From Desulfobulbaceae bacterium (GTDB lineage Bacteria > Bacteroidota > Ignavibacteria > Kapaibacteriales > UBA2268): a stretch of DNA of 64,000 nucleotides. The notes under the pieces were generated by a model that searched no databases, was not told the DNA's origin, and saw only the letters and a program-made list of their open reading frames with translations. Position 1 is the first letter of the stretch. Each line of letters opens with the position of its first letter. Of the stretch, positions 1-64,000 are shown in pieces. The stretch is from the NCBI GenBank assembly GCA_018335795.1, contig JAGXRP010000043.1:1-64000 (forward strand), given 5' to 3'. A program made the position numbers and the translations under genes.

Positions 1-418
1 TCAATAGCCAAGAGGCTCGTGGGGGGGGGGGCGAATACATTACTCATTATAAATTACTCCATATATTACAACAATTTATAAAAATGTTAAAACCAATATT
101 CCAAATTAAAAAAAGTTTTTGACATTTCCAAATAAAATTTCAAAATTTTTTATTTTTTTCAAATTTTTTTTCTCACTCTCCTTGGGAGAGGTTGGGGTGG
201 GGTGATTCAAGCATTTCTGTTCAATATCAACCTTTGTGTTTTCTGCGGTTCTTACTTTGCGTCCTTTGCGAATAAATAGTATTTATCCTGTCCATCCTGA
301 AATCTTGATAATCCTGTTCAAGATGAATGGTGAATAATTCCCATTTTGTGCAAATCTTGGGCAAAAAGTTTGCCGAATTTGCCTTATATTGCGAGATTGA
401 ATTGAATATTAGTTGAAG
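1..418. other. Gene-free leader with short dispersed repeats
   Basis: I see no convincing gene in these bases. They hold a run of eleven G at 21-31, very AT-rich sequence to about 170, a short hairpin CTCTCC/GGAGAG (176-190), two copies of CTTTGCG (255-261, 264-270) and three copies of ATCCTG (285-290, 294-299, 311-316). The last two blocks resemble low-complexity intergenic repeats that I recall from several Bacteroidota/Chlorobi-type genomes; that is recollection, not a search. The promoter of the downstream helicase must lie here, but I could not pick out a convincing one. Confidence 0.5.
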
Positions 419-2650
419 ATGAATAATAGAATTGCAGAAATTACGAAAGGGCTGAATTCGGAGCAGGAGAAAGGCGTTACTTCCATGAATGGTCCGGTGA
501 TGATTGTGGCTGGTGCCGGTAGTGGCAAAACGCGTGTGCTGACCCATAGGATTGCTTATTTGCTCGAGCACGATGTCTCGCCCGACAAAATTTTAGCCTT
601 GACATTTACGAACAAAGCCGCGAAGGAGATGAAGGAACGGATTTCGTCGCTCGTCGCTCCACACCTTGCTGAAAGAGTTTGGGCGGGGACTTTCCATTCC
701 ATTTTTGCCCGAATTTTACGCCAAACAGCATCCAAAATCGGCTATACGAGCGACTTTACGATTTATGATACCGATGATTCGACCGGTGCAGTTAAGCGTG
801 TGATGCAAAATCTTGGCATCTCGAATCAGCAAATCAGCCACCAGGTAGCACGGAATGCAATTTCGAGCGCCAAGAATAAGATGGTCACTCGCAAGGAATA
901 CGCTCAGATGGCTACTTCGATTCAAGAAAAGCAGTTGGCTTTGATTTACAACGAGTATGAAAATTATTTGCAATTGAATAATGCGATGGATTTCGACGAT
1001 TTATTGATTAATTTAATCGTGCTGTTGCGCCAAGACCGCGAGGTGTTGGAGCGATACCAAAATCGTTTCAAATATATTTTGGTGGACGAGTACCAAGACA
1101 CTAACCGCCCGCAATATATTGCAATTAAGCTGTTGGCGGAAGCTCACCAAAATATCTGCGTCGTGGGCGATGATGCTCAGAGCATTTATCGGTGGCGCGG
1201 TGCCGATATTCAAAATATTCTGCATTTCAAGAAGGATTATCCTTACTCGAAAATTATCAGATTAGAACAAAATTATCGCTCTACGAAAACAATTCTGGAA
1301 GCAGCTGACTGTATTATCAAGCGAAATAAGAATCAGATTCATAAAACTTTGTGGACTGATAATCCTGAAGGCGAAAAAATTGATTTGCTCCGCTGCAACG
1401 ACGATTTTGATGAAGCAATAAAAATCGCAACAAGAGTGGATATGTTCAGCAGAAATGGCTATTCGCTAAATGATATGACTGTTCTTTATCGTACAAATGC
1501 CCAATCAATGGTGCTCGAAAATGCTTTGCGGAAGTCGAACATTCCATATATAATCGTTGGTGGAATCTCATTTTACAAACGCAAAGAAATCAAGGATGTG
1601 CTCGCATATATCCGTTTGTTGGTTAATCCTAAGGACGACGAGGCATATTACCGCATTATCAATGAGCCTCCACGCGGAATCGGACAAACAACTTTGAAGC
1701 ATGTACGACAATATTCTTCTTCTAAGCAAATGTGCTTAAGTGATGCATTTTCGCGAATTACTGAAATTGATGATTTGCAACAAAGGGCAATTATTGCAAT
1801 TAGGGATTTCGAAGCTTTTTTAAATGTTTATCGAGAAAAAATCACTATTGAAGAAAATCCGGCAAATGTGATTGCAGAATTTATAGAAAAGTCAGGATTG
1901 CTTGAGATGTACAAGGAAATGAACACAGAAGAATCTTTAGACCGTTGGAATAATGTGTGGCAAATTTTATCGGATATCAAAAGTTTCTTCAAAACAAATC
2001 CCGAATTGACAATTGCGGATTATATCCAACAAATTTCGCTGATGTCGGACATTGACGAGAAGGATTTGAAATCGGGAAGTCTGACTTTGATGACAGTCCA
2101 CTCTGCAAAGGGTTTAGAATATCCTATTGTGTTCATTTCCGGGATGGAACGTGGGCTTTTCCCTTTGCAACGCCAAGATATGCACGAAGAAGAGGAAGAA
2201 GAGGAGAGACGTTTGTTTTACGTTGCGGTAACTCGAGCTAAAGAAAGGCTGATATTGACGTATGCAGACCGTAGAGCAAGATATGGTGACGTAAGCGAGC
2301 AATCTCCATCAAATTTTTTGAGGGAAATCAATCAGGATTTGATTAATCGCCCTGAATATCGAAAACCTGCAGCAACCTCGTTCACCGCACCGAAGCCAAA
2401 GTTATTTGCTAAAAAAGAGGATAATTCGTTTGGAAATTTCAGCCAAATTCCCGAACAAGATTATTACTCGCAAATCGAACCGGTAAATGTGTCGTTCAAA
2501 GTCGGTGATATAATAAAGCATCCGCACTTCGGCAAAGGCAAAATCATGCAACTAAGCGGAGTTGGGAAGCAATTAAAAGCTGTTATCAAATTTGATTCGA
2601 TTGGTAATAAAAACCTAATGCTGGAATATGCAAAATTGGAAAAAATTTAG
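419..2650 (+). CDS. UvrD/PcrA-type superfamily 1 DNA helicase
   Basis: ATP-dependent 3'-5' DNA helicase of the UvrD/PcrA/Rep family, acting in nucleotide excision and mismatch repair and in clearing replication obstacles. The Walker A motif GAGSGKT ends at about residue 38. Walker B VDEYQDT is near residue 223 and is followed by the family motif GDDAQSIYRWRGAD. Motif IV (QNYRST), the motif V region LMTVHSAKGLEYP and motif VI VAVTRAKERL are all present. At 743 residues the length is normal, and the C-terminus carries the usual PcrA-type Tudor-like tail (VGDIIKHPHFGKG). An upstream in-frame TTG at 413 exists, but I chose the ATG at 419 because no ribosome-binding signal favours the TTG. The stop codon overlaps the stop of the convergent TPR gene. 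Confidence 0.95.
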   Translation: MNNRIAEITKGLNSEQEKGVTSMNGPVMIVAGAGSGKTRVLTHRIAYLLEHDVSPDKILALTFTNKAAKEMKERISSLVAPHLAERVWAGTFHSIFARILRQTASKIGYTSDFTIYDTDDSTGAVKRVMQNLGISNQQISHQVARNAISSAKNKMVTRKEYAQMATSIQEKQLALIYNEYENYLQLNNAMDFDDLLINLIVLLRQDREVLERYQNRFKYILVDEYQDTNRPQYIAIKLLAEAHQNICVVGDDAQSIYRWRGADIQNILHFKKDYPYSKIIRLEQNYRSTKTILEAADCIIKRNKNQIHKTLWTDNPEGEKIDLLRCNDDFDEAIKIATRVDMFSRNGYSLNDMTVLYRTNAQSMVLENALRKSNIPYIIVGGISFYKRKEIKDVLAYIRLLVNPKDDEAYYRIINEPPRGIGQTTLKHVRQYSSSKQMCLSDAFSRITEIDDLQQRAIIAIRDFEAFLNVYREKITIEENPANVIAEFIEKSGLLEMYKEMNTEESLDRWNNVWQILSDIKSFFKTNPELTIADYIQQISLMSDIDEKDLKSGSLTLMTVHSAKGLEYPIVFISGMERGLFPLQRQDMHEEEEEEERRLFYVAVTRAKERLILTYADRRARYGDVSEQSPSNFLREINQDLINRPEYRKPAATSFTAPKPKLFAKKEDNSFGNFSQIPEQDYYSQIEPVNVSFKVGDIIKHPHFGKGKIMQLSGVGKQLKAVIKFDSIGNKNLMLEYAKLEKI

Positions 2651-3945
2651 TCCAATTTGAAATTTTCGCCGATTTTTATTGTCTTAAGACTTTTGTCGAA
2701 AATTTTACGATAATAACTGAAAGTTTCTTCCGGTGCTTGGAAATAGACAAAAATCAGATTATTACCCCAAGCAATTGCATATTCGTAAATATTAAATCTC
2801 AAATAGTTTTCGTCAACTTGCACAGTTGATAAATTCAATATTGTAGCATGGTTGTTCCATTGTTGGTGGCGTTGCCATTTTACAGTATATTCTTTCATAC
2901 TTTCGTTACTGTAATCAAGACTTCCTTTCCAGAAGTCGAGGATGTCTGATTCGCTTTGAACGTCATATTTCGAACTCATATTCTTCATAATTCCAACAGT
3001 CACGCCTATAAGCATTGCTTCTGATTCGATAGTAATATTTTCAGGAGTGATAAAGAAGTTAATCAAAGCATCCTCCGAATCGGTTTCAATTAAATTCCAA
3101 CCTTCGGGCAAATCCAAGAAAAAATCTTTTCCGGCATTTGTGTAAGTTGCAAATTTTAAATCTTCTACAGGAGTGTATTTTGAATATTTGATTTCTTCCA
3201 CTTTAGCTTTGTCCATTTCTGCATTAACCGAATCACCCAAAAAATGATGAATATAAGCTCTATTCATCAAGGCTTCAGTATCGGTGGAATCAAGTTTTAT
3301 CGCTCTGGTTAAATCTTCAATTGCCTTAGTTGGTGAACCATTTTTGAAATGAGCATTACCACGATTGAAGTAGATTTTGGAATTAATTAGCCCCAATTCG
3401 ATGGTTTTATCGTAATTTTGGACCGATTTTGCATAATCATTAAGATAGTAATATAAACCTGCACGTTGCAAATACAATTCCGGATTCTTGGGGTCAATTT
3501 TAACTGCATTGTCAAAATCAGCTATCGCTTTATCAAATTCACCTTTCGTAACAAGTGCAGAGCCTCTATTGATATATGCTTGAGCAAATTTTGGGTCTAA
3601 TTTAATCGCTACGCTGAAATCATCGAATGCCATGTCAACGTTTCCCATGTAACTATGGCACAAGCCTCTGTTATTGAAAGCGTCAGCATTTTTTTTATCT
3701 TTCTCGATTACAAAGTTGAAATCAGCGATTGCTTTGTCAAATTGATTAAGATATAAATAAGCCATTCCGCGGCGGTAATAGGTTGCGGCATCTTGCTTGC
3801 CACCCATAATTACCTCTGTATAAATCTCTAAAGCTTTTTGGTAATCGCCGCTAAACATAGCATTGTTGGCTGATTCATACTTGTCGGCGGCTAAAATCGA
3901 AATCGAAAAGAACATTAATGTGAATGCTATTATAATTAATTTCAT
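2647..3945 (-). CDS. Secreted or lipid-free periplasmic TPR protein
   Basis: The protein has an N-terminal signal peptide (MKLIIIAFTLMFFSISILAA) and about seven tandem tetratricopeptide repeats over residues 25-240, with the typical pattern A-x-x-x-Y/F-N-R-G repeated every 34 residues. A C-terminal domain of about 180 residues follows (DLPEGWNLIETDSEDALINF onward) that I do not recognise; it resembles the PsbP/YbgF-like folds attached to many envelope TPR proteins. The role is probably as a protein-interaction scaffold in the periplasm. I preferred the Met at 3945 over the first Met at 3972 because it starts directly at the basic-hydrophobic signal sequence. It lies 80 bp downstream of obg on the same strand and is convergent with the helicase, overlapping it by four bases. 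Confidence 0.8.
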   Translation of the reverse strand: MKLIIIAFTLMFFSISILAADKYESANNAMFSGDYQKALEIYTEVIMGGKQDAATYYRRGMAYLYLNQFDKAIADFNFVIEKDKKNADAFNNRGLCHSYMGNVDMAFDDFSVAIKLDPKFAQAYINRGSALVTKGEFDKAIADFDNAVKIDPKNPELYLQRAGLYYYLNDYAKSVQNYDKTIELGLINSKIYFNRGNAHFKNGSPTKAIEDLTRAIKLDSTDTEALMNRAYIHHFLGDSVNAEMDKAKVEEIKYSKYTPVEDLKFATYTNAGKDFFLDLPEGWNLIETDSEDALINFFITPENITIESEAMLIGVTVGIMKNMSSKYDVQSESDILDFWKGSLDYSNESMKEYTVKWQRHQQWNNHATILNLSTVQVDENYLRFNIYEYAIAWGNNLIFVYFQAPEETFSYYRKIFDKSLKTIKIGENFKLD

Positions 3946-4025
3946 ATTTTTCAAAAAATAATTGTTGTACATACTGTATAAGACACATCAAACTGTAAAA
4001 TGTCACAAGGGAATGTAGATATTAT

Positions 4026-5015
4026 TTACATTTGACTCAATTCATTCCACATTGCCAATTTCAAATCATCGGTATTCGTATGAGCAACTGAAGAAATTAG
4101 CATGGTTTTGGTATTTTTTTCTTTGAATTTCAATGCTTTAAGCTCTTTAATTCTATCTTGGTCAACCATATCAACTTTACTTATACAAATAATCCTTTTT
4201 TTGAAACTCATGTCCGGATTGTACTTATCAAGTTCCTTACGTAATATCAAATAATCTTTTTCCGGATGTGGGCTGTCTGCAGGAATTAAGAAAACGAGCA
4301 GTCTGCAACGTTCTACATGGCGAAGGAATTGAATCCCGAGACCTTTACCATCGGCAGCACCTTCAATCAGACCGGGTATGTCGGCAATGGTGAAGTTTTG
4401 TCCGACATCAATACTTGCTATCCCAAGATTTGGAACAAGAGTAGTAAAAGGGTAATCAGCAATCTTAGGTCTGGCAGATGATAAAACTGAAATTAATGTT
4501 GATTTGCCGGCATTTGGAAAGCCGACAAGCCCAACATCCGCAAGTAATTTAAGTTCTAAAATTACTTCCATTTCAAGACCCGGTTGTCCGGGATTCGCTC
4601 TGCGAGGTGTACGATTAGTTGCTGTGGCATACATTGCATTACCCCATCCACCATTACCTCCGCGAGCAAGCACAAATTCTTCATCAGGCTCTGACAAATC
4701 CGCAATGATATTTCCATCAATGTCTTTGATTTCTGTTCCAAGTGGAACTTTGATGATAATATCTTTGCCGTCGCGACCCGTTTTCCGAGATTTGCCTCCA
4801 TGAGCACCATTAGATGCTAAGAATTCTCTTTTGAATTTGAAATCAACGAGAGTATTGCTATGAGGGTCAACCTTGAAAACCACGTCTCCACCTTTCCCTC
4901 CATTACCACCATCAGGACCGCCCTTAGGCACAAATTTTTCTGTCCTAAAACTAAGATGCCCGTCGCCACCGTCACCTGCTTTTACAAAAATTGCTGCTAT
5001 GTCTATAAACTTCAT
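4026..5015 (-). CDS. obg: GTPase Obg (CgtA), ribosome assembly
   Basis: Essential GTPase that binds the large ribosomal subunit and links its assembly to growth and stress. Residues 1-157 form the glycine-rich Obg fold, with many GG pairs such as GGPDGGNGGKGGDVVF. The G domain follows with G1 GFPNAGKST, the switch region DYPFTTLVPN, G3 DIPGLIEGA and G4-like ISKVD. There is no C-terminal OCT domain, giving 329 residues, which is common in Gram-negative bacteria. It is only three bases from the upstream unknown gene (stop at 5019), so the two are surely cotranscribed. The start at 5015 (MKFIDIAAIFVKAGDGG) matches the conserved family N-terminus. Confidence 0.96.
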   Translation of the reverse strand: MKFIDIAAIFVKAGDGGDGHLSFRTEKFVPKGGPDGGNGGKGGDVVFKVDPHSNTLVDFKFKREFLASNGAHGGKSRKTGRDGKDIIIKVPLGTEIKDIDGNIIADLSEPDEEFVLARGGNGGWGNAMYATATNRTPRRANPGQPGLEMEVILELKLLADVGLVGFPNAGKSTLISVLSSARPKIADYPFTTLVPNLGIASIDVGQNFTIADIPGLIEGAADGKGLGIQFLRHVERCRLLVFLIPADSPHPEKDYLILRKELDKYNPDMSFKKRIICISKVDMVDQDRIKELKALKFKEKNTKTMLISSVAHTNTDDLKLAMWNELSQM

Positions 5016-5018
5016 TTT

Positions 5019-6011
5019 CTATTCCGTTTTATCAGTTTGTTCTAAATCATCAGTTTTATCCGACTCTACAATATAAAAATCATCCGCTGTATCAATTTGT
5101 TCTATGTGGTTGAGATAAAAATCTTCATCTGCTTCTGATGACATATTAGTAATTTCTTCTTTAGATTCGAGAATCAAGTCATTATCTCCCAATACTGGAA
5201 AATCAACATCTTCCACCTCGTTAAGCTCAATTTTAACCTGTTTATCATCATTACTCTCAATTTTGCTCATTTGAATTGCTAATTGTTCCAAACTAATCAA
5301 GTCAGATTCGATATAATCTTGCTCGAGCAACTCAATTGCCGAATACAATCCCTTATCTCGTAAAATATCAATGAGCAAATTTACTTGAATTTTTAGTGGC
5401 TCGCCATCTCCAAAAATTTCAATTATAGGAGCTAAAAATTCGACAAATTCCGTTATGGTATTATCTTTGTGAAATTGTTCATCTAATGCTCTTATCATCT
5501 TTACAAATTGAGAACTGCTGACAATATCCGACATATCATTAGACGATTGCTCTTCATATTCGTTAATCATATAATACAATATGTGAATATGGTATTGCGA
5601 AAACAAACGTAGCCCCAATAAGATATCGAAAGTCATTTTTGTCGCATCGCCTCGGAATATAACACTTTCGAGTGTTTCGAGAGGTTTGAGCAAATAATTA
5701 AACTTCATCTCTACAGATTGCTCTATGAGCGTTCGAGCAGAATCATTAGTTATGAGACAATTTTCGACGAAAAAGTTGCAAAATTTTTCAAAACTTTCGA
5801 GATTCAAATTATAATGCAAGAATCCGTCAGATAATAATTCAAATTTGACAAATTCATTGAATATTAGACGTTTAGTTTCGTTTTGAACAAAATTATTAAC
5901 AAAATCATCACCGAAATCGAACCCAAACAAATATGATAGTTCATACTTGTCTGCGACGGGCAATAAATCGAGCAATTCGCCCTGTTTTTCTTCAATTATA
6001 TCATCAATCAT
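5019..6011 (-). CDS. Unknown acidic helical protein between radA and obg
   Basis: I do not recognise this 330-residue protein. It has no signal peptide or membrane segment, is strongly acidic, and is rich in Leu, Ile, Phe and Glu with predicted long helices. Its last about 80 residues (SKIESNDDKQVKIEL onward) are low-complexity and acidic, probably disordered. It lies 58 bp downstream of radA and 3 bp upstream of obg, so it is translated from the same message as obg. A cytosolic partner or regulator of a neighbour is possible, but nothing in the sequence shows it. The start MIDDIIEEKQGELLDL is the only Met near the beginning of the frame. Confidence 0.75.
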   Translation of the reverse strand: MIDDIIEEKQGELLDLLPVADKYELSYLFGFDFGDDFVNNFVQNETKRLIFNEFVKFELLSDGFLHYNLNLESFEKFCNFFVENCLITNDSARTLIEQSVEMKFNYLLKPLETLESVIFRGDATKMTFDILLGLRLFSQYHIHILYYMINEYEEQSSNDMSDIVSSSQFVKMIRALDEQFHKDNTITEFVEFLAPIIEIFGDGEPLKIQVNLLIDILRDKGLYSAIELLEQDYIESDLISLEQLAIQMSKIESNDDKQVKIELNEVEDVDFPVLGDNDLILESKEEITNMSSEADEDFYLNHIEQIDTADDFYIVESDKTDDLEQTDKTE

Positions 6012-6069
6012 AAAAATATCGAATATTATTCAAAAAATGTCAAGAACATTTAAGCAAGATAAAGCAATT

Positions 6070-7428
6070 TCACGAATTGAGCAAAATCTTAGACAAAGCA
6101 AGGGAAATTCTGTCCACCCATTCAATTTGAAAATCATATTTTGAAATCAACTTATCGTAATTCTGCTTTGGTATAACTGCACTGCTGAAACCAAGTTTTT
6201 CGGACTCTTTTAGCCTTTGTTCTATTCGTGCGACAGGACGAACTTCACCTGTCAAACCGATTTCACCAATAAGTACACGCGAACGGTCAAGCGGAGAATC
6301 TTTAAATGAACTGACGATTGCTGCGGCGATTCCCAAATCTACTGATGGGTCGTTCAAATAAATCCCGCCTGCAACATTCACAAAGACGTCATACTGTCGG
6401 AATTGCATTCCAAGCCTTTTTTCCAATACAGCCAAAATCATTTGAAGTCGTCGTAAGTCGAATCCATTTGAACTTCGTTGTGGGACTCCATAGCTCGTAG
6501 ATGTTACCAATGCTTGCACTTCAATCAACAATGGTCTCGAACCTTCGAGCGTCGTCACAACGGCTACACCGGGTTCATTTACATGGCTTGACGAAAGAAA
6601 CACCTCCGAAGGATTCAGAACTTCGTGCAGCCCGTCATCACGCATTTCAAAGATACCGATTTCATTTGTAGAACCAAATCTATTCTTGAGAGCTCTTAAT
6701 ATTCTGAACGAATAATTTTTCTCACCTTCAAATTGCAAAACTGTGTCAACTGTGTGTTCGAGCACCTTTGGACCTGCTATGAAACCGTCCTTCGTAACAT
6801 GCCCTACGATAAAAATTGATTTGCCCGAATGCTTGGCAACGTTCATAAGTTCTGCAGTACATTCGCGAACTTGAGATATACTGCCCGGTGAAGCATCAAT
6901 TTTATCGGTATAAACAGATTGAATTGAGTCAATCACTATGATTTCACACTCAGACGCTTTGATGTGCGGTATAATATTTTCCAAATTATTCTCTGCTATA
7001 AGCAGCAAATCTTCGTTAATATCTTTCATTCTCATTGCTCTGTGCTTGATTTGCTTGAGCGACTCTTCCCCCGATATATACAATGCCGAATTGCTTTTCA
7101 ATCGTCCGCATGTTTGGAGCAAAAGAGTAGATTTGCCGATTCCCGGGTCGCCACCCACCAAAATCAATGAGCCGGGCATAATTCCGCCACCGAGGACTCT
7201 GTCAAATTCGGCGATGTCAGTTTTGATTCTGTGGTCACTTTTAGTTTCTATTTCCGAAAGTTTCTGAGGAGTCGAAGAATTTGAAATTCTCTCTTTTTTT
7301 ATGACTGATTGACTCTCTTCGACAGTTTCGAGCAATGTATTCCAAGCCCCGCAATTAGAGCATCTCCCTGCCCATCGCGGAGTTTTGGCGCCACAGTCGC
7401 TGCACTCAAATATTATCTTTTTTTTCAA
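6070..7428 (-). CDS. radA: DNA repair protein RadA (Sms)
   Basis: RecA-like ATPase that promotes branch migration in recombinational repair. It has an N-terminal C4 zinc finger (Cys9, Cys12, Cys23, Cys26), a RecA-type Walker A GGDPGIGKST at residues 92-101, the RadA-specific KNRFG motif near residue 256, and a C-terminal Lon-protease-like domain without catalytic function. The 452-residue length is typical. It sits in a minus-strand run between ftsY (65 bp upstream) and the unknown acidic gene. The start at 7428 places the zinc finger correctly at the N-terminus, in contrast to any later Met. Confidence 0.96.
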   Translation of the reverse strand: MKKKIIFECSDCGAKTPRWAGRCSNCGAWNTLLETVEESQSVIKKERISNSSTPQKLSEIETKSDHRIKTDIAEFDRVLGGGIMPGSLILVGGDPGIGKSTLLLQTCGRLKSNSALYISGEESLKQIKHRAMRMKDINEDLLLIAENNLENIIPHIKASECEIIVIDSIQSVYTDKIDASPGSISQVRECTAELMNVAKHSGKSIFIVGHVTKDGFIAGPKVLEHTVDTVLQFEGEKNYSFRILRALKNRFGSTNEIGIFEMRDDGLHEVLNPSEVFLSSSHVNEPGVAVVTTLEGSRPLLIEVQALVTSTSYGVPQRSSNGFDLRRLQMILAVLEKRLGMQFRQYDVFVNVAGGIYLNDPSVDLGIAAAIVSSFKDSPLDRSRVLIGEIGLTGEVRPVARIEQRLKESEKLGFSSAVIPKQNYDKLISKYDFQIEWVDRISLALSKILLNS

Positions 7429-7493
7429 TTATGCTCGGAAAATATTATTACTTGGCTTATGGACAGCATCAAATATGGTACTTTTGTCAATTT

Positions 7494-8546
7494 CTAATCA
7501 TCCTCTTCGAGGTCTTCTTCTCTGATTCCAAATATTGCTTCGGTGAAATAAGTCGGATTGAATACTTGCAAATCGTCAATTTTTTCGCCTACGCCAATGT
7601 ATCTTACAGGAATTTTTAATTCGTTTGCAATCGGAATTACAACACCGCCTTTTGCCGTACCATCAAGTTTTGTCAACACTATTCCCGTAACCTTAGCAAC
7701 TTTTGAAAATTCCTTAGCTTGTTGGATTGCATTTTGGCCTGTTGTGGCGTCAAGAACAAGAAACACATCATCGGGCGAATCTGCTTTCAATTTACCGAGT
7801 ACACGAGTTATTTTCTCCAATTCTTGCATCAAATTGAATTTATTATGAAGTCTGCCGGCAGTATCAATAATTACAACATCGAAGTCATTTTCTTTGGCTT
7901 TTTTGAGTGTTTCATATGCCACAGAAGCCGGGTCTGAACCTTGTGCATGTTGAACAATTTCTACCCCTGCTCGCTCAGCCCAAATTTCCAATTGCTCATT
8001 AGCTGCAGCACGGAATGTATCAGCGGCACCGATAATTACTTTCTTGCCGGCATTTTTGTAATTGTATGCCAATTTGCCAATAGTAGTCGTTTTGCCGACG
8101 CCATTCACACCAATTACAAGAATTGTATGGGGACGTTTGGACGCTTCTATTTCGAAAATGGCATCATTATTCGCCGATGAAGAAAGCAAAAGCAACTCAT
8201 GAATTTCTTCTTTTAAAAGTGTATAGAGCTCTTCAGAATTTTCATAGCCCTCTTTTTTGACGCGAACACGAAGTTTGCTGATTATTTGCTCGGATGTCGT
8301 GACGCCAATATCAGATGTAATCAGGATTTCTTCAACTTCATCTAATAATTTTTCGTCAATTTTTCTGCCAACTCCGAGAACGCTTTTGAATTTATCGAGA
8401 AAAGTTTTGCGTGTTTTGTCAAGCCCTGTCTTAACTTTATCAAGTTTGAGAGCCGTTCCTGCTTGTATAATAACGGAATTGACTTTTTCTGTAACTTTAT
8501 CAACTTGGGTAGTAAACTTATCTTTAAGTTTTGAAAAGAAACTCAT
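7494..8546 (-). CDS. ftsY: Signal recognition particle receptor FtsY
   Basis: SRP receptor GTPase that docks ribosome-SRP complexes at the inner membrane for cotranslational insertion. A basic, helical N-terminal region (residues 1-50) is followed by the four-helix N domain and the G domain. The G domain has GVNGVGKTTTIGKLA, DTFRAAA, DTAGRLHNK and LTKLDGTAKGG, all hallmarks of the SRP GTPases. At 350 residues it lacks the long acidic A domain of the E. coli protein, as in many other phyla. The last residues are unusually acidic (IREEDLEEDD). It lies 60 bp downstream of pgsA and 65 bp upstream of radA. Confidence 0.96.
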   Translation of the reverse strand: MSFFSKLKDKFTTQVDKVTEKVNSVIIQAGTALKLDKVKTGLDKTRKTFLDKFKSVLGVGRKIDEKLLDEVEEILITSDIGVTTSEQIISKLRVRVKKEGYENSEELYTLLKEEIHELLLLSSSANNDAIFEIEASKRPHTILVIGVNGVGKTTTIGKLAYNYKNAGKKVIIGAADTFRAAANEQLEIWAERAGVEIVQHAQGSDPASVAYETLKKAKENDFDVVIIDTAGRLHNKFNLMQELEKITRVLGKLKADSPDDVFLVLDATTGQNAIQQAKEFSKVAKVTGIVLTKLDGTAKGGVVIPIANELKIPVRYIGVGEKIDDLQVFNPTYFTEAIFGIREEDLEEDD

Positions 8547-8606
8547 ACTGATTTATCTAAATTTTGTAAATAATAGAACTACAAATATACTTAATTAGTA
8601 GTAAAA

Positions 8607-9140
8607 TTATGAATTTAGTTTTTGAGTATCCTTATCTTTCAGGGCTTTAATCCACCTGACTTGATAAAGAACAAATGAATAAATCATAGCAGCTAAACAA
8701 AGATAATATCCGTATCGCGAAGCGAATTCAAGCCCGAGCAAAACAGCTAAAATCGTAACGAGCATGAGAAAGAATGTGACTTTACCTTCGAAATTTGATG
8801 ACATGACATAATTCAGCTTGCTTTTGGCGTATAAACCTCCGGCAAGTATCAATGTATCACGAACGGCAAAAGCCACGAGAAACCATAAGGGCATAATGTC
8901 AGCAATTACCATAGCTATGGCAAAAAGTAAGAGAAACACCTTATCACCAACCGGGTCGAGTATTTTGCCTAATTCGGTGATTGTGTTTGTCTTTCGTGCT
9001 ATGTATCCATCGAAAAAGTCTGTTAATCCGGCGATAACCCCAACAAGCATTGCTGCGGTGTTATATCCTGTCAGAATCAGATACATTGCAGGCAATGCAA
9101 AAATGATTCTTGAAATACTGAGAAAATTAGACAAGTTCAT
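8607..9140 (-). CDS. pgsA: CDP-alcohol phosphatidyltransferase, probable PgsA
   Basis: Probable CDP-diacylglycerol-glycerol-3-phosphate 3-phosphatidyltransferase, the committed step to phosphatidylglycerol and cardiolipin. The CDP-alcohol phosphotransferase signature D-G-x2-A-R-x8-G-x3-D-x3-D is complete in DGYIARKTNTITELGKILD and the following PVGD. The protein is 177 residues with about five hydrophobic segments, and is an integral inner-membrane enzyme. Its first 14 bases overlap the end of the upstream symporter gene, so translation is coupled. Other members of the family (for example phosphatidylserine synthase) share the motif; the short length and N-terminus NLSNFLSISRI favour PgsA. 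Confidence 0.88.
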   Translation of the reverse strand: MNLSNFLSISRIIFALPAMYLILTGYNTAAMLVGVIAGLTDFFDGYIARKTNTITELGKILDPVGDKVFLLLFAIAMVIADIMPLWFLVAFAVRDTLILAGGLYAKSKLNYVMSSNFEGKVTFFLMLVTILAVLLGLEFASRYGYYLCLAAMIYSFVLYQVRWIKALKDKDTQKLNS

Positions 9141-10527
9141 ATCTTTTTCTATTTATCGTCAAAAATATTAAAGCTAAAATAACACTTAATATTATTCCCG
9201 GAAACATCGGTTCGATATTGCTCAATGTTTCTATTCCAAAACCCGGTATAATCATCCAAAGTAATGAGATTGATGAAGCGAGGAGCATTATCAAAATAGC
9301 TTGTCTGGAACTGATTTTTAGTGGTTTTATCATCGTCAATGTAAGCGGAACAATCAATCCCGGAACGGTCACTGATGCTGTTTTGTAAATTATTTCTACT
9401 GCCGAAGGAATTGCAATTGCTACCGTCACTCCGACTATTGACGTCAGAATCAATCCAATTTTGGTTAATTTATCGGCGCTAATGTGTTTGAGTCTTTTGA
9501 ATTTTGATAAAATGTCATTGCCGATTGTTGTGGCACTAATAAAAGCGTAACTATCCAAAGTTGACATTACAGCAGACAGCATCGAAATCACGAAAATCCC
9601 TTTCCAAATTGGAGGCAACACAAGTTCGCCCAAAACAGGAAATGCCATAAGTGCACTCTCCGGCGATGTGAATGCACGTGCATAAAGTCCTGTGAACAAA
9701 GTCAAGAAGTCGAAAACCGCCCAAAAGACAACGGAAATAAGAATTCCGTTCCGGGCTGTTTTGCTATTAGTGGCGGCGCTGCATCGCTGATGGAATCCAG
9801 GGTCAACAAAGGTTTGTAATGCAATTATAAACCAAGCGGCAATATATTGCCAACTCAAAGTTCCGGTAGAAGTTGTATGCTTATCCGGCAAATGCGTTGT
9901 CATTTCCGAAATTGAGCCAAGAGTCAGAATTGAAAAAATCAGTAATGCCGCAAAGCCCAGATACATAAACACAAATTGAATCGCATTTGTATATACATCA
10001 GCTTTGAATCCGCCGGTGAATAGATAGGCTATTGAAGCTACTGAGCCAATAATAATCGAAAACCATAGCTCAAATCCCGTGAACATTTGTATTAAGATTC
10101 CGAGCATCAAAATGTATGCTGATGGAATGGTGATGAACAAGACAATAATGGATGATATGATTCCTGCTGTACCGTTGTAATTCCTTTTGATTTGGTCTGG
10201 AATTGTCATCACCTTTGCATCGCGAATCTTTCCTGCAAAAAATATTGCAAATAGAATCGCAGCCACGTAATATGGTAGCCCGAAACAAACCCAAGCGACA
10301 ACGCCGGAATTGAAAACAAATTCGCCAACACCGAGAATGCTTCCGTACCAAGTAGCTACAAGAGTAGCTATGAAAAAAGGCAAAGTCAGACGGCGTCCGG
10401 CAAGGATGTATTCTTCAGGCGAATTGCCGTATTTTTTTTCTTTGCGAGATGCAATTACAAAACCTACATAAAGCACTATTGCAAAATAGGCAATGATGAT
10501 TACCAAATCCGCAATTGTTAAAGTCAT
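9127..10527 (-). CDS. Sodium:solute symporter (SSF family)
   Basis: Polytopic inner-membrane transporter of 466 residues with about 12-13 hydrophobic helices. It begins with the family-typical first helix LTIADLVIIIAYFAIVLYVG and loop YILAGRRLTLPFFIATLVAT. The conserved SSF core features are visible: the Gly-rich second helix, a Gln-rich loop, and ALQTFVDPGFHQRCSAA around residue 240. The family couples Na+ entry to uptake of sugars, amino acids, nucleosides or vitamins; the substrate cannot be read from the sequence. It overlaps the upstream epimerase by 4 bp (ATGA) and pgsA by 14 bp. Lying downstream of a nucleoside phosphorylase, nucleoside uptake is one possibility, but this is inference. 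Confidence 0.88.
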   Translation of the reverse strand: MTLTIADLVIIIAYFAIVLYVGFVIASRKEKKYGNSPEEYILAGRRLTLPFFIATLVATWYGSILGVGEFVFNSGVVAWVCFGLPYYVAAILFAIFFAGKIRDAKVMTIPDQIKRNYNGTAGIISSIIVLFITIPSAYILMLGILIQMFTGFELWFSIIIGSVASIAYLFTGGFKADVYTNAIQFVFMYLGFAALLIFSILTLGSISEMTTHLPDKHTTSTGTLSWQYIAAWFIIALQTFVDPGFHQRCSAATNSKTARNGILISVVFWAVFDFLTLFTGLYARAFTSPESALMAFPVLGELVLPPIWKGIFVISMLSAVMSTLDSYAFISATTIGNDILSKFKRLKHISADKLTKIGLILTSIVGVTVAIAIPSAVEIIYKTASVTVPGLIVPLTLTMIKPLKISSRQAILIMLLASSISLLWMIIPGFGIETLSNIEPMFPGIILSVILALIFLTINRKRYELV

Positions 10528-11453
10528 TTGCTTAGAACATTCTTTTTAAAATATTCGACTGTAAGTTGTAGCCCCATTTCCAAATCAATTTCAGGAGTCC
10601 AGCCGAGTTCACGTTTGATTTTGTCGTATGAGCAACAGCTGCGTCTTTGCTCGCCTTGTTTGCCTTCGAGATGTACACGCTCGCATTTGGCATCAGTAAT
10701 GCTTTTAATTTTGTCAAAGACTTCGTTTACGTTTACTTCAATTGCTGTGCAGATGTTGTAAATCCCTTTGTAGGCATCGCTGAGTGCCAACACATTAGCT
10801 TTGACCACATCGCTCACAAAAACGTAATCGCGAGTATTGAGACCATCGCCATAAATATAAGGTTGCTCACCTTGGAGCATCTTCCCGATGAAGATAGCTA
10901 CCACACCTGCTTCACCTTGAGCGTTTTGGCGAGGACCGTAAACATTGGAGTATCTCAAAATAGCAGTTTCAATTTTACGAATTTCGGAATAATAATACAA
11001 ATATTTTTCGTTCGCATATTTGGAAATGCCGTATGGAGAGCATGGCTTGGGCGGGTAATCCTCGCTTGTGGGGAGAATATCGGCTTCGCCGTAAACAGCT
11101 CCACCGGTTGAGGCGAAAATTATCTTTTTCACACCAGTAGCTAAAGCCGCTTCGTAAACATTGATACTGCCGATAATATTCACACCTGCGTCATATGCAG
11201 GGTTGCCAACTGAAACTCGGACATCCATCTGAGCGGCATGGTGATTTACTATATCGAATTGTTCAAGCTCGAATATTCTACGAATTTCGGGTGTACGTAT
11301 GTCAGTTTCGTGAAATTTTGCTTTAGGATTGACATTCTCCAATTTCCCGGTGGAAAGATTATCAAAAATATGTACCTCATGACCCAAAGCAATGTATTCG
11401 TCAGCAATATTAGAAGCTATAAATCCGGCTCCGCCGGTAAGTGCAATTTTCAT
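10524..11453 (-). CDS. NAD-dependent nucleotide-sugar epimerase (GalE-like)
   Basis: Extended short-chain dehydrogenase of 309 residues. The Rossmann motif GGAGFIAS is at residues 7-14, a catalytic-type Ser/Thr region lies in FASTGGAVYG, and the YxxxK pair is in SPYGISKYANEKY. The substrate-side signature RYSNVYGPRQ matches UDP-glucose/UDP-GlcNAc 4-epimerase-like enzymes. It probably interconverts UDP-sugars for surface polysaccharide. The gene lies 11 bp downstream of the nucleoside phosphorylase and overlaps the symporter by ATGA, so all three are one transcript. The exact sugar is uncertain. Confidence 0.9.
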   Translation of the reverse strand: MKIALTGGAGFIASNIADEYIALGHEVHIFDNLSTGKLENVNPKAKFHETDIRTPEIRRIFELEQFDIVNHHAAQMDVRVSVGNPAYDAGVNIIGSINVYEAALATGVKKIIFASTGGAVYGEADILPTSEDYPPKPCSPYGISKYANEKYLYYYSEIRKIETAILRYSNVYGPRQNAQGEAGVVAIFIGKMLQGEQPYIYGDGLNTRDYVFVSDVVKANVLALSDAYKGIYNICTAIEVNVNEVFDKIKSITDAKCERVHLEGKQGEQRRSCCSYDKIKRELGWTPEIDLEMGLQLTVEYFKKNVLSK

Positions 11454-11464
11454 TTTGTTCCTCG

Positions 11465-12766
11465 TTAATTATACCAATCATCAATTATTAATTTTGGTAT
11501 CAAAATCTCATCGTTCTCCTTAATTACGATGCTATATTTCAATAATTCAGCAGCATCGGCAAATTTTGTACTGTCTGACGCATATAATACGGCGATAGTT
11601 TCATCTTTTGCCACTTTGTCGCCAATCTTTTTCCTAAGTTCAATTCCTGCCGCATAGTCAATCTTGTCATAGACGTTCTGTCTGCCGGCTCCGAGCATAA
11701 TTCCGACGATACCGACGTTTATGGTATCAACTTGACTTACATAGCCGTCAACGTCGGATTTAATCTCAAATTTCGGCGTATTAAGAAAATTATTTCTCGA
11801 AATTTCTAAATTCCCGCCTTGCGATTCGACCATTTTCAAGAAATTCTTGTATGCTTGCCCGCTTCTTAGAATTTCCTTATTTCTGGCATGAATATCCTCA
11901 ATATCATCATTTATACCCGAAGCCAAGACCATCGAATCAGCCAATTTCAAGGTCAATTCTTCAACATCCGGGTGAATATTTCCTTTCAATGATTCAATCG
12001 TTTCTTCGATTTCGAGCCAATTCCCAATAGCATTGCCAAGAGGTTGTTCCATCGAACTGAATATAATTCTCATTTTAAGCCCTATGTCCGATGCAACAGC
12101 CAACATTGATTCGGCAAGTTGCTTTGCTTCGGCAATGTCTTGCATGAATGCACCGTTTCCGGTTTTCATGTCAATCACTAAACCATCTAAATCTTCGACT
12201 AACTTCTTGCTCATAATAGATGCAGTAATCAATCCGACAGATTCGACATTACCGGTTATATCTCGGATATGGTACAAAATTCCGTCTGCAGGAGCAATTT
12301 GTGGCGTTTGCGAAGTCATGAAAGCATTGTTTTGGAGTAGTAATTTCCGACATTCATCATAATCAAGTTGCATATTGAATCCTGTAATAGACTCTAATTT
12401 GTCAACTGTTCCGCCTGTATGACCAAGTCCACGACCGGAAATCATCGGTACTGCAATTCCGGCAGACATACAAATTGGCACAAGTAATAATGAAATTTTA
12501 TCACCAACTCCACCGGTTGAGTGCTTATCAATTTTGGGTAATTTTATATCCGAAAAGTCAAATTTAATGCCCGAATCGCGCATTGCGAATGTCATTGCGG
12601 CTGTTTCGGAGCGATTCAATCCATGAATACAAGCAGAGGTCAAAAAGGCTGCCGCCTGAATATCGGAAACATAATTATTTATTAAGCCACGAATAAAGTA
12701 TCTGATTTCCTCTCCGGTCAGACTATATCCCTCTCTTTTCTTTTTCAGTAACTCAGAAATCAACAT
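11465..12766 (-). CDS. Thymidine / pyrimidine-nucleoside phosphorylase
   Basis: Phosphorolyses thymidine (and in the Pdp type also uridine) to base and (deoxy)ribose-1-phosphate in nucleoside salvage. The family signature SGRGLGHTGGTVDKLES and the phosphate-binding KHSTGGVGDKISL are intact. The N-terminal helical domain, the central alpha/beta domain and the C-terminal barrel-sandwich domain (DGYVSQVDTINVGIVGIMLG) are all present at the normal length of 433. DeoA and Pdp cannot be separated by eye. It is the first gene of the long minus-strand run and is divergent from the SpoU methyltransferase, so promoters for both should lie in the 110 bp at 12767-12876. Confidence 0.93.
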   Translation of the reverse strand: MLISELLKKKREGYSLTGEEIRYFIRGLINNYVSDIQAAAFLTSACIHGLNRSETAAMTFAMRDSGIKFDFSDIKLPKIDKHSTGGVGDKISLLLVPICMSAGIAVPMISGRGLGHTGGTVDKLESITGFNMQLDYDECRKLLLQNNAFMTSQTPQIAPADGILYHIRDITGNVESVGLITASIMSKKLVEDLDGLVIDMKTGNGAFMQDIAEAKQLAESMLAVASDIGLKMRIIFSSMEQPLGNAIGNWLEIEETIESLKGNIHPDVEELTLKLADSMVLASGINDDIEDIHARNKEILRSGQAYKNFLKMVESQGGNLEISRNNFLNTPKFEIKSDVDGYVSQVDTINVGIVGIMLGAGRQNVYDKIDYAAGIELRKKIGDKVAKDETIAVLYASDSTKFADAAELLKYSIVIKENDEILIPKLIIDDWYN

Positions 12767-12876
12767 ATTTCAATTTTTTTTTTAGAAATTAAATTTAGTT
12801 TATTGCTATTAGCAATATGTTTTGTAATTTATATTTTGTTAATTTGTATAAATTTAATTTCAAATTTAGTAAAATA

Positions 12877-13647
12877 ATGATGCACTACGCAATGCCAATT
12901 TCGCAAAGACTTAAAAAACTTATTAAGTCATTGCACCAAAAGCCATTTAGAGACCAGAACGGTTTGTTTTTAGTCGAAGGCGAAAAGTTAGCCAACGAAT
13001 TACTTGCAAGCGATTTTCATCCGGAGCTTATTGTTGTCAAAGATGCGCCTTCATCTGACATCATTGATTGCATCGAACAATTCTCCGAAAAAGGTACACC
13101 TATTTATACTGCACCTAAGCATCAATTCGACCAGATTTGCGATACGAAAACGCCGCAAAATGTCTTAGCAGTAGTAAATATTAAGCACAGAGAGGTACTG
13201 AAAAATGAGCCTTTCATAGCTTTGGACGGCATCTCTGACCCGGGCAACGTTGGAACAATCATCAGGACTGCTGATTGGTTTGGGTACAAACAAGTGATAC
13301 TTGGAAAGGATTGTGCTGATATTTTCAATCCCAAAACTGTACGCGGAACTATGGGAGCGATTTTTAAGACACATTTGATTTACGAGCCTGAATTTGCGGA
13401 GTATTTGAAAGAGACTTTCCCGAAACATAAGATATATGGTGCTTCGTCAAAAGCCGAAGCGGCTTTGCAAAGCATCAAACCTAAAAAACTTTACGGTATA
13501 GTCTTGGGAAGCGAATCCCATGGATTAAGCGAACAGACTAAGGCAATGCTTGACGGTGAATTCAAAATTGAAGGAAAAGGGAGTACCGAATCGCTAAATG
13601 TTGCAGTTGCGGCATCCATAGCAATGTACCATCTTTCAAACTTCTAA
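12877..13647 (+). CDS. SpoU (TrmH) family RNA 2'-O-methyltransferase
   Basis: SAM-dependent ribose methyltransferase with a trefoil knot, acting on rRNA or tRNA (RlmB or TsnR-like). The N-terminal substrate-binding domain (residues about 5-95, VEGEKLANELL) is followed by the SPOUT motifs DPGNVGTIIRTADWFG, VLGSESHGLS and ESLNVAVAASIAMYHL. The frame is open from 12817, but the segment before 12877 is AT-rich and not family-like. The tandem ATG at 12877 and the ATG at 12892 (MPISQRLKKL) are the likely starts; I took the first. The RNA target position cannot be assigned from sequence. Confidence 0.9.
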   Translation: MMHYAMPISQRLKKLIKSLHQKPFRDQNGLFLVEGEKLANELLASDFHPELIVVKDAPSSDIIDCIEQFSEKGTPIYTAPKHQFDQICDTKTPQNVLAVVNIKHREVLKNEPFIALDGISDPGNVGTIIRTADWFGYKQVILGKDCADIFNPKTVRGTMGAIFKTHLIYEPEFAEYLKETFPKHKIYGASSKAEAALQSIKPKKLYGIVLGSESHGLSEQTKAMLDGEFKIEGKGSTESLNVAVAASIAMYHLSNF

Positions 13648-13745
13648 ACGTTTTAATACGTCTTAGTTTTATGTGACAAAATTTCAGTAATTTTGTATTG
13701 CTTAAGATTTATATTAATATAATTTATACTAACATAAGATAAATC

Positions 13746-14468
13746 ATGAATGAGGTTCTGAGTATTGCTGTAATAATCGTTTTGAGCTACTTTGTAGGTT
13801 CAATTCCGACCGGTGTTATTGTAAGTAAGCTATTTTTTGGTTTTGACTTGCGCATCAAAGGCAGTGGTAATATGGGTTCAACGAACGCTTTCCGTACTTT
13901 AGGGTGGAAATGGGGTTTGTTTGTCCAAATATTTGACCTTGCCAAAGGTTATTTAGCAGTAGCAGTAATTGCAGGCATTCTGGGCAAAGGTATTTCAATA
14001 CCTAATGCGACATTTTTTGAGGATTTGACAATCATCAAAATGATCGCCGGTGTTACAGCAGTTTGTGGTCATATTTGGTCTTGTTTTGTCGGATTCAAAG
14101 GTGGCAAAGGCGTAAATACAGCAGCAGGGATGTTGATAGGGCTTGTACCTGTAGATGTTACGATTGCCGCTGCCGCATTTATTCTTGCTGTCCTTTTTTC
14201 GGGATACGTTTCATTAGGCTCGATAGTTGCTGCATTTTCTATTCCCTCGTCAATGCTTGTACGATATAATATATTTGGTGCAAATATCGAAGGATATCAC
14301 CTATTAATATATTTTTCATTAGGATTAATGATGTTGGTGTTTTATACTCACAGAGCTAATATTAAAAGATTGCTCGAAGGTACAGAGAATAAATTTTCAA
14401 AATTGCATCTGATTCGATTAAAACATAAAGAAAGTAAACAAAGCACCAAAAAACCTGAAAGTGAATAA
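13746..14468 (+). CDS. plsY: Glycerol-3-phosphate acyltransferase PlsY
   Basis: Inner-membrane enzyme transferring an acyl group from acyl-phosphate to glycerol-3-phosphate, the first step of phospholipid synthesis. It has five or more hydrophobic helices, the glycine-rich motif GSGNMGSTNAFRTLGWKWG, and GHIWSCFVGFKGGKGVNTAAG, which carry the phosphate-binding and catalytic residues. At 240 residues it is slightly long. The extra about 30 residues are a basic C-terminal tail (LIRLKHKESKQSTKK). The stop TAA overlaps the ATG of gpsA by one base, so the two steps that make and use glycerol-3-phosphate are coupled. Confidence 0.95.
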   Translation: MNEVLSIAVIIVLSYFVGSIPTGVIVSKLFFGFDLRIKGSGNMGSTNAFRTLGWKWGLFVQIFDLAKGYLAVAVIAGILGKGISIPNATFFEDLTIIKMIAGVTAVCGHIWSCFVGFKGGKGVNTAAGMLIGLVPVDVTIAAAAFILAVLFSGYVSLGSIVAAFSIPSSMLVRYNIFGANIEGYHLLIYFSLGLMMLVFYTHRANIKRLLEGTENKFSKLHLIRLKHKESKQSTKKPESE

Positions 14469-15472
14469 TGAAGCCTACGAGAATTGGTATTATCGGTGCC
14501 GGTGGATGGGGCACTGCTTTAGGCATAGTTCTTAATCGGAACGGGCACAATGCCTTTCTATGGACTCATGACACCAATCTCGCACACACAATTAACCGTT
14601 ACCACGTCAACAAAGATTATTTACCCAATGTAATTTTACCACAATCAATTAGTGCGACTAATGATGCCAGCAGTTTAGTTGATTGCGATTTGATACTGAA
14701 CACAATCCCGACACAATATATCCGCTCTACGATTAAGAATTTTTCTTTACCCATTAAGAATAAACCTATTGTCAATGGTTCAAAAGGAATTGAAACAGAA
14801 TCCTTGAAGCGTATTTCAGAGATTTTCTATGAAACAGTTGAATCCGATGCCAATAATTTTACTGTCTTGACAGGTCCAAGCCATGCTGAAGAAGTATCAC
14901 GGGAGATGCCAACAACTGTAGTCGCTGCATCGGAAAATATTGGTTTTGCAAATAGTATTCAGGAAATTTTCAGCAATGATAGGTTTCGAGTCTATTCGAG
15001 CAATGATGTTGTCGGATGCGAGATGGGCGGTTCTCTCAAGAATGTAATTGCTTTAGCCGCAGGAATAATTGATGGTTTGGAATTGGGCGATAATACTAAG
15101 GCTGCATTAATCACTCGCGGACTTGCCGAAATGTCTCGTCTCGGAACTGCAATGGGTGCTAATCCGCTAACTTTTTCCGGATTATCGGGATTAGGTGACC
15201 TGATTGTAACTTGCAACAGTAAGCACAGTCGTAACCGTTATGTCGGTGAAATGATTGGACGCGGCAAAAAACTTAATCAAATTATCGAAGAGATGAAAAT
15301 GATTGCAGAAGGTGTGAAAACTACAGAATCCGCTTATCATTTGGGAATTAAACATAATGTTGAAATGCCGATTGCCGAACAAATTTTCCAAATTTTATTC
15401 AATGATGTCGAGCCACTCGCTGCTATTAAGGAATTGATGACCCGAACTTCAAAGAATGAATGGTGGTGGTAG
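14468..15472 (+). CDS. gpsA: Glycerol-3-phosphate dehydrogenase [NAD(P)+]
   Basis: Reduces dihydroxyacetone phosphate to sn-glycerol-3-phosphate and so feeds PlsY. The N-terminal Rossmann fold has GAGGWGTALG at residues 10-19. The catalytic Lys lies in GSKGIETE, and the C-terminal substrate domain has GCEMGGSLKNVIALAAGI and KAALITRGLAEM. The length of 334 is normal. It is translationally coupled to plsY. The next gene, an OmpA-family protein, begins 37 bp after its stop. Confidence 0.96.
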   Translation: MKPTRIGIIGAGGWGTALGIVLNRNGHNAFLWTHDTNLAHTINRYHVNKDYLPNVILPQSISATNDASSLVDCDLILNTIPTQYIRSTIKNFSLPIKNKPIVNGSKGIETESLKRISEIFYETVESDANNFTVLTGPSHAEEVSREMPTTVVAASENIGFANSIQEIFSNDRFRVYSSNDVVGCEMGGSLKNVIALAAGIIDGLELGDNTKAALITRGLAEMSRLGTAMGANPLTFSGLSGLGDLIVTCNSKHSRNRYVGEMIGRGKKLNQIIEEMKMIAEGVKTTESAYHLGIKHNVEMPIAEQIFQILFNDVEPLAAIKELMTRTSKNEWWW

Positions 15473-15509
15473 ATTTAAGCTATCCAATAGTGAATATCAT
15501 ATCAACGTC

Positions 15510-17528
15510 ATGAATCCTATGCGAATAGTATCAATCCTAATAACCACTCTCATAATGTGTACAGTCTTTGCACATTCTATAGACTATCAATGGGCAAATC
15601 GTGTGGTTGATTTTTCGTCTCAAATTGGAAATCGTGAGTACTCTGCACGAGTAATTTTGGGAAAACCATCTGTCATGCCTGATTTCGGCAAAAGTCCTGC
15701 TGCATGGTTAGTCAAATATCCCTCGAGCAAGACTGAATGGATAAGACTTGAATTTGCGAATCCGATTTATATCAAACAAATCCTTGTTAACGAGAATTTC
15801 AATCCCGGAGCAATTGTCAAGATTGTTATCTACGATTCGATTGGCAGAGGACACCAAGTCTATAATAATAATTCCCCAATGCCGAAGCAAAACAGCAAAC
15901 AACCGTCCAGATTTTTCATTGATACAGCGAAATTCCGAAGCAAAGAATTAAAAATCGAACTTAATTTGTTTAATTATTTGGAAGATTATCAAATTGACGC
16001 TGTAGCGATTTCAAGTTCAATAGAGCCAATTCCAATTGAAGTAAATTTACCTGAAAATGCAACAACTATGCCGATTGCAAAGGAAAATTTAGGTGCCAAT
16101 GTAAACTCAAAATGGCGTGAATTAGCTCCAATTATTAGTTCAGATGGCAAAGCATTATACTTCACTCGCGAAGGTCACCCTGATAATTATGGTAGTCAGA
16201 GGCATCAAGATATATGGTACTCTAAATCAGACAGCAACGGCAATTTTGCATCAGCTGAAAACATCGGCTCACCCATTAATAATGAAAATACTAATTTTGC
16301 TTTTGCACTATCTCCCGATGGAAATGTCCTATACTTAGGACATGTATATTTACCTGATGGTGGAAATATTTCAGGGTTCTCTAAAAGTGTATTCGACGGG
16401 GCGCAATGGTCAATGCCCGAATCCTTGAAAGTCCGAAATTATTACAATCGCTCCCGAAGTGGCAGTTTTAGTATATCTTCCGACGGCAAAACTATGTTTT
16501 TGGCAATCGAAAGAGATGACTCATACGGTTTCACGGATATTTATGTCAGTTTTCTGCTTGTGGATGGCACTTGGTCTGAACCGAAAAACTTAGGTGACAA
16601 AATCAATACAGCGGCTGAGGAAGTGTCTCCATACTTGGCTTCCGACGGTAAAACGCTATATTTCTCAACCGGAGGGCATCCGGGTTTGGGTGATAACGAT
16701 ATGTTCTTTTCAAAGCGATTAGATGACACGTGGACTAATTGGAGTGACCCTGTAAATCTTGGTGCCGGTATTAATACACAAGGTTGGGATGCATATTACA
16801 CAATTAGTGCCGATGGTAAATATGCCTATTTTGTATCGAGCGAGAATTCAATTGGAACCGAAGATATTTTCAGACTTGTATTACCAAAAGAAATTACTCC
16901 AGACCCCGTATATCTTGTACGGGGGAAAGTTCTAAATTCAAAAACCGAGCAGCCCGTTTCAGCATCAATAAAGTATGAGACATTGCCCGATGGGAGCGAA
17001 GCAGGGTTTGCAACATCGAACGCATTGACAGGAGATTATAGAATAGTATTGCCAAGTGGCAAGAAATATGGCTATTATGCAGTAGCTGAGGGATTTGTGG
17101 CAGTTAATCAAAATTTAGATTTACGTAAAGTATTTGACTATGGCGAATTGAACGTAGATTTGTACTTAGTACCCATCGAAAAAGGTCAAATCATCAGGAT
17201 AAACAATATATTTTTCGAATTTGGCAAATTCGAGCTACTTAATGATTCTTTTATAGAATTAAATAGGCTGAAAGATATTCTTAATAAAAATACACAAATG
17301 ATGATACTAATCACGGGGCATACTGACAATATCGGCAATGACCAGAGAAATCTATTACTCTCGGAAAATCGCGCCAAAGCCGTAAAGCAATATTTGCTCG
17401 AAAACGGAATTGACGCCAGACGAATAAATATTAAAGGATTAGGGAGCAAAAACCCAATCGCAGACAACAGCTCAGAAGAAGGCAGACAGAAGAATCGCAG
17501 AGTAGAATTCGAAATAATTTCTGAGTAA
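15510..17528 (+). CDS. PorE-like OmpA protein with beta-propeller
   Basis: Envelope protein of about 672 residues. In order it has a signal peptide (MRIVSILITTLIMCTVFAHS), a discoidin-like beta-sandwich of about 130 residues, about five PD40 propeller blades (repeated SxDGKxLYF, for example ISSDGKALYFTREG and LASDGKTLYFSTGG), a carboxypeptidase-regulatory-like domain (VRGKVLNSKTEQPVSASI) and a C-terminal OmpA peptidoglycan-binding domain (GHTDNIGNDQRN, NRRVEFEI). Propeller, CRD and OmpA in this order is the architecture described for PorE of the T9SS, except that PorE has an N-terminal TPR. Start: the frame is open from 15456, but that overlaps gpsA; the ATG at 15510 precedes the signal peptide. 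It likely anchors an outer-membrane complex to peptidoglycan. Confidence 0.85.
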   Translation: MNPMRIVSILITTLIMCTVFAHSIDYQWANRVVDFSSQIGNREYSARVILGKPSVMPDFGKSPAAWLVKYPSSKTEWIRLEFANPIYIKQILVNENFNPGAIVKIVIYDSIGRGHQVYNNNSPMPKQNSKQPSRFFIDTAKFRSKELKIELNLFNYLEDYQIDAVAISSSIEPIPIEVNLPENATTMPIAKENLGANVNSKWRELAPIISSDGKALYFTREGHPDNYGSQRHQDIWYSKSDSNGNFASAENIGSPINNENTNFAFALSPDGNVLYLGHVYLPDGGNISGFSKSVFDGAQWSMPESLKVRNYYNRSRSGSFSISSDGKTMFLAIERDDSYGFTDIYVSFLLVDGTWSEPKNLGDKINTAAEEVSPYLASDGKTLYFSTGGHPGLGDNDMFFSKRLDDTWTNWSDPVNLGAGINTQGWDAYYTISADGKYAYFVSSENSIGTEDIFRLVLPKEITPDPVYLVRGKVLNSKTEQPVSASIKYETLPDGSEAGFATSNALTGDYRIVLPSGKKYGYYAVAEGFVAVNQNLDLRKVFDYGELNVDLYLVPIEKGQIIRINNIFFEFGKFELLNDSFIELNRLKDILNKNTQMMILITGHTDNIGNDQRNLLLSENRAKAVKQYLLENGIDARRINIKGLGSKNPIADNSSEEGRQKNRRVEFEIISE

Positions 17529-17610
17529 GAATTAAATATTTTCTAATTTTGCTCCTTTCAATTGGAGAATCATGATATTGGAATTATAAAATTCAAAGTT
17601 TATTATGGGT

Positions 17611-17638
17611 GCCGACCTTTTGGGTTGGCTCTTTTTTT
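17611..17638 (+). terminator. Rho-independent terminator after the PorE-like gene
   Basis: A 7-bp stem GCCGACC / GGTTGGC (one G-T pair) with a 5-base loop is followed by CTTTTTTT. It lies 83 bp after the OmpA stop and 49 bp before the pdxJ start. A TAATTTTG box at 17544-17551 resembles the Bacteroidota -7 element, so a short leader RNA ending in this hairpin is also possible. Confidence 0.8.
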
Positions 17639-17686
17639 ATAAATTTATGCTTATTTTTGAAATTATACTTTATTGAGGTTCAAAAA

Positions 17687-18424
17687 ATGATGACATTAAA
17701 CATAAATATTGACCACGTTGCAACAGTCAGAAATGCTCGTGGGGGAATGGAACCCGACCCGGTTGCAGCAGCTATGATTGCCGAACTCGCAGGTTGCCAC
17801 GGAATTGTAGCTCATCTCAGAGAAGACCGTCGCCATATCAATGACCGCGATATTCGATTGCTCAAACAAGTCATCCAAACAAAATTCGATTTGGAAATGG
17901 CAGCTCATGAAGATATAATCGGGATTGCCCTTGAAATAAAACCTGAACTTGTGACAATTGTTCCCGAAAAACGCGAAGAATTGACCACCGAAGGCGGATT
18001 GAACGTCGGCGCAGAAATCACTCGCTACAAGGATTTGACATCAAAAATGCACGACAAAGGCATCGAGGTCAGCTTTTTTGTTGAACCGGACAATGACCAA
18101 ATAGACGCTGCGGTAGCTTGCGGAGCGGATATGGTTGAATTGCACACAGGAATTTACGCCAATGCTCGAAATGAAAAAGACATAGCCCATGAATTAGCCA
18201 AAATTGATAAAGCTGCTAAATATGCTGTTACGAATGGGTTGAAAGTTGCTGCCGGACACGGTTTGAATTACCTTAATGTCCAAGCAATCGCTAAAATTGC
18301 AACAATACATGAATTAAGCATCGGACATTCAATTATTTCGCGTGCTGTTTTCGTAGGCTTGGATGCAGCGGTTCGCGAGATGTTAACGGCTATGCGAAAT
18401 GCCAAATTCGATATCGGAAAATAA
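17687..18424 (+). CDS. pdxJ: Pyridoxine 5'-phosphate synthase PdxJ
   Basis: Condenses 1-deoxyxylulose-5-phosphate with 3-amino-2-oxopropyl phosphate to form pyridoxine phosphate (vitamin B6). It is a TIM barrel with the family N-terminus NINIDHVATVRNARGG (active-site His), IVAHLREDRRHI, and ELSIGHSIISRAVFVGL at the phosphate site. At 245 residues it is full length. The frame is open from 17609, but that start lies inside a terminator hairpin; the ATG-ATG at 17687 follows the Shine-Dalgarno-like TGAGG at 17674. asnB begins two bases after the stop. The substrate DXP comes from Dxs, which is also in this window. Confidence 0.95.
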   Translation: MMTLNINIDHVATVRNARGGMEPDPVAAAMIAELAGCHGIVAHLREDRRHINDRDIRLLKQVIQTKFDLEMAAHEDIIGIALEIKPELVTIVPEKREELTTEGGLNVGAEITRYKDLTSKMHDKGIEVSFFVEPDNDQIDAAVACGADMVELHTGIYANARNEKDIAHELAKIDKAAKYAVTNGLKVAAGHGLNYLNVQAIAKIATIHELSIGHSIISRAVFVGLDAAVREMLTAMRNAKFDIGK

Positions 18425-18425
18425 A

Positions 18426-20342
18426 ATGTGTGGTATAGCCGGAGTTTTCGATACTAATTCAAATAGTTCAGTAAATCGCGATTTGCTCAAAAAAATGAGT
18501 GATGTCATAGCTCATCGCGGACCGGATTCCGATGGCTTGTACATTTCGGAAAGTAATTGCTGTGGATTGAGTTTCCGCCGACTTGCCATTATAGATTTGA
18601 GTGATTCGGGCAATCAACCTATGACTACTCGTGACGGCAGATACACAATCGTTTTCAACGGCGAAATTTACAATCACCGAATCGTCCGAGAAGAGTTAAT
18701 CAAATCAGGCTTTCAATATCATTCCGAAACCGACACTGAGACTATTTTATACGGCTTTGAAAGATTCGGATTTGATATTATCGAAAAATTTGTTGGTATG
18801 TGGGCTTTTGCTATTTGGGATAATCAAGAGCAAAAATTGTTTGCAAGTAGAGACAGAATCGGTATCAAGCCATTCTATTATTATTTCAAAAATGGAATTT
18901 TCGTTTTTGGCTCCGAAATCAAATCAATTCTCGAGCATACTGAAGTAAAGCGAGAATTCAATTTCGACGAATTGCCAAACTATCTGAATTACTCAATGAG
19001 TTCATCCCACTCCACTTTGTTTCGGAATATTCACAAATTGCCCGCTGCACATTGGTTATCATTGAATCAATCGGGAGATTTGGAAATTAGGCGGTATTGG
19101 TCGCCTTTGAGAAATAAAATGCAACTTGGGAACATGTCTGAGAGCGATGTCCACGAAAATATCATTACCTTACTTCGCCAATCAATCAAAGACCGAATGA
19201 TGAGTGATGTCCCGTTCGGTGTGTTTCTGAGTGGTGGCATTGATTCGAGCGCTAATGTCGCTTTAATGAGCGAATTAATGGACCGTCCTGTGGACACATT
19301 TACAGTTGGGTTCAAGGATTTGCAGAAATACAATGAGTTACAATATGCCAATCAAATAGCAGAGCAATTCAAAACTAATCATCATGAAATTCTTATAGAC
19401 CAACGCGATTCAATCGAAGTTTTGGAAACATTGGCTTGGCACGAGGACGAACCGAATGGAGACCCTGTTTGCATTCCGCTTTATTATTTGAGCAAATTGA
19501 CTCGCCAAAGTGGGACAACCGTCATTCAGGTTGGCGAGGGTAGCGACGAACAATTCATTGGCTATGATTGGATGTTGCGGGATTACAATTTCCATAATTC
19601 ATATTGGAAATTCTACACGGGACTGCCCAATTTTTCAAGAAAAATGATTTATTCGGGTATGAAGCCAATATTAAATGGAATGAATCAATACATTATTTCT
19701 GAATATTTTCGACGTGGTACATCCGGTGAAGAGCTTTATTGGAGCGGAGCATCAAGATTTTCACCTACCATGCTCGAACAATTATTAAAGGAAGAATTTC
19801 AGCACTTAGGCGCAATTCCTTATCAATTTGCAAAATCCATGCATGAATCAGCAATCGAGGAGAATCCAAATTCGACTTACTTGCAACGAATGACTTATCT
19901 GGAACTTTACCATAGGCTCTCTGATATATTGTTGATGCGAGTTGATAAAATCACTATGGCTCACAGTCTCGAAGCAAGAGTCCCGTTCTTAGACCACCGT
20001 TTAGTCGAATTCGCTATGAATTTGCCCGACAAAATGAAAGTCCCGAATCAGAAAGATACCAAGATTTTGTTGAAAAATGCTCTGAAAGGAGTGCTTCCAG
20101 ATAACATTATTCATCGTAAAAAACAAGGTTTTGCTGCACCTGTCAAGGAATGGTTGCGAAACGAATGGTATGATTACGCAAGAGACGAGATTATGAATTC
20201 ATTTTTCGTTAAGGAAAAGGTTTTTGATAAAGTTTTTATAGAAAAACTATTTGTCTTGCACAAGAGTGGCAAATTCAAACTGCACAATGAGATTTTTCTT
20301 TTGCTGATGTTAGCTATATGGCATAAGAAATATTTTAGTTAA
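18426..20342 (+). CDS. asnB: Asparagine synthase (glutamine-hydrolysing), AsnB-like
   Basis: Class II glutamine amidotransferase fused to a synthetase domain, 638 residues. Starting at 18426 puts the catalytic Cys at position 2 (MCGIAGVFD), as required after Met removal; the longer frame would bury it. The glutaminase domain has HRGPDSDG and FNGEIYNHR. The synthetase has the pyrophosphate loop FLSGGIDSSANVA. It forms asparagine from aspartate, ATP and glutamine, or, in polysaccharide-associated paralogues, amidates a sugar or peptide. The stop overlaps that of the convergent beta-barrel gene by four bases. Confidence 0.9.
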   Translation: MCGIAGVFDTNSNSSVNRDLLKKMSDVIAHRGPDSDGLYISESNCCGLSFRRLAIIDLSDSGNQPMTTRDGRYTIVFNGEIYNHRIVREELIKSGFQYHSETDTETILYGFERFGFDIIEKFVGMWAFAIWDNQEQKLFASRDRIGIKPFYYYFKNGIFVFGSEIKSILEHTEVKREFNFDELPNYLNYSMSSSHSTLFRNIHKLPAAHWLSLNQSGDLEIRRYWSPLRNKMQLGNMSESDVHENIITLLRQSIKDRMMSDVPFGVFLSGGIDSSANVALMSELMDRPVDTFTVGFKDLQKYNELQYANQIAEQFKTNHHEILIDQRDSIEVLETLAWHEDEPNGDPVCIPLYYLSKLTRQSGTTVIQVGEGSDEQFIGYDWMLRDYNFHNSYWKFYTGLPNFSRKMIYSGMKPILNGMNQYIISEYFRRGTSGEELYWSGASRFSPTMLEQLLKEEFQHLGAIPYQFAKSMHESAIEENPNSTYLQRMTYLELYHRLSDILLMRVDKITMAHSLEARVPFLDHRLVEFAMNLPDKMKVPNQKDTKILLKNALKGVLPDNIIHRKKQGFAAPVKEWLRNEWYDYARDEIMNSFFVKEKVFDKVFIEKLFVLHKSGKFKLHNEIFLLLMLAIWHKKYFS

Positions 20343-21001
20343 AATCTGAACCCAAGAATGATATTTACTGCATTCCGTTCAGGTTCATTTGCATTTCGAG
20401 CTATGTAATTCATCTGAGAATAATTCACCTCGAAAAATGGTGTAAAAATATCGACAGGAATTTCGATTCCGAACCCGGCATTGAATCCAATTCGCGATTG
20501 AGTATCTAAAGCACTTAACGGCACTTTTGGATTGTATTTTTCATAATCTATCGCTAATGAAATAAAATTATATACCAATGAAACATCGGCATAGAAATCA
20601 CCGAAAGACCTTACCACATAATATTTGATGCCTGCTGCAATCGGAATGATAGTGTTTTGAAGCTCGAAAATTGACAAAGTATCAGTGCTCGTTTGATTCA
20701 TAAGCATAATACTAGATTTCGGGAATTTAGTGAATGAAAATCCTCCGTAAAAAATTGCGTTTTTAGATAAATCAATTCCAAGTTTGAACCCTAAGGAATA
20801 GCCCGAATTCTTGTCGGGATAAACAAGTGTGCCTATAGTTCCGCTTGTATCAAGCAATGTCAGAAACCCATCTGAATTAATTCTGTTAGTTTGCAGTTCA
20901 GGAATGGACATCCCACCATAAAACCAGAATGAAGTTTCTCGAGCATTCGAAAAACTATGAATAGAAAAAAAGAATAATGATATAAGAAAAATAAGTTTCA
21001 T
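20339..21001 (-). CDS. Outer-membrane beta-barrel protein
   Basis: Small secreted protein of 220 residues with a clear signal peptide (MKLIFLISLFFFSIHSFSNA) and alternating hydrophobic/polar strands. Examples are YSLGFKLGIDLSKNAIFYGG and IGFNAGFGIEIPVDIFTPF. It ends in an aromatic residue (ILGFRF), the usual signal for BAM-mediated insertion. It resembles PorT/OmpA-like porin-fold proteins of Bacteroidota. No function can be given. It converges with asnB, sharing four bases, and diverges from the double-OmpA gene, with 123 bp between starts. Confidence 0.75.
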   Translation of the reverse strand: MKLIFLISLFFFSIHSFSNARETSFWFYGGMSIPELQTNRINSDGFLTLLDTSGTIGTLVYPDKNSGYSLGFKLGIDLSKNAIFYGGFSFTKFPKSSIMLMNQTSTDTLSIFELQNTIIPIAAGIKYYVVRSFGDFYADVSLVYNFISLAIDYEKYNPKVPLSALDTQSRIGFNAGFGIEIPVDIFTPFFEVNYSQMNYIARNANEPERNAVNIILGFRF

Positions 21002-21124
21002 TTATGTTCTATCAAAGTTTTTTAAAACGTTATTAGCTAAAATAAATTTCACACATAAACTTTTTTACGTTTACTACGTTATATTCTGAAATAAGTTACA
21101 TTATTCAATTATGGGAGTTTTACA

Positions 21125-23050
21125 ATGAAGAGATTTTTTCAAATGTTGCTTTTGGTTGCTTTTGTTTTCACGTCAAGAACTTTCTCTCAGGAAAAAGAAA
21201 TTCCTTTTAACATAGGCATATTCGGTGGTTTGAATTTTAATATGCACTCGCCTGATTTGACAGGTGTTTCAGTAGATCCTCCATTTGTACCGATTCGTTA
21301 TAAGGATAATCAAACAAGCCTCGGAGGGCATTTTGGGCTTATTGCAAATATTCCCGTCAATCATATGTTCATCATAACCGGGAGATTGGGATATCATATG
21401 GCTGGTGGCGAAATTGTTGACTCAGCATCTGTTAATACGTTGACTTCAAGTATTAATTATGTAGAATTTACTCCGGGTGTTCAAATTCACAATTTAATTT
21501 CAGGTTCCGGATTGTATCTTCTTGGTGGACTTGAATTCGGTATTCCAATGTCACCATCATTTTCAGTTGATTTTGATGATGGCGTAAATCCGCAACCAAA
21601 CATTGTCAATGATGCTGAAATTACTGATGCTGCAACAAGAATAGCTTTGGCTTTGGGAGTTGGCTGGATGTTCGAGGTTTCCGATAATATATTTCTTACT
21701 CCGGAAATTTCATACAGATTACCATTTACTGAAGTTAGTAGCGATGAAACTTACCAAACATGGGAAGTGCCGCAATTACGTTTGGGCTTAGCATTGACTT
21801 TTGGTCTAAGCAAACAACCTGATAATGTTTATGAAGAAGAAGACGATAAATTCTTCAACGTTGGCATGAACACAGTCAAAGGCATTGACAGACAGGGCAA
21901 CAAAAGTGATTTGCGAAAAATTTCTGTAGAAGAAACGCAATACACTGAATTATTCCCACTTTTACCTTATGTATTCTTCAACGAAAATAGCGATGTTCCC
22001 GACCCGAAAACTCAAACTTTAGCAGGTACTCGCGAATCGGGTAATTTTTCAACCGAAACTCTCGAGCCTGATGCTTTGAAAATCAACTCTTCTACCTTGG
22101 ATATAGTTGGTTCGAGAATGAAAAAAGATAAGAACGCTTCAATCAAATTAGTTGGCACAATTGATAATGTTAACGAAAAAGCCGGTACAGGTTTGGCTCA
22201 AAGACGTGCTGAATTTGTTAAAAATTACCTTGTTACTAATTATGGGATCGAAGCAAATAGAATTACTGTCGAAACTACAGGATTACCTTCAAGGCCATCA
22301 TCGTCACGCGACCCTGAAGGAGTTCAAGAAAATCGTCGTGTAGAAATCTACCCTATTAATACAAATTCAACTTTACTTGACCCAATCATAATCGAAAGCG
22401 ACAGACAACGCATCGCCGAACCTACTATTGTAGAATTTTCACCAAAAGTCGAATCAAGTAGTGAAATTGGTGGATGGGAACTCGAAGTTAAACAAGCCGG
22501 AAGAATTATCAAAAGATTAAGCGGACAAGGCAAAGTGGAAGATATTCAGTGGGGGATTATGCCAAATGAATTGGCTGCTTCAGAAATCCCGGTTGATTAT
22601 ACTTATCACGTTTGGGATAACCAAGACAATAAAAAATCTATCAGTGGTTCGATACCTGTTGAATATTTCTCAATTACTCGTAAAAAATCCGAAGAACGCC
22701 CTGACAGAACAATTTCGAAGTATTCGCTTGTAGTATTTGGTTTTGATAGCCCTGAAGTATCAGAATCAGACAAACGTATCGTCATGAACAATATCGTTCC
22801 CAATATAAAATTCAATTCTACAGTCCAAATTTATGGTTATACAGACCGTATTGGCGATGAAAAGTACAATAAGGAATTGGCAGGCAAAAGAGCAGAAAGC
22901 GTATTGAAGCTATTGCAATCGAAAGTAAGAGATGCAAAATACGAAAAATACGAAGTTGGTGAATCGGTTCTTGTTTACGATAATAACAAAACAGCCGGCA
23001 GACAATTAAGTCGTACAGTTCAAATTTACGTAATAACGCCAAAGAACTAA
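21125..23050 (+). CDS. Outer-membrane barrel with two OmpA-like domains
   Basis: Protein of 641 residues. The signal peptide ends near FTSRTFSQ. A porin-like eight-strand barrel (residues about 25-235, IGIFGGLNFNMHSP to LGLALTFGL) comes next. A first OmpA-like segment (residues about 310-415, RRAEFVKNYLVTNYGIEA, NRRVEIYPI), a beta-sandwich linker, and a second OmpA-like segment at the C-terminus (IYGYTDRIGDEKYN, LSRTVQIYVI) follow. Two peptidoglycan-type domains in one chain are unusual. The first lacks the classic TDxxG, reading VGTIDNVNE, so it may not bind peptidoglycan. A purine-rich GGGAG lies 8 bases before the start. Confidence 0.8.
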   Translation: MKRFFQMLLLVAFVFTSRTFSQEKEIPFNIGIFGGLNFNMHSPDLTGVSVDPPFVPIRYKDNQTSLGGHFGLIANIPVNHMFIITGRLGYHMAGGEIVDSASVNTLTSSINYVEFTPGVQIHNLISGSGLYLLGGLEFGIPMSPSFSVDFDDGVNPQPNIVNDAEITDAATRIALALGVGWMFEVSDNIFLTPEISYRLPFTEVSSDETYQTWEVPQLRLGLALTFGLSKQPDNVYEEEDDKFFNVGMNTVKGIDRQGNKSDLRKISVEETQYTELFPLLPYVFFNENSDVPDPKTQTLAGTRESGNFSTETLEPDALKINSSTLDIVGSRMKKDKNASIKLVGTIDNVNEKAGTGLAQRRAEFVKNYLVTNYGIEANRITVETTGLPSRPSSSRDPEGVQENRRVEIYPINTNSTLLDPIIIESDRQRIAEPTIVEFSPKVESSSEIGGWELEVKQAGRIIKRLSGQGKVEDIQWGIMPNELAASEIPVDYTYHVWDNQDNKKSISGSIPVEYFSITRKKSEERPDRTISKYSLVVFGFDSPEVSESDKRIVMNNIVPNIKFNSTVQIYGYTDRIGDEKYNKELAGKRAESVLKLLQSKVRDAKYEKYEVGESVLVYDNNKTAGRQLSRTVQIYVITPKN

Positions 23051-23070
23051 GATTTTTAGCTTTTTTAATT

Positions 23071-23127
23071 TGTGGCGTAAAAGTAATTGTTGGTGAATTA
23101 TATTATCAGCGATGCTTTTACGTCACA
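23071..23127. repeat. Imperfect inverted repeat between the OmpA gene and dxs
   Basis: TGTGGCGTAAAAG (23071-23083) pairs with CTTTTACGTCACA (23115-23127), with one mismatch or G-T pair and a 31-base loop. It could be a processive terminator for the upstream gene or an operator; no U-run follows on either strand. Confidence 0.5.
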
Positions 23128-23158
23128 TTATTTTATGTGAAATGTAAATCAAAATTTG

Positions 23159-25078
23159 ATGACCGAACAAACAAATTACAAATATCTAAACGACATTAAT
23201 TCGCCATATGACTTGCGAAAATTACCCAAGAATGTTTTAGGTGATGTTTCCGACGAAGTCAGAGATTTCATGATAGATACTATTACTCGTGTCGGCGGAC
23301 ATTTCGGTGCTGGACTTGGCGTTGTCGAGTTGACCGTTGCTTTGCATTATGTATTCAACACTCCTGAAGATAAAATAGTTTTTGATACCGGCCATCAGGC
23401 ATACCCGCACAAAATATTAACCGGACGGCGAGATTTGTTGCAAACAATACGCCGCAAGGGTGGAATTTCAGGTTTTTTGAAGCGCAGTGAAAGCGAATTT
23501 GATGCTTTTGGTGCCGGTCATGCCAGCACAAGTATTTCAGCAGCATTAGGAATTGCTACCGCACGAGATATTCAAGGCAAGAATTTTAAAGTTGTTTCCG
23601 TTATTGGGGATGGTGCAATGACAGGCGGTCTCGCATACGAAGCAATGAACAATTGCGGAGTTCAAAAACGCGATATGATAGTTATCTTGAATGATAATAA
23701 TATTTCGATTGAGCCAAACGTATCAGCCTTTTCAAATTATTTCAACGAATTTTTTGCATCTCCCGCTGTTAATTCCGTTCGACAAGGAATTTGGGAAATG
23801 GCTGGTAGAATGGATAATCTCGGCGACCGCTTACGCAAATATGCGTCAAGATTGGAAGATGGGGTCAAAGCAATTATCACTCCCGGAGTATTATTCGAAA
23901 CTCTCGGGTTCAATTATTTCGGTCCAATCAACGGTAACAATATTCAGAAAGTAATCAAAATGTTGCAATTGACAAAGGATTTGAAAGGACCTGTATTTTT
24001 GCATCTAATCACTCAAAAGGGCAAAGGATATGCTCCTGCAGAGGCTGATTCGCAGAACCTTCATGCAATTGGCACAGTTGACAAACTAACGGGCAAAGCA
24101 TTAGCCAAAAAGACCTCGGGCATACCCTCATACAGCGCTTTTTTCGGAAATGCAATGACTGAAATTTGCAAAATGAACAAAAGTGTTGTCGGGATCACTG
24201 CCGCAATGGGCGAAGGCACAGGGCTTGTCAAAATGGAAAAAGAATTCCCCGACCGATATTTCGATGTAGGCATAGCCGAAGGTCATGCTGTTACATTCGC
24301 AGCCGGAATGGCTTGCCAAGGATTAATTCCAGTTTGTGCAATATATTCGTCTTTTTTGCAACGAGCTTTCGACCACTTGATTCATGATTGTGCCATCCAA
24401 GGATTGCACGTAGTATTTGCTATAGACCGTGCCGGATTAGTCGGAGCAGATGGTGCAACTCATCACGGAGTGCTCGATTTAGCTTACTTACGCCCAGTTC
24501 AAAATATGGTGATTATGGCGCCAAAAGATGAACAGGAACTCCGAGATATGCTCTATTCAGCTGTTTTTGCCTATACAAAAGGTCCTGTTGCAATAAGATT
24601 CCCACGTGGCGAAGGATTGGGAATGGCACTAATGCCAATGCGAGAGCTCCCTCTTGGTAAAGGCGAAATAGCAAAATCCGGAACCGACGTAGCCATCATG
24701 GCTGTCGGGACGATGGTAGGCGAAGCACTCAAAGCGGCCGAAATTCTTGCAGAAACAGGAATCAGCTTAGAAGTTATCAATCCGCGTTTTGTCAAACCAT
24801 TAGACTCTGAGCTTATCAAATCCACATTTGCGCGATTCGACCACGTCATAACAATTGAAGACGGGCAAGCAATGGGGGGCTTCGGCACAGCAATCGCAGA
24901 ATTCATGATAAATAACGAAATCAACAACAAACATCTGCATATAATGGGCATCCCCGATAAATTTATCCACCATGCAACCCAAGCCGAATTGCTCAGAGAA
25001 TTGGATTTAGACACCGTCGGAATAGTAGAAAAGGTCAAAGCTATCTCTCAAAAAATCAAAACAGAAATCTTTCATTAA
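23159..25078 (+). CDS. dxs: 1-deoxy-D-xylulose-5-phosphate synthase
   Basis: Thiamine-diphosphate enzyme condensing pyruvate and glyceraldehyde-3-phosphate to DXP, the entry to MEP isoprenoid synthesis and a precursor for PdxJ and thiamine. The TPP motif GDGAMTGGLAYEAMNN with NDNNISI is near residue 150. The transketolase-type pyrimidine domain (GIAEGHAVTFAAGMA, FLQRAFDHLIHD) and the C-terminal domain are complete at 639 residues. A TTG one codon upstream is in frame; I chose the ATG at 23159. No thiamine riboswitch is seen upstream. Confidence 0.96.
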   Translation: MTEQTNYKYLNDINSPYDLRKLPKNVLGDVSDEVRDFMIDTITRVGGHFGAGLGVVELTVALHYVFNTPEDKIVFDTGHQAYPHKILTGRRDLLQTIRRKGGISGFLKRSESEFDAFGAGHASTSISAALGIATARDIQGKNFKVVSVIGDGAMTGGLAYEAMNNCGVQKRDMIVILNDNNISIEPNVSAFSNYFNEFFASPAVNSVRQGIWEMAGRMDNLGDRLRKYASRLEDGVKAIITPGVLFETLGFNYFGPINGNNIQKVIKMLQLTKDLKGPVFLHLITQKGKGYAPAEADSQNLHAIGTVDKLTGKALAKKTSGIPSYSAFFGNAMTEICKMNKSVVGITAAMGEGTGLVKMEKEFPDRYFDVGIAEGHAVTFAAGMACQGLIPVCAIYSSFLQRAFDHLIHDCAIQGLHVVFAIDRAGLVGADGATHHGVLDLAYLRPVQNMVIMAPKDEQELRDMLYSAVFAYTKGPVAIRFPRGEGLGMALMPMRELPLGKGEIAKSGTDVAIMAVGTMVGEALKAAEILAETGISLEVINPRFVKPLDSELIKSTFARFDHVITIEDGQAMGGFGTAIAEFMINNEINNKHLHIMGIPDKFIHHATQAELLRELDLDTVGIVEKVKAISQKIKTEIFH

Positions 25079-25110
25079 CATTTCTTTTTCTATCTCAAAA
25101 ATTATTATTA

Positions 25111-25118
25111 CTTTTGTA
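25111..25118 (+). promoter_or_regulatory. Candidate -7 promoter element of tRNA-Lys
   Basis: TACTTTTG matches the Bacteroidota -7 consensus TAnnTTTG and lies 25 bases before the mature tRNA start. No clean TTTG -33 box is seen at the right distance. Confidence 0.4.
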
Positions 25119-25143
25119 GTCTGTAATGATTGAAAAATCGTTC

Positions 25144-25216
25144 GACCTCGTAGCTCAGTCGGTAGAGCACTTGACTTTTAATCAAGTGGCCGCAGGTTCG
25201 AATCCTGCCGGGGTCA
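25144..25216 (+). tRNA. tRNA-Lys (anticodon UUU)
   Basis: A 73-base cloverleaf. The acceptor stem is GACCTCG / CGGGGTC with one T-G pair, the D arm includes AGCTCAGTCGGTAGAGC, the anticodon stem is CTTGA/TCAAG with the anticodon TTT at 25177-25179, and the T arm is GCAGG-TTCGAAT-CCTGC. The discriminator base is A, and CCA is not encoded. An island with a dead integrase begins immediately downstream, so the 3' half is a candidate attachment site; I found no second copy of it inside the window. Confidence 0.97.
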
Positions 25217-25221
25217 CTGAA

Positions 25222-25249
25222 AGTCCGCTTATGCAGCGGGCTTTTTTTT
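25222..25249 (+). terminator. Rho-independent terminator of tRNA-Lys
   Basis: An 8-bp stem AGTCCGCT / AGCGGGCT with a short loop is followed directly by a run of eight T. It lies 5 bases after the tRNA. Confidence 0.9.
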
Positions 25250-25266
25250 GGGGTGGAGATAGAATT

Positions 25267-25785
25267 TTACAAATTATCAAGCGGACTCTTTACCAGAGAA
25301 ATATTTCTGGAACTTACTTGAGTATATATCTGAGATGTTTTAATTGAAATATCGCCTAATAGCTGTTGTATTACTCTGATATCGGTACCTGATTCCAACA
25401 AATGTGTAGCGAAACTGTGTCTTAGTGTATAGACTGAAGCACTTTTCTTAATATTTGCTTTTCTAAGTGCTTCATTAAATATTGACTGTACCAAGCGAGG
25501 TGTGAATATTTGCCACCGCTTTGACCTTCAAAAAGATAATCTTTAGGTCTGTATTCTCTATAATATCATCGAAGTAGTGACAAAAGCTTTTCCGATAGCA
25601 TTACATAGCGGTCTTTTGTTCCTTTACTTTGCTCTAATTTGATAAGTATTTTATTCGAATCTATACTTTTGACGCTTAGTTCCAACATCTCATTCAATCA
25701 CAATCCACTAGAATGTATAAGTGAAATTAGAGCAAGCTTTTCAGGTGGTTGGCAACATATAATCGAACCGGTGACAGCTCAACTT
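25267..25785 (-). pseudogene. Decayed tyrosine recombinase (XerC/integrase type)
   Basis: Remnant of the catalytic domain of a tyrosine integrase. The intact 3' part encodes [25 protein letters not shown] and the catalytic Tyr in IYTQVS. Upstream, the reading continues in another frame as [36 protein letters not shown] and SSGL*LNEMLELSV. Three lesions are visible: a frameshift near 25500, an in-frame TGA after LLSLLR, and a TGA at 25699-25701 exactly where the first catalytic Arg (GLRxxE) is expected, consistent with CGA to TGA. The N-terminal core-binding domain is missing. It points toward the tRNA-Lys gene 50 bp away, the usual arrangement for an element integrated in a tRNA. Confidence 0.85.
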
Positions 25786-25880
25786 GAATTGAAAAAGTCA
25801 AGGAAGAGAATAAATCATTTCCATTGACAGAGCTAACGGTAAAAAAAAATGGTGGAAATTTTGACATGAAAAACGCTGCA

Positions 25881-26009
25881 TAACAGCACCTATCCAAAAG
25901 TAACAGTCAAAGGTTAAATGAAGCTTTGTGCTTCTATCAAACTGCATGCTTGGGTGCCTATGAAGTACTTCTAAACCGCCAACTTCTTCTAGCCACAAAC
26001 CGTTCAGCA
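25881..26009. repeat. ~130-bp intergenic repeat, copy A
   Basis: It begins TAACAGCACCTATCCAAAAG and ends CGTTCAGCA. The start matches copy D (33765) at 18 of 20 bases. Its TTAAATGAA and its last nine bases also occur in copy B (29166-29292), which has nearly the same length. It separates the integrase remnant from the MscS pair. Confidence 0.6.
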
Positions 26010-26032
26010 AGATTTGCTCCGCTCATCTTTCT

Positions 26033-26129
26033 TAACGACCGAGAGCCAAGCGTGTTCGCTTAAGCGAAACCGCAGAACAGGAGCTAATAAAATATTTCGT
26101 TAAATACTTCGTATAACTTTAGGTCGTTA
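26033..26129. repeat. Inverted repeat with internal palindrome
   Basis: TAACGACC (26033-26040) and GGTCGTTA (26122-26129) are perfect inverted copies 81 bases apart. Inside lies the perfect 14-base palindrome TTCGCTTAAGCGAA (26055-26068). It lies 110 bp upstream of the first MscS gene. It may be a recombination or cassette boundary, or a regulatory structure. Confidence 0.5.
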
Positions 26130-26238
26130 TAAGCAATGGTAGGACGACCGTTCCAAAGATGACCGACCGACCTAAACTTATCAAAGAGTTGTATTTTTCA
26201 GGCACACTTTTATTTCATTTTTAGTTGAAAATTTAACT

Positions 26239-28131
26239 ATGAGAACATTAATCAGAAAATTACTACCGATACTATTGCTATCATACAGCATTGCATCTTT
26301 TGCGCAGACTGATAGTTTGGTTCAAAAAATTGATTCGATTAATAACATTGCCCTGCAAGAATATAATCAAAGACTTGTAGAAGTTGAACAGCAAAGAGTT
26401 GCAGATTCAATTAAAAAAGCAGAATTGGAGGCACAATTATCAAAACTAAAGACAACTGACAATCTGCAAAAAGAAGAACTACTGCAACAATTGAAATCAA
26501 TTGAAGATAACGAGAAAAGAAGAATTGAAAATAAAAAGGCACAAATTGACTCGTTACGTAATAGTGCCAAAGGTTATCCTGTGTTTGGTGTAATGAATGA
26601 CACACTGTTTTTGGTATTTTCAAAAATTGGAGCTTCAACCCCAAAAGAAAGAGCAATTAATATAAGCCGTAAAATTGAAAAACTTTACGAAGACGATTTT
26701 CTAAAAACTGATTCTATCTTAGTTTTAAAATCTGAAAATACCTACGACATAGTGTATGGCGAAATTATAATAATAAGCATTTCGGAAAGCGATGCAATTT
26801 GGTATGACAAAAGCATGCACGAATTAGCCCAATCATTAAAAGAAACCATAAAAAGCTCCATAGTTGAAGCAAAAAATGAGAACATCTGGTGGAAAATATT
26901 ACTCAGGATTGGCTTGGTATTACTTGTTATTGCAATGTCTTGGGCAACAATCTGGTTAATTGGCAAAGGCTATTCGAAACTCTTGTTATATATTAACTCT
27001 AAGAAGGACAAATGGCTAAAAGATTTATCGTATAAGGATTATACATTTTTGACAGCAGAACAAGAAGTTCAGATTATTCTTTTTTTGGTTAAGATATTCC
27101 GTTGGTTTGTTTATGCTATTCTACTTTATATTACCTTGCCCATTATTTTCAGTATATTCCCATTTTCCCGTGATTGGGCTAATGCGCTAGTTCAGTTGAT
27201 TTGGTCTCCTTTCAAAGGCGTTTTGATTGCTGTTTGGGAATATCTGCCCAACTTGTTCAGCATTCTTGTTATTTACTTCGTAATGAAGTATGTGATACGT
27301 TTTGTAAGATATATTTTTCACGAAATCGAAGCCGAGAAACTTAAAATATCGGGGTTTCATGCCGATTGGGCTATACCAACCTACAGTATTGTAAAATTCC
27401 TACTGTATGCGTTTATGTTTGTTTTAATATTCCCATATTTGCCCGGTTCCGATTCGAATATATTCAAGGGAGTTTCTGTATTTATCGGGGTTTTGTTTTC
27501 ATTAGGTTCGTCATCAGCAATTGCAAATATGATTGCCGGATTGGTAATTACTTACATGCGACCGTTTAAAATAGGCGACCGCATTAAAATTGGAGATGTT
27601 ACAGGTGATGTCGTTGAAAAAACGCTTTTGGTTACAAGGGTTAAAACAATTAAAAATGAAGTTATTACCATCCCTAACTCATCGGTTCTTAACGGCAATA
27701 CAACTAATTACAGTAGCGAAGCAATGGAAAAAGGTTTAATCATTCACACGACTGTAACGATTGGTTATGATGTTCCTTGGAAAAATATGCATCAGGCATT
27801 AATTGATGCTGCCTTAAGGACAGATTTGATTCTTGATGAACCAAAACCATTTGTTCTACAAACCAGCCTTGACGATTTTTATGTTTCATACCAAATTAAT
27901 TCATTTATAAGAGATGCAGGTAAACAAGCTTTGATATATTCAAATCTGCACCAAAATATTCAAGATGTTTGTAACGAAAGGGGTATTGAAATTCTTTCGC
28001 CACATTACCGTGCAGCAAGAGACGGAAATATGATAACAATACCAGCCGATTATTTGCCAAAGGACTATAAAGCACCAAGTTTTTATGTAAAAGTTGACGA
28101 TTCAAATAAGAACAACAAAACAACAAAATAG
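26239..28131 (+). CDS. MscS-family channel with periplasmic coiled coil
   Basis: Mechanosensitive-channel-type inner-membrane protein of 630 residues. The signal peptide (SIASFAQ) is followed by a charged coiled coil (residues about 30-110, rich in E, K, Q and L), a small alpha/beta periplasmic region, four or five membrane helices from about residue 215, and the MscS core. The pore helix and beta domain read GSSSAIANMIAGLVITYMRP, FKIGDRIKIGDVTGDV, and ITIPNSSVLNGNTTN. It ends one base before the second MscS gene, so the two are cotranscribed. Base use is more AT-biased than in flanking housekeeping genes, consistent with transfer. Release of osmolytes on osmotic downshift is the family role. 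Confidence 0.88.
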   Translation: MRTLIRKLLPILLLSYSIASFAQTDSLVQKIDSINNIALQEYNQRLVEVEQQRVADSIKKAELEAQLSKLKTTDNLQKEELLQQLKSIEDNEKRRIENKKAQIDSLRNSAKGYPVFGVMNDTLFLVFSKIGASTPKERAINISRKIEKLYEDDFLKTDSILVLKSENTYDIVYGEIIIISISESDAIWYDKSMHELAQSLKETIKSSIVEAKNENIWWKILLRIGLVLLVIAMSWATIWLIGKGYSKLLLYINSKKDKWLKDLSYKDYTFLTAEQEVQIILFLVKIFRWFVYAILLYITLPIIFSIFPFSRDWANALVQLIWSPFKGVLIAVWEYLPNLFSILVIYFVMKYVIRFVRYIFHEIEAEKLKISGFHADWAIPTYSIVKFLLYAFMFVLIFPYLPGSDSNIFKGVSVFIGVLFSLGSSSAIANMIAGLVITYMRPFKIGDRIKIGDVTGDVVEKTLLVTRVKTIKNEVITIPNSSVLNGNTTNYSSEAMEKGLIIHTTVTIGYDVPWKNMHQALIDAALRTDLILDEPKPFVLQTSLDDFYVSYQINSFIRDAGKQALIYSNLHQNIQDVCNERGIEILSPHYRAARDGNMITIPADYLPKDYKAPSFYVKVDDSNKNNKTTK

Positions 28132-28132
28132 T

Positions 28133-29032
28133 ATGGAAGAGTTAATTAAAAATTTTCTGTTTAATCCAACCGTTGGAAAAATTGTAGCGATTTTTATTGG
28201 AATCGCTATTATATGGGTAATAGTAAAATCAATTCAACGAAACTTTTTGTCAAAAATAAAAGATAACGACAACCGCTATAGGGCTAAAAAGTTTAGTGGT
28301 TTCATTGGCTTTATACTTACTATAATTTTGATTTCTATTGTATACAGCGACAAACTTGGTGGATTAACAGTTGCTTTTGGTGTTGCGGGTGCTGGTATTG
28401 CATTTGCATTACAAGAGGTCATTGCTTCATTTGCAGGGTGGTTGGCGATAATGTTCGGTGGTTTTTATAAAACAGGCGATAGGGTGCAATTAGGTGGAAT
28501 AAAAGGTGATATTATGGACATTGGTGTCCTAAGGACTACAATCATGGAAACAGGACAATGGGTAGATGGCGACTTATATAATGGCAGAATTGTTTTAGTT
28601 GCAAACAGTTTTGTATTTAAAGAACCTGTTTACAATTACTCTGGCGATTTCCCTTTTCTTTGGGACGAAATAAAAATACCGATTCAATACGGAAGCAACT
28701 ACGATAAAACTGGTGAAATTTTACTTAAAATTGGAAAAGAAGTTTCTGGTGATTTATCAGAGAAATCAAAACAAAAATGGAATGTCCTTCAAAATAAATA
28801 CCGGCTTGAAAATGCACAAACCGAACCGATGGTGTCATTGATTGCTAATGATAATTGGGTTGAATATACACTTCGTTACGTTGTCGATTACAAACGAAGA
28901 AGATTTACTAAAACAGAATTATTTACAAAGATTTTAAATACAATTGAAGCAACAAATGGAGAGATAAAGTTTGCTTCAGCGACCTTTCATTTGGTTGAAG
29001 CTCCCGAATTTAAAGTAAAAATTAATTCCTGA
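28133..29032 (+). CDS. Small MscS-family channel
   Basis: A protein of 299 residues with two or three N-terminal membrane helices (VGKIVAIFIGIAIIWVIVKS, GFILTIILISIVYS). The MscS pore helix follows (GVAGAGIAFALQEVIASFAG), then a beta domain (KTGDRVQLGGIKGDIMDIGV) and a C-terminal alpha/beta domain. The frame is open from 28094, but that would overlap the first channel. The ATG at 28133 (MEELIKNF) lies one base after its stop. Tandem MscS paralogues of different size suggest graded or hetero-oligomeric channels. It is followed by 628 bases without a clear gene. Confidence 0.88.
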   Translation: MEELIKNFLFNPTVGKIVAIFIGIAIIWVIVKSIQRNFLSKIKDNDNRYRAKKFSGFIGFILTIILISIVYSDKLGGLTVAFGVAGAGIAFALQEVIASFAGWLAIMFGGFYKTGDRVQLGGIKGDIMDIGVLRTTIMETGQWVDGDLYNGRIVLVANSFVFKEPVYNYSGDFPFLWDEIKIPIQYGSNYDKTGEILLKIGKEVSGDLSEKSKQKWNVLQNKYRLENAQTEPMVSLIANDNWVEYTLRYVVDYKRRRFTKTELFTKILNTIEATNGEIKFASATFHLVEAPEFKVKINS

Positions 29033-29042
29033 CCCAATTGCA

Positions 29043-29094
29043 GACACTTTGCCAAAGCCGCACAAGCCAACGCTGAAACCCAAGCTTGGCAAAG
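29043..29094. repeat. Hairpin-forming repeat after the MscS pair
   Basis: CTTTGCCAA (29047-29055) and TTGGCAAAG (29086-29094) are perfect inverted copies with a 30-base loop. The pairing continues outward as ACA/TGT after a 2-base bulge. It starts 10 bases after the channel stop; no T-run follows. It may be part of the same repeat family as copies A, B and D. Confidence 0.5.
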
Positions 29095-29165
29095 AGTGTG
29101 TTTGTCCAACCGCACGACAAATACGACCGCCAAACCAAAGGACGAAAAAGAACACCGAACCGCTA

Positions 29166-29292
29166 AATGGCTGTGACAAAAAAGCGGGTTTAGTGCTTAA
29201 ATGAACATTATACCACGCATCACCTTTTGTGATGTATTGACAGTTTTGTGCTCCTAAATCCTCTTCTTCGCCAAGTCCCGAAACGTTCAGCA
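29166..29292. repeat. ~130-bp intergenic repeat, copy B
   Basis: The start CAAAAAAGCGGGTTTAGTGC resembles copy D (CCAAAAGGCGGGGTTCAGTAC). TTAAATGAA and the final CGTTCAGCA match copy A. It contains a small hairpin CATCAC/GTGATG. The rest of the 29033-29660 gap holds no gene I can support; one 36-codon frame at 29522-29632 is too short to call. Confidence 0.6.
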
Positions 29293-29394
29293 GTGTTGAC
29301 GTATATTGAGTATTTAGTGAAATAGCAGCAATTATTCTTAGTACATAAGCAATACTCCGAATTTATGTTGGTATGAGAAGAATCTTCATTTTTA

Positions 29395-29427
29395 TTTGAC
29401 AGATACAAATTTATTTTTGTATATTTG
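29395..29427 (+). promoter_or_regulatory. Bacteroidota-type promoter for the B12-sensor operon
   Basis: TTTG (29395-29398) and TATATTTG (29420-29427) are separated by 21 bases and match the -33/-7 consensus TTTG / TAnnTTTG. It would give an untranslated leader of about 225 bases before the cobalamin-sensor gene. I saw no cobalamin-riboswitch B12 box in that leader. Confidence 0.55.
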
Positions 29428-29660
29428 CTCTTGATTTATTTAGAGTTAGTAAATGAATTAGTTGTATGGAAGTCTAAAAGAAGGATGTTCTCAGAAATAA
29501 ATCAATTAAGAATGAAAAAAAATGAACTTGAAAAAGAAGATTTATGATGACAGAGAAATATTCATTGCGCCAATTGCTAAAAATGCGAATCCTGAATTGC
29601 GTGGAAAAACGAATTTGGTTTTGTGCTTTTAAAATTTGCGGATAAAATGATAATTGAGCT

Positions 29661-30305
29661 ATGAGCACTTTAGTAGAATACGAATCATCAGAAAGATATC
29701 TAAAATCTCTTTTAGAAGGGAGAAGGAGCGAGTGTTCTTCTATCGTAAAAGATTATTTGGCAGAGAAGCACAGTTTCAATGAACTTTATGAAAATGTTCT
29801 TAAAATTGCATTGTATGAAGTTGGTAGATTGTGGGAATATAATAAAATCACAGTAGCTGCAGAGCATTTAGCTACCGCTATAACAGAAGGAATATTAAAC
29901 GAATTGTATCCATATATTATTCCGAACAAATATAACGGCAAAAAAGTTGTATTGACATGTGTAGATAAAGAAGAACATCAAGTAGGTATAAAAATGGTTG
30001 CTGACGTTTTTGAATTGAACAAATGGGAAAGCTTTTTATTAGGAAGAGGATTTCCAACTGTTGAGTTAATAAAATTTATCGATAAAATTAAGCCTGATGT
30101 GCTGGCTATTTCGCTTAGTGTTTATTTTAATTTTGGAAATTTGAAAAGAATGCTAACAGATATAAATTCAATTTACCCAATGCTGCCTATAATAGTTGGT
30201 GGACAAGCTTTATTGCATTTTTCGACAAGTTTTCTTGATGAATTTCCGACAGTTACTTATTTGACAGATTTACAACAACTTGAAGATTTTATTTTAAAAT
30301 TTTAA
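29661..30305 (+). CDS. Stand-alone cobalamin-binding sensor, CarH-like
   Basis: A cytosolic protein of 214 residues made only of the two modules of B12 sensors. Residues 1-85 form a four-helix bundle, and residues 95-214 a Rossmann-like cobalamin-binding domain. Trp58 followed by nine residues and Glu68-His69 matches the W-x9-EH motif of CarH/LitR-type photoreceptors, where Trp caps adenosylcobalamin. EEHQVG (Glu104-His106-Gly109) matches the ExHxxG lower-ligand motif. SLSVYFNFGN and IIVGGQA fit the later nucleotide-tail loops. There is no DNA-binding domain, so output must pass to partners, most likely the kinases that follow. The start MSTLVEYESS is the first Met. The next gene begins 10 bases after the stop. 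Confidence 0.85.
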   Translation: MSTLVEYESSERYLKSLLEGRRSECSSIVKDYLAEKHSFNELYENVLKIALYEVGRLWEYNKITVAAEHLATAITEGILNELYPYIIPNKYNGKKVVLTCVDKEEHQVGIKMVADVFELNKWESFLLGRGFPTVELIKFIDKIKPDVLAISLSVYFNFGNLKRMLTDINSIYPMLPIIVGGQALLHFSTSFLDEFPTVTYLTDLQQLEDFILKF

Positions 30306-30315
30306 TAAAGAAAAA

Positions 30316-30777
30316 ATGAAAAAAGAAAACCTATTAAAAACAGCTAAACAGTTGGTTCAGCCTTCTGTAGAATCAACCAGTGAATTTTCGCAAAAAATAA
30401 ACATGCTGGTTGATAACATGAACAATTACATGTTAAAAAGACCTGACATAAATGATTTGGTTGGTGAAGGAAACCTCGAAATGATGAAAGACAATCATTC
30501 AAATCATGCCCGGTTTATGGAGTCAGTGTTTATTAATTATGAACCCGAAATACTTGTCGATACTGTTTTATGGGTATTCAGGGCATATCGCTCCAGAAAT
30601 TTCAGCTCAACTTACTGGGCTGCCCAACTGAATGCCTGGATGAATATCTACAAAACTGAATTAAGCGAAAAAACCTATACAGAAATTTTGCCGTTTTATA
30701 AATGGTTGCAGGTAAATATTCCTGTTTTTAATGCATTAGCTGAACATGCAATCGATGCTCCGCTCTCCTCTCATTAA
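30316..30777 (+). CDS. Unknown helical protein in the B12-sensor operon
   Basis: I do not recognise this 153-residue protein. It looks all-helical, cytosolic and aromatic-rich in its second half (VDTVLWVFRAYRSRNFSSTY, WAAQLNAWMNIYKTEL, FYKWLQVNIPVFNALAEHAI), with His residues at NHSNHARF that could bind a cofactor. Lying 10 bases after the cobalamin sensor and 16 bases before the PAS-kinase, it is probably a partner of that sensor. It could be a second small sensor or an adaptor between the sensor and the kinase. No catalytic motif is visible. Confidence 0.8.
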   Translation: MKKENLLKTAKQLVQPSVESTSEFSQKINMLVDNMNNYMLKRPDINDLVGEGNLEMMKDNHSNHARFMESVFINYEPEILVDTVLWVFRAYRSRNFSSTYWAAQLNAWMNIYKTELSEKTYTEILPFYKWLQVNIPVFNALAEHAIDAPLSSH

Positions 30778-30793
30778 AAGAATATGTTATCGA

Positions 30794-32056
30794 ATGGATG
30801 ACCAATTTGTAAATATATGGAGTGAAACAGTTCGGCAATTAAAACTGGATTCCCAAAATAGTGCATTGGGATTGTTTGACATAGATGGCAAACTTTTGCA
30901 GGCAAATGAAAGTATGTGCGAATTTCTAGGTACAACCAAAGAGGAACTTCAGCCAAGAAATTTTTTAGTAAATCCTAACTTTAGTAAATTAAAACAACTA
31001 TCCCCAGATAAAAATAAACTCATTTTTGACAGTCTGTTAACCATTGGAAATTATTCAAACAATAGTTTTGTACTTAAAGCTAAAGTGTTTCGTGACGAAG
31101 AAACATTCTTTATCTTTGCAGAAGCTGATGTTATTAATCTATTTGAAGAAAATAAGAAAATGAGCCACCTTAATCAAGAGGTGAGCAATCTTCAGAGACA
31201 GCTGATAAAAGAGAAGTTTAAATTAGAGCGTACATTGATAGACTTGAAAGAAACACAGCAAATGCTTATCCATTCAGAAAAAATGAACGCCATGGGAAAA
31301 TTAGTTGCAGGTGTGGCGCACGAGTTAAATAATCCGATTGCATTTGTTTACGGCAATCTTTTTTCATTAGATACATACTTCAATGACTATAAGAACTTAT
31401 TTCAGGAGGTAGAGAGCAAAATACGGAATGGAATAGACAATAATTTTATTCCTTTAATTGATGAAATAAAGAAAAAGTATGAAATAGATTTCTTGAATGA
31501 GGATGTTCAAGATATAATAAAGGAAACGAAAATTGGGATTGAAAGGGTAAAAGTAATTGTGGAAGATTTGCGCAAATTTTCTCGGCTTGATGAATCCGAA
31601 ATAAAGAAAGTTGATATAATTGATAGTATTAATTCTACTATTTCAATATTAAAATCAGAAATAGCAGATAGAAATTTGAATTTTACATTTGTTTCGCCTG
31701 ATAAACTGTATTTAGAATGTTATCCCGGGCAATTAAATCAGGCAATTTTGAATTTGTTGATTAATGCAATTCAGGCAGTTGATGATAATGGTATAATTAC
31801 TATGTCTCTGATAGAAAACACTGAGAATATACTTATTTCAGTAAAAGATAATGGTATTGGAATCCCTCAGGATATTAAAGACAAAATATTTGACCCTTTT
31901 TTCACAACAAAACCCGTAGGTTCCGGAACAGGTCTTGGATTGAGTATAGCATATAAAATAATTACTGATTTGCATGATGGCTCAATCGATGTTAAATCGA
32001 AAGAGGGGCATGGTGCAGAGTTCATTGTTTCACTACCCAAAAGTTTAAAAATATGA
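30794..32056 (+). CDS. PAS-domain histidine kinase
   Basis: Soluble sensor histidine kinase of 420 residues. Residues about 20-115 are a PAS-like domain (LGLFDIDGKLLQANESMCEF). A coiled coil follows (residues about 118-165), then the dimerisation/phospho-acceptor helix GVAHELNNP with His176. The ATPase has N box NQAILNLLINAIQAV, G1 DNGIGIP, F box FDPFFTTKP and G2 GTGLGLS. There is no membrane segment, so it senses a cytosolic signal, plausibly the cobalamin protein two genes upstream. The frame is open from 30746, overlapping the previous gene; I chose the ATG at 30794 because it gives a clean 16-base spacer. The stop TGA overlaps the next ATG. Confidence 0.93.
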   Translation: MDDQFVNIWSETVRQLKLDSQNSALGLFDIDGKLLQANESMCEFLGTTKEELQPRNFLVNPNFSKLKQLSPDKNKLIFDSLLTIGNYSNNSFVLKAKVFRDEETFFIFAEADVINLFEENKKMSHLNQEVSNLQRQLIKEKFKLERTLIDLKETQQMLIHSEKMNAMGKLVAGVAHELNNPIAFVYGNLFSLDTYFNDYKNLFQEVESKIRNGIDNNFIPLIDEIKKKYEIDFLNEDVQDIIKETKIGIERVKVIVEDLRKFSRLDESEIKKVDIIDSINSTISILKSEIADRNLNFTFVSPDKLYLECYPGQLNQAILNLLINAIQAVDDNGIITMSLIENTENILISVKDNGIGIPQDIKDKIFDPFFTTKPVGSGTGLGLSIAYKIITDLHDGSIDVKSKEGHGAEFIVSLPKSLKI

Positions 32057-33249
32057 TGATAGAACAGGTTGAAAACACTGATTATAATCTTTTAATAGTT
32101 GATGACGAAATTGAAGTTACAAAATCGTTAGCACGCCAATTTAGGAGAAAATATAAAATTCATACTGCTCATAATGTTGACGAGGCAATAGAGGTGATGG
32201 AAAATGAAAATATACAAGTTGTTATTTCAGACCAAAGAATGCCGGGATTAACCGGTGTCGATTTTTTTCACAAAATTAAAGATAGATATCCCGATGCATT
32301 AAAATTAATTTTGACTGGATATTCCGATATTGAAGCAGTAATAGGAGCCATTAACGAAGGTCAGGTTTTCAGGTATATTACTAAACCTTGGAACCCGACC
32401 GAATTGGAAGCGACTATTAAAGAAGCATTTGAAAAGTATGAGTTAATTACAAAGAACAGAAAACTAATGCGCAATTTGTATGATGCTAACCAAAATCTGG
32501 AAGAAAAAGTAAAATTGCGAACTTCAGAACTTGAACAATCCAATGAAAAATTGAAACAGTTAAATATTGAAAAAAATAAATATATCGGAATTGTAGCTCA
32601 TGATTTGAGAGTTCCAATTGGAAATATATTTAGTTTCTCGGAGCTTTTAATTTCAGAATATTCCAATTTATCTGTAGAGGAACATTTAGAGTTTATTTCG
32701 ATTATTAATGAACGGAGTTCCTATTCGTTGAGCTTGATGGAAAGTTTTTTGGATGCATCAAAAATTGAATCAGGAATACTTGAGTTGAATTTTAAAACTT
32801 GGGAATATAATGAACTACTAAAAAACTGTATATCTCAAAATATCATATTTGCAAATAAAAAAATGCAGACCCTGATTTTTGAATCTAATGAAGATAATCA
32901 TTCTGTTTTATGTGATAGAGACAAAATAGAACAGTCTATTAATAACTTAATTAGTAATGCCATAAAATTTTCTTCTTTAGGAAAAAGAATTTGGATAAAA
33001 GTTGAAAAGAAAAACAATCAACTCATTACAAGCATAATTGATGAGGGACAGGGAATACCTGAAGATGAATTAAAATCAATTTTTAAAAGTTATCAGACAA
33101 CTACAGTAAAACCAACAGCTGGGGAAAAATCGACAGGCTTAGGATTGGCAATTGTGAAAAAAATCATTGAAGCCCATAATGGTAAAATATGGGTTGAAAG
33201 TGCAGTTGGAAAGGGTTCGTGTTTTTCCTTTTCAATACCAACAAAATGA
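32053..33249 (+). CDS. Receiver-histidine kinase fusion
   Basis: A protein of 398 residues. Residues 1-130 are a receiver domain with acidic pair Asp17-Asp18, phospho-acceptor Asp60 (VVISDQRMPG), Thr88 and Lys111 (YITKPW). A coiled coil follows (about 132-175), then a histidine-kinase core with His183 in VAHDLRVPIG, N box SINNLISNAI, and G boxes DEGQGIP and STGLGLAIVK. It is likely phosphorylated by the PAS-kinase encoded immediately upstream (ATGA overlap) and passes the signal on. No DNA-binding output lies in the operon, so the final target is elsewhere. Confidence 0.93.
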   Translation: MMIEQVENTDYNLLIVDDEIEVTKSLARQFRRKYKIHTAHNVDEAIEVMENENIQVVISDQRMPGLTGVDFFHKIKDRYPDALKLILTGYSDIEAVIGAINEGQVFRYITKPWNPTELEATIKEAFEKYELITKNRKLMRNLYDANQNLEEKVKLRTSELEQSNEKLKQLNIEKNKYIGIVAHDLRVPIGNIFSFSELLISEYSNLSVEEHLEFISIINERSSYSLSLMESFLDASKIESGILELNFKTWEYNELLKNCISQNIIFANKKMQTLIFESNEDNHSVLCDRDKIEQSINNLISNAIKFSSLGKRIWIKVEKKNNQLITSIIDEGQGIPEDELKSIFKSYQTTTVKPTAGEKSTGLGLAIVKKIIEAHNGKIWVESAVGKGSCFSFSIPTK

Positions 33250-33279
33250 TAATTCAGTATAGAAAATTGAATGAATAAT

Positions 33280-33338
33280 ACACATGACTATATCAATTTG
33301 TATAATTTATAGAAAGCAAAGTTCTAAATATCATGTGT
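33280..33338. repeat. Inverted repeat after the sensor operon (site C)
   Basis: ACACATGA (33280-33287) and TCATGTGT (33331-33338) are perfect inverted copies. Downstream, CCCGC (33343-) and a final AACGTTAGGGG (33409-33419) sit directly before the next small gene. The AACGTT end resembles that of copy B. No gene is seen in 33250-33427. Confidence 0.4.
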
Positions 33339-33427
33339 TGTTGCCCGCTTAAACTTTTCTTGTAACTTCAAAGGATAGTGAATCGCAGTCGGTTACTTTT
33401 CTAATACTAAACGTTAGGGGTAATGCA

Positions 33428-33752
33428 ATGACAACGCAGAAATTCGAAAAAATAAGAGCAGTACCAGCGACAGTAAACGGTAACAGAATTGTCTTTGCTG
33501 AATGGGAAAAGAATGTTCAAGTATTGGACATAAATAATGGACTTGTCGCCAAATTCTCAACCGACATGGTGAGTGGAATGACAAATGTTATATAGACGTT
33601 GAAAATGGTAAAGTTGAAAAAAAAATTACCTTGGCGAACCGATTTAAATTGAGTTTACAAAACAAGGAAGTCTTATGTTGACAAGTCCGAGAAAACTATA
33701 TTCAACACTTACCGGGCAACAAATAAAACATTTTAACTTTGAAAATGAATAA
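33428..33752 (+). pseudogene. Frameshifted small gene of unknown function
   Basis: A GGGG-containing ribosome-binding-like site precedes ATG 33428. The first frame encodes 55 residues (MTTQKFEKIRAVPATVNGNR onward) and stops at 33595. A second frame from 33571 continues with protein-like sequence (EWNDKCYIDVENGKVEKKI) to a stop at 33681. A third frame from 33675 reads MLTSPRKLYSTLTGQQIKHF and ends at 33752. Joined, this would be a protein of about 108 residues broken by two frameshifts. I do not recognise it. It is framed by repeat copies C and D, the layout of a one-gene cassette. Confidence 0.5.
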
Positions 33753-33764
33753 AGCACATTCCAC

Positions 33765-33880
33765 TAACAGCAGCTACCCAAAAGGCGGGGTTCAGTACTT
33801 CACAGACACATTTGTGCCGATGAATAATTAACAACTCTGTCTTTTCCTTCGACAGTCTCAGGGAACTACAAGTTTAGAAT
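33765..33880. repeat. ~130-bp intergenic repeat, copy D
   Basis: It starts TAACAGCAGCTACCCAAAAG, 18 of 20 bases identical to copy A, followed by GGCGGGGTTCAGTACTT, which is shared with copy B. It lies 12 bases after the broken small gene. The right end is not sharply defined; I estimate it from the CTTCGACAGTCTCAGGGAAC block. No gene is seen from here to 34240. Confidence 0.5.
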
Positions 33881-33961
33881 TGACATTTCCCATCTCCCTC
33901 GCGGTGTGTATTGCTTCCGTATAGGCAACCAAACGCAAATGTTTGTGAAGATGTAAACTAT

Positions 33962-34212
33962 AATTGTCTGAACTATGAATTTTATGAATTCAATTCCTAA
34001 CCTTCCGAAGGTTCGAAACCATCGGAAGGTTTCGTCTATATTAACAAACTGACGGGCATTTTAATTCATCCGATGACTCCCCTTAATATGAGTCACAGCT
34101 TTAATCAATTCAATAAATCTGTATCTTCCAAGTCATCGGATGAATAAAAGAATTTAAGTGCTTCTTAATCAAATAAATCCCAACAATCTCCCAAATCATA
34201 GTTCAGACAATT
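33962..34212. repeat. Nested inverted-repeat element upstream of cinA
   Basis: AATTGTCTGAACTATGA (33962-33978) and TCATAGTTCAGACAATT (34196-34212) are perfect 17-bp inverted ends. Inside are two further perfect pairs: AACCTTCCGA / TCGGAAGGTT (33999-34008, 34022-34031) and ATTCATCCGATGACT / AGTCATCGGATGAAT (34064-34078, 34131-34145). It has no coding frame. The architecture suggests a small non-autonomous repeat. Its right end is 28 bases before the cinA start. Confidence 0.75.
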
Positions 34213-34240
34213 CGTCACTACATTTTTATATTGGAAATGA

Positions 34241-35488
34241 ATGAAAGCATCTATTCTTACAATCGGAACTGAGATTTGCATTGGCCAAATTGTCAACTCA
34301 AACGCTGCTACAATTGGAGCGAAATTAACTCAATTAGGGATTTCGGTAATTGCCAATTCATCCATCCCTGATAATTTGTCGCAAATTGTATCCGAGATCC
34401 GCAGACTAAACGATATTAGCGATTTGGTCATCATTACCGGTGGATTGGGTCCAACTCAAGATGACATTACCAAAACTGCTTTGTGCCAATATTTTGAATG
34501 TGAAATGATTTTGGATGAAACTGTTTATCAATTTATCGAAAATCTTTTCAAAAGTAAGGGCAGGGAAGTGTCGGATAGAAATAGAGCACAGGCTTTCATT
34601 CCTGCTAAAGCGATTGCATTGCCAAATTATGCAGGAACAGCCCCTGGTTTGCTATTCGAACATAATGGCAAAATGCTTGTGGCTCTGCCGGGAGTGCCTT
34701 ATGAAATGGAGCACATTTATGAAAATTCGCTGAAAGATAGGATCCAATTTGTTCTTGAACAATCTAATTCGGAAATCGAACTTCACAAAACGATTCGTAC
34801 TTATGGCATTTTCGAATCCAATCTTGCTGATTTAATCGGCGATTCAGATAATATCCCAAACGTAACGGGACTTGCTTATTTACCATCTGCAAGTGGTGTA
34901 AGGTTGCGCTTGACTGTGCAATCTCGGGATTTCGATTCTGCCGAAACCAAAATCAATGAAGCTGTTGCTTATCTCGAAAGTAGAATCGGCAAATATATAC
35001 AATCGTATGATGAAAAACCGATTATTGATTATATTTCAAAGTTGTTTAGAACGAACGGCAAAACGATTGCTGTTGCCGAATCTTGTACTGCGGGTTTACT
35101 CGGCGGAGAATTGACCAAATTAGCAGGTAGTTCGTCATTTTTCTTAGGTGGATTTATGACTTATTCCAATGGATGCAAATCGCAACTGTTGGGTATTGCT
35201 CCTGATATAATTAATGATTATGGGGCTGTCAGCGAAGAAGTCGCCACATTAATGGCAAAAAATGTACGTGAAATCTTCAAATCCGATATAGGTATTTCAA
35301 TTACGGGAATTGCAGGTCCAGATGGAGGTACTGATACCAAACCTGTTGGTACAGTTTGGTTTGGTCTCTCATATGGAGAGCGTCTATTATCATCAAAACA
35401 AATTTTTCCCGGAAATCGTGATGCTATCAGGAATCGGGCTGTATTTTATGCGTTAAATATGTTGAACAATTTACTCAAAGAAAAATGA
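34241..35488 (+). CDS. cinA: CinA-like protein
   Basis: A protein of 415 residues with the N-terminal MoaB/MogA-like domain (TIGTEICIGQIVNSNAATIG, ITGGLGPTQDDITK, ALPGVPYEM) and the C-terminal CinA domain (VAESCTAGLLGGELTKLAGS, GITGIAGPDGGTDTKPVGTV). In other bacteria the parts have ADP-ribose pyrophosphatase and nicotinamide-nucleotide amidase activity, acting in NAD recycling. Length and motifs are normal. It overlaps tsaD by four bases (ATGA). The nested inverted repeat ends 28 bases upstream, so its promoter may have been replaced or altered by that insertion. Confidence 0.94.
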   Translation: MKASILTIGTEICIGQIVNSNAATIGAKLTQLGISVIANSSIPDNLSQIVSEIRRLNDISDLVIITGGLGPTQDDITKTALCQYFECEMILDETVYQFIENLFKSKGREVSDRNRAQAFIPAKAIALPNYAGTAPGLLFEHNGKMLVALPGVPYEMEHIYENSLKDRIQFVLEQSNSEIELHKTIRTYGIFESNLADLIGDSDNIPNVTGLAYLPSASGVRLRLTVQSRDFDSAETKINEAVAYLESRIGKYIQSYDEKPIIDYISKLFRTNGKTIAVAESCTAGLLGGELTKLAGSSSFFLGGFMTYSNGCKSQLLGIAPDIINDYGAVSEEVATLMAKNVREIFKSDIGISITGIAGPDGGTDTKPVGTVWFGLSYGERLLSSKQIFPGNRDAIRNRAVFYALNMLNNLLKEK

Positions 35489-36495
35489 AAATATTAGCAA
35501 TAGAATCTTCATGTGACGAAACATCGGCTTCAGTCCTTGACGGAACAAGAGTTTGTACAAATATCATAGCATCGCAGTATTTCCATGCCAAATACGGTGG
35601 CGTAATTCCCGAACTTGCTTCAAGGGCGCATCTTCGTTCAGTGTTTGAAATTGTCAACCGTGCAATTGAAGAGTCAGACATCAAGATGGAGCAAATTGAT
35701 GCTATCGCTGTCACAAAGGAGCCGGGATTAATCGGTTCATTAATTGTGGGTTCAAATTTTGCTAAGGGGTTAGCTTTACGTCTTGGCAAACCGATTGTTC
35801 CGATTAATCATATAGAAGGGCACATTTATTCAGGTTGCCTTCAAGATGAAAGTCTGAATTTCCCGTTCATTTCATTGGTTGTAAGTGGTGGGAACACTTC
35901 AATTTTCTTAGTCAAATCGTATATGAATTATGAAGTCATTGGTTCTACAAAAGACGATGCGGCAGGGGAAGCTTTCGATAAAATCGCTAAGTTAATCGGA
36001 TTGCCCTATCCCGGAGGTCCGCTTATTGACAAATTAGCCAAAGAAGGAAATCCGAACACTTTCAATTTCCCCAGACCAATGATTCATGATGATAATCTTG
36101 ATTTCAGTTTTAGCGGGCTCAAAACCTCTGTTAGATACTTTATTCACAAGCAATTTAGCAATGGTTTGCCTGAAGAAACGAAGCCAGATTTCTGTGCATC
36201 AGTTCAAGAAGCAATATGCGACGTGTTGACCGTGAAAACCGTAAAAGCAGCACTGAAACATAAAGTGAATAATATTGTTGTTGCCGGAGGTGTATCAGCA
36301 AATTCGCGATTGAGGACGCTAATGAGTGAAAGAGCAAACAAAAAGGGCATCAACGTAGTTGTGCCCAAAATGAGTTACTGCATGGATAATGCCGCAATGA
36401 TTGGATTTTTGGCATACCACAAATTGCTCGAATCGCAAGATTCATTCTTTGACTTTACATACCAAGTCTCGGCATCGTCTCTGAGAGCCCGATAA
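35485..36495 (+). CDS. tsaD: tRNA t6A threonylcarbamoyltransferase TsaD
   Basis: Transfers the threonylcarbamoyl group to A37 of ANN-decoding tRNAs, working with TsaB and TsaE. It is an ASKHA-fold protein of 336 residues with ESSCDETSASV at the N-terminus. The metal-binding motif is HIEGHIYSG, the phosphate/ATP loop is VVSGGNTS, and VAGGVSANSRLR completes the family pattern. It overlaps cinA. The convergent DUF5714-like gene begins 3 bases after its stop. Confidence 0.96.
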   Translation: MKILAIESSCDETSASVLDGTRVCTNIIASQYFHAKYGGVIPELASRAHLRSVFEIVNRAIEESDIKMEQIDAIAVTKEPGLIGSLIVGSNFAKGLALRLGKPIVPINHIEGHIYSGCLQDESLNFPFISLVVSGGNTSIFLVKSYMNYEVIGSTKDDAAGEAFDKIAKLIGLPYPGGPLIDKLAKEGNPNTFNFPRPMIHDDNLDFSFSGLKTSVRYFIHKQFSNGLPEETKPDFCASVQEAICDVLTVKTVKAALKHKVNNIVVAGGVSANSRLRTLMSERANKKGINVVVPKMSYCMDNAAMIGFLAYHKLLESQDSFFDFTYQVSASSLRAR

Positions 36496-36498
36496 ATA

Positions 36499-37239
36499 TC
36501 AAACTAACGAGAATCCGATATTATAGTATGTACATTCCTCATGTTGGCATGTACGATTTCGCATTGAAAAAGTACATCGTGCTTGGCTGATTGGCAAATC
36601 TACAGCAAATCTATCATGCAAAAATCCAATCGCTGATTCAAGAGATATGTATGTGTCACGTTTGCAACATCTTGGTCCGTCGCTTTCTGCAACCAATTTC
36701 AAACTTTCTGCCACAATCAGATTCGTTATAGACCAAGCATCTTCATGCTGATTTTCTCTATCCATAAAAATACTCAAAAATACACCTGTTCCAATAGCAG
36801 CACCGCATGTGCCTATACTGTAATTGCAAACGTTTGGTGTTTCCGCTTTGGCTCTACGTTCTGCAATTTCGAGTTTATCGCTCAATTCGTCTTGTTTGCC
36901 TGTTTTATTTGCAATGCAAGTCAATAGTACAGCCGGAACAATAAAGTGATGCTCAGGACCGTGCATTTTGATAATTGGCGAATCCATAATCATAACAGCC
37001 AATTCAATAGGGCTATCGCCTTTGTAGCTCAAGCATTTTTGCTTTACATGCTCTGTAATCGGTGTTTCTATGCAAGAGTCACAGATATAGTGTCCACTGT
37101 CGCAATTCATTGATGAGGTCTTGGTTCTACCGCAAAAATCGCAATGTATTTCTTTTGGGGCTTCAAGTTTATGTAAATCATCCCCGCAAATGAAGCAAGT
37201 TTTTAACTCGCTCGAGTTGTATAATTCAATTTTAGCCAT
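36499..37239 (-). CDS. Cys-rich DUF5714-like protein
   Basis: A protein of about 246 residues with four or more Cys clusters: CFICGDD, CDFCGRT, NCDSGHYICDSC and, near the C-terminus, CCKRDTY, RCTFSMRNRTCQHEEC. It also has MHGPEHHFIVPAVLLTC and a Gly-rich stretch SIGTCGAAIGTGVFLSI. This pattern recalls the DUF5714 family, often found near radical-SAM or methyltransferase genes; that assignment is from memory. It likely binds zinc or an iron-sulphur cluster. The frame opens at 37254; I prefer MAKIELYN at 37239. It is convergent with tsaD. Confidence 0.65.
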   Translation of the reverse strand: MAKIELYNSSELKTCFICGDDLHKLEAPKEIHCDFCGRTKTSSMNCDSGHYICDSCIETPITEHVKQKCLSYKGDSPIELAVMIMDSPIIKMHGPEHHFIVPAVLLTCIANKTGKQDELSDKLEIAERRAKAETPNVCNYSIGTCGAAIGTGVFLSIFMDRENQHEDAWSITNLIVAESLKLVAESDGPRCCKRDTYISLESAIGFLHDRFAVDLPISQARCTFSMRNRTCQHEECTYYNIGFSLV

Positions 37240-37388
37240 CTTAATCTCATACAATATTCAACATTAGTCATTTATGATAAGACTTTATTTGTTCAACCCA
37301 ATTTGTCATATCATACACCCCTAATATACTGAAAAGCTTGGCATTGGTCAAATATTATTTTTAATAATTTGGCATAAATTCAATAAAT

Positions 37389-38312
37389 TTATTTTTTTAG
37401 CATCTCTTGGGCACATATTTTCAATCCGGCTCGGTATTTTGTCGGTTTAAAAAATCTATCGTTGAATTTTCTACTATCAAAATAATAGTCAAATTCTTGT
37501 TGGTACATCATTTCAAGGATTTCCTTTACATCCGAATTGAACCATCCAACCATTTTCATCATCCACATACTCATGACATTGTATCGAGCTTCGACGCCAA
37601 AAGCTTCGGCGGCGTATTCGACAAATTGTTTTCCGGAGATTGGTTCGGGGTCGGTTGGCATATGCCAGACTTGATTATAAGCATCAGCCGTATTTCCCAA
37701 TATGGCAGTAGCCTTTGCCGCATCGGGTGTGAAAGTTGCGGAATGGATTACTTTATCGTTTATAATCCAAGAAGCTTTTTTACCATTTTTGAATTTGTCT
37801 AGTACCATCATAAACGAAGCTGTATTAATTGCTTTTGCTCCGTAAAAATCAGCCGACCGTGCTATTAAAGCATCAATCTCGCCTGTATCAGCTGTGCTCA
37901 TAAGCATCTCGGCAATATGTGCTCTGACTTCACCTTTTTTACTGCAGGGATTGATTGGAGTTTCTTCTGTCATAGCACCGTCAACCTTACCATACATATA
38001 AACGTTATCAAAAAATACGAGCTTACACTTATTGCGAATACACGCTTCGATTACGTTATTCATTACTCGTTGCCAATCTTGCTGCCATACTGCCGTTTTG
38101 TAGGGCAATCCGGCTACCAAATAAGCAATCTCTGAGCCTTCAAGTGCTTCGTTAACTTGTTTTTGGTTTAGCAAGTCTGCCGTGAATAATTCTTCATCTC
38201 CAACGACGTGTTTTGGGTTTCTGCCAACTAAACGGACTAAATCAGTGAATTTTGTAAGTTCTACAGCAAGGTCTAAACCAATTGCTCCGCCTGCACCAAG
38301 TATTGTTTGCAT
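37389..38312 (-). CDS. SDR-type NAD(P)-binding epimerase-like protein
   Basis: Atypical extended SDR of 307 residues with a Rossmann motif GAGGAIG at the N-terminus and the family pattern FFDNVYMYG. The expected YxxxK catalytic pair is not seen: the corresponding region reads NPCSKKGEVRAHIAEML. It could be a NAD(P)-binding reductase acting on a small carbonyl or a non-catalytic sensor. The C-terminal part is rich in Met and aromatic residues. It stands alone between the DUF5714-like gene and the porV terminator, so its neighbours give no clue. Confidence 0.8.
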   Translation of the reverse strand: MQTILGAGGAIGLDLAVELTKFTDLVRLVGRNPKHVVGDEELFTADLLNQKQVNEALEGSEIAYLVAGLPYKTAVWQQDWQRVMNNVIEACIRNKCKLVFFDNVYMYGKVDGAMTEETPINPCSKKGEVRAHIAEMLMSTADTGEIDALIARSADFYGAKAINTASFMMVLDKFKNGKKASWIINDKVIHSATFTPDAAKATAILGNTADAYNQVWHMPTDPEPISGKQFVEYAAEAFGVEARYNVMSMWMMKMVGWFNSDVKEILEMMYQQEFDYYFDSRKFNDRFFKPTKYRAGLKICAQEMLKK

Positions 38313-38431
38313 ATTTTTCTCTTTAATTATTTGTTGAATTTGAATAATCTTGACAAATATAAATCTTGTGATGATTATTCAACAATATTACGTTTTTAAC
38401 AAAACAAAGTTACGATATAATATTTAATAAA

Positions 38432-38460
38432 TAAAAAAAGGGTCGCATGATGCAACCCTT
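38432..38460 (-). terminator. Rho-independent terminator of porV
   Basis: Read on the minus strand, the stem AAGGG(T)xGCAT / ATGCxACCCTT is followed by seven U. It lies 25 bp after the porV stop and ends the T9SS block. Confidence 0.9.
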
Positions 38461-38485
38461 AAATTTTGATTTAATCCGACTATGA

Positions 38486-39598
38486 TTAACGCCAATCTAC
38501 AAGCATCGAGAATCTCATTGTGTTAGCAAGAGGGTGATTTTCTTCGATTGTGTTGATGAAACTGAAATCAAGTTTGAAAATGTCGTATTTTACGCCGGCA
38601 CCGAAGTTCCAATATTGGCGATTACCTTGTGCAGCAGGTTCGAGAAAATATCCTAATCTGAATGCAACGACTTTTTGGTACCAATACTCAGCACCAAATG
38701 CCCATTCTGCACCTGGATTTTCCCAACCTGAAATCAATGATTTCGGTAGGGCATCAGAGCCGAGACTGTCTCTTTTGACCAACATTTTTGCCATATCGAA
38801 TGCAAAGGTTAATTCGTTGAATTCATCACTATATGCTTTGAATGCAGTTCCAAGTCTCAAAGTTGTCGGTATCGGGTCTGATTCTTTAATGTAGGTGATT
38901 TTTGGTCCAACATTTTTAAGATTCAATCCAAGTGATAATTTGTCTTGGATTCCGAGGAATTCAATATCTTGAGGTTTCCACAGAATACCTAAGTCGAATG
39001 ATGCACTTGTTCCGGTTCCAGCTTCTCCGCCGGTTTGGACAGATGTAGGAGTAAGATTCGAATGGATATAGCGTAGTTGGAAACCAACACCCAAATCAGG
39101 TGCTACTATAGTCCCATATGAAAAGCCGAAAGAAAACTCATTGGAAATGAACTTTCCTAAAGTAGTGCCATCAAAGGCAGTACGAGTAAATTCGCCTAAA
39201 TTCATGAAAATGAAATTAAAGGCAACCGTGCCGTCAAGACTTTCAAAATACTGACCTATAGTACCGTAACTATAAAACAAATCAGCGTTGAATTGTGGCA
39301 ACCATGGCGAAAATGCCAAAGCAACCTGTCTAAATGGAATTAACTCATCGTCGCCAAAATCTGCATCATAATTCTCGAAATAATCTAAGAACCCCAATCC
39401 GGCAGGATTCCAATATATGGCATTGATATCATCTGCTATTGCAGTTCCGGTTTCGCCACGTCCGCTCGAACGTGCATCAGGCGATATTAAAAGGAAAGGA
39501 ACAGCAGAGCCGCCAGCCTGTGAGTACAACTCCATTGGCAGTGTTGTTGACATTATTATAACAGCCATCAAAGCCATTTTGATTGATGATTTCATCAA
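38486..39598 (-). CDS. porV: T9SS outer-membrane protein PorV (LptO)
   Basis: Outer-membrane FadL-like barrel of the type IX secretion system. It shuttles secreted cargo from the translocon to the sortase PorU. It has a signal peptide (residues 1-26) and the family N-terminus GGSAVPFLLISPDARSSGRG with ADDINAIYWNPAGLGF, which is diagnostic of the PorV/PorQ family. The barrel continues to the C-terminus TMRFSMLVDW. The 370-residue length is normal. It lies 52 bp downstream of porU, so the sortase and its shuttle are coexpressed. Confidence 0.93.
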   Translation of the reverse strand: MMKSSIKMALMAVIIMSTTLPMELYSQAGGSAVPFLLISPDARSSGRGETGTAIADDINAIYWNPAGLGFLDYFENYDADFGDDELIPFRQVALAFSPWLPQFNADLFYSYGTIGQYFESLDGTVAFNFIFMNLGEFTRTAFDGTTLGKFISNEFSFGFSYGTIVAPDLGVGFQLRYIHSNLTPTSVQTGGEAGTGTSASFDLGILWKPQDIEFLGIQDKLSLGLNLKNVGPKITYIKESDPIPTTLRLGTAFKAYSDEFNELTFAFDMAKMLVKRDSLGSDALPKSLISGWENPGAEWAFGAEYWYQKVVAFRLGYFLEPAAQGNRQYWNFGAGVKYDIFKLDFSFINTIEENHPLANTMRFSMLVDWR

Positions 39599-39650
39599 AT
39601 TAATCCTCCAAAAACTTTATTCATTATATTTTTTGTTATCATTTCAAATA

Positions 39651-42600
39651 CTAATTTATTTTTACTATTTTAGTTCTTGCAACTGTCGTGCCACCACTTG
39701 AGTTTGGCACTTCAATATGCACAATATATACTCCCTGCGAAACAAGATTTCCGAGATTATCTTTTCCATCCCAGACAATTTCAGATGTATGATACGTATT
39801 GACTGACGTTTTAATGTCTCTAAGAGTAACACCGGTTAAAGAAAATATTTTCATATTTACGTCAAAAGGTGGTGACATATTGTGATTTAAGACAATCGTT
39901 GTTTGTTCGGAAAATGGGTTGGGGTAGTTAAATTTTACATTTCCTACCGAACCGTCACCATTTGGCGAGATATAGAAATTTGTTTCGGCAATAGTGAAAT
40001 TATTGAATACATCCCAAGCTCTGACCTTGACTGTGTGTTTACCCGGAGCTAAACCAAATAAAAATGACTCTATAGAGCCGCTACGTGAATCTGTAAGTGA
40101 TGTTGTAAACCTTTCTGTCAAATCTATCGAATTAGGCGAATCATCTATCCATGCATCAATCTTATGTCCGATACCGATTCCTGTTGAATTTATACCGGAT
40201 TCGTCGAATAAATCAATAATCAATTTTGGATTCGATGTCACTACATCGCCTTTGATAAAATCTCGCGAGTCCAAATACAAATATATTTCGGGTCCTGTAA
40301 TATCATGAACGCTTGTAGGGTCGTAGCCATCTATTCTGAGATTGTGATAAGAACCTTTGGCAAATTCACCCTCTTCCGAATAAGCATAAACAAATAAGCG
40401 CCCGGGATTATCACTAAAACTAATGTCTTTCGGGATTATAAAATCTGCAGTAAATTTTCCGTTTTCAACCTTGTACGAACTCCGATTCAAAGAAGGTCCT
40501 AACTTGGTAAAATAGAACTTGTCGCGTTTGATACCCATAAATTCTTCAACTATTTGGTATTCGGAATCACCGTCACGTAATGTTACTAAAACTGTTCCGT
40601 TAAAGTTCTCATCAACAGATTTGCCATCCGGCAGAAATATTCTTCCTTCTATTGTGATTTTAGATAATGCCGGTATTATTATTGGTTCATCACCGTTTTC
40701 ACTTAACAAAATTCCATTAATTTTATCAATATTAATCTGATTTTCAGGCATCAATAACTTCATAGTCGGGTCGCCAAGTAAGAAATATTTTTTATCGTTT
40801 ACTCCGGTAAAATCTTGTTTCAATTGTCTTACAACATCGCCCAATGTGTTATATCTATTTGTGTTCTGATTACGTGTAAACAAAAACTGATATAATTTGT
40901 ATAATAGGTTGGCATTGAGTTGCGAATAAACAATACGAGTCGAAGTGAAAACTGCAATTGCTGCACCTTTGCGACTTAAGAACATATCTTCGCCACCGCT
41001 TTTAGTTTCGGGATTATCAAATCTTCCAAAATCACATGTAGCAGCCGTTAAAAAGAACATTTTGTCCAAATTAGTCATTTGCGGTATAGTTACGTCTCTA
41101 TCTAAAATCTGTTCGTGACCCCATACCCGAGGGTTACCGTGTCCTATCCAATTCAAGACCAATCCGCCTGTAGTATTGATTTTGGTCAACATATCTTGGT
41201 TAACTTTTGGTTTCAATCTGCCATTTGGAATATTTTCAGTAGGATATTCTACCAAATATATTTTATCGTACTGCATATCTTGAGCATATTTGTTTAGAAC
41301 GTCCATTGTCAAAATTTCAGACTGGTCAGTATGTAAAGTCCCCTCGTAATTTTTCCCCTGTGTTGGACCGTCATCTGCCATGAGTAACAAGTTTGAGCGC
41401 CATTGGTCTAACGAAGAATTATTTTCGTAATGTTTCAATTTATCTACAAAAGCCAAACCGTCTTCATTGTTTTCGGCTGTAATTCTTCCAATGCTCAAAT
41501 CCAACAAATCATCATTGCCGACGATCAAACCATAGAAGTCATCTGACGACCAAGCACTGTGGATTTCACTAAAACTTGACAAATAATAATCGAATGATTG
41601 ATGAGCCGGAATATAATTAATCTTTGATGATGCTATGTTTTTCATATCATAATGACCGTCTCCCCACAACACAAGGTATTGGGGTTTAACTTCCCAATTA
41701 TACCAAGCATAAGCAATGTAATCACGCAATGCAGTTATATCCGGCATTCCACATGAAAATTCATTATAAATATGGTCTGTGCGGACAATATGAATTTTCA
41801 AATCTGATACACTTTCGCGATATTTTTTATATTCTTGTGCAGAAATCATCAAATCAGGATGTGTCAAAACTATTACATCCGCATTTTCTTTGTTGCCACG
41901 TAAATTAATAAGTTCGGCAGGGGATACTTTGGGTGATTTTATTTTAGATGATACGTAGTATTTGCGATACTCCCCCTGCGATAAATCAGTAACAAATTTG
42001 AATATGCCACCGGTGACGGCTGTATTACGAATTATCTTAGGATTAGATGGCGTCGTGACATCAAAACCATATATAGTTTGCCCGGAAAAACCGTTGATTG
42101 TAAATTCACTTATGCCCCTTAAATTCGTGTCTGCTATGAAAGACAACTCATTGTCAATTGCGTAAAAACTCCGGGGATAATGAATCTCAAAATAATCAAA
42201 ATATGCTATTGAGCCTGTTAAATTCGGATTTGTATATTGCAAACTGATTATGCTACGATTGTCGTTTCCGATTTTGGACGCACTCATCGTCAGTTCGGCA
42301 AAATCACGATTTGCCATTGTATAATTTGGTAGTGAACGTAAATTAATGGTACCTAACTTCTCATTGTTGTCAAAAATATTGAAAACACCAGGCGAATCAG
42401 ACTTATGCGCCAATGCAAATCTGTAAAATATATCTCCGCTTTTGTCTAAATTATGTAATAATACCGGATTGAATGGATTTGAAAAATAAGTTCTGCCAAA
42501 CCAAATCCTGCCGGCACCGGGACTATAAGGATTTGTCAAGTCCTCGTCAACAAAAACTCTATGGACATAATTTTTGGGACGATTAACAATCTCACCGCTT

Positions 42601-43676
42601 ATATCAGCCGGAAACTCGGCTCTTTTGCCATTTCTTCCGCCCCAAGTCAACAAATAATAGCTTTCTTTAGAATAAGTATTCTTGTAATGTTGAATTTTTT
42701 TGCCAACTTTTTGAAAAGTGACTGTCGGTGCACCGTAAAAGATAATATAATCCAACTTTCCGTCGGATTTGTTTACAACTTGAATTGCTTGTTCGTCCAT
42801 ATCATTGAGCAAGGCATCGGAAACAAGTTCAGAAAGCTCTTTGCCACCTTTGCTAAATATTTTCAGAGTATTGACATCAATGTTGGCTACGTTCACACCA
42901 GATGCGGATACTTGGTTAGCATCAATTCTATAAATACCTTCTTCAGACACAGATACTTTGAGCCATGAACCACTTGATATTAGATTCAAATCTTTTATGA
43001 TTTCACCATTCATCAATCTCGGTTCATCCTTAAATGTAGTTTCGGGTTTGATGCCCCAATTAACAGCTTGACTGTAGTTTATCGCATTTGCAGCATTAGA
43101 CTTAATCATGGTATTGCCCGATTTCGTATAATCAAAATTTATTTTGACTGTAATGGAATCAAGCATATATAAAATTCCGTCTTCATATTTATAGGGGTGG
43201 ATTTGCAATTGTGCCAAGTGGTGGTCGGAGGAAATACCTAAGTATTCCAACTTATAAAATTTTTCGGGGAATTGATAACTCGAATAAAATGTAGGTTCGA
43301 TACTAAGTTCAGAGAAATCGTTGAGTTTGTCGAAATTCATGTCAAAAGGGATGATGTCGTATCCGCGAATAGGGCTGTAGTGCAAATCAAGTAATTCTGA
43401 ACTGAATCCGTCCGGTGACGGTACAATGAATTTCACGGGTAAATATTGGTCAAGTGGTTGGCCAAATTGATTTTCTTTCAAAATTGTAGATTCAAATTCA
43501 GGGTATAAGTAAACATCGCCCGAATTGCTCGTTACGAATTTGGAATTTGTAATAGCAGGGATATACTTGACGACAACTGAATTGTTGTGATAGGAGACTT
43601 CTTGAGCATAGGACGTCATTGTGACATGAAGCAATATGATTACGAAGACGCAGTAGAGAAATTTATTTACTACCAT
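39651..43676 (-). CDS. porU: T9SS sortase PorU
   Basis: Gingipain-type (C25) cysteine peptidase of 1341 residues that cleaves the C-terminal signal of T9SS cargo and attaches it to lipopolysaccharide. It has a signal peptide (VIILLHVTMTSYAQ) and an N-terminal region. The caspase-like domain carries the His in NWIGHGNPRVWG (near residue 843) and the Cys in FFLTAATCDFGRFDN (near 880). C-terminal Ig-like domains and its own sorting domain follow (FNYPNPFSEQTT, DGKDNLGNLVSQGVYIVHI). It is flanked by the subtilase upstream and porV downstream. Confidence 0.94.
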   Translation of the reverse strand: MVVNKFLYCVFVIILLHVTMTSYAQEVSYHNNSVVVKYIPAITNSKFVTSNSGDVYLYPEFESTILKENQFGQPLDQYLPVKFIVPSPDGFSSELLDLHYSPIRGYDIIPFDMNFDKLNDFSELSIEPTFYSSYQFPEKFYKLEYLGISSDHHLAQLQIHPYKYEDGILYMLDSITVKINFDYTKSGNTMIKSNAANAINYSQAVNWGIKPETTFKDEPRLMNGEIIKDLNLISSGSWLKVSVSEEGIYRIDANQVSASGVNVANIDVNTLKIFSKGGKELSELVSDALLNDMDEQAIQVVNKSDGKLDYIIFYGAPTVTFQKVGKKIQHYKNTYSKESYYLLTWGGRNGKRAEFPADISGEIVNRPKNYVHRVFVDEDLTNPYSPGAGRIWFGRTYFSNPFNPVLLHNLDKSGDIFYRFALAHKSDSPGVFNIFDNNEKLGTINLRSLPNYTMANRDFAELTMSASKIGNDNRSIISLQYTNPNLTGSIAYFDYFEIHYPRSFYAIDNELSFIADTNLRGISEFTINGFSGQTIYGFDVTTPSNPKIIRNTAVTGGIFKFVTDLSQGEYRKYYVSSKIKSPKVSPAELINLRGNKENADVIVLTHPDLMISAQEYKKYRESVSDLKIHIVRTDHIYNEFSCGMPDITALRDYIAYAWYNWEVKPQYLVLWGDGHYDMKNIASSKINYIPAHQSFDYYLSSFSEIHSAWSSDDFYGLIVGNDDLLDLSIGRITAENNEDGLAFVDKLKHYENNSSLDQWRSNLLLMADDGPTQGKNYEGTLHTDQSEILTMDVLNKYAQDMQYDKIYLVEYPTENIPNGRLKPKVNQDMLTKINTTGGLVLNWIGHGNPRVWGHEQILDRDVTIPQMTNLDKMFFLTAATCDFGRFDNPETKSGGEDMFLSRKGAAIAVFTSTRIVYSQLNANLLYKLYQFLFTRNQNTNRYNTLGDVVRQLKQDFTGVNDKKYFLLGDPTMKLLMPENQINIDKINGILLSENGDEPIIIPALSKITIEGRIFLPDGKSVDENFNGTVLVTLRDGDSEYQIVEEFMGIKRDKFYFTKLGPSLNRSSYKVENGKFTADFIIPKDISFSDNPGRLFVYAYSEEGEFAKGSYHNLRIDGYDPTSVHDITGPEIYLYLDSRDFIKGDVVTSNPKLIIDLFDESGINSTGIGIGHKIDAWIDDSPNSIDLTERFTTSLTDSRSGSIESFLFGLAPGKHTVKVRAWDVFNNFTIAETNFYISPNGDGSVGNVKFNYPNPFSEQTTIVLNHNMSPPFDVNMKIFSLTGVTLRDIKTSVNTYHTSEIVWDGKDNLGNLVSQGVYIVHIEVPNSSGGTTVARTKIVKIN

Positions 43677-43932
43677 GATTATACCCTAAGTTAGTTTGCA
43701 CAACATTGCATTAACAATTGCAACACATTTTTGTTACAATTTAGGAATTTTTTTCCAAACTAAAGCAGTAAATATAATCTATAGTATCCTTCGTTTTTCT
43801 GTAATAGACGAAACTAATAAAAAATCATGTAAAGAAAAAATATTTTTCAAAGTTTTTTTAAAAATTTTCAAAATATTTTAATGTTGACGTTTCAATCCAT
43901 AGTTGAGTTTTTATCTGAGCTCCCTAATAATC

Positions 43933-43955
43933 TACCCCACAGCTGCTGTAGGGTA
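43933..43955. terminator. Stem-loop between subtilase and porU
   Basis: TACCC-C-ACAGC / GCTGT-A-GGGTA forms a near-perfect stem in the 312-bp gap. It has no clear U-run on the minus strand, so it may be a weak terminator or RNA stabiliser. The rest of the gap is AT-rich with no gene. Confidence 0.45.
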
Positions 43956-43988
43956 AATTGATCAGGATTTTGAACTTATACTACTACT

Positions 43989-46900
43989 TTATTTTTTTAC
44001 AAATGCTTTTGTAACTATTACATCATTTTTCATTCTTAGAAGAATGTAATAAATGCCCGTAGTCATAGATGATACATTGATTTCAAGCCGATTTGATTGC
44101 AATCCGGTTATGTTGCTTATCATTACTTTTCCGCTAATGTCAACGATTTGCACTTCTGTCAAATTTGATAAATTATGAGTCAGAGTTAATTGCTCGTCAG
44201 TTGGGTTTGGCGTAATGCTTAGTTCGTAATTTGCATAATCTTCTACTGAAGATGTGGTCGAACCAATCCCGACAAGCGGAACGTCAAGAGTTGCAGGGTC
44301 AGAATCGGAAATAATTCTCAATGTAGCTGTTCTCGTTTGGTAAACTTTAGGTTGGAATCTTACTGCTATTCCAACTGTTTCACCCGGCGAAAGTTCTTCG
44401 GGGCGGTTAAATACGAGTCGGAATTCGTCGGAATCCACACCTTCATCGGGAATAATTTCAAAGGAAGTGAAATTTAATCTCACATTGCCTTCATTTCGCA
44501 AATCAACACGTTTAATAACATTTGTTGATGTGTCCACTGAACCAAAATTTACAGGCGATTCATTCAGAACAGCAATTTTCTTTTCAATATTTGTCGGAGT
44601 TACTTCAAAGTCAAGGAATCCAATAGAAATCCGTCCGGCACTCCAAAGTCTCACAGATGCGCCATCGCCATAACCGGTTCCGACTTGCAAATTCGTTGAT
44701 TGTTTTGTAAGCTCGGGTTTGAGTGTCATTCCCATGTCATCAGAAGTGAAGACCGACCCGTTAAATGAAGTTATAGCAAATTTGTCTGCTGCTCTAATTG
44801 CATATACTGATATTGGCATGATTGAATTTGAAGTGAAATTCTGAACTCTCTTAGTCCAAGTCTTACCACCGTCAGTTGTTGTAGCGAGAAATTGGTCGCC
44901 TGCCTGACCGGAAGCTACTTCCTGATAGACAACAAATCCATTGTTATCATCTAAGAAGTCCATTTTTGAGACTGTACCACCGACATGTAATACGGATACA
45001 TCCCAAGATTGACCGCGATTTGTTGAGCGGAATACTCTACCTTTAGAAGTCCCAAACCATATGCTGTTTCCGTGATAAGCCACAGATTCTACATAGCCTG
45101 ATTCACCTGTCTCAGGGTTCGGTATATTGGTTAATTTTGTCCAATTAGCTCCTCCATTGCTTGTAGAGGCAATTCCCCACGAAGAACCGATTGCGTCGCC
45201 AAGGAAAATTGCATTTTGGGAGTCATAAAAATGAATTGAATTGATAAATGGTGTGATGGTGTTTACAAGTGTTGTACTCCAATTTGCTCCACCATCAGTT
45301 GTTTTGAATACTTTTGCCGCACCATTAGTCGGACCACTACCGGCGTATGCCACATCAGCACTCAAACCATAAACACAATAAACGGGTTCGGAAGTAAAAA
45401 CGTTGAACCGACTGGAACCTCCAACTTTGTATAAGATACTTCCTTGACCTTCGGCTACACCGACAGACCAAAATACATTTTTACTTGGAGTATGGGCACC
45501 GTACCATGTTATCAAAAAAGTATGGCTTAATGCTTGAGTTAACGTGAATTTGTTGCTGCTTTGAATTTTGACAGGGATGGATAACATTTGATAATCAACA
45601 TAATCGCCGCTTTGGTAAGTGACCAACAAGTCCACATAACCATCAAACCATGGATTATTTTCCTTTAACTGCAATTCTACAATTATTTCTTTAGTTTCAA
45701 GCTGTCCGAAATCTCCAGCTTCTATCTCGTTGTTTTTCAAAGTTGCAATGTCTCTGTATGGTGATAATATAATTTTAGAATTTGGTGCAGGAGAGAGGTA
45801 GTTAGTTATGTTGAGTTTTACTTGAGTCATTTCATAATTAACTATTGCTCCAATATTGCCGTTTACAGTCATTGCGTCGCAATAGAAACCCGGGATTTTT
45901 AATTCGGGAAAATCCGGATTATTGTATTTCACCGCTTTTTCGGCATTTGCTCTACCATAAATCAAAGGCCTTGAAGCCGGATTTTGAGTTGCCAATACAT
46001 TGTCTGAGGTGCTTCTTATCTGACGTGCAATTTGCATGGGCGACCATGTTGGATGAATTGATTTGACCAATGCTGCAAGCCCCGCAACGATAGGACTCGA
46101 AAATGATGTACCGTCAGCTCGAGTATAACCGGTACCTATTGTTGTTGATAATATTTGAGAACCCGGTGCAAAAACGTTGACATTATGTCCGTAATTACTG
46201 AAACCGGACACTCTATCGTTTGCATCTGTCGCACCTACCGATAAGACATTTATGTAGTTACAGGGATAATAGTTAAAAACATCATTATTTGAGTTGTCAT
46301 TGCCTGAAGAAGCGACTACTAATGCCCCCATAGCAGTTGCTTGGTTGATTACATCTTGTTCGGCACCACTTCTACCCGGACCGCCCCAGCTACAATTGAT
46401 TATATCTGCACCCGAACGAGCTGCATATAAAATTGCTTCGTAACCTCTTAAAATACCACGTACAGAAGCATTATCTGAAGCACATTTTAGGGACATGATT
46501 TTTGCAGAATATCCAAGTGATGCAATTCCAATCGAATTATTTGTAACTGCTGATGCACATCCTGCAGACAAAGTTCCGTGATTATTGTTTGGGTTACGGG
46601 GATTATTATTTTCTCTGAATAAGCCTGAATAATACTCTTGAGTGGTTATATTACCAACAAAATCCCATCCACGAATATCATCTATTTTTCCGTTTCCGTC
46701 ATCATCTATTCCGTTATCCTCTATTTCACTACTATTTATCCAAATATTGCCGGCTAAATCAGGATGTTGCCAATCACTTCCTGAATCAACTATTGCTATT
46801 ACTATTTGGTCAGAACCTTTCGTTACTTCCCACGCTTCAGTTGCTTTCATCAATGTCAAAGCGTATTGTTCGCCCAATCTTGGGTCATCCGGTGTGAATC

Positions 46901-47357
46901 CGTTTGAATATCGAATATAGATAGGTGAGGCATATTCAACATTCGGATTTTGTTCGATTAACTCACAAATATCAAAGGGGTTAACGGTTCCTGAATAATG
47001 TATTTCATAGATTCGAGATACTCCATACATATCAGGAGCTAACAAATCGCCGTTCACATATTTTGCAAATGGAGCATCAATTTGGAAATCACCGACCAAT
47101 TGCATAACATCAAAGCCCAGTATCGATGCCATATCTTTTTGCATGGTTATGTCGGAGAGTTGGTATTTTATTTTAACATGAAGCGAGTAAGGCATGTAAT
47201 GTTTTTGGTCAATGCTTTTAGGGTTTGAAGATAATTCACTTTTTTGAACTTCATCTCCGGTCTTATAGAAATTAGGTATGGTTGCAGAATATGATACAAC
47301 ACTAAAAGCCCAAAACAAAGCAATAACTTTAATAAATATTTTTGTAGCTAACGACAT
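43989..47357 (-). CDS. Secreted subtilisin-like protease, T9SS cargo
   Basis: S8 serine peptidase of about 1122 residues. A signal peptide and prodomain are followed by the catalytic triad: Asp in AIVDSGSDWQHPDL (near 190), His in NNHGTLSAGC (near 260) and Ser in GTSFSSPIVAG (near 419). Then come a beta-propeller-like region of about 320 residues with Asp-box motifs (TTDGGANWS, STNRGQSWD, TTDGGKTWT), an Ig-like HYDIN-type domain (PVNFGSVDTS) and a type A T9SS sorting domain (SITPNPTDEQLTLTHNL ... GIYYILLR). It is therefore exported and anchored by PorU. The start at 47357 (MSLATKIF) is preferred over 47372. Confidence 0.9.
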   Translation of the reverse strand: MSLATKIFIKVIALFWAFSVVSYSATIPNFYKTGDEVQKSELSSNPKSIDQKHYMPYSLHVKIKYQLSDITMQKDMASILGFDVMQLVGDFQIDAPFAKYVNGDLLAPDMYGVSRIYEIHYSGTVNPFDICELIEQNPNVEYASPIYIRYSNGFTPDDPRLGEQYALTLMKATEAWEVTKGSDQIVIAIVDSGSDWQHPDLAGNIWINSSEIEDNGIDDDGNGKIDDIRGWDFVGNITTQEYYSGLFRENNNPRNPNNNHGTLSAGCASAVTNNSIGIASLGYSAKIMSLKCASDNASVRGILRGYEAILYAARSGADIINCSWGGPGRSGAEQDVINQATAMGALVVASSGNDNSNNDVFNYYPCNYINVLSVGATDANDRVSGFSNYGHNVNVFAPGSQILSTTIGTGYTRADGTSFSSPIVAGLAALVKSIHPTWSPMQIARQIRSTSDNVLATQNPASRPLIYGRANAEKAVKYNNPDFPELKIPGFYCDAMTVNGNIGAIVNYEMTQVKLNITNYLSPAPNSKIILSPYRDIATLKNNEIEAGDFGQLETKEIIVELQLKENNPWFDGYVDLLVTYQSGDYVDYQMLSIPVKIQSSNKFTLTQALSHTFLITWYGAHTPSKNVFWSVGVAEGQGSILYKVGGSSRFNVFTSEPVYCVYGLSADVAYAGSGPTNGAAKVFKTTDGGANWSTTLVNTITPFINSIHFYDSQNAIFLGDAIGSSWGIASTSNGGANWTKLTNIPNPETGESGYVESVAYHGNSIWFGTSKGRVFRSTNRGQSWDVSVLHVGGTVSKMDFLDDNNGFVVYQEVASGQAGDQFLATTTDGGKTWTKRVQNFTSNSIMPISVYAIRAADKFAITSFNGSVFTSDDMGMTLKPELTKQSTNLQVGTGYGDGASVRLWSAGRISIGFLDFEVTPTNIEKKIAVLNESPVNFGSVDTSTNVIKRVDLRNEGNVRLNFTSFEIIPDEGVDSDEFRLVFNRPEELSPGETVGIAVRFQPKVYQTRTATLRIISDSDPATLDVPLVGIGSTTSSVEDYANYELSITPNPTDEQLTLTHNLSNLTEVQIVDISGKVMISNITGLQSNRLEINVSSMTTGIYYILLRMKNDVIVTKAFVKK

Positions 47358-47418
47358 TAAAAAGTCTCCCATTATTTGTTTTAATACAACTTACAATAAT
47401 ACATTAAATTCCAAAAAG

Positions 47419-48471
47419 TTACAAATTTAAATAGTGTTTTATTACACTTTTTATCCCGTCATATAGAGAAATCTTACTTTTCCATCCCAAAGAATTCAGT
47501 TTGGAGCTATCAATTAATTTGCGAGGCGTGCCGTCCGGTTTGGATGTGTCAAATCTTATTTCACCTGAATACCCGACAATATTTTGAATCATTAATGCCA
47601 AATCTTTTATGCTTATTTCTTCGCTCGTCCCGACATTGATAAATTCGCCGATTTGACTATATGAATAGTTTTCCATCAAAAATATGCAAGCCGAAGCCAT
47701 ATCTTCTACGTGCATGAACTCGCGTAAGGCATTCCCCGTTCCCCAAATAGACACATAATCTTTACTTACGCCCAATTCTTCCAATTTAGCAATTATTGCA
47801 TCAATATCATTTGAATTCTCGAATCCAAATCCAATTGAATACCGCTTCACATCTTTGATTATAAATTCGGTATCGCCTTCTCTAATCGCATTTGCAAGTA
47901 GTATTTTGCGTAATAAAGCAGGCAGGACGTGCGATTTTTCGAGATTGAAATTGTCATTATTGCCATACAAATTTGTCGGCATTAGGGAAATGAAATCAGT
48001 GCCATATTGCTCGTTGTAGTAACGGCAAAGTTTAATTGCAGCGATTTTAGCTATTGCATAAGGCTCGTTTGTTGATTCGAGAAGTCCGGTCAATAGCGCA
48101 TCTTCATTAATAGGTTGTGGAGCAAATTTCGGATATATGCACGATGAACCGAGATTAAGCAATTTGCGGACGCCATTATTTTTTGAGGCATGAATCACAT
48201 TGGCAGCTATCATTATGTTATCGTAAATGAATTCGGCTTTATAGGTGCTATTTGCTAATATTCCGCCCACTTTTGCAGCCGCCAGAAATACATAATCCGG
48301 CTTGTTTGATTGGAAATATTCATTTGTGCGAGTTTGGTCCCGCAAGTCAAGATTTTCAAATTCTCCTTTGATTATATTGGTATAATCATTGGCAGTCAAT
48401 AATTTTGAGATTTCCGAGCCAACCATACCTTTGCTACCTGCGACATAGATTTTCGAATTTTTATCTGTCAT
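47419..48471 (-). CDS. fcl: GDP-L-fucose synthase
   Basis: NADPH-dependent epimerase-reductase making GDP-L-fucose from GDP-4-keto-6-deoxymannose. The Rossmann motif GSKGMVGSE is near the start, and the catalytic Tyr-Lys pair is in [18 protein letters not shown] and the C-terminal SLYDGIKSV fit the family. At 350 residues it has an extra loop of about 35 residues ([19 protein letters not shown] onward) relative to the E. coli enzyme, as I recall for Bacteroidota homologues. It overlaps gmd by 11 bp. Confidence 0.94.
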
Positions 48472-49612
48472 CTAAGTTGCTCACATCAGTTGCAAAAGTG
48501 TTTCGAGTCCAATTAATTTCGTTTGCCAGCATTATCTCTTTGCCTTGCCCAATAGCATTCAGCCCGTTTTGAATCAAGTCGTGGTCCATCATAATTTTAA
48601 CCAAATCGTTGAATTTGACTTTTGGCTCCCAACCCAACAAGGTCTTAGCTTTGGAAATATCAGCCAATAAATGATGAACTTCGGTAGGTCTGTAATATTT
48701 TGGGTCTATCTCGACTACTACACTGCCGATTTTTGGACTATCGCTCAATCGAAAATCATTGCTTTTGATTCTTGCTTTCTCGTTAGCTCCTTCTCCAAAC
48801 CATTCAATTTCAATTCCACAATACCTAAAAGATGATTCGACAAACTCTCTAACCGAATGGCTTTCTCCTGTACCTATTACAAAATCATTCGGCTCGGGCT
48901 GTTGGAGCATCATCCAAGTCATTACGATAAATTCCGGTGCAAAACCCCAATCTCTTTTGGCATCTAAATTTCCGAGATACATCTTATCCTGTTTACCGGA
49001 AATGATTGCAGATACTGCGCGTGTGATTTTGCGAGTTACAAAGGTTTCTCCGCGTCTCGGGCTCTCGTGATTGAATAATATTCCGTTGCAAGCAAAAATA
49101 TCGTATGCTGAACGATAATTATCCGTTATCCAATATGCGTATAGTTTTGCGGCTGCATAAGGAGATTGAGGTTGGAAAGCTGTTTGTTCATTTTGTGGAT
49201 GAAGAGCCGACCCAAAAAGTTCTGATGATGACGCTTGATAAAACTTGATTTTATTTCCACTATTTCTTATTGCTTCCAAAATACGCAAAGTCCCCAAACC
49301 CGTTACATCACCGGTGTATTCCGGCATATCGAAAGATACTCTCACATGACTTTGTGCACCAAAATGATAGACTTCGTCCGGTTTGATATTATAAACAATG
49401 TTATTTATAATCCCCGAATCTGTCAAATCACCATAGTGTAAGTGCAGTTTCGGCTTGTTTGAGTGGGGGTCGGTGTAGATATGGTCAATCCTGTGAGTAT
49501 TGAATGTGCTCGCTCTGCGAATGATTCCATGCACCTCATATCCCTTCGACAAAAGGAATTCTGCTAAATATGAGCCGTCCTGACCTGTAATTCCTGTTAT
49601 TAATGCTTTCAT
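48461..49612 (-). CDS. gmd: GDP-mannose 4,6-dehydratase
   Basis: Converts GDP-mannose to GDP-4-keto-6-deoxymannose, the step before Fcl. It is an SDR enzyme of 383 residues with [15 protein letters not shown] at the N-terminus and [14 protein letters not shown], both diagnostic of Gmd. The active site is [13 protein letters not shown] and [12 protein letters not shown]. It precedes and overlaps fcl, giving a two-gene GDP-fucose unit for surface glycans, possibly including the lipopolysaccharide used as T9SS anchor. Confidence 0.96.
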
Positions 49613-49750
49613 TAATCAAAACCATATTTTTGGAAACATCAAATATAAACCTAATTTTAAAAAATAAAAAATGGATTCTGACTTCTTGTTAAAATAATAG
49701 GTAAATTTTTTGCTTGCACGTCCGATATATTTTGAAATAGGTTACGATAA

Positions 49751-51004
49751 ATGGATGAAACATCAATAATTAGTGGGCAAGTTAACAGAATCGGCGGACA
49801 GGGAAAATCGCCGGGCAATACCTATTATCCTTACTCTCAGCCTCAAAAAAGCAAACCACAATTTACTAAAGTCAGAGCAGGCGAGATAGTCCAAGGGCGA
49901 ATTGTAAAAATTACCGGATATCAGACTGCATTAGTACGTTTGCCTATCGGTAATTTTCATGCCGAAATTCATGGTAAATTGCAAGCAGGAGACGAACTTT
50001 TTTTCTATGTTATGGAGACTCAACCCAACCTAATCATGAGAGTTTACTCAGTCAGTATTTATGCTGATAATAATCGAAGGGGAATTGATGAAATCTTACG
50101 AATTCTTGATTTGCCACCAACCCAAGAGTTTGCTAAGGCAACTGAGATTGCTTCAAAATTCAATCATACTATAATACGTGACGAAATTTATAGTATTCTA
50201 CGAACCTATACCGGCATAAATGGCAATCTACTCAGCGATTTTGATTTTGAAACTGCTATCGAGACTCTTTGGTTGATGAAAGAATCAAACATAGAATTTG
50301 ATGAAGACATTTTTGCGAACGGTCTAAGTTTTTTGGGTGGTGTAAAATCTTTAAACGCTGATTTGAAATTCATCTGTAGCTTTCGAATTATAAATTCTAT
50401 CGGAAAATTATATAAAGATTTTAGCGAATATGACATCAGCACCGGAAAGCTGAAAGTAATGTTTCAAAAGCTCAGTAATATCGAAGCAACAATTGATGCA
50501 ATCAAATCAGATTTTCAAAAATCATCGGTCATTGATCCAAATATTCAAGATGAATTTGCAAAAAGAATCAAAAGAATTCGGACTTTGTTCGTGAGTATGA
50601 GCTATTGGAATACAATTGCTTTGCATAAAGAAATTCCGATGAATATTCTATTGCCGATGGTGCTTGAAAACGAAATTAAGATAATCTATCTTACTTTTAA
50701 ATTCAAACCCGAAACTGCAAAGCAAATAAGACACTTGGAAAAGTCTTCAAAATTAAATGAATCCACCAATATATATGCACTATTTGAAAATTTGTTATCA
50801 AATAATGATAACATCATTAATAAAAAGCAAGAGTTCGAACTTGACTTAGAGATAGAACCAAAAATCAAAGAAATTATAAATGTTTTGCATCAATTGCCTA
50901 TTATAATCTTAAAACTCGTACTTTTGAATCAGGATGAAACGTTGTTATTAAAATCTGATTTTTTCCAAAGTATGAGAATGAAGAATATATCAGTTGTGTT
51001 ATGA
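49751..51004 (+). CDS. Unknown protein with FliK-like N-terminal segment
   Basis: A protein of 417 residues that I do not recognise. Residues 1-40 are low-complexity (Ser, Gln, Pro). Residues about 45-100 (AGEIVQGRIVKITGYQTALV, GKLQAGDELFFYVME) resemble the small beta-domain seen in FliK-like and OB-like proteins. Residues 110-417 are helical and Leu/Ile/Lys-rich with no motif. There is no signal peptide. Its stop overlaps the start of the purine nucleoside phosphorylase (ATGA), so the two are translated together. Confidence 0.65.
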   Translation: MDETSIISGQVNRIGGQGKSPGNTYYPYSQPQKSKPQFTKVRAGEIVQGRIVKITGYQTALVRLPIGNFHAEIHGKLQAGDELFFYVMETQPNLIMRVYSVSIYADNNRRGIDEILRILDLPPTQEFAKATEIASKFNHTIIRDEIYSILRTYTGINGNLLSDFDFETAIETLWLMKESNIEFDEDIFANGLSFLGGVKSLNADLKFICSFRIINSIGKLYKDFSEYDISTGKLKVMFQKLSNIEATIDAIKSDFQKSSVIDPNIQDEFAKRIKRIRTLFVSMSYWNTIALHKEIPMNILLPMVLENEIKIIYLTFKFKPETAKQIRHLEKSSKLNESTNIYALFENLLSNNDNIINKKQEFELDLEIEPKIKEIINVLHQLPIIILKLVLLNQDETLLLKSDFFQSMRMKNISVVL

Positions 51005-51834
51005 CATTGAAATTGAACAACAAAATTGTAACTAAATACACCAAATCATCTGAATACCTTAGTAATACTGTATTCGGTGATGCTGAAATTTCAATTACTG
51101 CCGGTTCGGGTATTGCTCAATCATTTCTACCTGATGATATCTTGTTTTCTATTCCATATCACGAGATACCAAACTTTCCCACAACAAGTGTAGAAGGACA
51201 TGCCGGTGACCTTTTGCTTATCAACATCAATGGCGTCAAAGCGATGGTATTTTCCGGCAGATTTCATCTGTACGAGGGTATTGAAGTTTCTGAAACTGTA
51301 TCGCAAATCATTGTATCGTATTTGCTCGGATTACGAAATCATATTATTACAAATGCAGCCGGAGCACTCAATGAAGCATATTTGCCAGGAGATTTGATGC
51401 TTATCAGTGATACTTTAAATTTCACTTCTCGTGATTTATCATCAGTTTTTGATAGTATAAACTTTAGGCAAAACATTTCTAAACAAGAGAAAAATTTGGG
51501 AATATACAAAAAATTAAATGCAATCCTGACAACAATAGGTATAAATTTGAAATTTGGGGTATATGCGGCTGTAATTGGTCCAAACTATGAAACTCGTTCA
51601 GAGATTAGAATGTTCAGACGTCTGGGAGCAGATGCAGTAGGAATGTCAACTGTTTTGGAATTGGCTACTGCCGATATACTCGAAATGAATACAATTGCCT
51701 GCTCGCTTATAACAAATACTGCGAAAGAAATTCCACAATTAGTGACTCACCAAGAAGTTATGGATTTGGCTTTAAAATCACGACTTGATGTAAGAGAGTT
51801 TATTTTTGCCGCTACTAAGTTATTAATACGTTAA
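51001..51834 (+). CDS. Purine-nucleoside phosphorylase (PNP class I)
   Basis: Phosphorolyses inosine and guanosine in purine salvage. The trimeric-type features are present in 277 residues: ITAGSGIAQSF, the phosphate and substrate residues in GRFHLYEG (family GRxHxYEG), ITNAAGALNE, IGPNYETRSEIRMFRRLGAD, VGMSTVLELATA and SLITNTAKEI. The Asn of the purine-specificity loop is seen in ITNTA. It starts within the stop of the unknown gene upstream. The substrate range (adenosine or guanosine) cannot be decided by eye. Confidence 0.93.
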   Translation: MTLKLNNKIVTKYTKSSEYLSNTVFGDAEISITAGSGIAQSFLPDDILFSIPYHEIPNFPTTSVEGHAGDLLLININGVKAMVFSGRFHLYEGIEVSETVSQIIVSYLLGLRNHIITNAAGALNEAYLPGDLMLISDTLNFTSRDLSSVFDSINFRQNISKQEKNLGIYKKLNAILTTIGINLKFGVYAAVIGPNYETRSEIRMFRRLGADAVGMSTVLELATADILEMNTIACSLITNTAKEIPQLVTHQEVMDLALKSRLDVREFIFAATKLLIR

Positions 51835-51973
51835 TATTAAATCATGATTTTCACAACAAATAACGCTTATTATGATTCTATGTTACATATTTTTATTATT
51901 TTATATCTTTAAAAATGAAAATTTACAATAAAGTATAAATTAACATTTTATTCACATACAAGGAATAAATCCT

Positions 51974-54232
51974 ATGAAAATCAATCGTCAAGAAGCACTT
52001 GACTACCACAGCATGGGTAGAAAGGGAAAAATTGAAGTAATTACAACCAAACCAACAGCAACACAACGAGACTTGTCTTTGGCATATTCACCCGGAGTAG
52101 CCGAACCTTGTCGAGCAATTTTTGAGAATCCGGAAGATGTGTTCAAATATACAGCTAAAGGAAACTTAGTCGCTGTAATATCTAATGGTACTGCAGTTTT
52201 GGGATTAGGAGATTTGGGAGCTATGGGCGGAAAACCTGTTATGGAAGGCAAGGGTGTATTATTCAAAGTATTTGCCGACATCGATGTTTTTGATATTGAA
52301 ATTGAATCCAAAGATGTAGACGAAATCATTAGAACTGTAGAACTCATTTCGCCAACTTTTGGTGGTATCAATCTCGAAGATATCAAAGGACCTGAATGTT
52401 TTGTAATCGAAGAAGCTCTGAAGAAAAAGTTGGATATTCCTGTATTTCATGACGACCAACACGGTACAGCCATCATCAGTGGTGCTGCATTGTTGAACGC
52501 AGTCGAAATAGTAGGCAAAAAGCTTGAAGATATAAAAGTTGTTTATAATGGAGCCGGTGCTTCCGGTGTCGCATGCGCTAAATTCCACATAAGTCTTGGT
52601 GTAAATCCCAAAAACGTTCTGATGTGCGATTCAAAAGGTGTGATTTACAAAGGCAGAACTTCAGGCATGAACGAATACAAAGAAGAATTTGCAATTGAAA
52701 CCGATGCTCGTACACTCGAAGAAGCATTTGTCGGCGCTGATGTTTTTGTCGGATTATCTCAAGCAGATTGCGTTACACAAGAGATGCTTCTTTCGATGAG
52801 CAACAATCCGATTGTTTTTGCAATGGCAAATCCTGACCCGGAAATTACCTACGAACTTGCAATTTCTGCCAGAAAAGATTTAATTATGGCGACAGGAAGG
52901 TCGGATTATCCAAATCAAGTTAATAACGTACTTGGATTCCCGTTCATTTTCCGTGGTGCATTGGACGTTCATGCCAAAGCTATCAACGAAGAAATGAAAA
53001 AAGCTGCTGCTTATGCATTAGCCGAACTAGCGAAAGAAGATGTTCCCGATAGCGTTAAAAGAGTCTATAATGTGGATACAATGTCATTCGGACCTGATTA
53101 TATAATCCCAAAACCATTTGACCCACGTGTTTTGACAAGGGTCGCTCCTGCTGTTGCGAAAGCCGCTATGGATACAGGCGTTGCAAGACATAACATCGAA
53201 GATTTCGATAAATATCGTCAAGAACTCGAAGTCAGAATGGGGCGCTCATTTGAAATAATGCACAACATCTACCAAAAAGCAAAACGACAACCAAAGCGAA
53301 TAGTTTTCCCCGAAGGCGAAAACGCTAAAATTATCCAAGCCGCGATAATGAGTTTGGAAATGAATATAGCTAAGCCAATTTTACTTGGTGACAAAGCCAT
53401 TATTCAAGAATTTTGCGATGAACATGGGTATGATTTGACAGGCATTGAAATTATCAATCCTAAAGAATATTCAGATTTTGATAAATATATTGAAGCATTC
53501 TACAAAATTCGCCAAAGAAAAGGTATAACCATTGTTGCAGCTAAATCGATTTTATTGAATCAACCGAACTACTTTGGGGCAATGATGGTCAATCTCGGCG
53601 ATGCAGATGGTATGGTTTCAGGTTTAACTACACACTATCCTCAAACTATTCGACCGGCATTACAAGTTGTAGGTAAGAAAGATGAATATTCTGTTGTTTC
53701 AGGATTGTACGTGGTATCAACCAAAACCAATACTTATTTCCTTTCAGATACTACAGTCAACATCGAACCTACCGGACAACATTTATCCGATATAACTTTG
53801 CAAGCTGCTAATTTTGTCAAACATTTCAATATCACACCGCGAGTAGCATTGCTCTCTTATAGTAATTTCGGTTCTGCTGAGGGCGATATACCCAAGAAAA
53901 TGCGTGAAGCATTACGAATTACTAAACAACGCGACCCCGAATTAATGATTGATGGTGAAATGCAAGCAGACACAGCAGTGGTTTCTTCTATTGTTGATTC
54001 AACTTTCCAATTCTCTAAATTGAAAGGTGGAGCAAACGTACTTGTATTCCCAAATTTAGCAGCCGGAAATATTGCTTACAAATTGCTTCATAGGATTGGT
54101 GGTGCACACGTATTAGGACCGGTACTACTCGGTCTCAACAAACCGATTAGCGTTTTGCAACGTGGTGATGACATAAGTCAAATAATTGATATGATAGCAA
54201 TAACAGTTGTTGATGCTCAAGATAAGGGTTAA
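51974..54232 (+). CDS. maeB: NADP-dependent malic enzyme with PTA domain (MaeB)
   Basis: A fusion protein of 752 residues. The N-terminal malic enzyme (residues about 1-420) decarboxylates malate to pyruvate with NADPH formation and has SLAYSPGVAEPC, VFHDDQHGTAI, the Rossmann GAGASGVACA and AMANPDPEI. The C-terminal phosphotransacetylase-like domain (about 430-752, RIVFPEGENAKIIQAA, GLTTHYPQTIRPAL) is usually regulatory. The start is preceded by a purine-rich AAGGAATAA. A strong terminator follows 50 bp after the stop. Confidence 0.95.
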   Translation: MKINRQEALDYHSMGRKGKIEVITTKPTATQRDLSLAYSPGVAEPCRAIFENPEDVFKYTAKGNLVAVISNGTAVLGLGDLGAMGGKPVMEGKGVLFKVFADIDVFDIEIESKDVDEIIRTVELISPTFGGINLEDIKGPECFVIEEALKKKLDIPVFHDDQHGTAIISGAALLNAVEIVGKKLEDIKVVYNGAGASGVACAKFHISLGVNPKNVLMCDSKGVIYKGRTSGMNEYKEEFAIETDARTLEEAFVGADVFVGLSQADCVTQEMLLSMSNNPIVFAMANPDPEITYELAISARKDLIMATGRSDYPNQVNNVLGFPFIFRGALDVHAKAINEEMKKAAAYALAELAKEDVPDSVKRVYNVDTMSFGPDYIIPKPFDPRVLTRVAPAVAKAAMDTGVARHNIEDFDKYRQELEVRMGRSFEIMHNIYQKAKRQPKRIVFPEGENAKIIQAAIMSLEMNIAKPILLGDKAIIQEFCDEHGYDLTGIEIINPKEYSDFDKYIEAFYKIRQRKGITIVAAKSILLNQPNYFGAMMVNLGDADGMVSGLTTHYPQTIRPALQVVGKKDEYSVVSGLYVVSTKTNTYFLSDTTVNIEPTGQHLSDITLQAANFVKHFNITPRVALLSYSNFGSAEGDIPKKMREALRITKQRDPELMIDGEMQADTAVVSSIVDSTFQFSKLKGGANVLVFPNLAAGNIAYKLLHRIGGAHVLGPVLLGLNKPISVLQRGDDISQIIDMIAITVVDAQDKG

Positions 54233-54261
54233 TTTGCCAGTTAATACTTGAAACTAAATTG

Positions 54262-56481
54262 CTATTGCACTTGAAGAACTGAGCCACTCTCAAAAGGGTG
54301 GCTTATTTTTTTATTATTGTCATGTAATTTAAGTGTGAAGTGGAATTTGGTAAACTCGTATAGAGTACTTTCTGCCCAAATCCTACCTTCGTTTTTCTCA
54401 ACAAATTCTCGGCAGATAATTAAACCTAATCCTGAACCAGACTCACCTTGAGTACCTTTCTTTGATTTCTGTTGAGTAATACGGAAAAGCCGATTCAGAG
54501 TTTTCTTATCCATTCCCAATCCATTATCCTCGACAGTTATACATATTTTATCTTCTTGCCCGGTAATTGAGCTACTGCTGATGCGAATTATTCCACCTGA
54601 TTCGGTAAATTTTATTGCATTTGAGAATAAATTGCGAACAACTGTATCTATCATATTGTAATCAAAATAAGCCAAAATATCATCATCAACATCGTTGATT
54701 ATTGTGATTTTTTTTGTTGTCACTTGCTCGCGTACTAATTCAACGTTGTTTTCGATTAATTTGTGGATTTCATGTGCTGCAGGAGAGAAATGAATCAGAC
54801 CGCGCTGACTTCTTGACCATGTGAGCAAATTTTCCAAAAGCAAGAATAACTTTTTAGACGAATCTTGAATCATCAGAACGAAATCTCTTTTTTCATTCTC
54901 AGTCAAATCGCTGAAGTTATCATGCAACAAATCGGAAAGATTTTTGAATGAACCGACTGCATTTCGCAAATCGTGAGAAAGTACAGAAAATAGCTTATCC
55001 TTAGTATTATTCAAATTTTCTAATTGAATGTTCTTTTTTATTAACTCTTTGTTATTTTGTTCTAATTTCTTTTCGGAAATGACCAACTTATCATTAATTT
55101 CAGTCAAATCTTTATTCTTTTCCTTGAGCAATTCCGTAAAATTTTTGCGCATACTATTTTGTCGGACGTAGAAAATTGTAAGCACGATAAAAACTGTGGC
55201 AAGTAGAATGACTAATAATAATTGCAGATTTCTTTGTGATAATTCTGCTTCTATCAAGCGGGCTTCTTTTTCCAAATCTTCAATTGTCTTTACTTTCTCA
55301 CTCATTCTGATATTCAGTTCGGCGTTCTCGATTGAACGAGATAAATAACTTCTGAAAAGCGAATCATTCATATCTCTATATACTTGCAAGTATTTAAAAG
55401 CCATTGCTTGATTGCCTGAACTCTCGTATAGTTCGCTTATTTTGCGTGAAATTTGCATTATATTGAAAGTGAGCGAATTTTCTTTTGATAATTTATATGC
55501 CTTTTGCAAATAATCAAAAGCCTTTGCATTGTATTTTTTCTCGGCTAAGGAGCGAGCAAATTTATCCAATGCTTTAACTAAAGCACCGAAATTGGATGTT
55601 CGTGCATAAATCATCTCTGCTTGAGCTATATCTTCAATTGCTTTTTGTTGTTCACCCAATGAAACAAATAATAAAGCTCTCTCTGTATATGCCTCGGCTT
55701 TAATCATTGAGTTCGAAGTCAATTGCAAAGGGTCAGCTGATTTTTCAATATTCTTGTTCGTAAAAATTGAGTCATAGTACTGAAATGCTTTACCATGATT
55801 TTGAAGTATTCCTTGGTTCCGAGCCAGATGTCTATATGCTTTATTGATTTGCAAGGGGTCATTTAATTTTCTTCTGATTTCGAGGGAAAGCTCAAATTCT
55901 TCAACGGCTTTTTTATTTTTACCCATTTTTTCGTAAGCCAAACCCATATTAGTCAATGATTGAGCTAATCCTGTGATTTTAGGTCTGTTAGCGACTGATG
56001 TATCATTAATATCTGTATTAAAACCTTGGTAGGACTGAATGTAATAGTTTATAGCCTTGTTGTATTGGCGATAATCAAAGTAAATATGACCAATTTCAGA
56101 GTAGTTTCTATAAATTGAAAGAGAATCGTCCACATCATTAAAAAATTTTTCACTCAAAAGCAAAAATTTCAGAGCATTTTCGGGTGAAAACATTGCCCTA
56201 TGATACTTGCCCAGCCACGAATACATCATACCATAATAATTACTTCTGCCGGCAAAAGCACTGTTGTTGATTAGCTTTTCAATAAACCCGATGCCGGATT
56301 TGGGGTCTGATAATTCGTAGAAGTTGGAAACATAGTCAATAGTTTTAAAAAGTTCATCATCGAATTTTCCTGAAGTGATGGATTTTTCTATACTTGAGTT
56401 CAAACTATCAAGAGTCTGTTGCTCTGAACGAGCAACAGACAGAGAAATTAACATCAAAAATATTATGTAAATTCTATACAA
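54262..56481 (-). CDS. Membrane histidine kinase with TPR sensor
   Basis: A protein of 739 residues. A signal peptide/first helix (MYRIYIIFLMLISLSVA) leads into a TPR region of about 350 residues in the periplasm. A single membrane helix (LLLVILLATVFIVLTIFYV, near residue 430) and a coiled coil follow, then the HisKA helix LFSVLSHDLRNAVGS. The HATPase core has VRNLFSNAIKF, DNGLGMD and GSGLGLIICREF. TPR-linked kinases without a cognate regulator nearby are common in Bacteroidota. The last codons overlap the maeB terminator hairpin on the opposite strand. Confidence 0.92.
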   Translation of the reverse strand: MYRIYIIFLMLISLSVARSEQQTLDSLNSSIEKSITSGKFDDELFKTIDYVSNFYELSDPKSGIGFIEKLINNSAFAGRSNYYGMMYSWLGKYHRAMFSPENALKFLLLSEKFFNDVDDSLSIYRNYSEIGHIYFDYRQYNKAINYYIQSYQGFNTDINDTSVANRPKITGLAQSLTNMGLAYEKMGKNKKAVEEFELSLEIRRKLNDPLQINKAYRHLARNQGILQNHGKAFQYYDSIFTNKNIEKSADPLQLTSNSMIKAEAYTERALLFVSLGEQQKAIEDIAQAEMIYARTSNFGALVKALDKFARSLAEKKYNAKAFDYLQKAYKLSKENSLTFNIMQISRKISELYESSGNQAMAFKYLQVYRDMNDSLFRSYLSRSIENAELNIRMSEKVKTIEDLEKEARLIEAELSQRNLQLLLVILLATVFIVLTIFYVRQNSMRKNFTELLKEKNKDLTEINDKLVISEKKLEQNNKELIKKNIQLENLNNTKDKLFSVLSHDLRNAVGSFKNLSDLLHDNFSDLTENEKRDFVLMIQDSSKKLFLLLENLLTWSRSQRGLIHFSPAAHEIHKLIENNVELVREQVTTKKITIINDVDDDILAYFDYNMIDTVVRNLFSNAIKFTESGGIIRISSSSITGQEDKICITVEDNGLGMDKKTLNRLFRITQQKSKKGTQGESGSGLGLIICREFVEKNEGRIWAESTLYEFTKFHFTLKLHDNNKKISHPFESGSVLQVQ
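54282..54312 (+). terminator. Rho-independent terminator of maeB
   Basis: A 9-bp stem AGCCACTCT / AGGGTGGCT with loop CAAA is followed by TATTTTTTT. It lies inside the 3' coding end of the convergent histidine-kinase gene. Confidence 0.85.
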
Positions 56482-56620
56482 CTATTAACAACCCCAATTA
56501 ATGAAATTTCATCATTTTAATAAATAACTTAACAGTTTATTTTCAAAAAACGATATATACATTATACAAAGATGCAAAAAAAATATTAAATTATCAAAAT
56601 GTTTATGATAAAATATTCAT

Positions 56621-57154
56621 TTATTGCAAGTCCCCATATTTTTCAGGATAAGGAGGTAAAGGTAAAGTTTCAGGGACACCCATCAATGGGAAGTCCTTAC
56701 GTAGTGGGTAGATGGGTTCGCCGGTTTCGGGGTCAACATAATCTTCAGGCATATAGAAACGTCTCAAATCCGGATGACCGTCAAATATAATGCCATACAT
56801 ATCGTAAGTTTCGCGTTCATACCAATCGGCACTTTTCCAAATTTCAACCACTGACGGAATATGTATGTCCTTTTCGCCTATCGGCACTTTCAATCTCAAT
56901 CTATCAGCATATTTAAGTGAGTATAGAAAATATACCACTTCAAAACGATGTGGGCGTTGTTTGAGCCAATCTATCGCTGTTACATCTACCAACATTTCAA
57001 AAGAAGTATCCGGATTATTCTTAAGTTCATTTGCCACATCCCTTAGTTTTTCCTTAGGAATAATCAATGAAAGTTGGTTATGATGTTCGTATAATTCTAC
57101 TTCAGGAGCAAGGTTTCTTACTATTTCAACTATTGTATCTTTCTTGATTGCCAT
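56621..57154 (-). CDS. nuoC: NADH-quinone oxidoreductase subunit C
   Basis: The 30-kDa hydrophilic subunit of complex I (177 residues), part of the arm linking the peripheral module to quinone. The signature ERETYDMYGIIFDGHPDLRR is complete, and YPLRKDFPLMG follows, as in NuoC. It is not followed by nuoD or preceded by nuoB; both neighbours are unrelated. The frame opens at 57166 but MAIKKDTIVE at 57154 is the likelier start. Its isolation from other nuo genes is odd. Confidence 0.93.
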   Translation of the reverse strand: MAIKKDTIVEIVRNLAPEVELYEHHNQLSLIIPKEKLRDVANELKNNPDTSFEMLVDVTAIDWLKQRPHRFEVVYFLYSLKYADRLRLKVPIGEKDIHIPSVVEIWKSADWYERETYDMYGIIFDGHPDLRRFYMPEDYVDPETGEPIYPLRKDFPLMGVPETLPLPPYPEKYGDLQ

Positions 57155-57254
57155 TTCAATTTCCAATTTAGTTTTTACTTTTCTTCAAATATATTTATAA
57201 ATTTGTAAATGCAATTATGCAAAATAATAAAAAAAAAGGATTTGAACATAAAGT

Positions 57255-58925
57255 ATGATTACAAGAACAAGACAAAAAAAACAAAATATTCATCAGATTA
57301 ACATGATTTTTCAATCTTTTTGTGTGTTTCTTATATTTCTTTCCCAAATAACTTTTAGCAATGCCCAAGATATCACTCCTGTTGAAGAGTTACGAAGCTC
57401 TTTGGAATCGCCGTATGATGCAGTTTTTACTCATATTCGGTTTTTGCAAGATGATATGTACGAGCCTGAAATATCGGCAAGCTCATTTGATATTAGCGGT
57501 TTCTCTATAACTGAAGCCGATGAAATTGCTTTAATGTTACTTCATATTTATAAATCTAAAAATTTAGTCGTTAATCTTGAAAATATACCTGACGACCCCG
57601 ATTATATAGATTCAGCTTCCGGCAAACATAGGTATGCACCATTCCCCCAATTTCCGGAGATTTATTTAGTTAAAAAAGGCGATAAGTGGGTTTACTCTCG
57701 TGAAACTGTCCGAAAAATTCCCGATCTTTACGATTCGACTCATATAATTGATATGAGGTCATTCATCGGCAGTTTGTCAGGTAATTGGCAACATGAATTC
57801 ATAGGACTAAAAGTATGGCAATGGCTCGGTGTTGCGATTTTCATCGTCATTGGCACCTTGGTTTATTATATCTTGAAATTCTTTTTTTCAATTATGCTTT
57901 TCAGAATATTCAGCAAATTTCAGCGTAAAAACCTCTTCCAAAAGTATGTCAAACCAATTTCCGGACCTTTTAGCATTTTCGCTGTTATCTTTTTAGTTGA
58001 TGTTTTCCTGATTATGCTTCAGCTACCTGACAAACTTTCGTATTATATTGCAGTCGTTATCAAAGTCATGCAACCTGTTATCATTACTTTGATGATTTTG
58101 AGAGTAACTAATTTCATAGGCGATTTGCTCGAACGGATGGCGAGTAAGACGGAAACGAAATTAGATAATCAGCTTGTACCCTTTGCCCGTACTGCAATGA
58201 AATTTGTTGTTCTTATATTGGGTGTATTTTACGTTTTGACAAATTTAGGAATTGACATCACACCACTGCTTGCCGGTGTCTCAATTGGAGGTTTAGCTGT
58301 TGCATTAGCCGCCAAAGATACAGTGCGAAATTTGTTCGGTTCAGTTACCATTTTTGTGGATACTCCTTTTGAGATAGGGGATTGGATAATATTCGACGGA
58401 GTGGAAGGAATGGTGGAAGAAGTGGGTGTCCGCTCTACTCGAGTCCGCACTTTTTATAATTCCGTGATTTCCATTCCAAACGGCAACCTTGCCGATATTA
58501 AAATTGATAATATGGGGAAGAGGCAATATCGTAGATATGTTTCACGCATTTCGATAACTTATGACACGCCACCGGATTTGATAGAAGCATTCGTCAAAGG
58601 GCTCCGCAGAATTGTAGATGTTCATCCGCATACTCGCAAAGATTTTTACCAAATACACCTTAATGATTTGGGAGATTCGGCTATTGTTGTGCTATTCTAT
58701 ATTTTCTTCGATACACCGGATTGGACAAAGGAATTGGAAGCTCGCCACGAGGTAATCTCCGAAGTCATTCGCTTAGCACACGATTTGGGAGTTCGGTTTG
58801 CATTCCCAACACAAACCATTCATATTGAAGATTTCCCCGAGAAACAAACTCTAACTCCATCTTACACCGAAAGCTCAAATGATTTCATGAGCAAGGTCGA
58901 GAAACGCAAGTATTTTTCGAAGTGA
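57255..58925 (+). CDS. MscS-family channel with periplasmic domain
   Basis: A protein of 556 residues. A signal peptide ends near TFSNAQ, a periplasmic region of about 150 residues follows, then four membrane helices (residues about 185-340). The MscS core has GVSIGGLAVALAAKDTVRNLFG (pore helix), FEIGDWIIFDGVEGMVEEVG and VISIPNGNLADI. It lies divergently 100 bp from nuoC. A later Met (57303) precedes the signal peptide more directly, so the true start may be 16 codons downstream. It is unrelated by position to the tandem pair at 26239. Confidence 0.88.
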   Translation: MITRTRQKKQNIHQINMIFQSFCVFLIFLSQITFSNAQDITPVEELRSSLESPYDAVFTHIRFLQDDMYEPEISASSFDISGFSITEADEIALMLLHIYKSKNLVVNLENIPDDPDYIDSASGKHRYAPFPQFPEIYLVKKGDKWVYSRETVRKIPDLYDSTHIIDMRSFIGSLSGNWQHEFIGLKVWQWLGVAIFIVIGTLVYYILKFFFSIMLFRIFSKFQRKNLFQKYVKPISGPFSIFAVIFLVDVFLIMLQLPDKLSYYIAVVIKVMQPVIITLMILRVTNFIGDLLERMASKTETKLDNQLVPFARTAMKFVVLILGVFYVLTNLGIDITPLLAGVSIGGLAVALAAKDTVRNLFGSVTIFVDTPFEIGDWIIFDGVEGMVEEVGVRSTRVRTFYNSVISIPNGNLADIKIDNMGKRQYRRYVSRISITYDTPPDLIEAFVKGLRRIVDVHPHTRKDFYQIHLNDLGDSAIVVLFYIFFDTPDWTKELEARHEVISEVIRLAHDLGVRFAFPTQTIHIEDFPEKQTLTPSYTESSNDFMSKVEKRKYFSK

Positions 58926-58941
58926 GGTGAATTTTTTACTC

Positions 58942-59006
58942 AGATGGACTCCACCTCGCAGGTGAAAAACAAAAGATGGACTACACTTCGTAAGTGGAGT
59001 CCATCT
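58942..59006. repeat. Inverted/direct hairpin repeat between convergent genes
   Basis: AGATGGACTCCAC (58942-58954) and GTGGAGTCCATCT (58994-59006) are perfect 13-bp inverted ends. A direct copy AGATGGACTACAC lies at 58974-58986. Each half also holds a small hairpin (CACCTcgcAGGTG and ACTTcgtAAGT). It may act as a bidirectional terminator or a dispersed repeat. Confidence 0.7.
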
Positions 59007-59024
59007 ATAAGAAGTTAAAAAAAT

Positions 59025-60914
59025 CTAATTCTCCGGATAAACCAATGTATCGCTATTAAGTATAAAAATCTGATAGCCCTGCCCGGGGAGCATATTGCCT
59101 ATCATATTGATTTCAAATGCGGGGTAGTAAACATTGCCGAAATTGTCTTTTGCGATTATAAGATTGTCGTCGTCAGTAAGCGATGCCAATGCAAGTTCAA
59201 TATCCATGGGGCTATTCCGCAGATATGCTATCATATTCCAGCCTGCAGATAGGTTTATTGTAGTACTTTCGGGAATGACTTGTACTCCCAAGATTGAGAG
59301 CGTTTCAGGTTGACTCATAAATACCTGATATCCCTGAGTTATATCCCAATCTCCAATGTCGTTTATACCAAATTCCGGAAAATAAATCTGCCCCGCATTA
59401 TTTTTGACAATCACAGTATTATCTGAAATTTCAGTAAATATGGTTTCGAGTCCAAATACGTCAGGAATAACGTATGTAGAGATCATGTTCCAACCTTGTG
59501 AAAGCAGGATTTCGTTTGTTACAAGCGTTATAGTTACTTGCTCAATCAAGGTATCTTTCACACTTGGAATGCCGCGTGTCAGAATGAGCCGAACGTCAAA
59601 TGTCCCGCCCTTTTTGTATACATGAGTTGGATTTGGCAAAGTTGAACTATTCCCGTCTCCGAAATTCCATTGATATTGATATCCGCTAATTTCCGGAATA
59701 TCAAATGTTACTATATTTTTATCAATTTCAAACGTAAAACTATTTCGGAAATCAAATGTAATTGGCAAACTCTGATAACCGGAACTGTCAATTGCATGAA
59801 TGAAAATTGTACGATTCCCGATAATATTATCCACATCAATATCCTGTTCGATATTTAATTCATAAACGAGACTATCATGATAATAAATATAGTTTTTATC
59901 GCTTTCTCCATCGAACCAATACTTTATTCCTTTCACATAATTAGATGAGCCTACCAAATTTGTAAGAAATGAGCTGTTGAAGTAATCCGTTATCGGAATA
60001 CTCCAATTATCGTCGTCTGCCCGGACACGATAATTGAACAAATGAATTCCATTTGGTAAATTGTCAATATCAATCAATTCCTCAAATTCAATTGTATCAG
60101 TAGCCGAAACTTCAATGTAATGACGGTTCTCGAAATCTGAATTGAACCAGTATTCATATCCTACCATATCATAATCCGAATTGCCCTCAAATTCAAATGG
60201 AATTATGAAATATGTTGTTTCAGCAACGCTCCAAGTGCTGTCCGACGTCTTGAATCTTTTCGATACTAAGTGCATACCTTGGGGCAAATGTCCAACTTCC
60301 AATTCGAAATCCAATTCTAATGTATCAGTCTCAGCGACTTCAGTATATTGGCGATTAGCAAAATCTGAATTGAACCAGAATTCATAACCTACAATTTGAT
60401 AATCAACAGTAAAGTCTAATTGAATTGGGATTACGAAATAATTGGTTTCGGGTACGCTCCACAAGCTATCCGAGCTGCGATATCGAATATTAATGAAATT
60501 CAATCCATGTGTCAATTGGCTGATATCGAACTCCAAATCCAATTCGAGTGTGTCTTCTTCGGATGTTTGAATATATTGTCTGTTTGCAAAATTTTCATTG
60601 AACCAATATTCGTAGCCAACTACTTTCGAATTTTCATAATCCGGTATATCGTGTGGTATGAGAAAATATGAAGCTTCCGGAGCACTGTATTTACCCGATT
60701 CATCTTCAAACATGATATGAAGGAAATGAAATCCCGGCGGCAAATCGGAAATTGGCAGCTCGAAATCAAGTTCCAAAGTATCAGTTGGCGTAACTTCAAC
60801 GACTTCTTTATCCGCATAATTGTTATTGAACCAATAATGATACTTCACTATTTGGTTAGCCGCAAGTGTAGAGGGCAAAATTGCCAATAAAAACAGTAAA
60901 ACAAACTGTTTCAT
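59025..60914 (-). CDS. Secreted repeat protein with WFN repeats and PKD domain
   Basis: A protein of 629 residues. The signal peptide (VLLFLLAILPSTLA) is followed by four repeats of about 72 residues (YEYWFNxxFANRxYIE ... DTLELDxE ... LPxGxHxxxxRxxxSDxxWSVPxTxYFxIP), and a fifth weaker one. A PKD domain follows (QYQWNFGDGNSST, near 405), then two C-terminal modules beginning LSQGWNMIS and LSAGWNMIA that are about 80 residues each. There is no T9SS sorting domain. The role is probably extracellular adhesion or structure. It lies 23 bp after the beta-helix gene in the same operon. Confidence 0.85.
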   Translation of the reverse strand: MKQFVLLFLLAILPSTLAANQIVKYHYWFNNNYADKEVVEVTPTDTLELDFELPISDLPPGFHFLHIMFEDESGKYSAPEASYFLIPHDIPDYENSKVVGYEYWFNENFANRQYIQTSEEDTLELDLEFDISQLTHGLNFINIRYRSSDSLWSVPETNYFVIPIQLDFTVDYQIVGYEFWFNSDFANRQYTEVAETDTLELDFELEVGHLPQGMHLVSKRFKTSDSTWSVAETTYFIIPFEFEGNSDYDMVGYEYWFNSDFENRHYIEVSATDTIEFEELIDIDNLPNGIHLFNYRVRADDDNWSIPITDYFNSSFLTNLVGSSNYVKGIKYWFDGESDKNYIYYHDSLVYELNIEQDIDVDNIIGNRTIFIHAIDSSGYQSLPITFDFRNSFTFEIDKNIVTFDIPEISGYQYQWNFGDGNSSTLPNPTHVYKKGGTFDVRLILTRGIPSVKDTLIEQVTITLVTNEILLSQGWNMISTYVIPDVFGLETIFTEISDNTVIVKNNAGQIYFPEFGINDIGDWDITQGYQVFMSQPETLSILGVQVIPESTTINLSAGWNMIAYLRNSPMDIELALASLTDDDNLIIAKDNFGNVYYPAFEINMIGNMLPGQGYQIFILNSDTLVYPEN

Positions 60915-60937
60915 ATAATGTTCTCCATGAAATTTAA

Positions 60938-61963
60938 TTATTCAGTTTGGCTTACTGCTGTTGCTTGAACTTGAATTTTACCGTCAACAGGGTTTTTCGA
61001 TACACTAAATGTTTTAATGCTCGGAATTACCGGCAACCCACCGTCTTTGAATGGCGAACTTCCGCCATAAACTCCGATGTCCGTTCCATCAGTACCGGCA
61101 TCTTCGCCAGGTGAACCTGCTTTGAGATGATAATCTCCGGCGTAAGAAAAGCTCGTACAGACACCGGATACGAAAGTTCCTGCACAATTTTGATTCAAAA
61201 TATTGTCAACACCTGCATTCGAGCCCCAAGTAACTGAAGGTGAAAAAAAGATGCAGTTGTTTATTATACTTGATTCAAGATAAATAAATGGGTCAGCACT
61301 TGTACGCATGAAAATTGAATTTTCGATAAGTAAATTTCTGCTGGTACCATTTTGAAAATAGTTATTACTTCCGAAAATACAGTTTGTAAAATAAATGTTC
61401 GAACCGCGAAGATTACCAACAGTAGTGAAAAAGCAATTTGTGAAAATGATGTTATTGGGAACTGTTGGATTAGAAGTTGACAATGAATTAATGATGCACT
61501 CTTTAAATACATGATTGGATATTGCAGTTGTACCCGAGATGCCAATATTACAATTACCAATATTACATCTTAAAATAAAGTGATTTCTAACAGCAACTGC
61601 TGTTCCATTACCATAGTATAAGTTGTTTACAATTATTAAGCCCTGTATAGTTGATGAATCGGTATTGTTTAAAAATGTCAAAGAATTTATTTTGCTTGTG
61701 CCGGGAGTTATAGGGCTTGAATTAGGGTAATGACCCACACCATAAATATTCAAACGCTTGGAAATGGTAACACTTTCATCCCAAAACCCTGCAGGTAAAT
61801 AGATAGAAGCACCGTGTTGGGCAGCTGTAATCGCCGCAGCAAAAGTAATGTGCAATGATGTTGTACCATTAGGATTCTCGACCAGAATTTTGCCCAGATT
61901 AGCCGATAAATACACAGGAAGGCTTACAATCATTGCTACCAAGAGAATAAAAAACTTTTTCAT
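60938..61963 (-). CDS. Secreted parallel beta-helix protein
   Basis: A protein of 341 residues with a signal peptide (LLVAMIVSLPVYLSA). A right-handed beta-helix-like region of repeated short strands (IYLPAGFWDESVTISKRLNI, IIFTNCFFTTVGNLRGSNI, IYFTNCIFGS) follows. A C-terminal tail (SVSKNPVDGKIQVQATAVS) has no sorting signal. The fold is seen in pectate lyases and in cell-surface proteins. The first gene of a two-gene unit with the WFN-repeat protein. No catalytic residues are recognised. Confidence 0.82.
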   Translation of the reverse strand: MKKFFILLVAMIVSLPVYLSANLGKILVENPNGTTSLHITFAAAITAAQHGASIYLPAGFWDESVTISKRLNIYGVGHYPNSSPITPGTSKINSLTFLNNTDSSTIQGLIIVNNLYYGNGTAVAVRNHFILRCNIGNCNIGISGTTAISNHVFKECIINSLSTSNPTVPNNIIFTNCFFTTVGNLRGSNIYFTNCIFGSNNYFQNGTSRNLLIENSIFMRTSADPFIYLESSIINNCIFFSPSVTWGSNAGVDNILNQNCAGTFVSGVCTSFSYAGDYHLKAGSPGEDAGTDGTDIGVYGGSSPFKDGGLPVIPSIKTFSVSKNPVDGKIQVQATAVSQTE

Positions 61964-62200
61964 AAATTCACTCCATATAAATTTAAAAAAACACTTGATT
62001 CTAATGTAAAAAATATATTTTGAAAGTCTAATAAAAAAATTATATAAATATAAACAAAGTACACATGTAAATCAAAATAAAAAGTTAGTCAAAGCAATAT
62101 AAATTTATATTCAATCATAATTAGATGTGGTTTGGATTTAGAGGGAAGTCGGTTTCAAATACAATTTTTGTTTTTGTTTCAGTATTTGCTTATAAATCCG

Positions 62201-62208
62201 TAATTTTG
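62201..62208 (+). promoter_or_regulatory. Candidate -7 element upstream of the PLP enzyme
   Basis: TAATTTTG matches TAnnTTTG and lies 23 bases before the ATG at 62231. A TTTG at 62173-62176 would be a loose -33 box with a 24-base spacer. The 267 bases from 61964 to 62230 otherwise hold only AT-rich sequence. Confidence 0.35.
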
Positions 62209-62230
62209 AATATAAATTTATGAGCAAATT

Positions 62231-63709
62231 ATGACAAAACAAGAAGAGCATTTTTTAAAGTTTAGAAATAATATTTCAGGTTTCGATGCCCAGTTTGAAT
62301 CTCCGTACGGCACGAAGCAAATCATTTATGCTGATTGGACTGCAAGCGGCAGAATTTATAAGCCTATCGAAAAATTCTTCATGGAGCGAATTTCACCATA
62401 CGTTGCTAATACACATACTGAAACTAACTTCACCGGTTCAACTATGACGATTGCTTACAAAGAGGCGTTGAAGTACATCAAAAGACATGTCGGGGCTTAT
62501 GATACAGACGTGATTATATCAGCTTACTCCGGGATGACCGGAGTTGTGAACAAGTTTCAGCGAATGCTCGGCTTTAGAGTTCACGAAAGTTACAGCGATT
62601 TGATTCATAAGTCATTAGAGGAGAAGCCGATTGTTTTTATCACTCATATGGAACATCATTCCAATCAGACATCTTGGCTCGAAACAATTGCCGACCTCGA
62701 GATTATTCGACCTGACAAAGACGGTTTGCCGAACCTTGGGCATTTAGCCGAAATGCTTGATAAATACTCTGCTCGGAAAACGAAGATTGCCGCCATCACA
62801 TCTTGCTCAAACGTTACGGGAATTTTTACTCCTTTTCATGACATCGCTGAGATGATGCACGAAGCAGGCGGACTTTGTTTTGTAGATTTTGCTGCTTCAG
62901 CGCCCTATATTGACATTAAGATGCGTCAGGACAACCCCAATCGCTCGCTCGATGCGATTTACTTTTCACCACACAAATTCCTCGGCGGACCAGGCTCGAC
63001 CGGTATTTTAATTTTCGACCCCAAACTTTACCACAACAAGATTCCCGACCAACCCGGTGGTGGAACAGTCGAATGGACAAATCCTTGGGGAGAACACAAT
63101 TACATTGAAGATATCGAGACTCGCGAGGATGGCGGAACTCCTGCTTTTTTGCAAACTCTAAAAACGGCATTTGCTATCAAACTAAAAGAAGAAATGGGAG
63201 TCAAGAATATTTTGGCTCGTGAGCACGAATTGCTTCACATAATTTTCAGCAAATTAGGCGAAATCACAAATTTGAAAATTTTAGCTCCTGATAATCAAGA
63301 CAGACTTGGCATCATTTCATTCTACATCATTGATATTCATTACAATCTGATTGTCAGATTGCTTAATGACAAATTCGGAATCCAAGTGCGTGGAGGGTGT
63401 TCATGTGCCGGAACTTACGGACATTTTTTGTTGAATGTTACTTATGACAAATCTCATTCCATAACTTGCAAAATCAACCAAGGCGATTTATCCGAGAAAC
63501 CCGGTTGGGTTAGAATGTCAATTCACCCAACAATGACCGATGCAGAAATCGAGTTCATTTGCGACGCTATAAAGCAAGTAGCACAATATGCAAACGAATG
63601 GCAAAATGATTATGAATACGACACACAAATGAATGAATTTATTCACAAAAACCATTTCAATCCCGAGAAAATTCTCGTAGCAGAATGGTTTAATCAAAAA
63701 CTGAATTAA
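62231..63709 (+). CDS. Class V aminotransferase, cysteine-desulfurase-like
   Basis: PLP-dependent fold-type I enzyme of 492 residues. It has YADWTASGRIYKPIE at the N-terminus, the PLP-binding Lys in IYFSPHKFLGGPGSTG, HMEHHSNQTSW, and the C-terminal GGCSCAGTYGHFLL (a Cys-rich loop where desulfurases carry the persulfide Cys). It resembles the NifS/CsdB-like family but is longer than typical (about 400). Sulfur mobilisation for cofactors is possible; an aminotransferase role is the alternative. It lies 2 bases upstream of pyruvate kinase. Confidence 0.85.
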   Translation: MTKQEEHFLKFRNNISGFDAQFESPYGTKQIIYADWTASGRIYKPIEKFFMERISPYVANTHTETNFTGSTMTIAYKEALKYIKRHVGAYDTDVIISAYSGMTGVVNKFQRMLGFRVHESYSDLIHKSLEEKPIVFITHMEHHSNQTSWLETIADLEIIRPDKDGLPNLGHLAEMLDKYSARKTKIAAITSCSNVTGIFTPFHDIAEMMHEAGGLCFVDFAASAPYIDIKMRQDNPNRSLDAIYFSPHKFLGGPGSTGILIFDPKLYHNKIPDQPGGGTVEWTNPWGEHNYIEDIETREDGGTPAFLQTLKTAFAIKLKEEMGVKNILAREHELLHIIFSKLGEITNLKILAPDNQDRLGIISFYIIDIHYNLIVRLLNDKFGIQVRGGCSCAGTYGHFLLNVTYDKSHSITCKINQGDLSEKPGWVRMSIHPTMTDAEIEFICDAIKQVAQYANEWQNDYEYDTQMNEFIHKNHFNPEKILVAEWFNQKLN

Positions 63710-63711
63710 AA

Positions 63712-64000
63712 ATGAATCTAAGAAAAACAAAAATAGTTTGCACAATTGGTCCGGCATCTTCGGATATTAACATATTGGTCAAGATGATAGAAACCGGAAT
63801 GGACGTCGCACGTCTGAATTTTTCGCATGGCACACACGAACAGCACAGCGAATTGATTCAAACAATTCGCCAAGCTTCGGAAATTGCAGGCAAAAAGATT
63901 GCAATTCTCCAAGATTTGCAAGGTCCGAAAATTAGAACGGAGCAAGTCGAAAATGGCTGCGTGATTCTCAAAGACGGTGATGAATTCATCATAACTACCG
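63712..64000 (+). CDS. pyk: Pyruvate kinase, 5' part (runs off the window)
   Basis: The first 96 codons of pyruvate kinase, which makes pyruvate and ATP from phosphoenolpyruvate. The N-terminus MNLRKTKIVCTIGPASSD, the substrate and metal residues in MDVARLNFSHGTHEQH, and LQDLQGPKIRTE are conserved family features. The frame is open to the end of the window. The ATG is two bases after the stop of the PLP enzyme. Confidence 0.95.
   Translation, partial: MNLRKTKIVCTIGPASSDINILVKMIETGMDVARLNFSHGTHEQHSELIQTIRQASEIAGKKIAILQDLQGPKIRTEQVENGCVILKDGDEFIITT

Follow-up and report, generated by a model that had tools for sequence, protein, structure and literature searches.

We found that four closely spaced genes on the forward strand encode what is best explained as a split, photocobilin-like B12–globin sensor hub wired to a phosphorelay, a reading that we hold, as a whole, with a probability of about 60%. 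The genes lie in a 64,000-nucleotide stretch of DNA, referred to as the window. The first encodes a free-standing cobalamin-binding protein of 214 residues, P1 (29661..30305), made of a helical cap (PF02607) and a Rossmann domain (PF02310), and the second a stand-alone protein of 153 residues, P2 (30316..30777), to which AlphaFold and VIA-align assign a globin fold. They are followed by P3 (30794..32056), consisting of a PAS-like domain, a coiled coil and a HisKA/HATPase histidine kinase, and by P4 (32053..33249), in which a receiver precedes a second HisKA/HATPase kinase (Pfam Response_reg, HisKA and HATPase_c). The gap between P1 and P2 is 10 nt, that from P2 to the ATG at 30794 is 16 nt, and P3 and P4 overlap in ATGA; the tight packing and ATGA coupling described in an earlier note on this DNA were therefore borne out. 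The P3 frame is also open from an ATG at 30746, where an overlap with P2 would result, and the start at 30794 was favoured because homologous kinases begin level with it.

P1 matched PF02607 with 52.4 bits and PF02310 with 47.3 bits, both above the cut-off, and contained no further domain, in agreement with its earlier description as a cobalamin protein without a DNA-binding domain. Motif reading located G55-x-x-W58, E68-H69 nine residues further on and E104-x-H106-x-x-G109. Loss of W-x9-EH from the homologues had been named as evidence against a sensor of this type, and the motif was retained throughout: W58, E68, H69, E104, H106 and G109 were invariant in 10/10 orthologues from two phyla. 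When a P1 family profile was compared with all PDB sequences, it matched the photocobilins 8J2W/8J2X (E=1.2e-24) and 8J2Y (5.7e-21) as well as CtMerR 8JBS (4e-23), then MetH, and CarH at 1.4e-9. The CarH-type signature reported earlier thus holds in that the sensor is CarH-like, but the nearest solved relatives are the photocobilins, well ahead of CarH. The locus is a split relative of the photocobilins and not a CarH minus its DNA-binding domain.

The alignment of P1 with SasPcob was gapless around the cap motif and paired W58 with Trp61, E68/H69 with Glu71/His72 and H106 with His108; in SasPcob, Trp61 stacks on the adenosyl ribose, Glu71/His72 lie at the dimer interface and His108 is the lower ligand (PMC10979010). 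P1 carries three of the four elements of the published light signature (the SignatureFinder set of GxxW, EH, GxxH and GxxxP; PMC11796333), namely G55xxW58, E68H69 and G128xxxP132. These three and the lower-ligand His are shared with CarH/LitR. Unlike CarH/LitR, P1 has no MerR-type DNA-binding domain in its 214 residues, has K103 in place of the Gly of GxxH (K103xxH106) and has Glu59, directly after W58, in place of the bis-His residue (His132 of TtCarH), a position that is Glu in all orthologues too. Because the bis-His residue is Glu59, a light adduct of the CarH type is not expected, and by analogy a water-ligated, photocobilin-like light state would be more likely. Light sensing by P1 through adenosylcobalamin is a prediction from these residues, and a likely one. 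In the AlphaFold model of P1 the Rossmann half was good and the cap, residues 1 to about 90, was poor (mean pLDDT 34–54 per ten residues). P1 also showed weak NCBIfam similarity to the MtaC and MtbC families, which would suit a corrinoid methyl carrier (MtaC/MttC-like) lying next to kinases by accident. All of these scores were far below the cut-offs, however, and the adenosyl-holding W and EH are present, there is no methyltransferase partner and the linkage to PAS effectors is conserved, so that we regard a methyl carrier as extremely improbable.

P2 had previously been described as an unknown helical protein, and searches of its sequence against Pfam, NCBIfam and PDB, singly and as profiles, returned nothing relevant. 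AlphaFold gave a globin fold (pLDDT 88, pTM 0.82), the remaining four of five models being poor. VIA-align of this model yielded Z 13.4 with the bilin-binding smURFP, about 13 with globin-coupled sensors, 11–12 with phycobiliproteins and 10.9 with the globin domain of SasPcob (8J2W residues 227–345; rmsd 2.8 over 117 residues), values to be read with the caution that helical folds easily reach a middling Z. We assigned P2 to the globins because many globin-superfamily rows and the genomic linkage, taken together, point to them; on this modelling evidence P2 is identified as having a probable globin fold, of a type that occurs as partner to B12 domains. Furthermore, tblastn gave a weak match (28%, E=5e-11) in Ilyobacter. 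The protein concerned has 373 residues and joins an N-terminal P2-like domain to a B12 domain, the latter carrying LWEKGQISVAQEHLAT and ELHEVG; its gene is followed by a GGDEF gene. In hhalign the P2 family and the Streptomyces/Azospirillum photoglobins aligned over their full length and colinearly at a sub-significant E of 0.013–0.027 (probability about 1%), with reversed controls at 0.18–0.33, a profile–profile score that is suggestive of kinship to canonical photoglobins and no proof of family.

Trp296 of SasPcob corresponded to W86 of P2 and Asp270 to N60 (structural ranges 17–141 on 227–345; profile alignment). N60, F67, W86, Y91, F96 and Y100 were invariant in 21/21 core members, among which no Cys was conserved. 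The globin-coupled sensor domains, tied with smURFP in VIA-align, raise the alternative that P2 is a heme-binding gas or redox sensor, to which the B12 protein is secondary. Against this, P2 has no His at all in its predicted F helix (residues 77–93), the helix that bears the proximal His of heme globins, H61/H64 of the E helix are missing in several members (L033, L058, L059 and L060), and, as far as contigs permit the test, the homologues are always accompanied by a B12 domain with W-x9-EH. We consider a heme sensor very unlikely.

The reading as a B12–globin hub draws on the recurrence of the locus. The order B12 protein, globin, PAS-kinase was found in the sister species (L015), in G020, G101 and G328, with a permuted order in G122, and also in a pair of Desulfamplus genomes, which belong to another phylum. 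The sister species, a member of the same genus, has the receiver-kinase as well (its counterpart of P4 at 11927–13189), and its P3 is frameshifted. The earlier note had proposed looking for the gene order elsewhere; it does recur, in other families and in another phylum, showing that the arrangement is not due to chance, and the conserved order equally upholds the proposed wiring of the cobalamin sensor to histidine kinases. Among 395 genomes scanned in the Desulfobacterota, 17 gave a globin hit, one of which (G763) was later rejected and two of which (G789 and G491) are divergent. A single-sequence scan of genome contigs had found only three Desulfamplus loci. Wherever the contig of a core locus continues, the globin is adjoined by, or fused to, a B12 domain that bears G-x-x-W-x9-EH; L072 is fragmented and its W-x9-EH region is missing. 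Single chains of globin and B12 domain occur in Ilyobacter and at eight Desulfobacterota loci, all with G-x-x-W-x9-EH. The 12 split globins group together, set apart by a branch whose support is 99/100. No relatives were found in the viral contigs searched, and a second plasmid search matched only Ilyobacter.

In the product of the third gene the PAS-like domain stays the same and the part behind it varies, being a histidine kinase, a GGDEF domain, or a tail that is short or Cys-rich; the PAS kinship at two loci (L063 and L067) was read by eye. The complete set of B12 protein, globin and PAS effector stands together at 22 loci, a few of them fragmentary, in two or more phyla. In the window's phylum, a PAS profile (A7) matched in five of 395 genomes, and these are precisely the genomes that carry the globin. 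Three of these five had been found through the globin before the profile was built, and the informative part of the match is therefore the other 390 genomes, which gave no PAS hit, because the profile contains the three. Judged by sequence, the PAS-like domain is the third fixed part beside the B12 protein and the globin. An adjacent globin was missing at two loci, L013, where the genome has a fused globin–B12 gene elsewhere, and G015, where a B12 protein and a PAS-kinase were present and no globin was found in a genome that is 85% complete; the latter indicates that the globin may not be essential. The Pfam match to PAS in P3 itself was weak. The H-boxes VAHELNNP and VAHDLRVP and the receiver phospho-Asp in SDQRMPG are those of two-component proteins. 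P4 ends in a kinase, so the final output is not visible from the locus, nor does the window contain anything that identifies an output regulated by light.

The pigment supply of the hosts bears on what P2 may carry. Heme oxygenase (PF01126) was absent from the window's genome and above the family cut-off in 0/22 core globin genomes, one of which (G809) gave a sub-threshold hit of 15 bits; the HutW-type anaerobic bilin maker (TIGR04107) was above its cut-off in 0/19 genomes tested, with sub-cut-off background only. Two genomes (G015 and G763) had a clear heme oxygenase, and both lack a genuine core globin. The weak globin hit beside the heme oxygenase of G763 comprised 47 residues with a stop, the surrounding ORFs gave no hit, and this candidate was rejected. 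The host genome encodes a PduO cobalamin adenosyltransferase and the terminal oxidase subunit COX1. Since the adenosyltransferase is present and neither heme oxygenase nor HutW exceeded its cut-off, gene content makes adenosylcobalamin plausible in the host cell and biliverdin made by known routes not plausible.

These results would agree with P2 being, like the non-heme globins of RsbR type, a globin scaffold free of chromophore whose sole task is to connect P1 with the kinase. The invariant Asn in place of the bilin-holding Asp and the lack of a conserved Cys point the same way, and there is a precedent in AbDPcob, which has His at the Asp270 position and reduced biliverdin binding (PMC10979010). 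On the other hand, the aromatics of the pocket region (W86, F67, Y91, F96 and Y100), unchanged in 21/21 members, suggest a conserved ligand or interface, Asn too can hydrogen-bond a pyrrole, and bilins could be scavenged. We rate the scaffold as close to an even call; it concerns P2 alone and agrees with the hub reading for P1. Somewhat more tentatively, we propose that these globins, a widespread clade with B12 partners, may work without biliverdin of the cell's own making, binding another tetrapyrrole or none, and may form with the B12 protein and the dedicated PAS domain a three-part sensor with swappable output in non-phototrophic, partly sulfate-reducing bacteria.

Fused B12–globin receptors are known. 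Like the photocobilins (SasPcob, 8J2W/8J2X; AbDPcob, 8J2Y; PMC10979010), the locus combines a B12 domain bearing W-x9-EH and E-x-H with a globin partner and an enzyme or regulator output, and W86 preserves the counterpart of Trp296. Unlike them, it has B12 and globin parts in separate ORFs and not in one polypeptide, Asn60 where Asp270 of SasPcob holds the bilin pyrroles, no heme oxygenase in the genome, a PAS-kinase/receiver-kinase pair as output and a P2 sequence so divergent that its profile matches fall short of significance. We did not class the locus as a photocobilin member, because it was checked for a single-chain architecture and for the bilin Asp and has neither. Split globin/B12 pairs are likewise already known, since BBAG-2 and Myxococcales globins are stand-alone proteins whose genes lie beside a gene for a B12-binding protein (PMC10151467). 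Those genomes encode heme oxygenase, in contrast to the window's genome, and in the case of BBAG-2 also pre-PcyA; BBAG-2 binds biliverdin and has an RGMC motif (PMC10151467). In the place of this motif P2 has RNFSS. A further difference is the PAS effector that completes the set here. In photoglobins a CxQD-type motif has been reported, and P2 has M-x-x-N. In their work on photoglobin–B12 bundles, Schneider et al. (2022) reportedly predicted a B12–globin light-sensing hub tied to signal-transduction domains. As far as the literature compared shows, several points are new: the identification of this clade of unannotated globins, the PAS domain that strictly accompanies it, the kinase operon, the change of the bilin Asp to Asn and the lack of heme oxygenase.

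The mechanism that we propose starts from what was read from the sequence or predicted: a B12 domain with the residues of an adenosyl pocket, a globin fold, kinase domains and the strict globin–B12–PAS linkage. That ligands are bound, that light is the signal, how the parts dock and in which direction signalling runs is what we infer. P1 would bind adenosylcobalamin with H106 as the lower ligand, and in the dark W58 and E68/H69 would hold the adenosyl group at the interface of a head-to-tail P1 dimer. P2, as a non-heme globin, would pack on the B12 protein at the corrin edge, like the fused globin of photocobilins, and tune or cap P1 with or without a tetrapyrrole of its own. The hub would dock on the PAS domain of P3, its dedicated receiver. 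Green light would cleave the Co–C bond, or adenosylcobalamin would be lost; the adenosyl group would thereby be released and the P1 dimer broken or reshaped, altering autophosphorylation of P3, from which phosphate may pass to the P4 receiver and on to a further partner. A common sensor with interchangeable outputs fits the data, because the fused-hub relatives plug into PAS-GGDEF, a histidine kinase or PAS with a Cys-rich tail.

The hub might instead sense the supply of adenosylcobalamin, or of a corrinoid, with the bound and apo forms of P1 signalling differently and photolysis being incidental. CarH-type dimerisation depends on adenosylcobalamin itself, and no feature of P1 separates a sensor of B12 level from a light sensor. 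Moreover, the genome can turn corrinoid into adenosylcobalamin through PduO, and several of the globin genomes are Desulfamplus, from habitats not known to be lit. However, the adenosyl-pocket set equals that of proven photoactive proteins (PMC10979010, PMC11796333), the bilin-binding-type globin partner suggests an optical function, and neither a B12 riboswitch, which was looked for upstream, nor another B12-supply gene was found in the window. We consider a supply sensor rather unlikely.

If the hub is driven by light, vitamin B12 would here be running a two-component system; in the reports compared, the outputs of B12 photoreceptors are DNA binding and diguanylate cyclase, with no experimentally shown histidine kinase among them. 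The analysis also names a protein family that had no annotation and presents a B12–globin hub whose proteins are separable and whose PAS receiver is fixed, a form convenient for reconstitution and optogenetics. It poses the puzzle of bilin-type globins that persist, with conserved pocket residues, in genomes without heme oxygenase. Finally, a candidate Bacteroidota-type promoter, TTTG-N21-TATATTTG (29395..29427, forward strand), was read from the sequence; it lies some 230 nt upstream of P1, and the block around it is conserved in part at the G001 locus.

A third kind of output was found at two loci (L067 and L092), where a Cys-rich motif (ICxHCK...HGIC..C) takes the place of the kinase or cyclase at the end of the PAS partner. 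In the sister species, the PAS-kinase gene is split by a frameshift within the PAS domain (L015, 10621-11927), which may reflect a sequencing error or decay.

In relatives of the host, the complete CarH signature, GxxH included, is present in separate MerR + B12 proteins (L008 in genome G020 and L009 in G001); a search of the genome that holds the window detected none at the threshold applied. In Azospirillum and Skermanella (L079 and L080), a B12 domain with the W-x9-EH motif is fused to an N-terminal globin-like domain carrying a C-x-E-D motif, and in Azospirillum the gene after the fusion encodes a kinase whose coiled coil resembles that of the P3 PAS-kinase family. A heme oxygenase of the Desulfobacterota genome G763 (L093, 3261-4538) bears a C-terminal extension that was judged by eye to be globin/phycobilin-like, making a heme oxygenase-globin fusion possible. 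On Streptomyces plasmids, photocobilin genes are flanked by PP2C phosphatase and STAS genes (L076, L077, L082 and L075), and one of the four is adjoined by gas vesicle genes.

Elsewhere in the window, type IX secretion genes for PorV, a peptidase of family C25 and a subtilase that carries a Por secretion tail lie at 38486-47372, suggesting that the host belongs to Bacteroidota. Two tandem 164-nt repeats, 73% alike, were located at 60082-60473 within an ORF on the minus strand (59025-60914).
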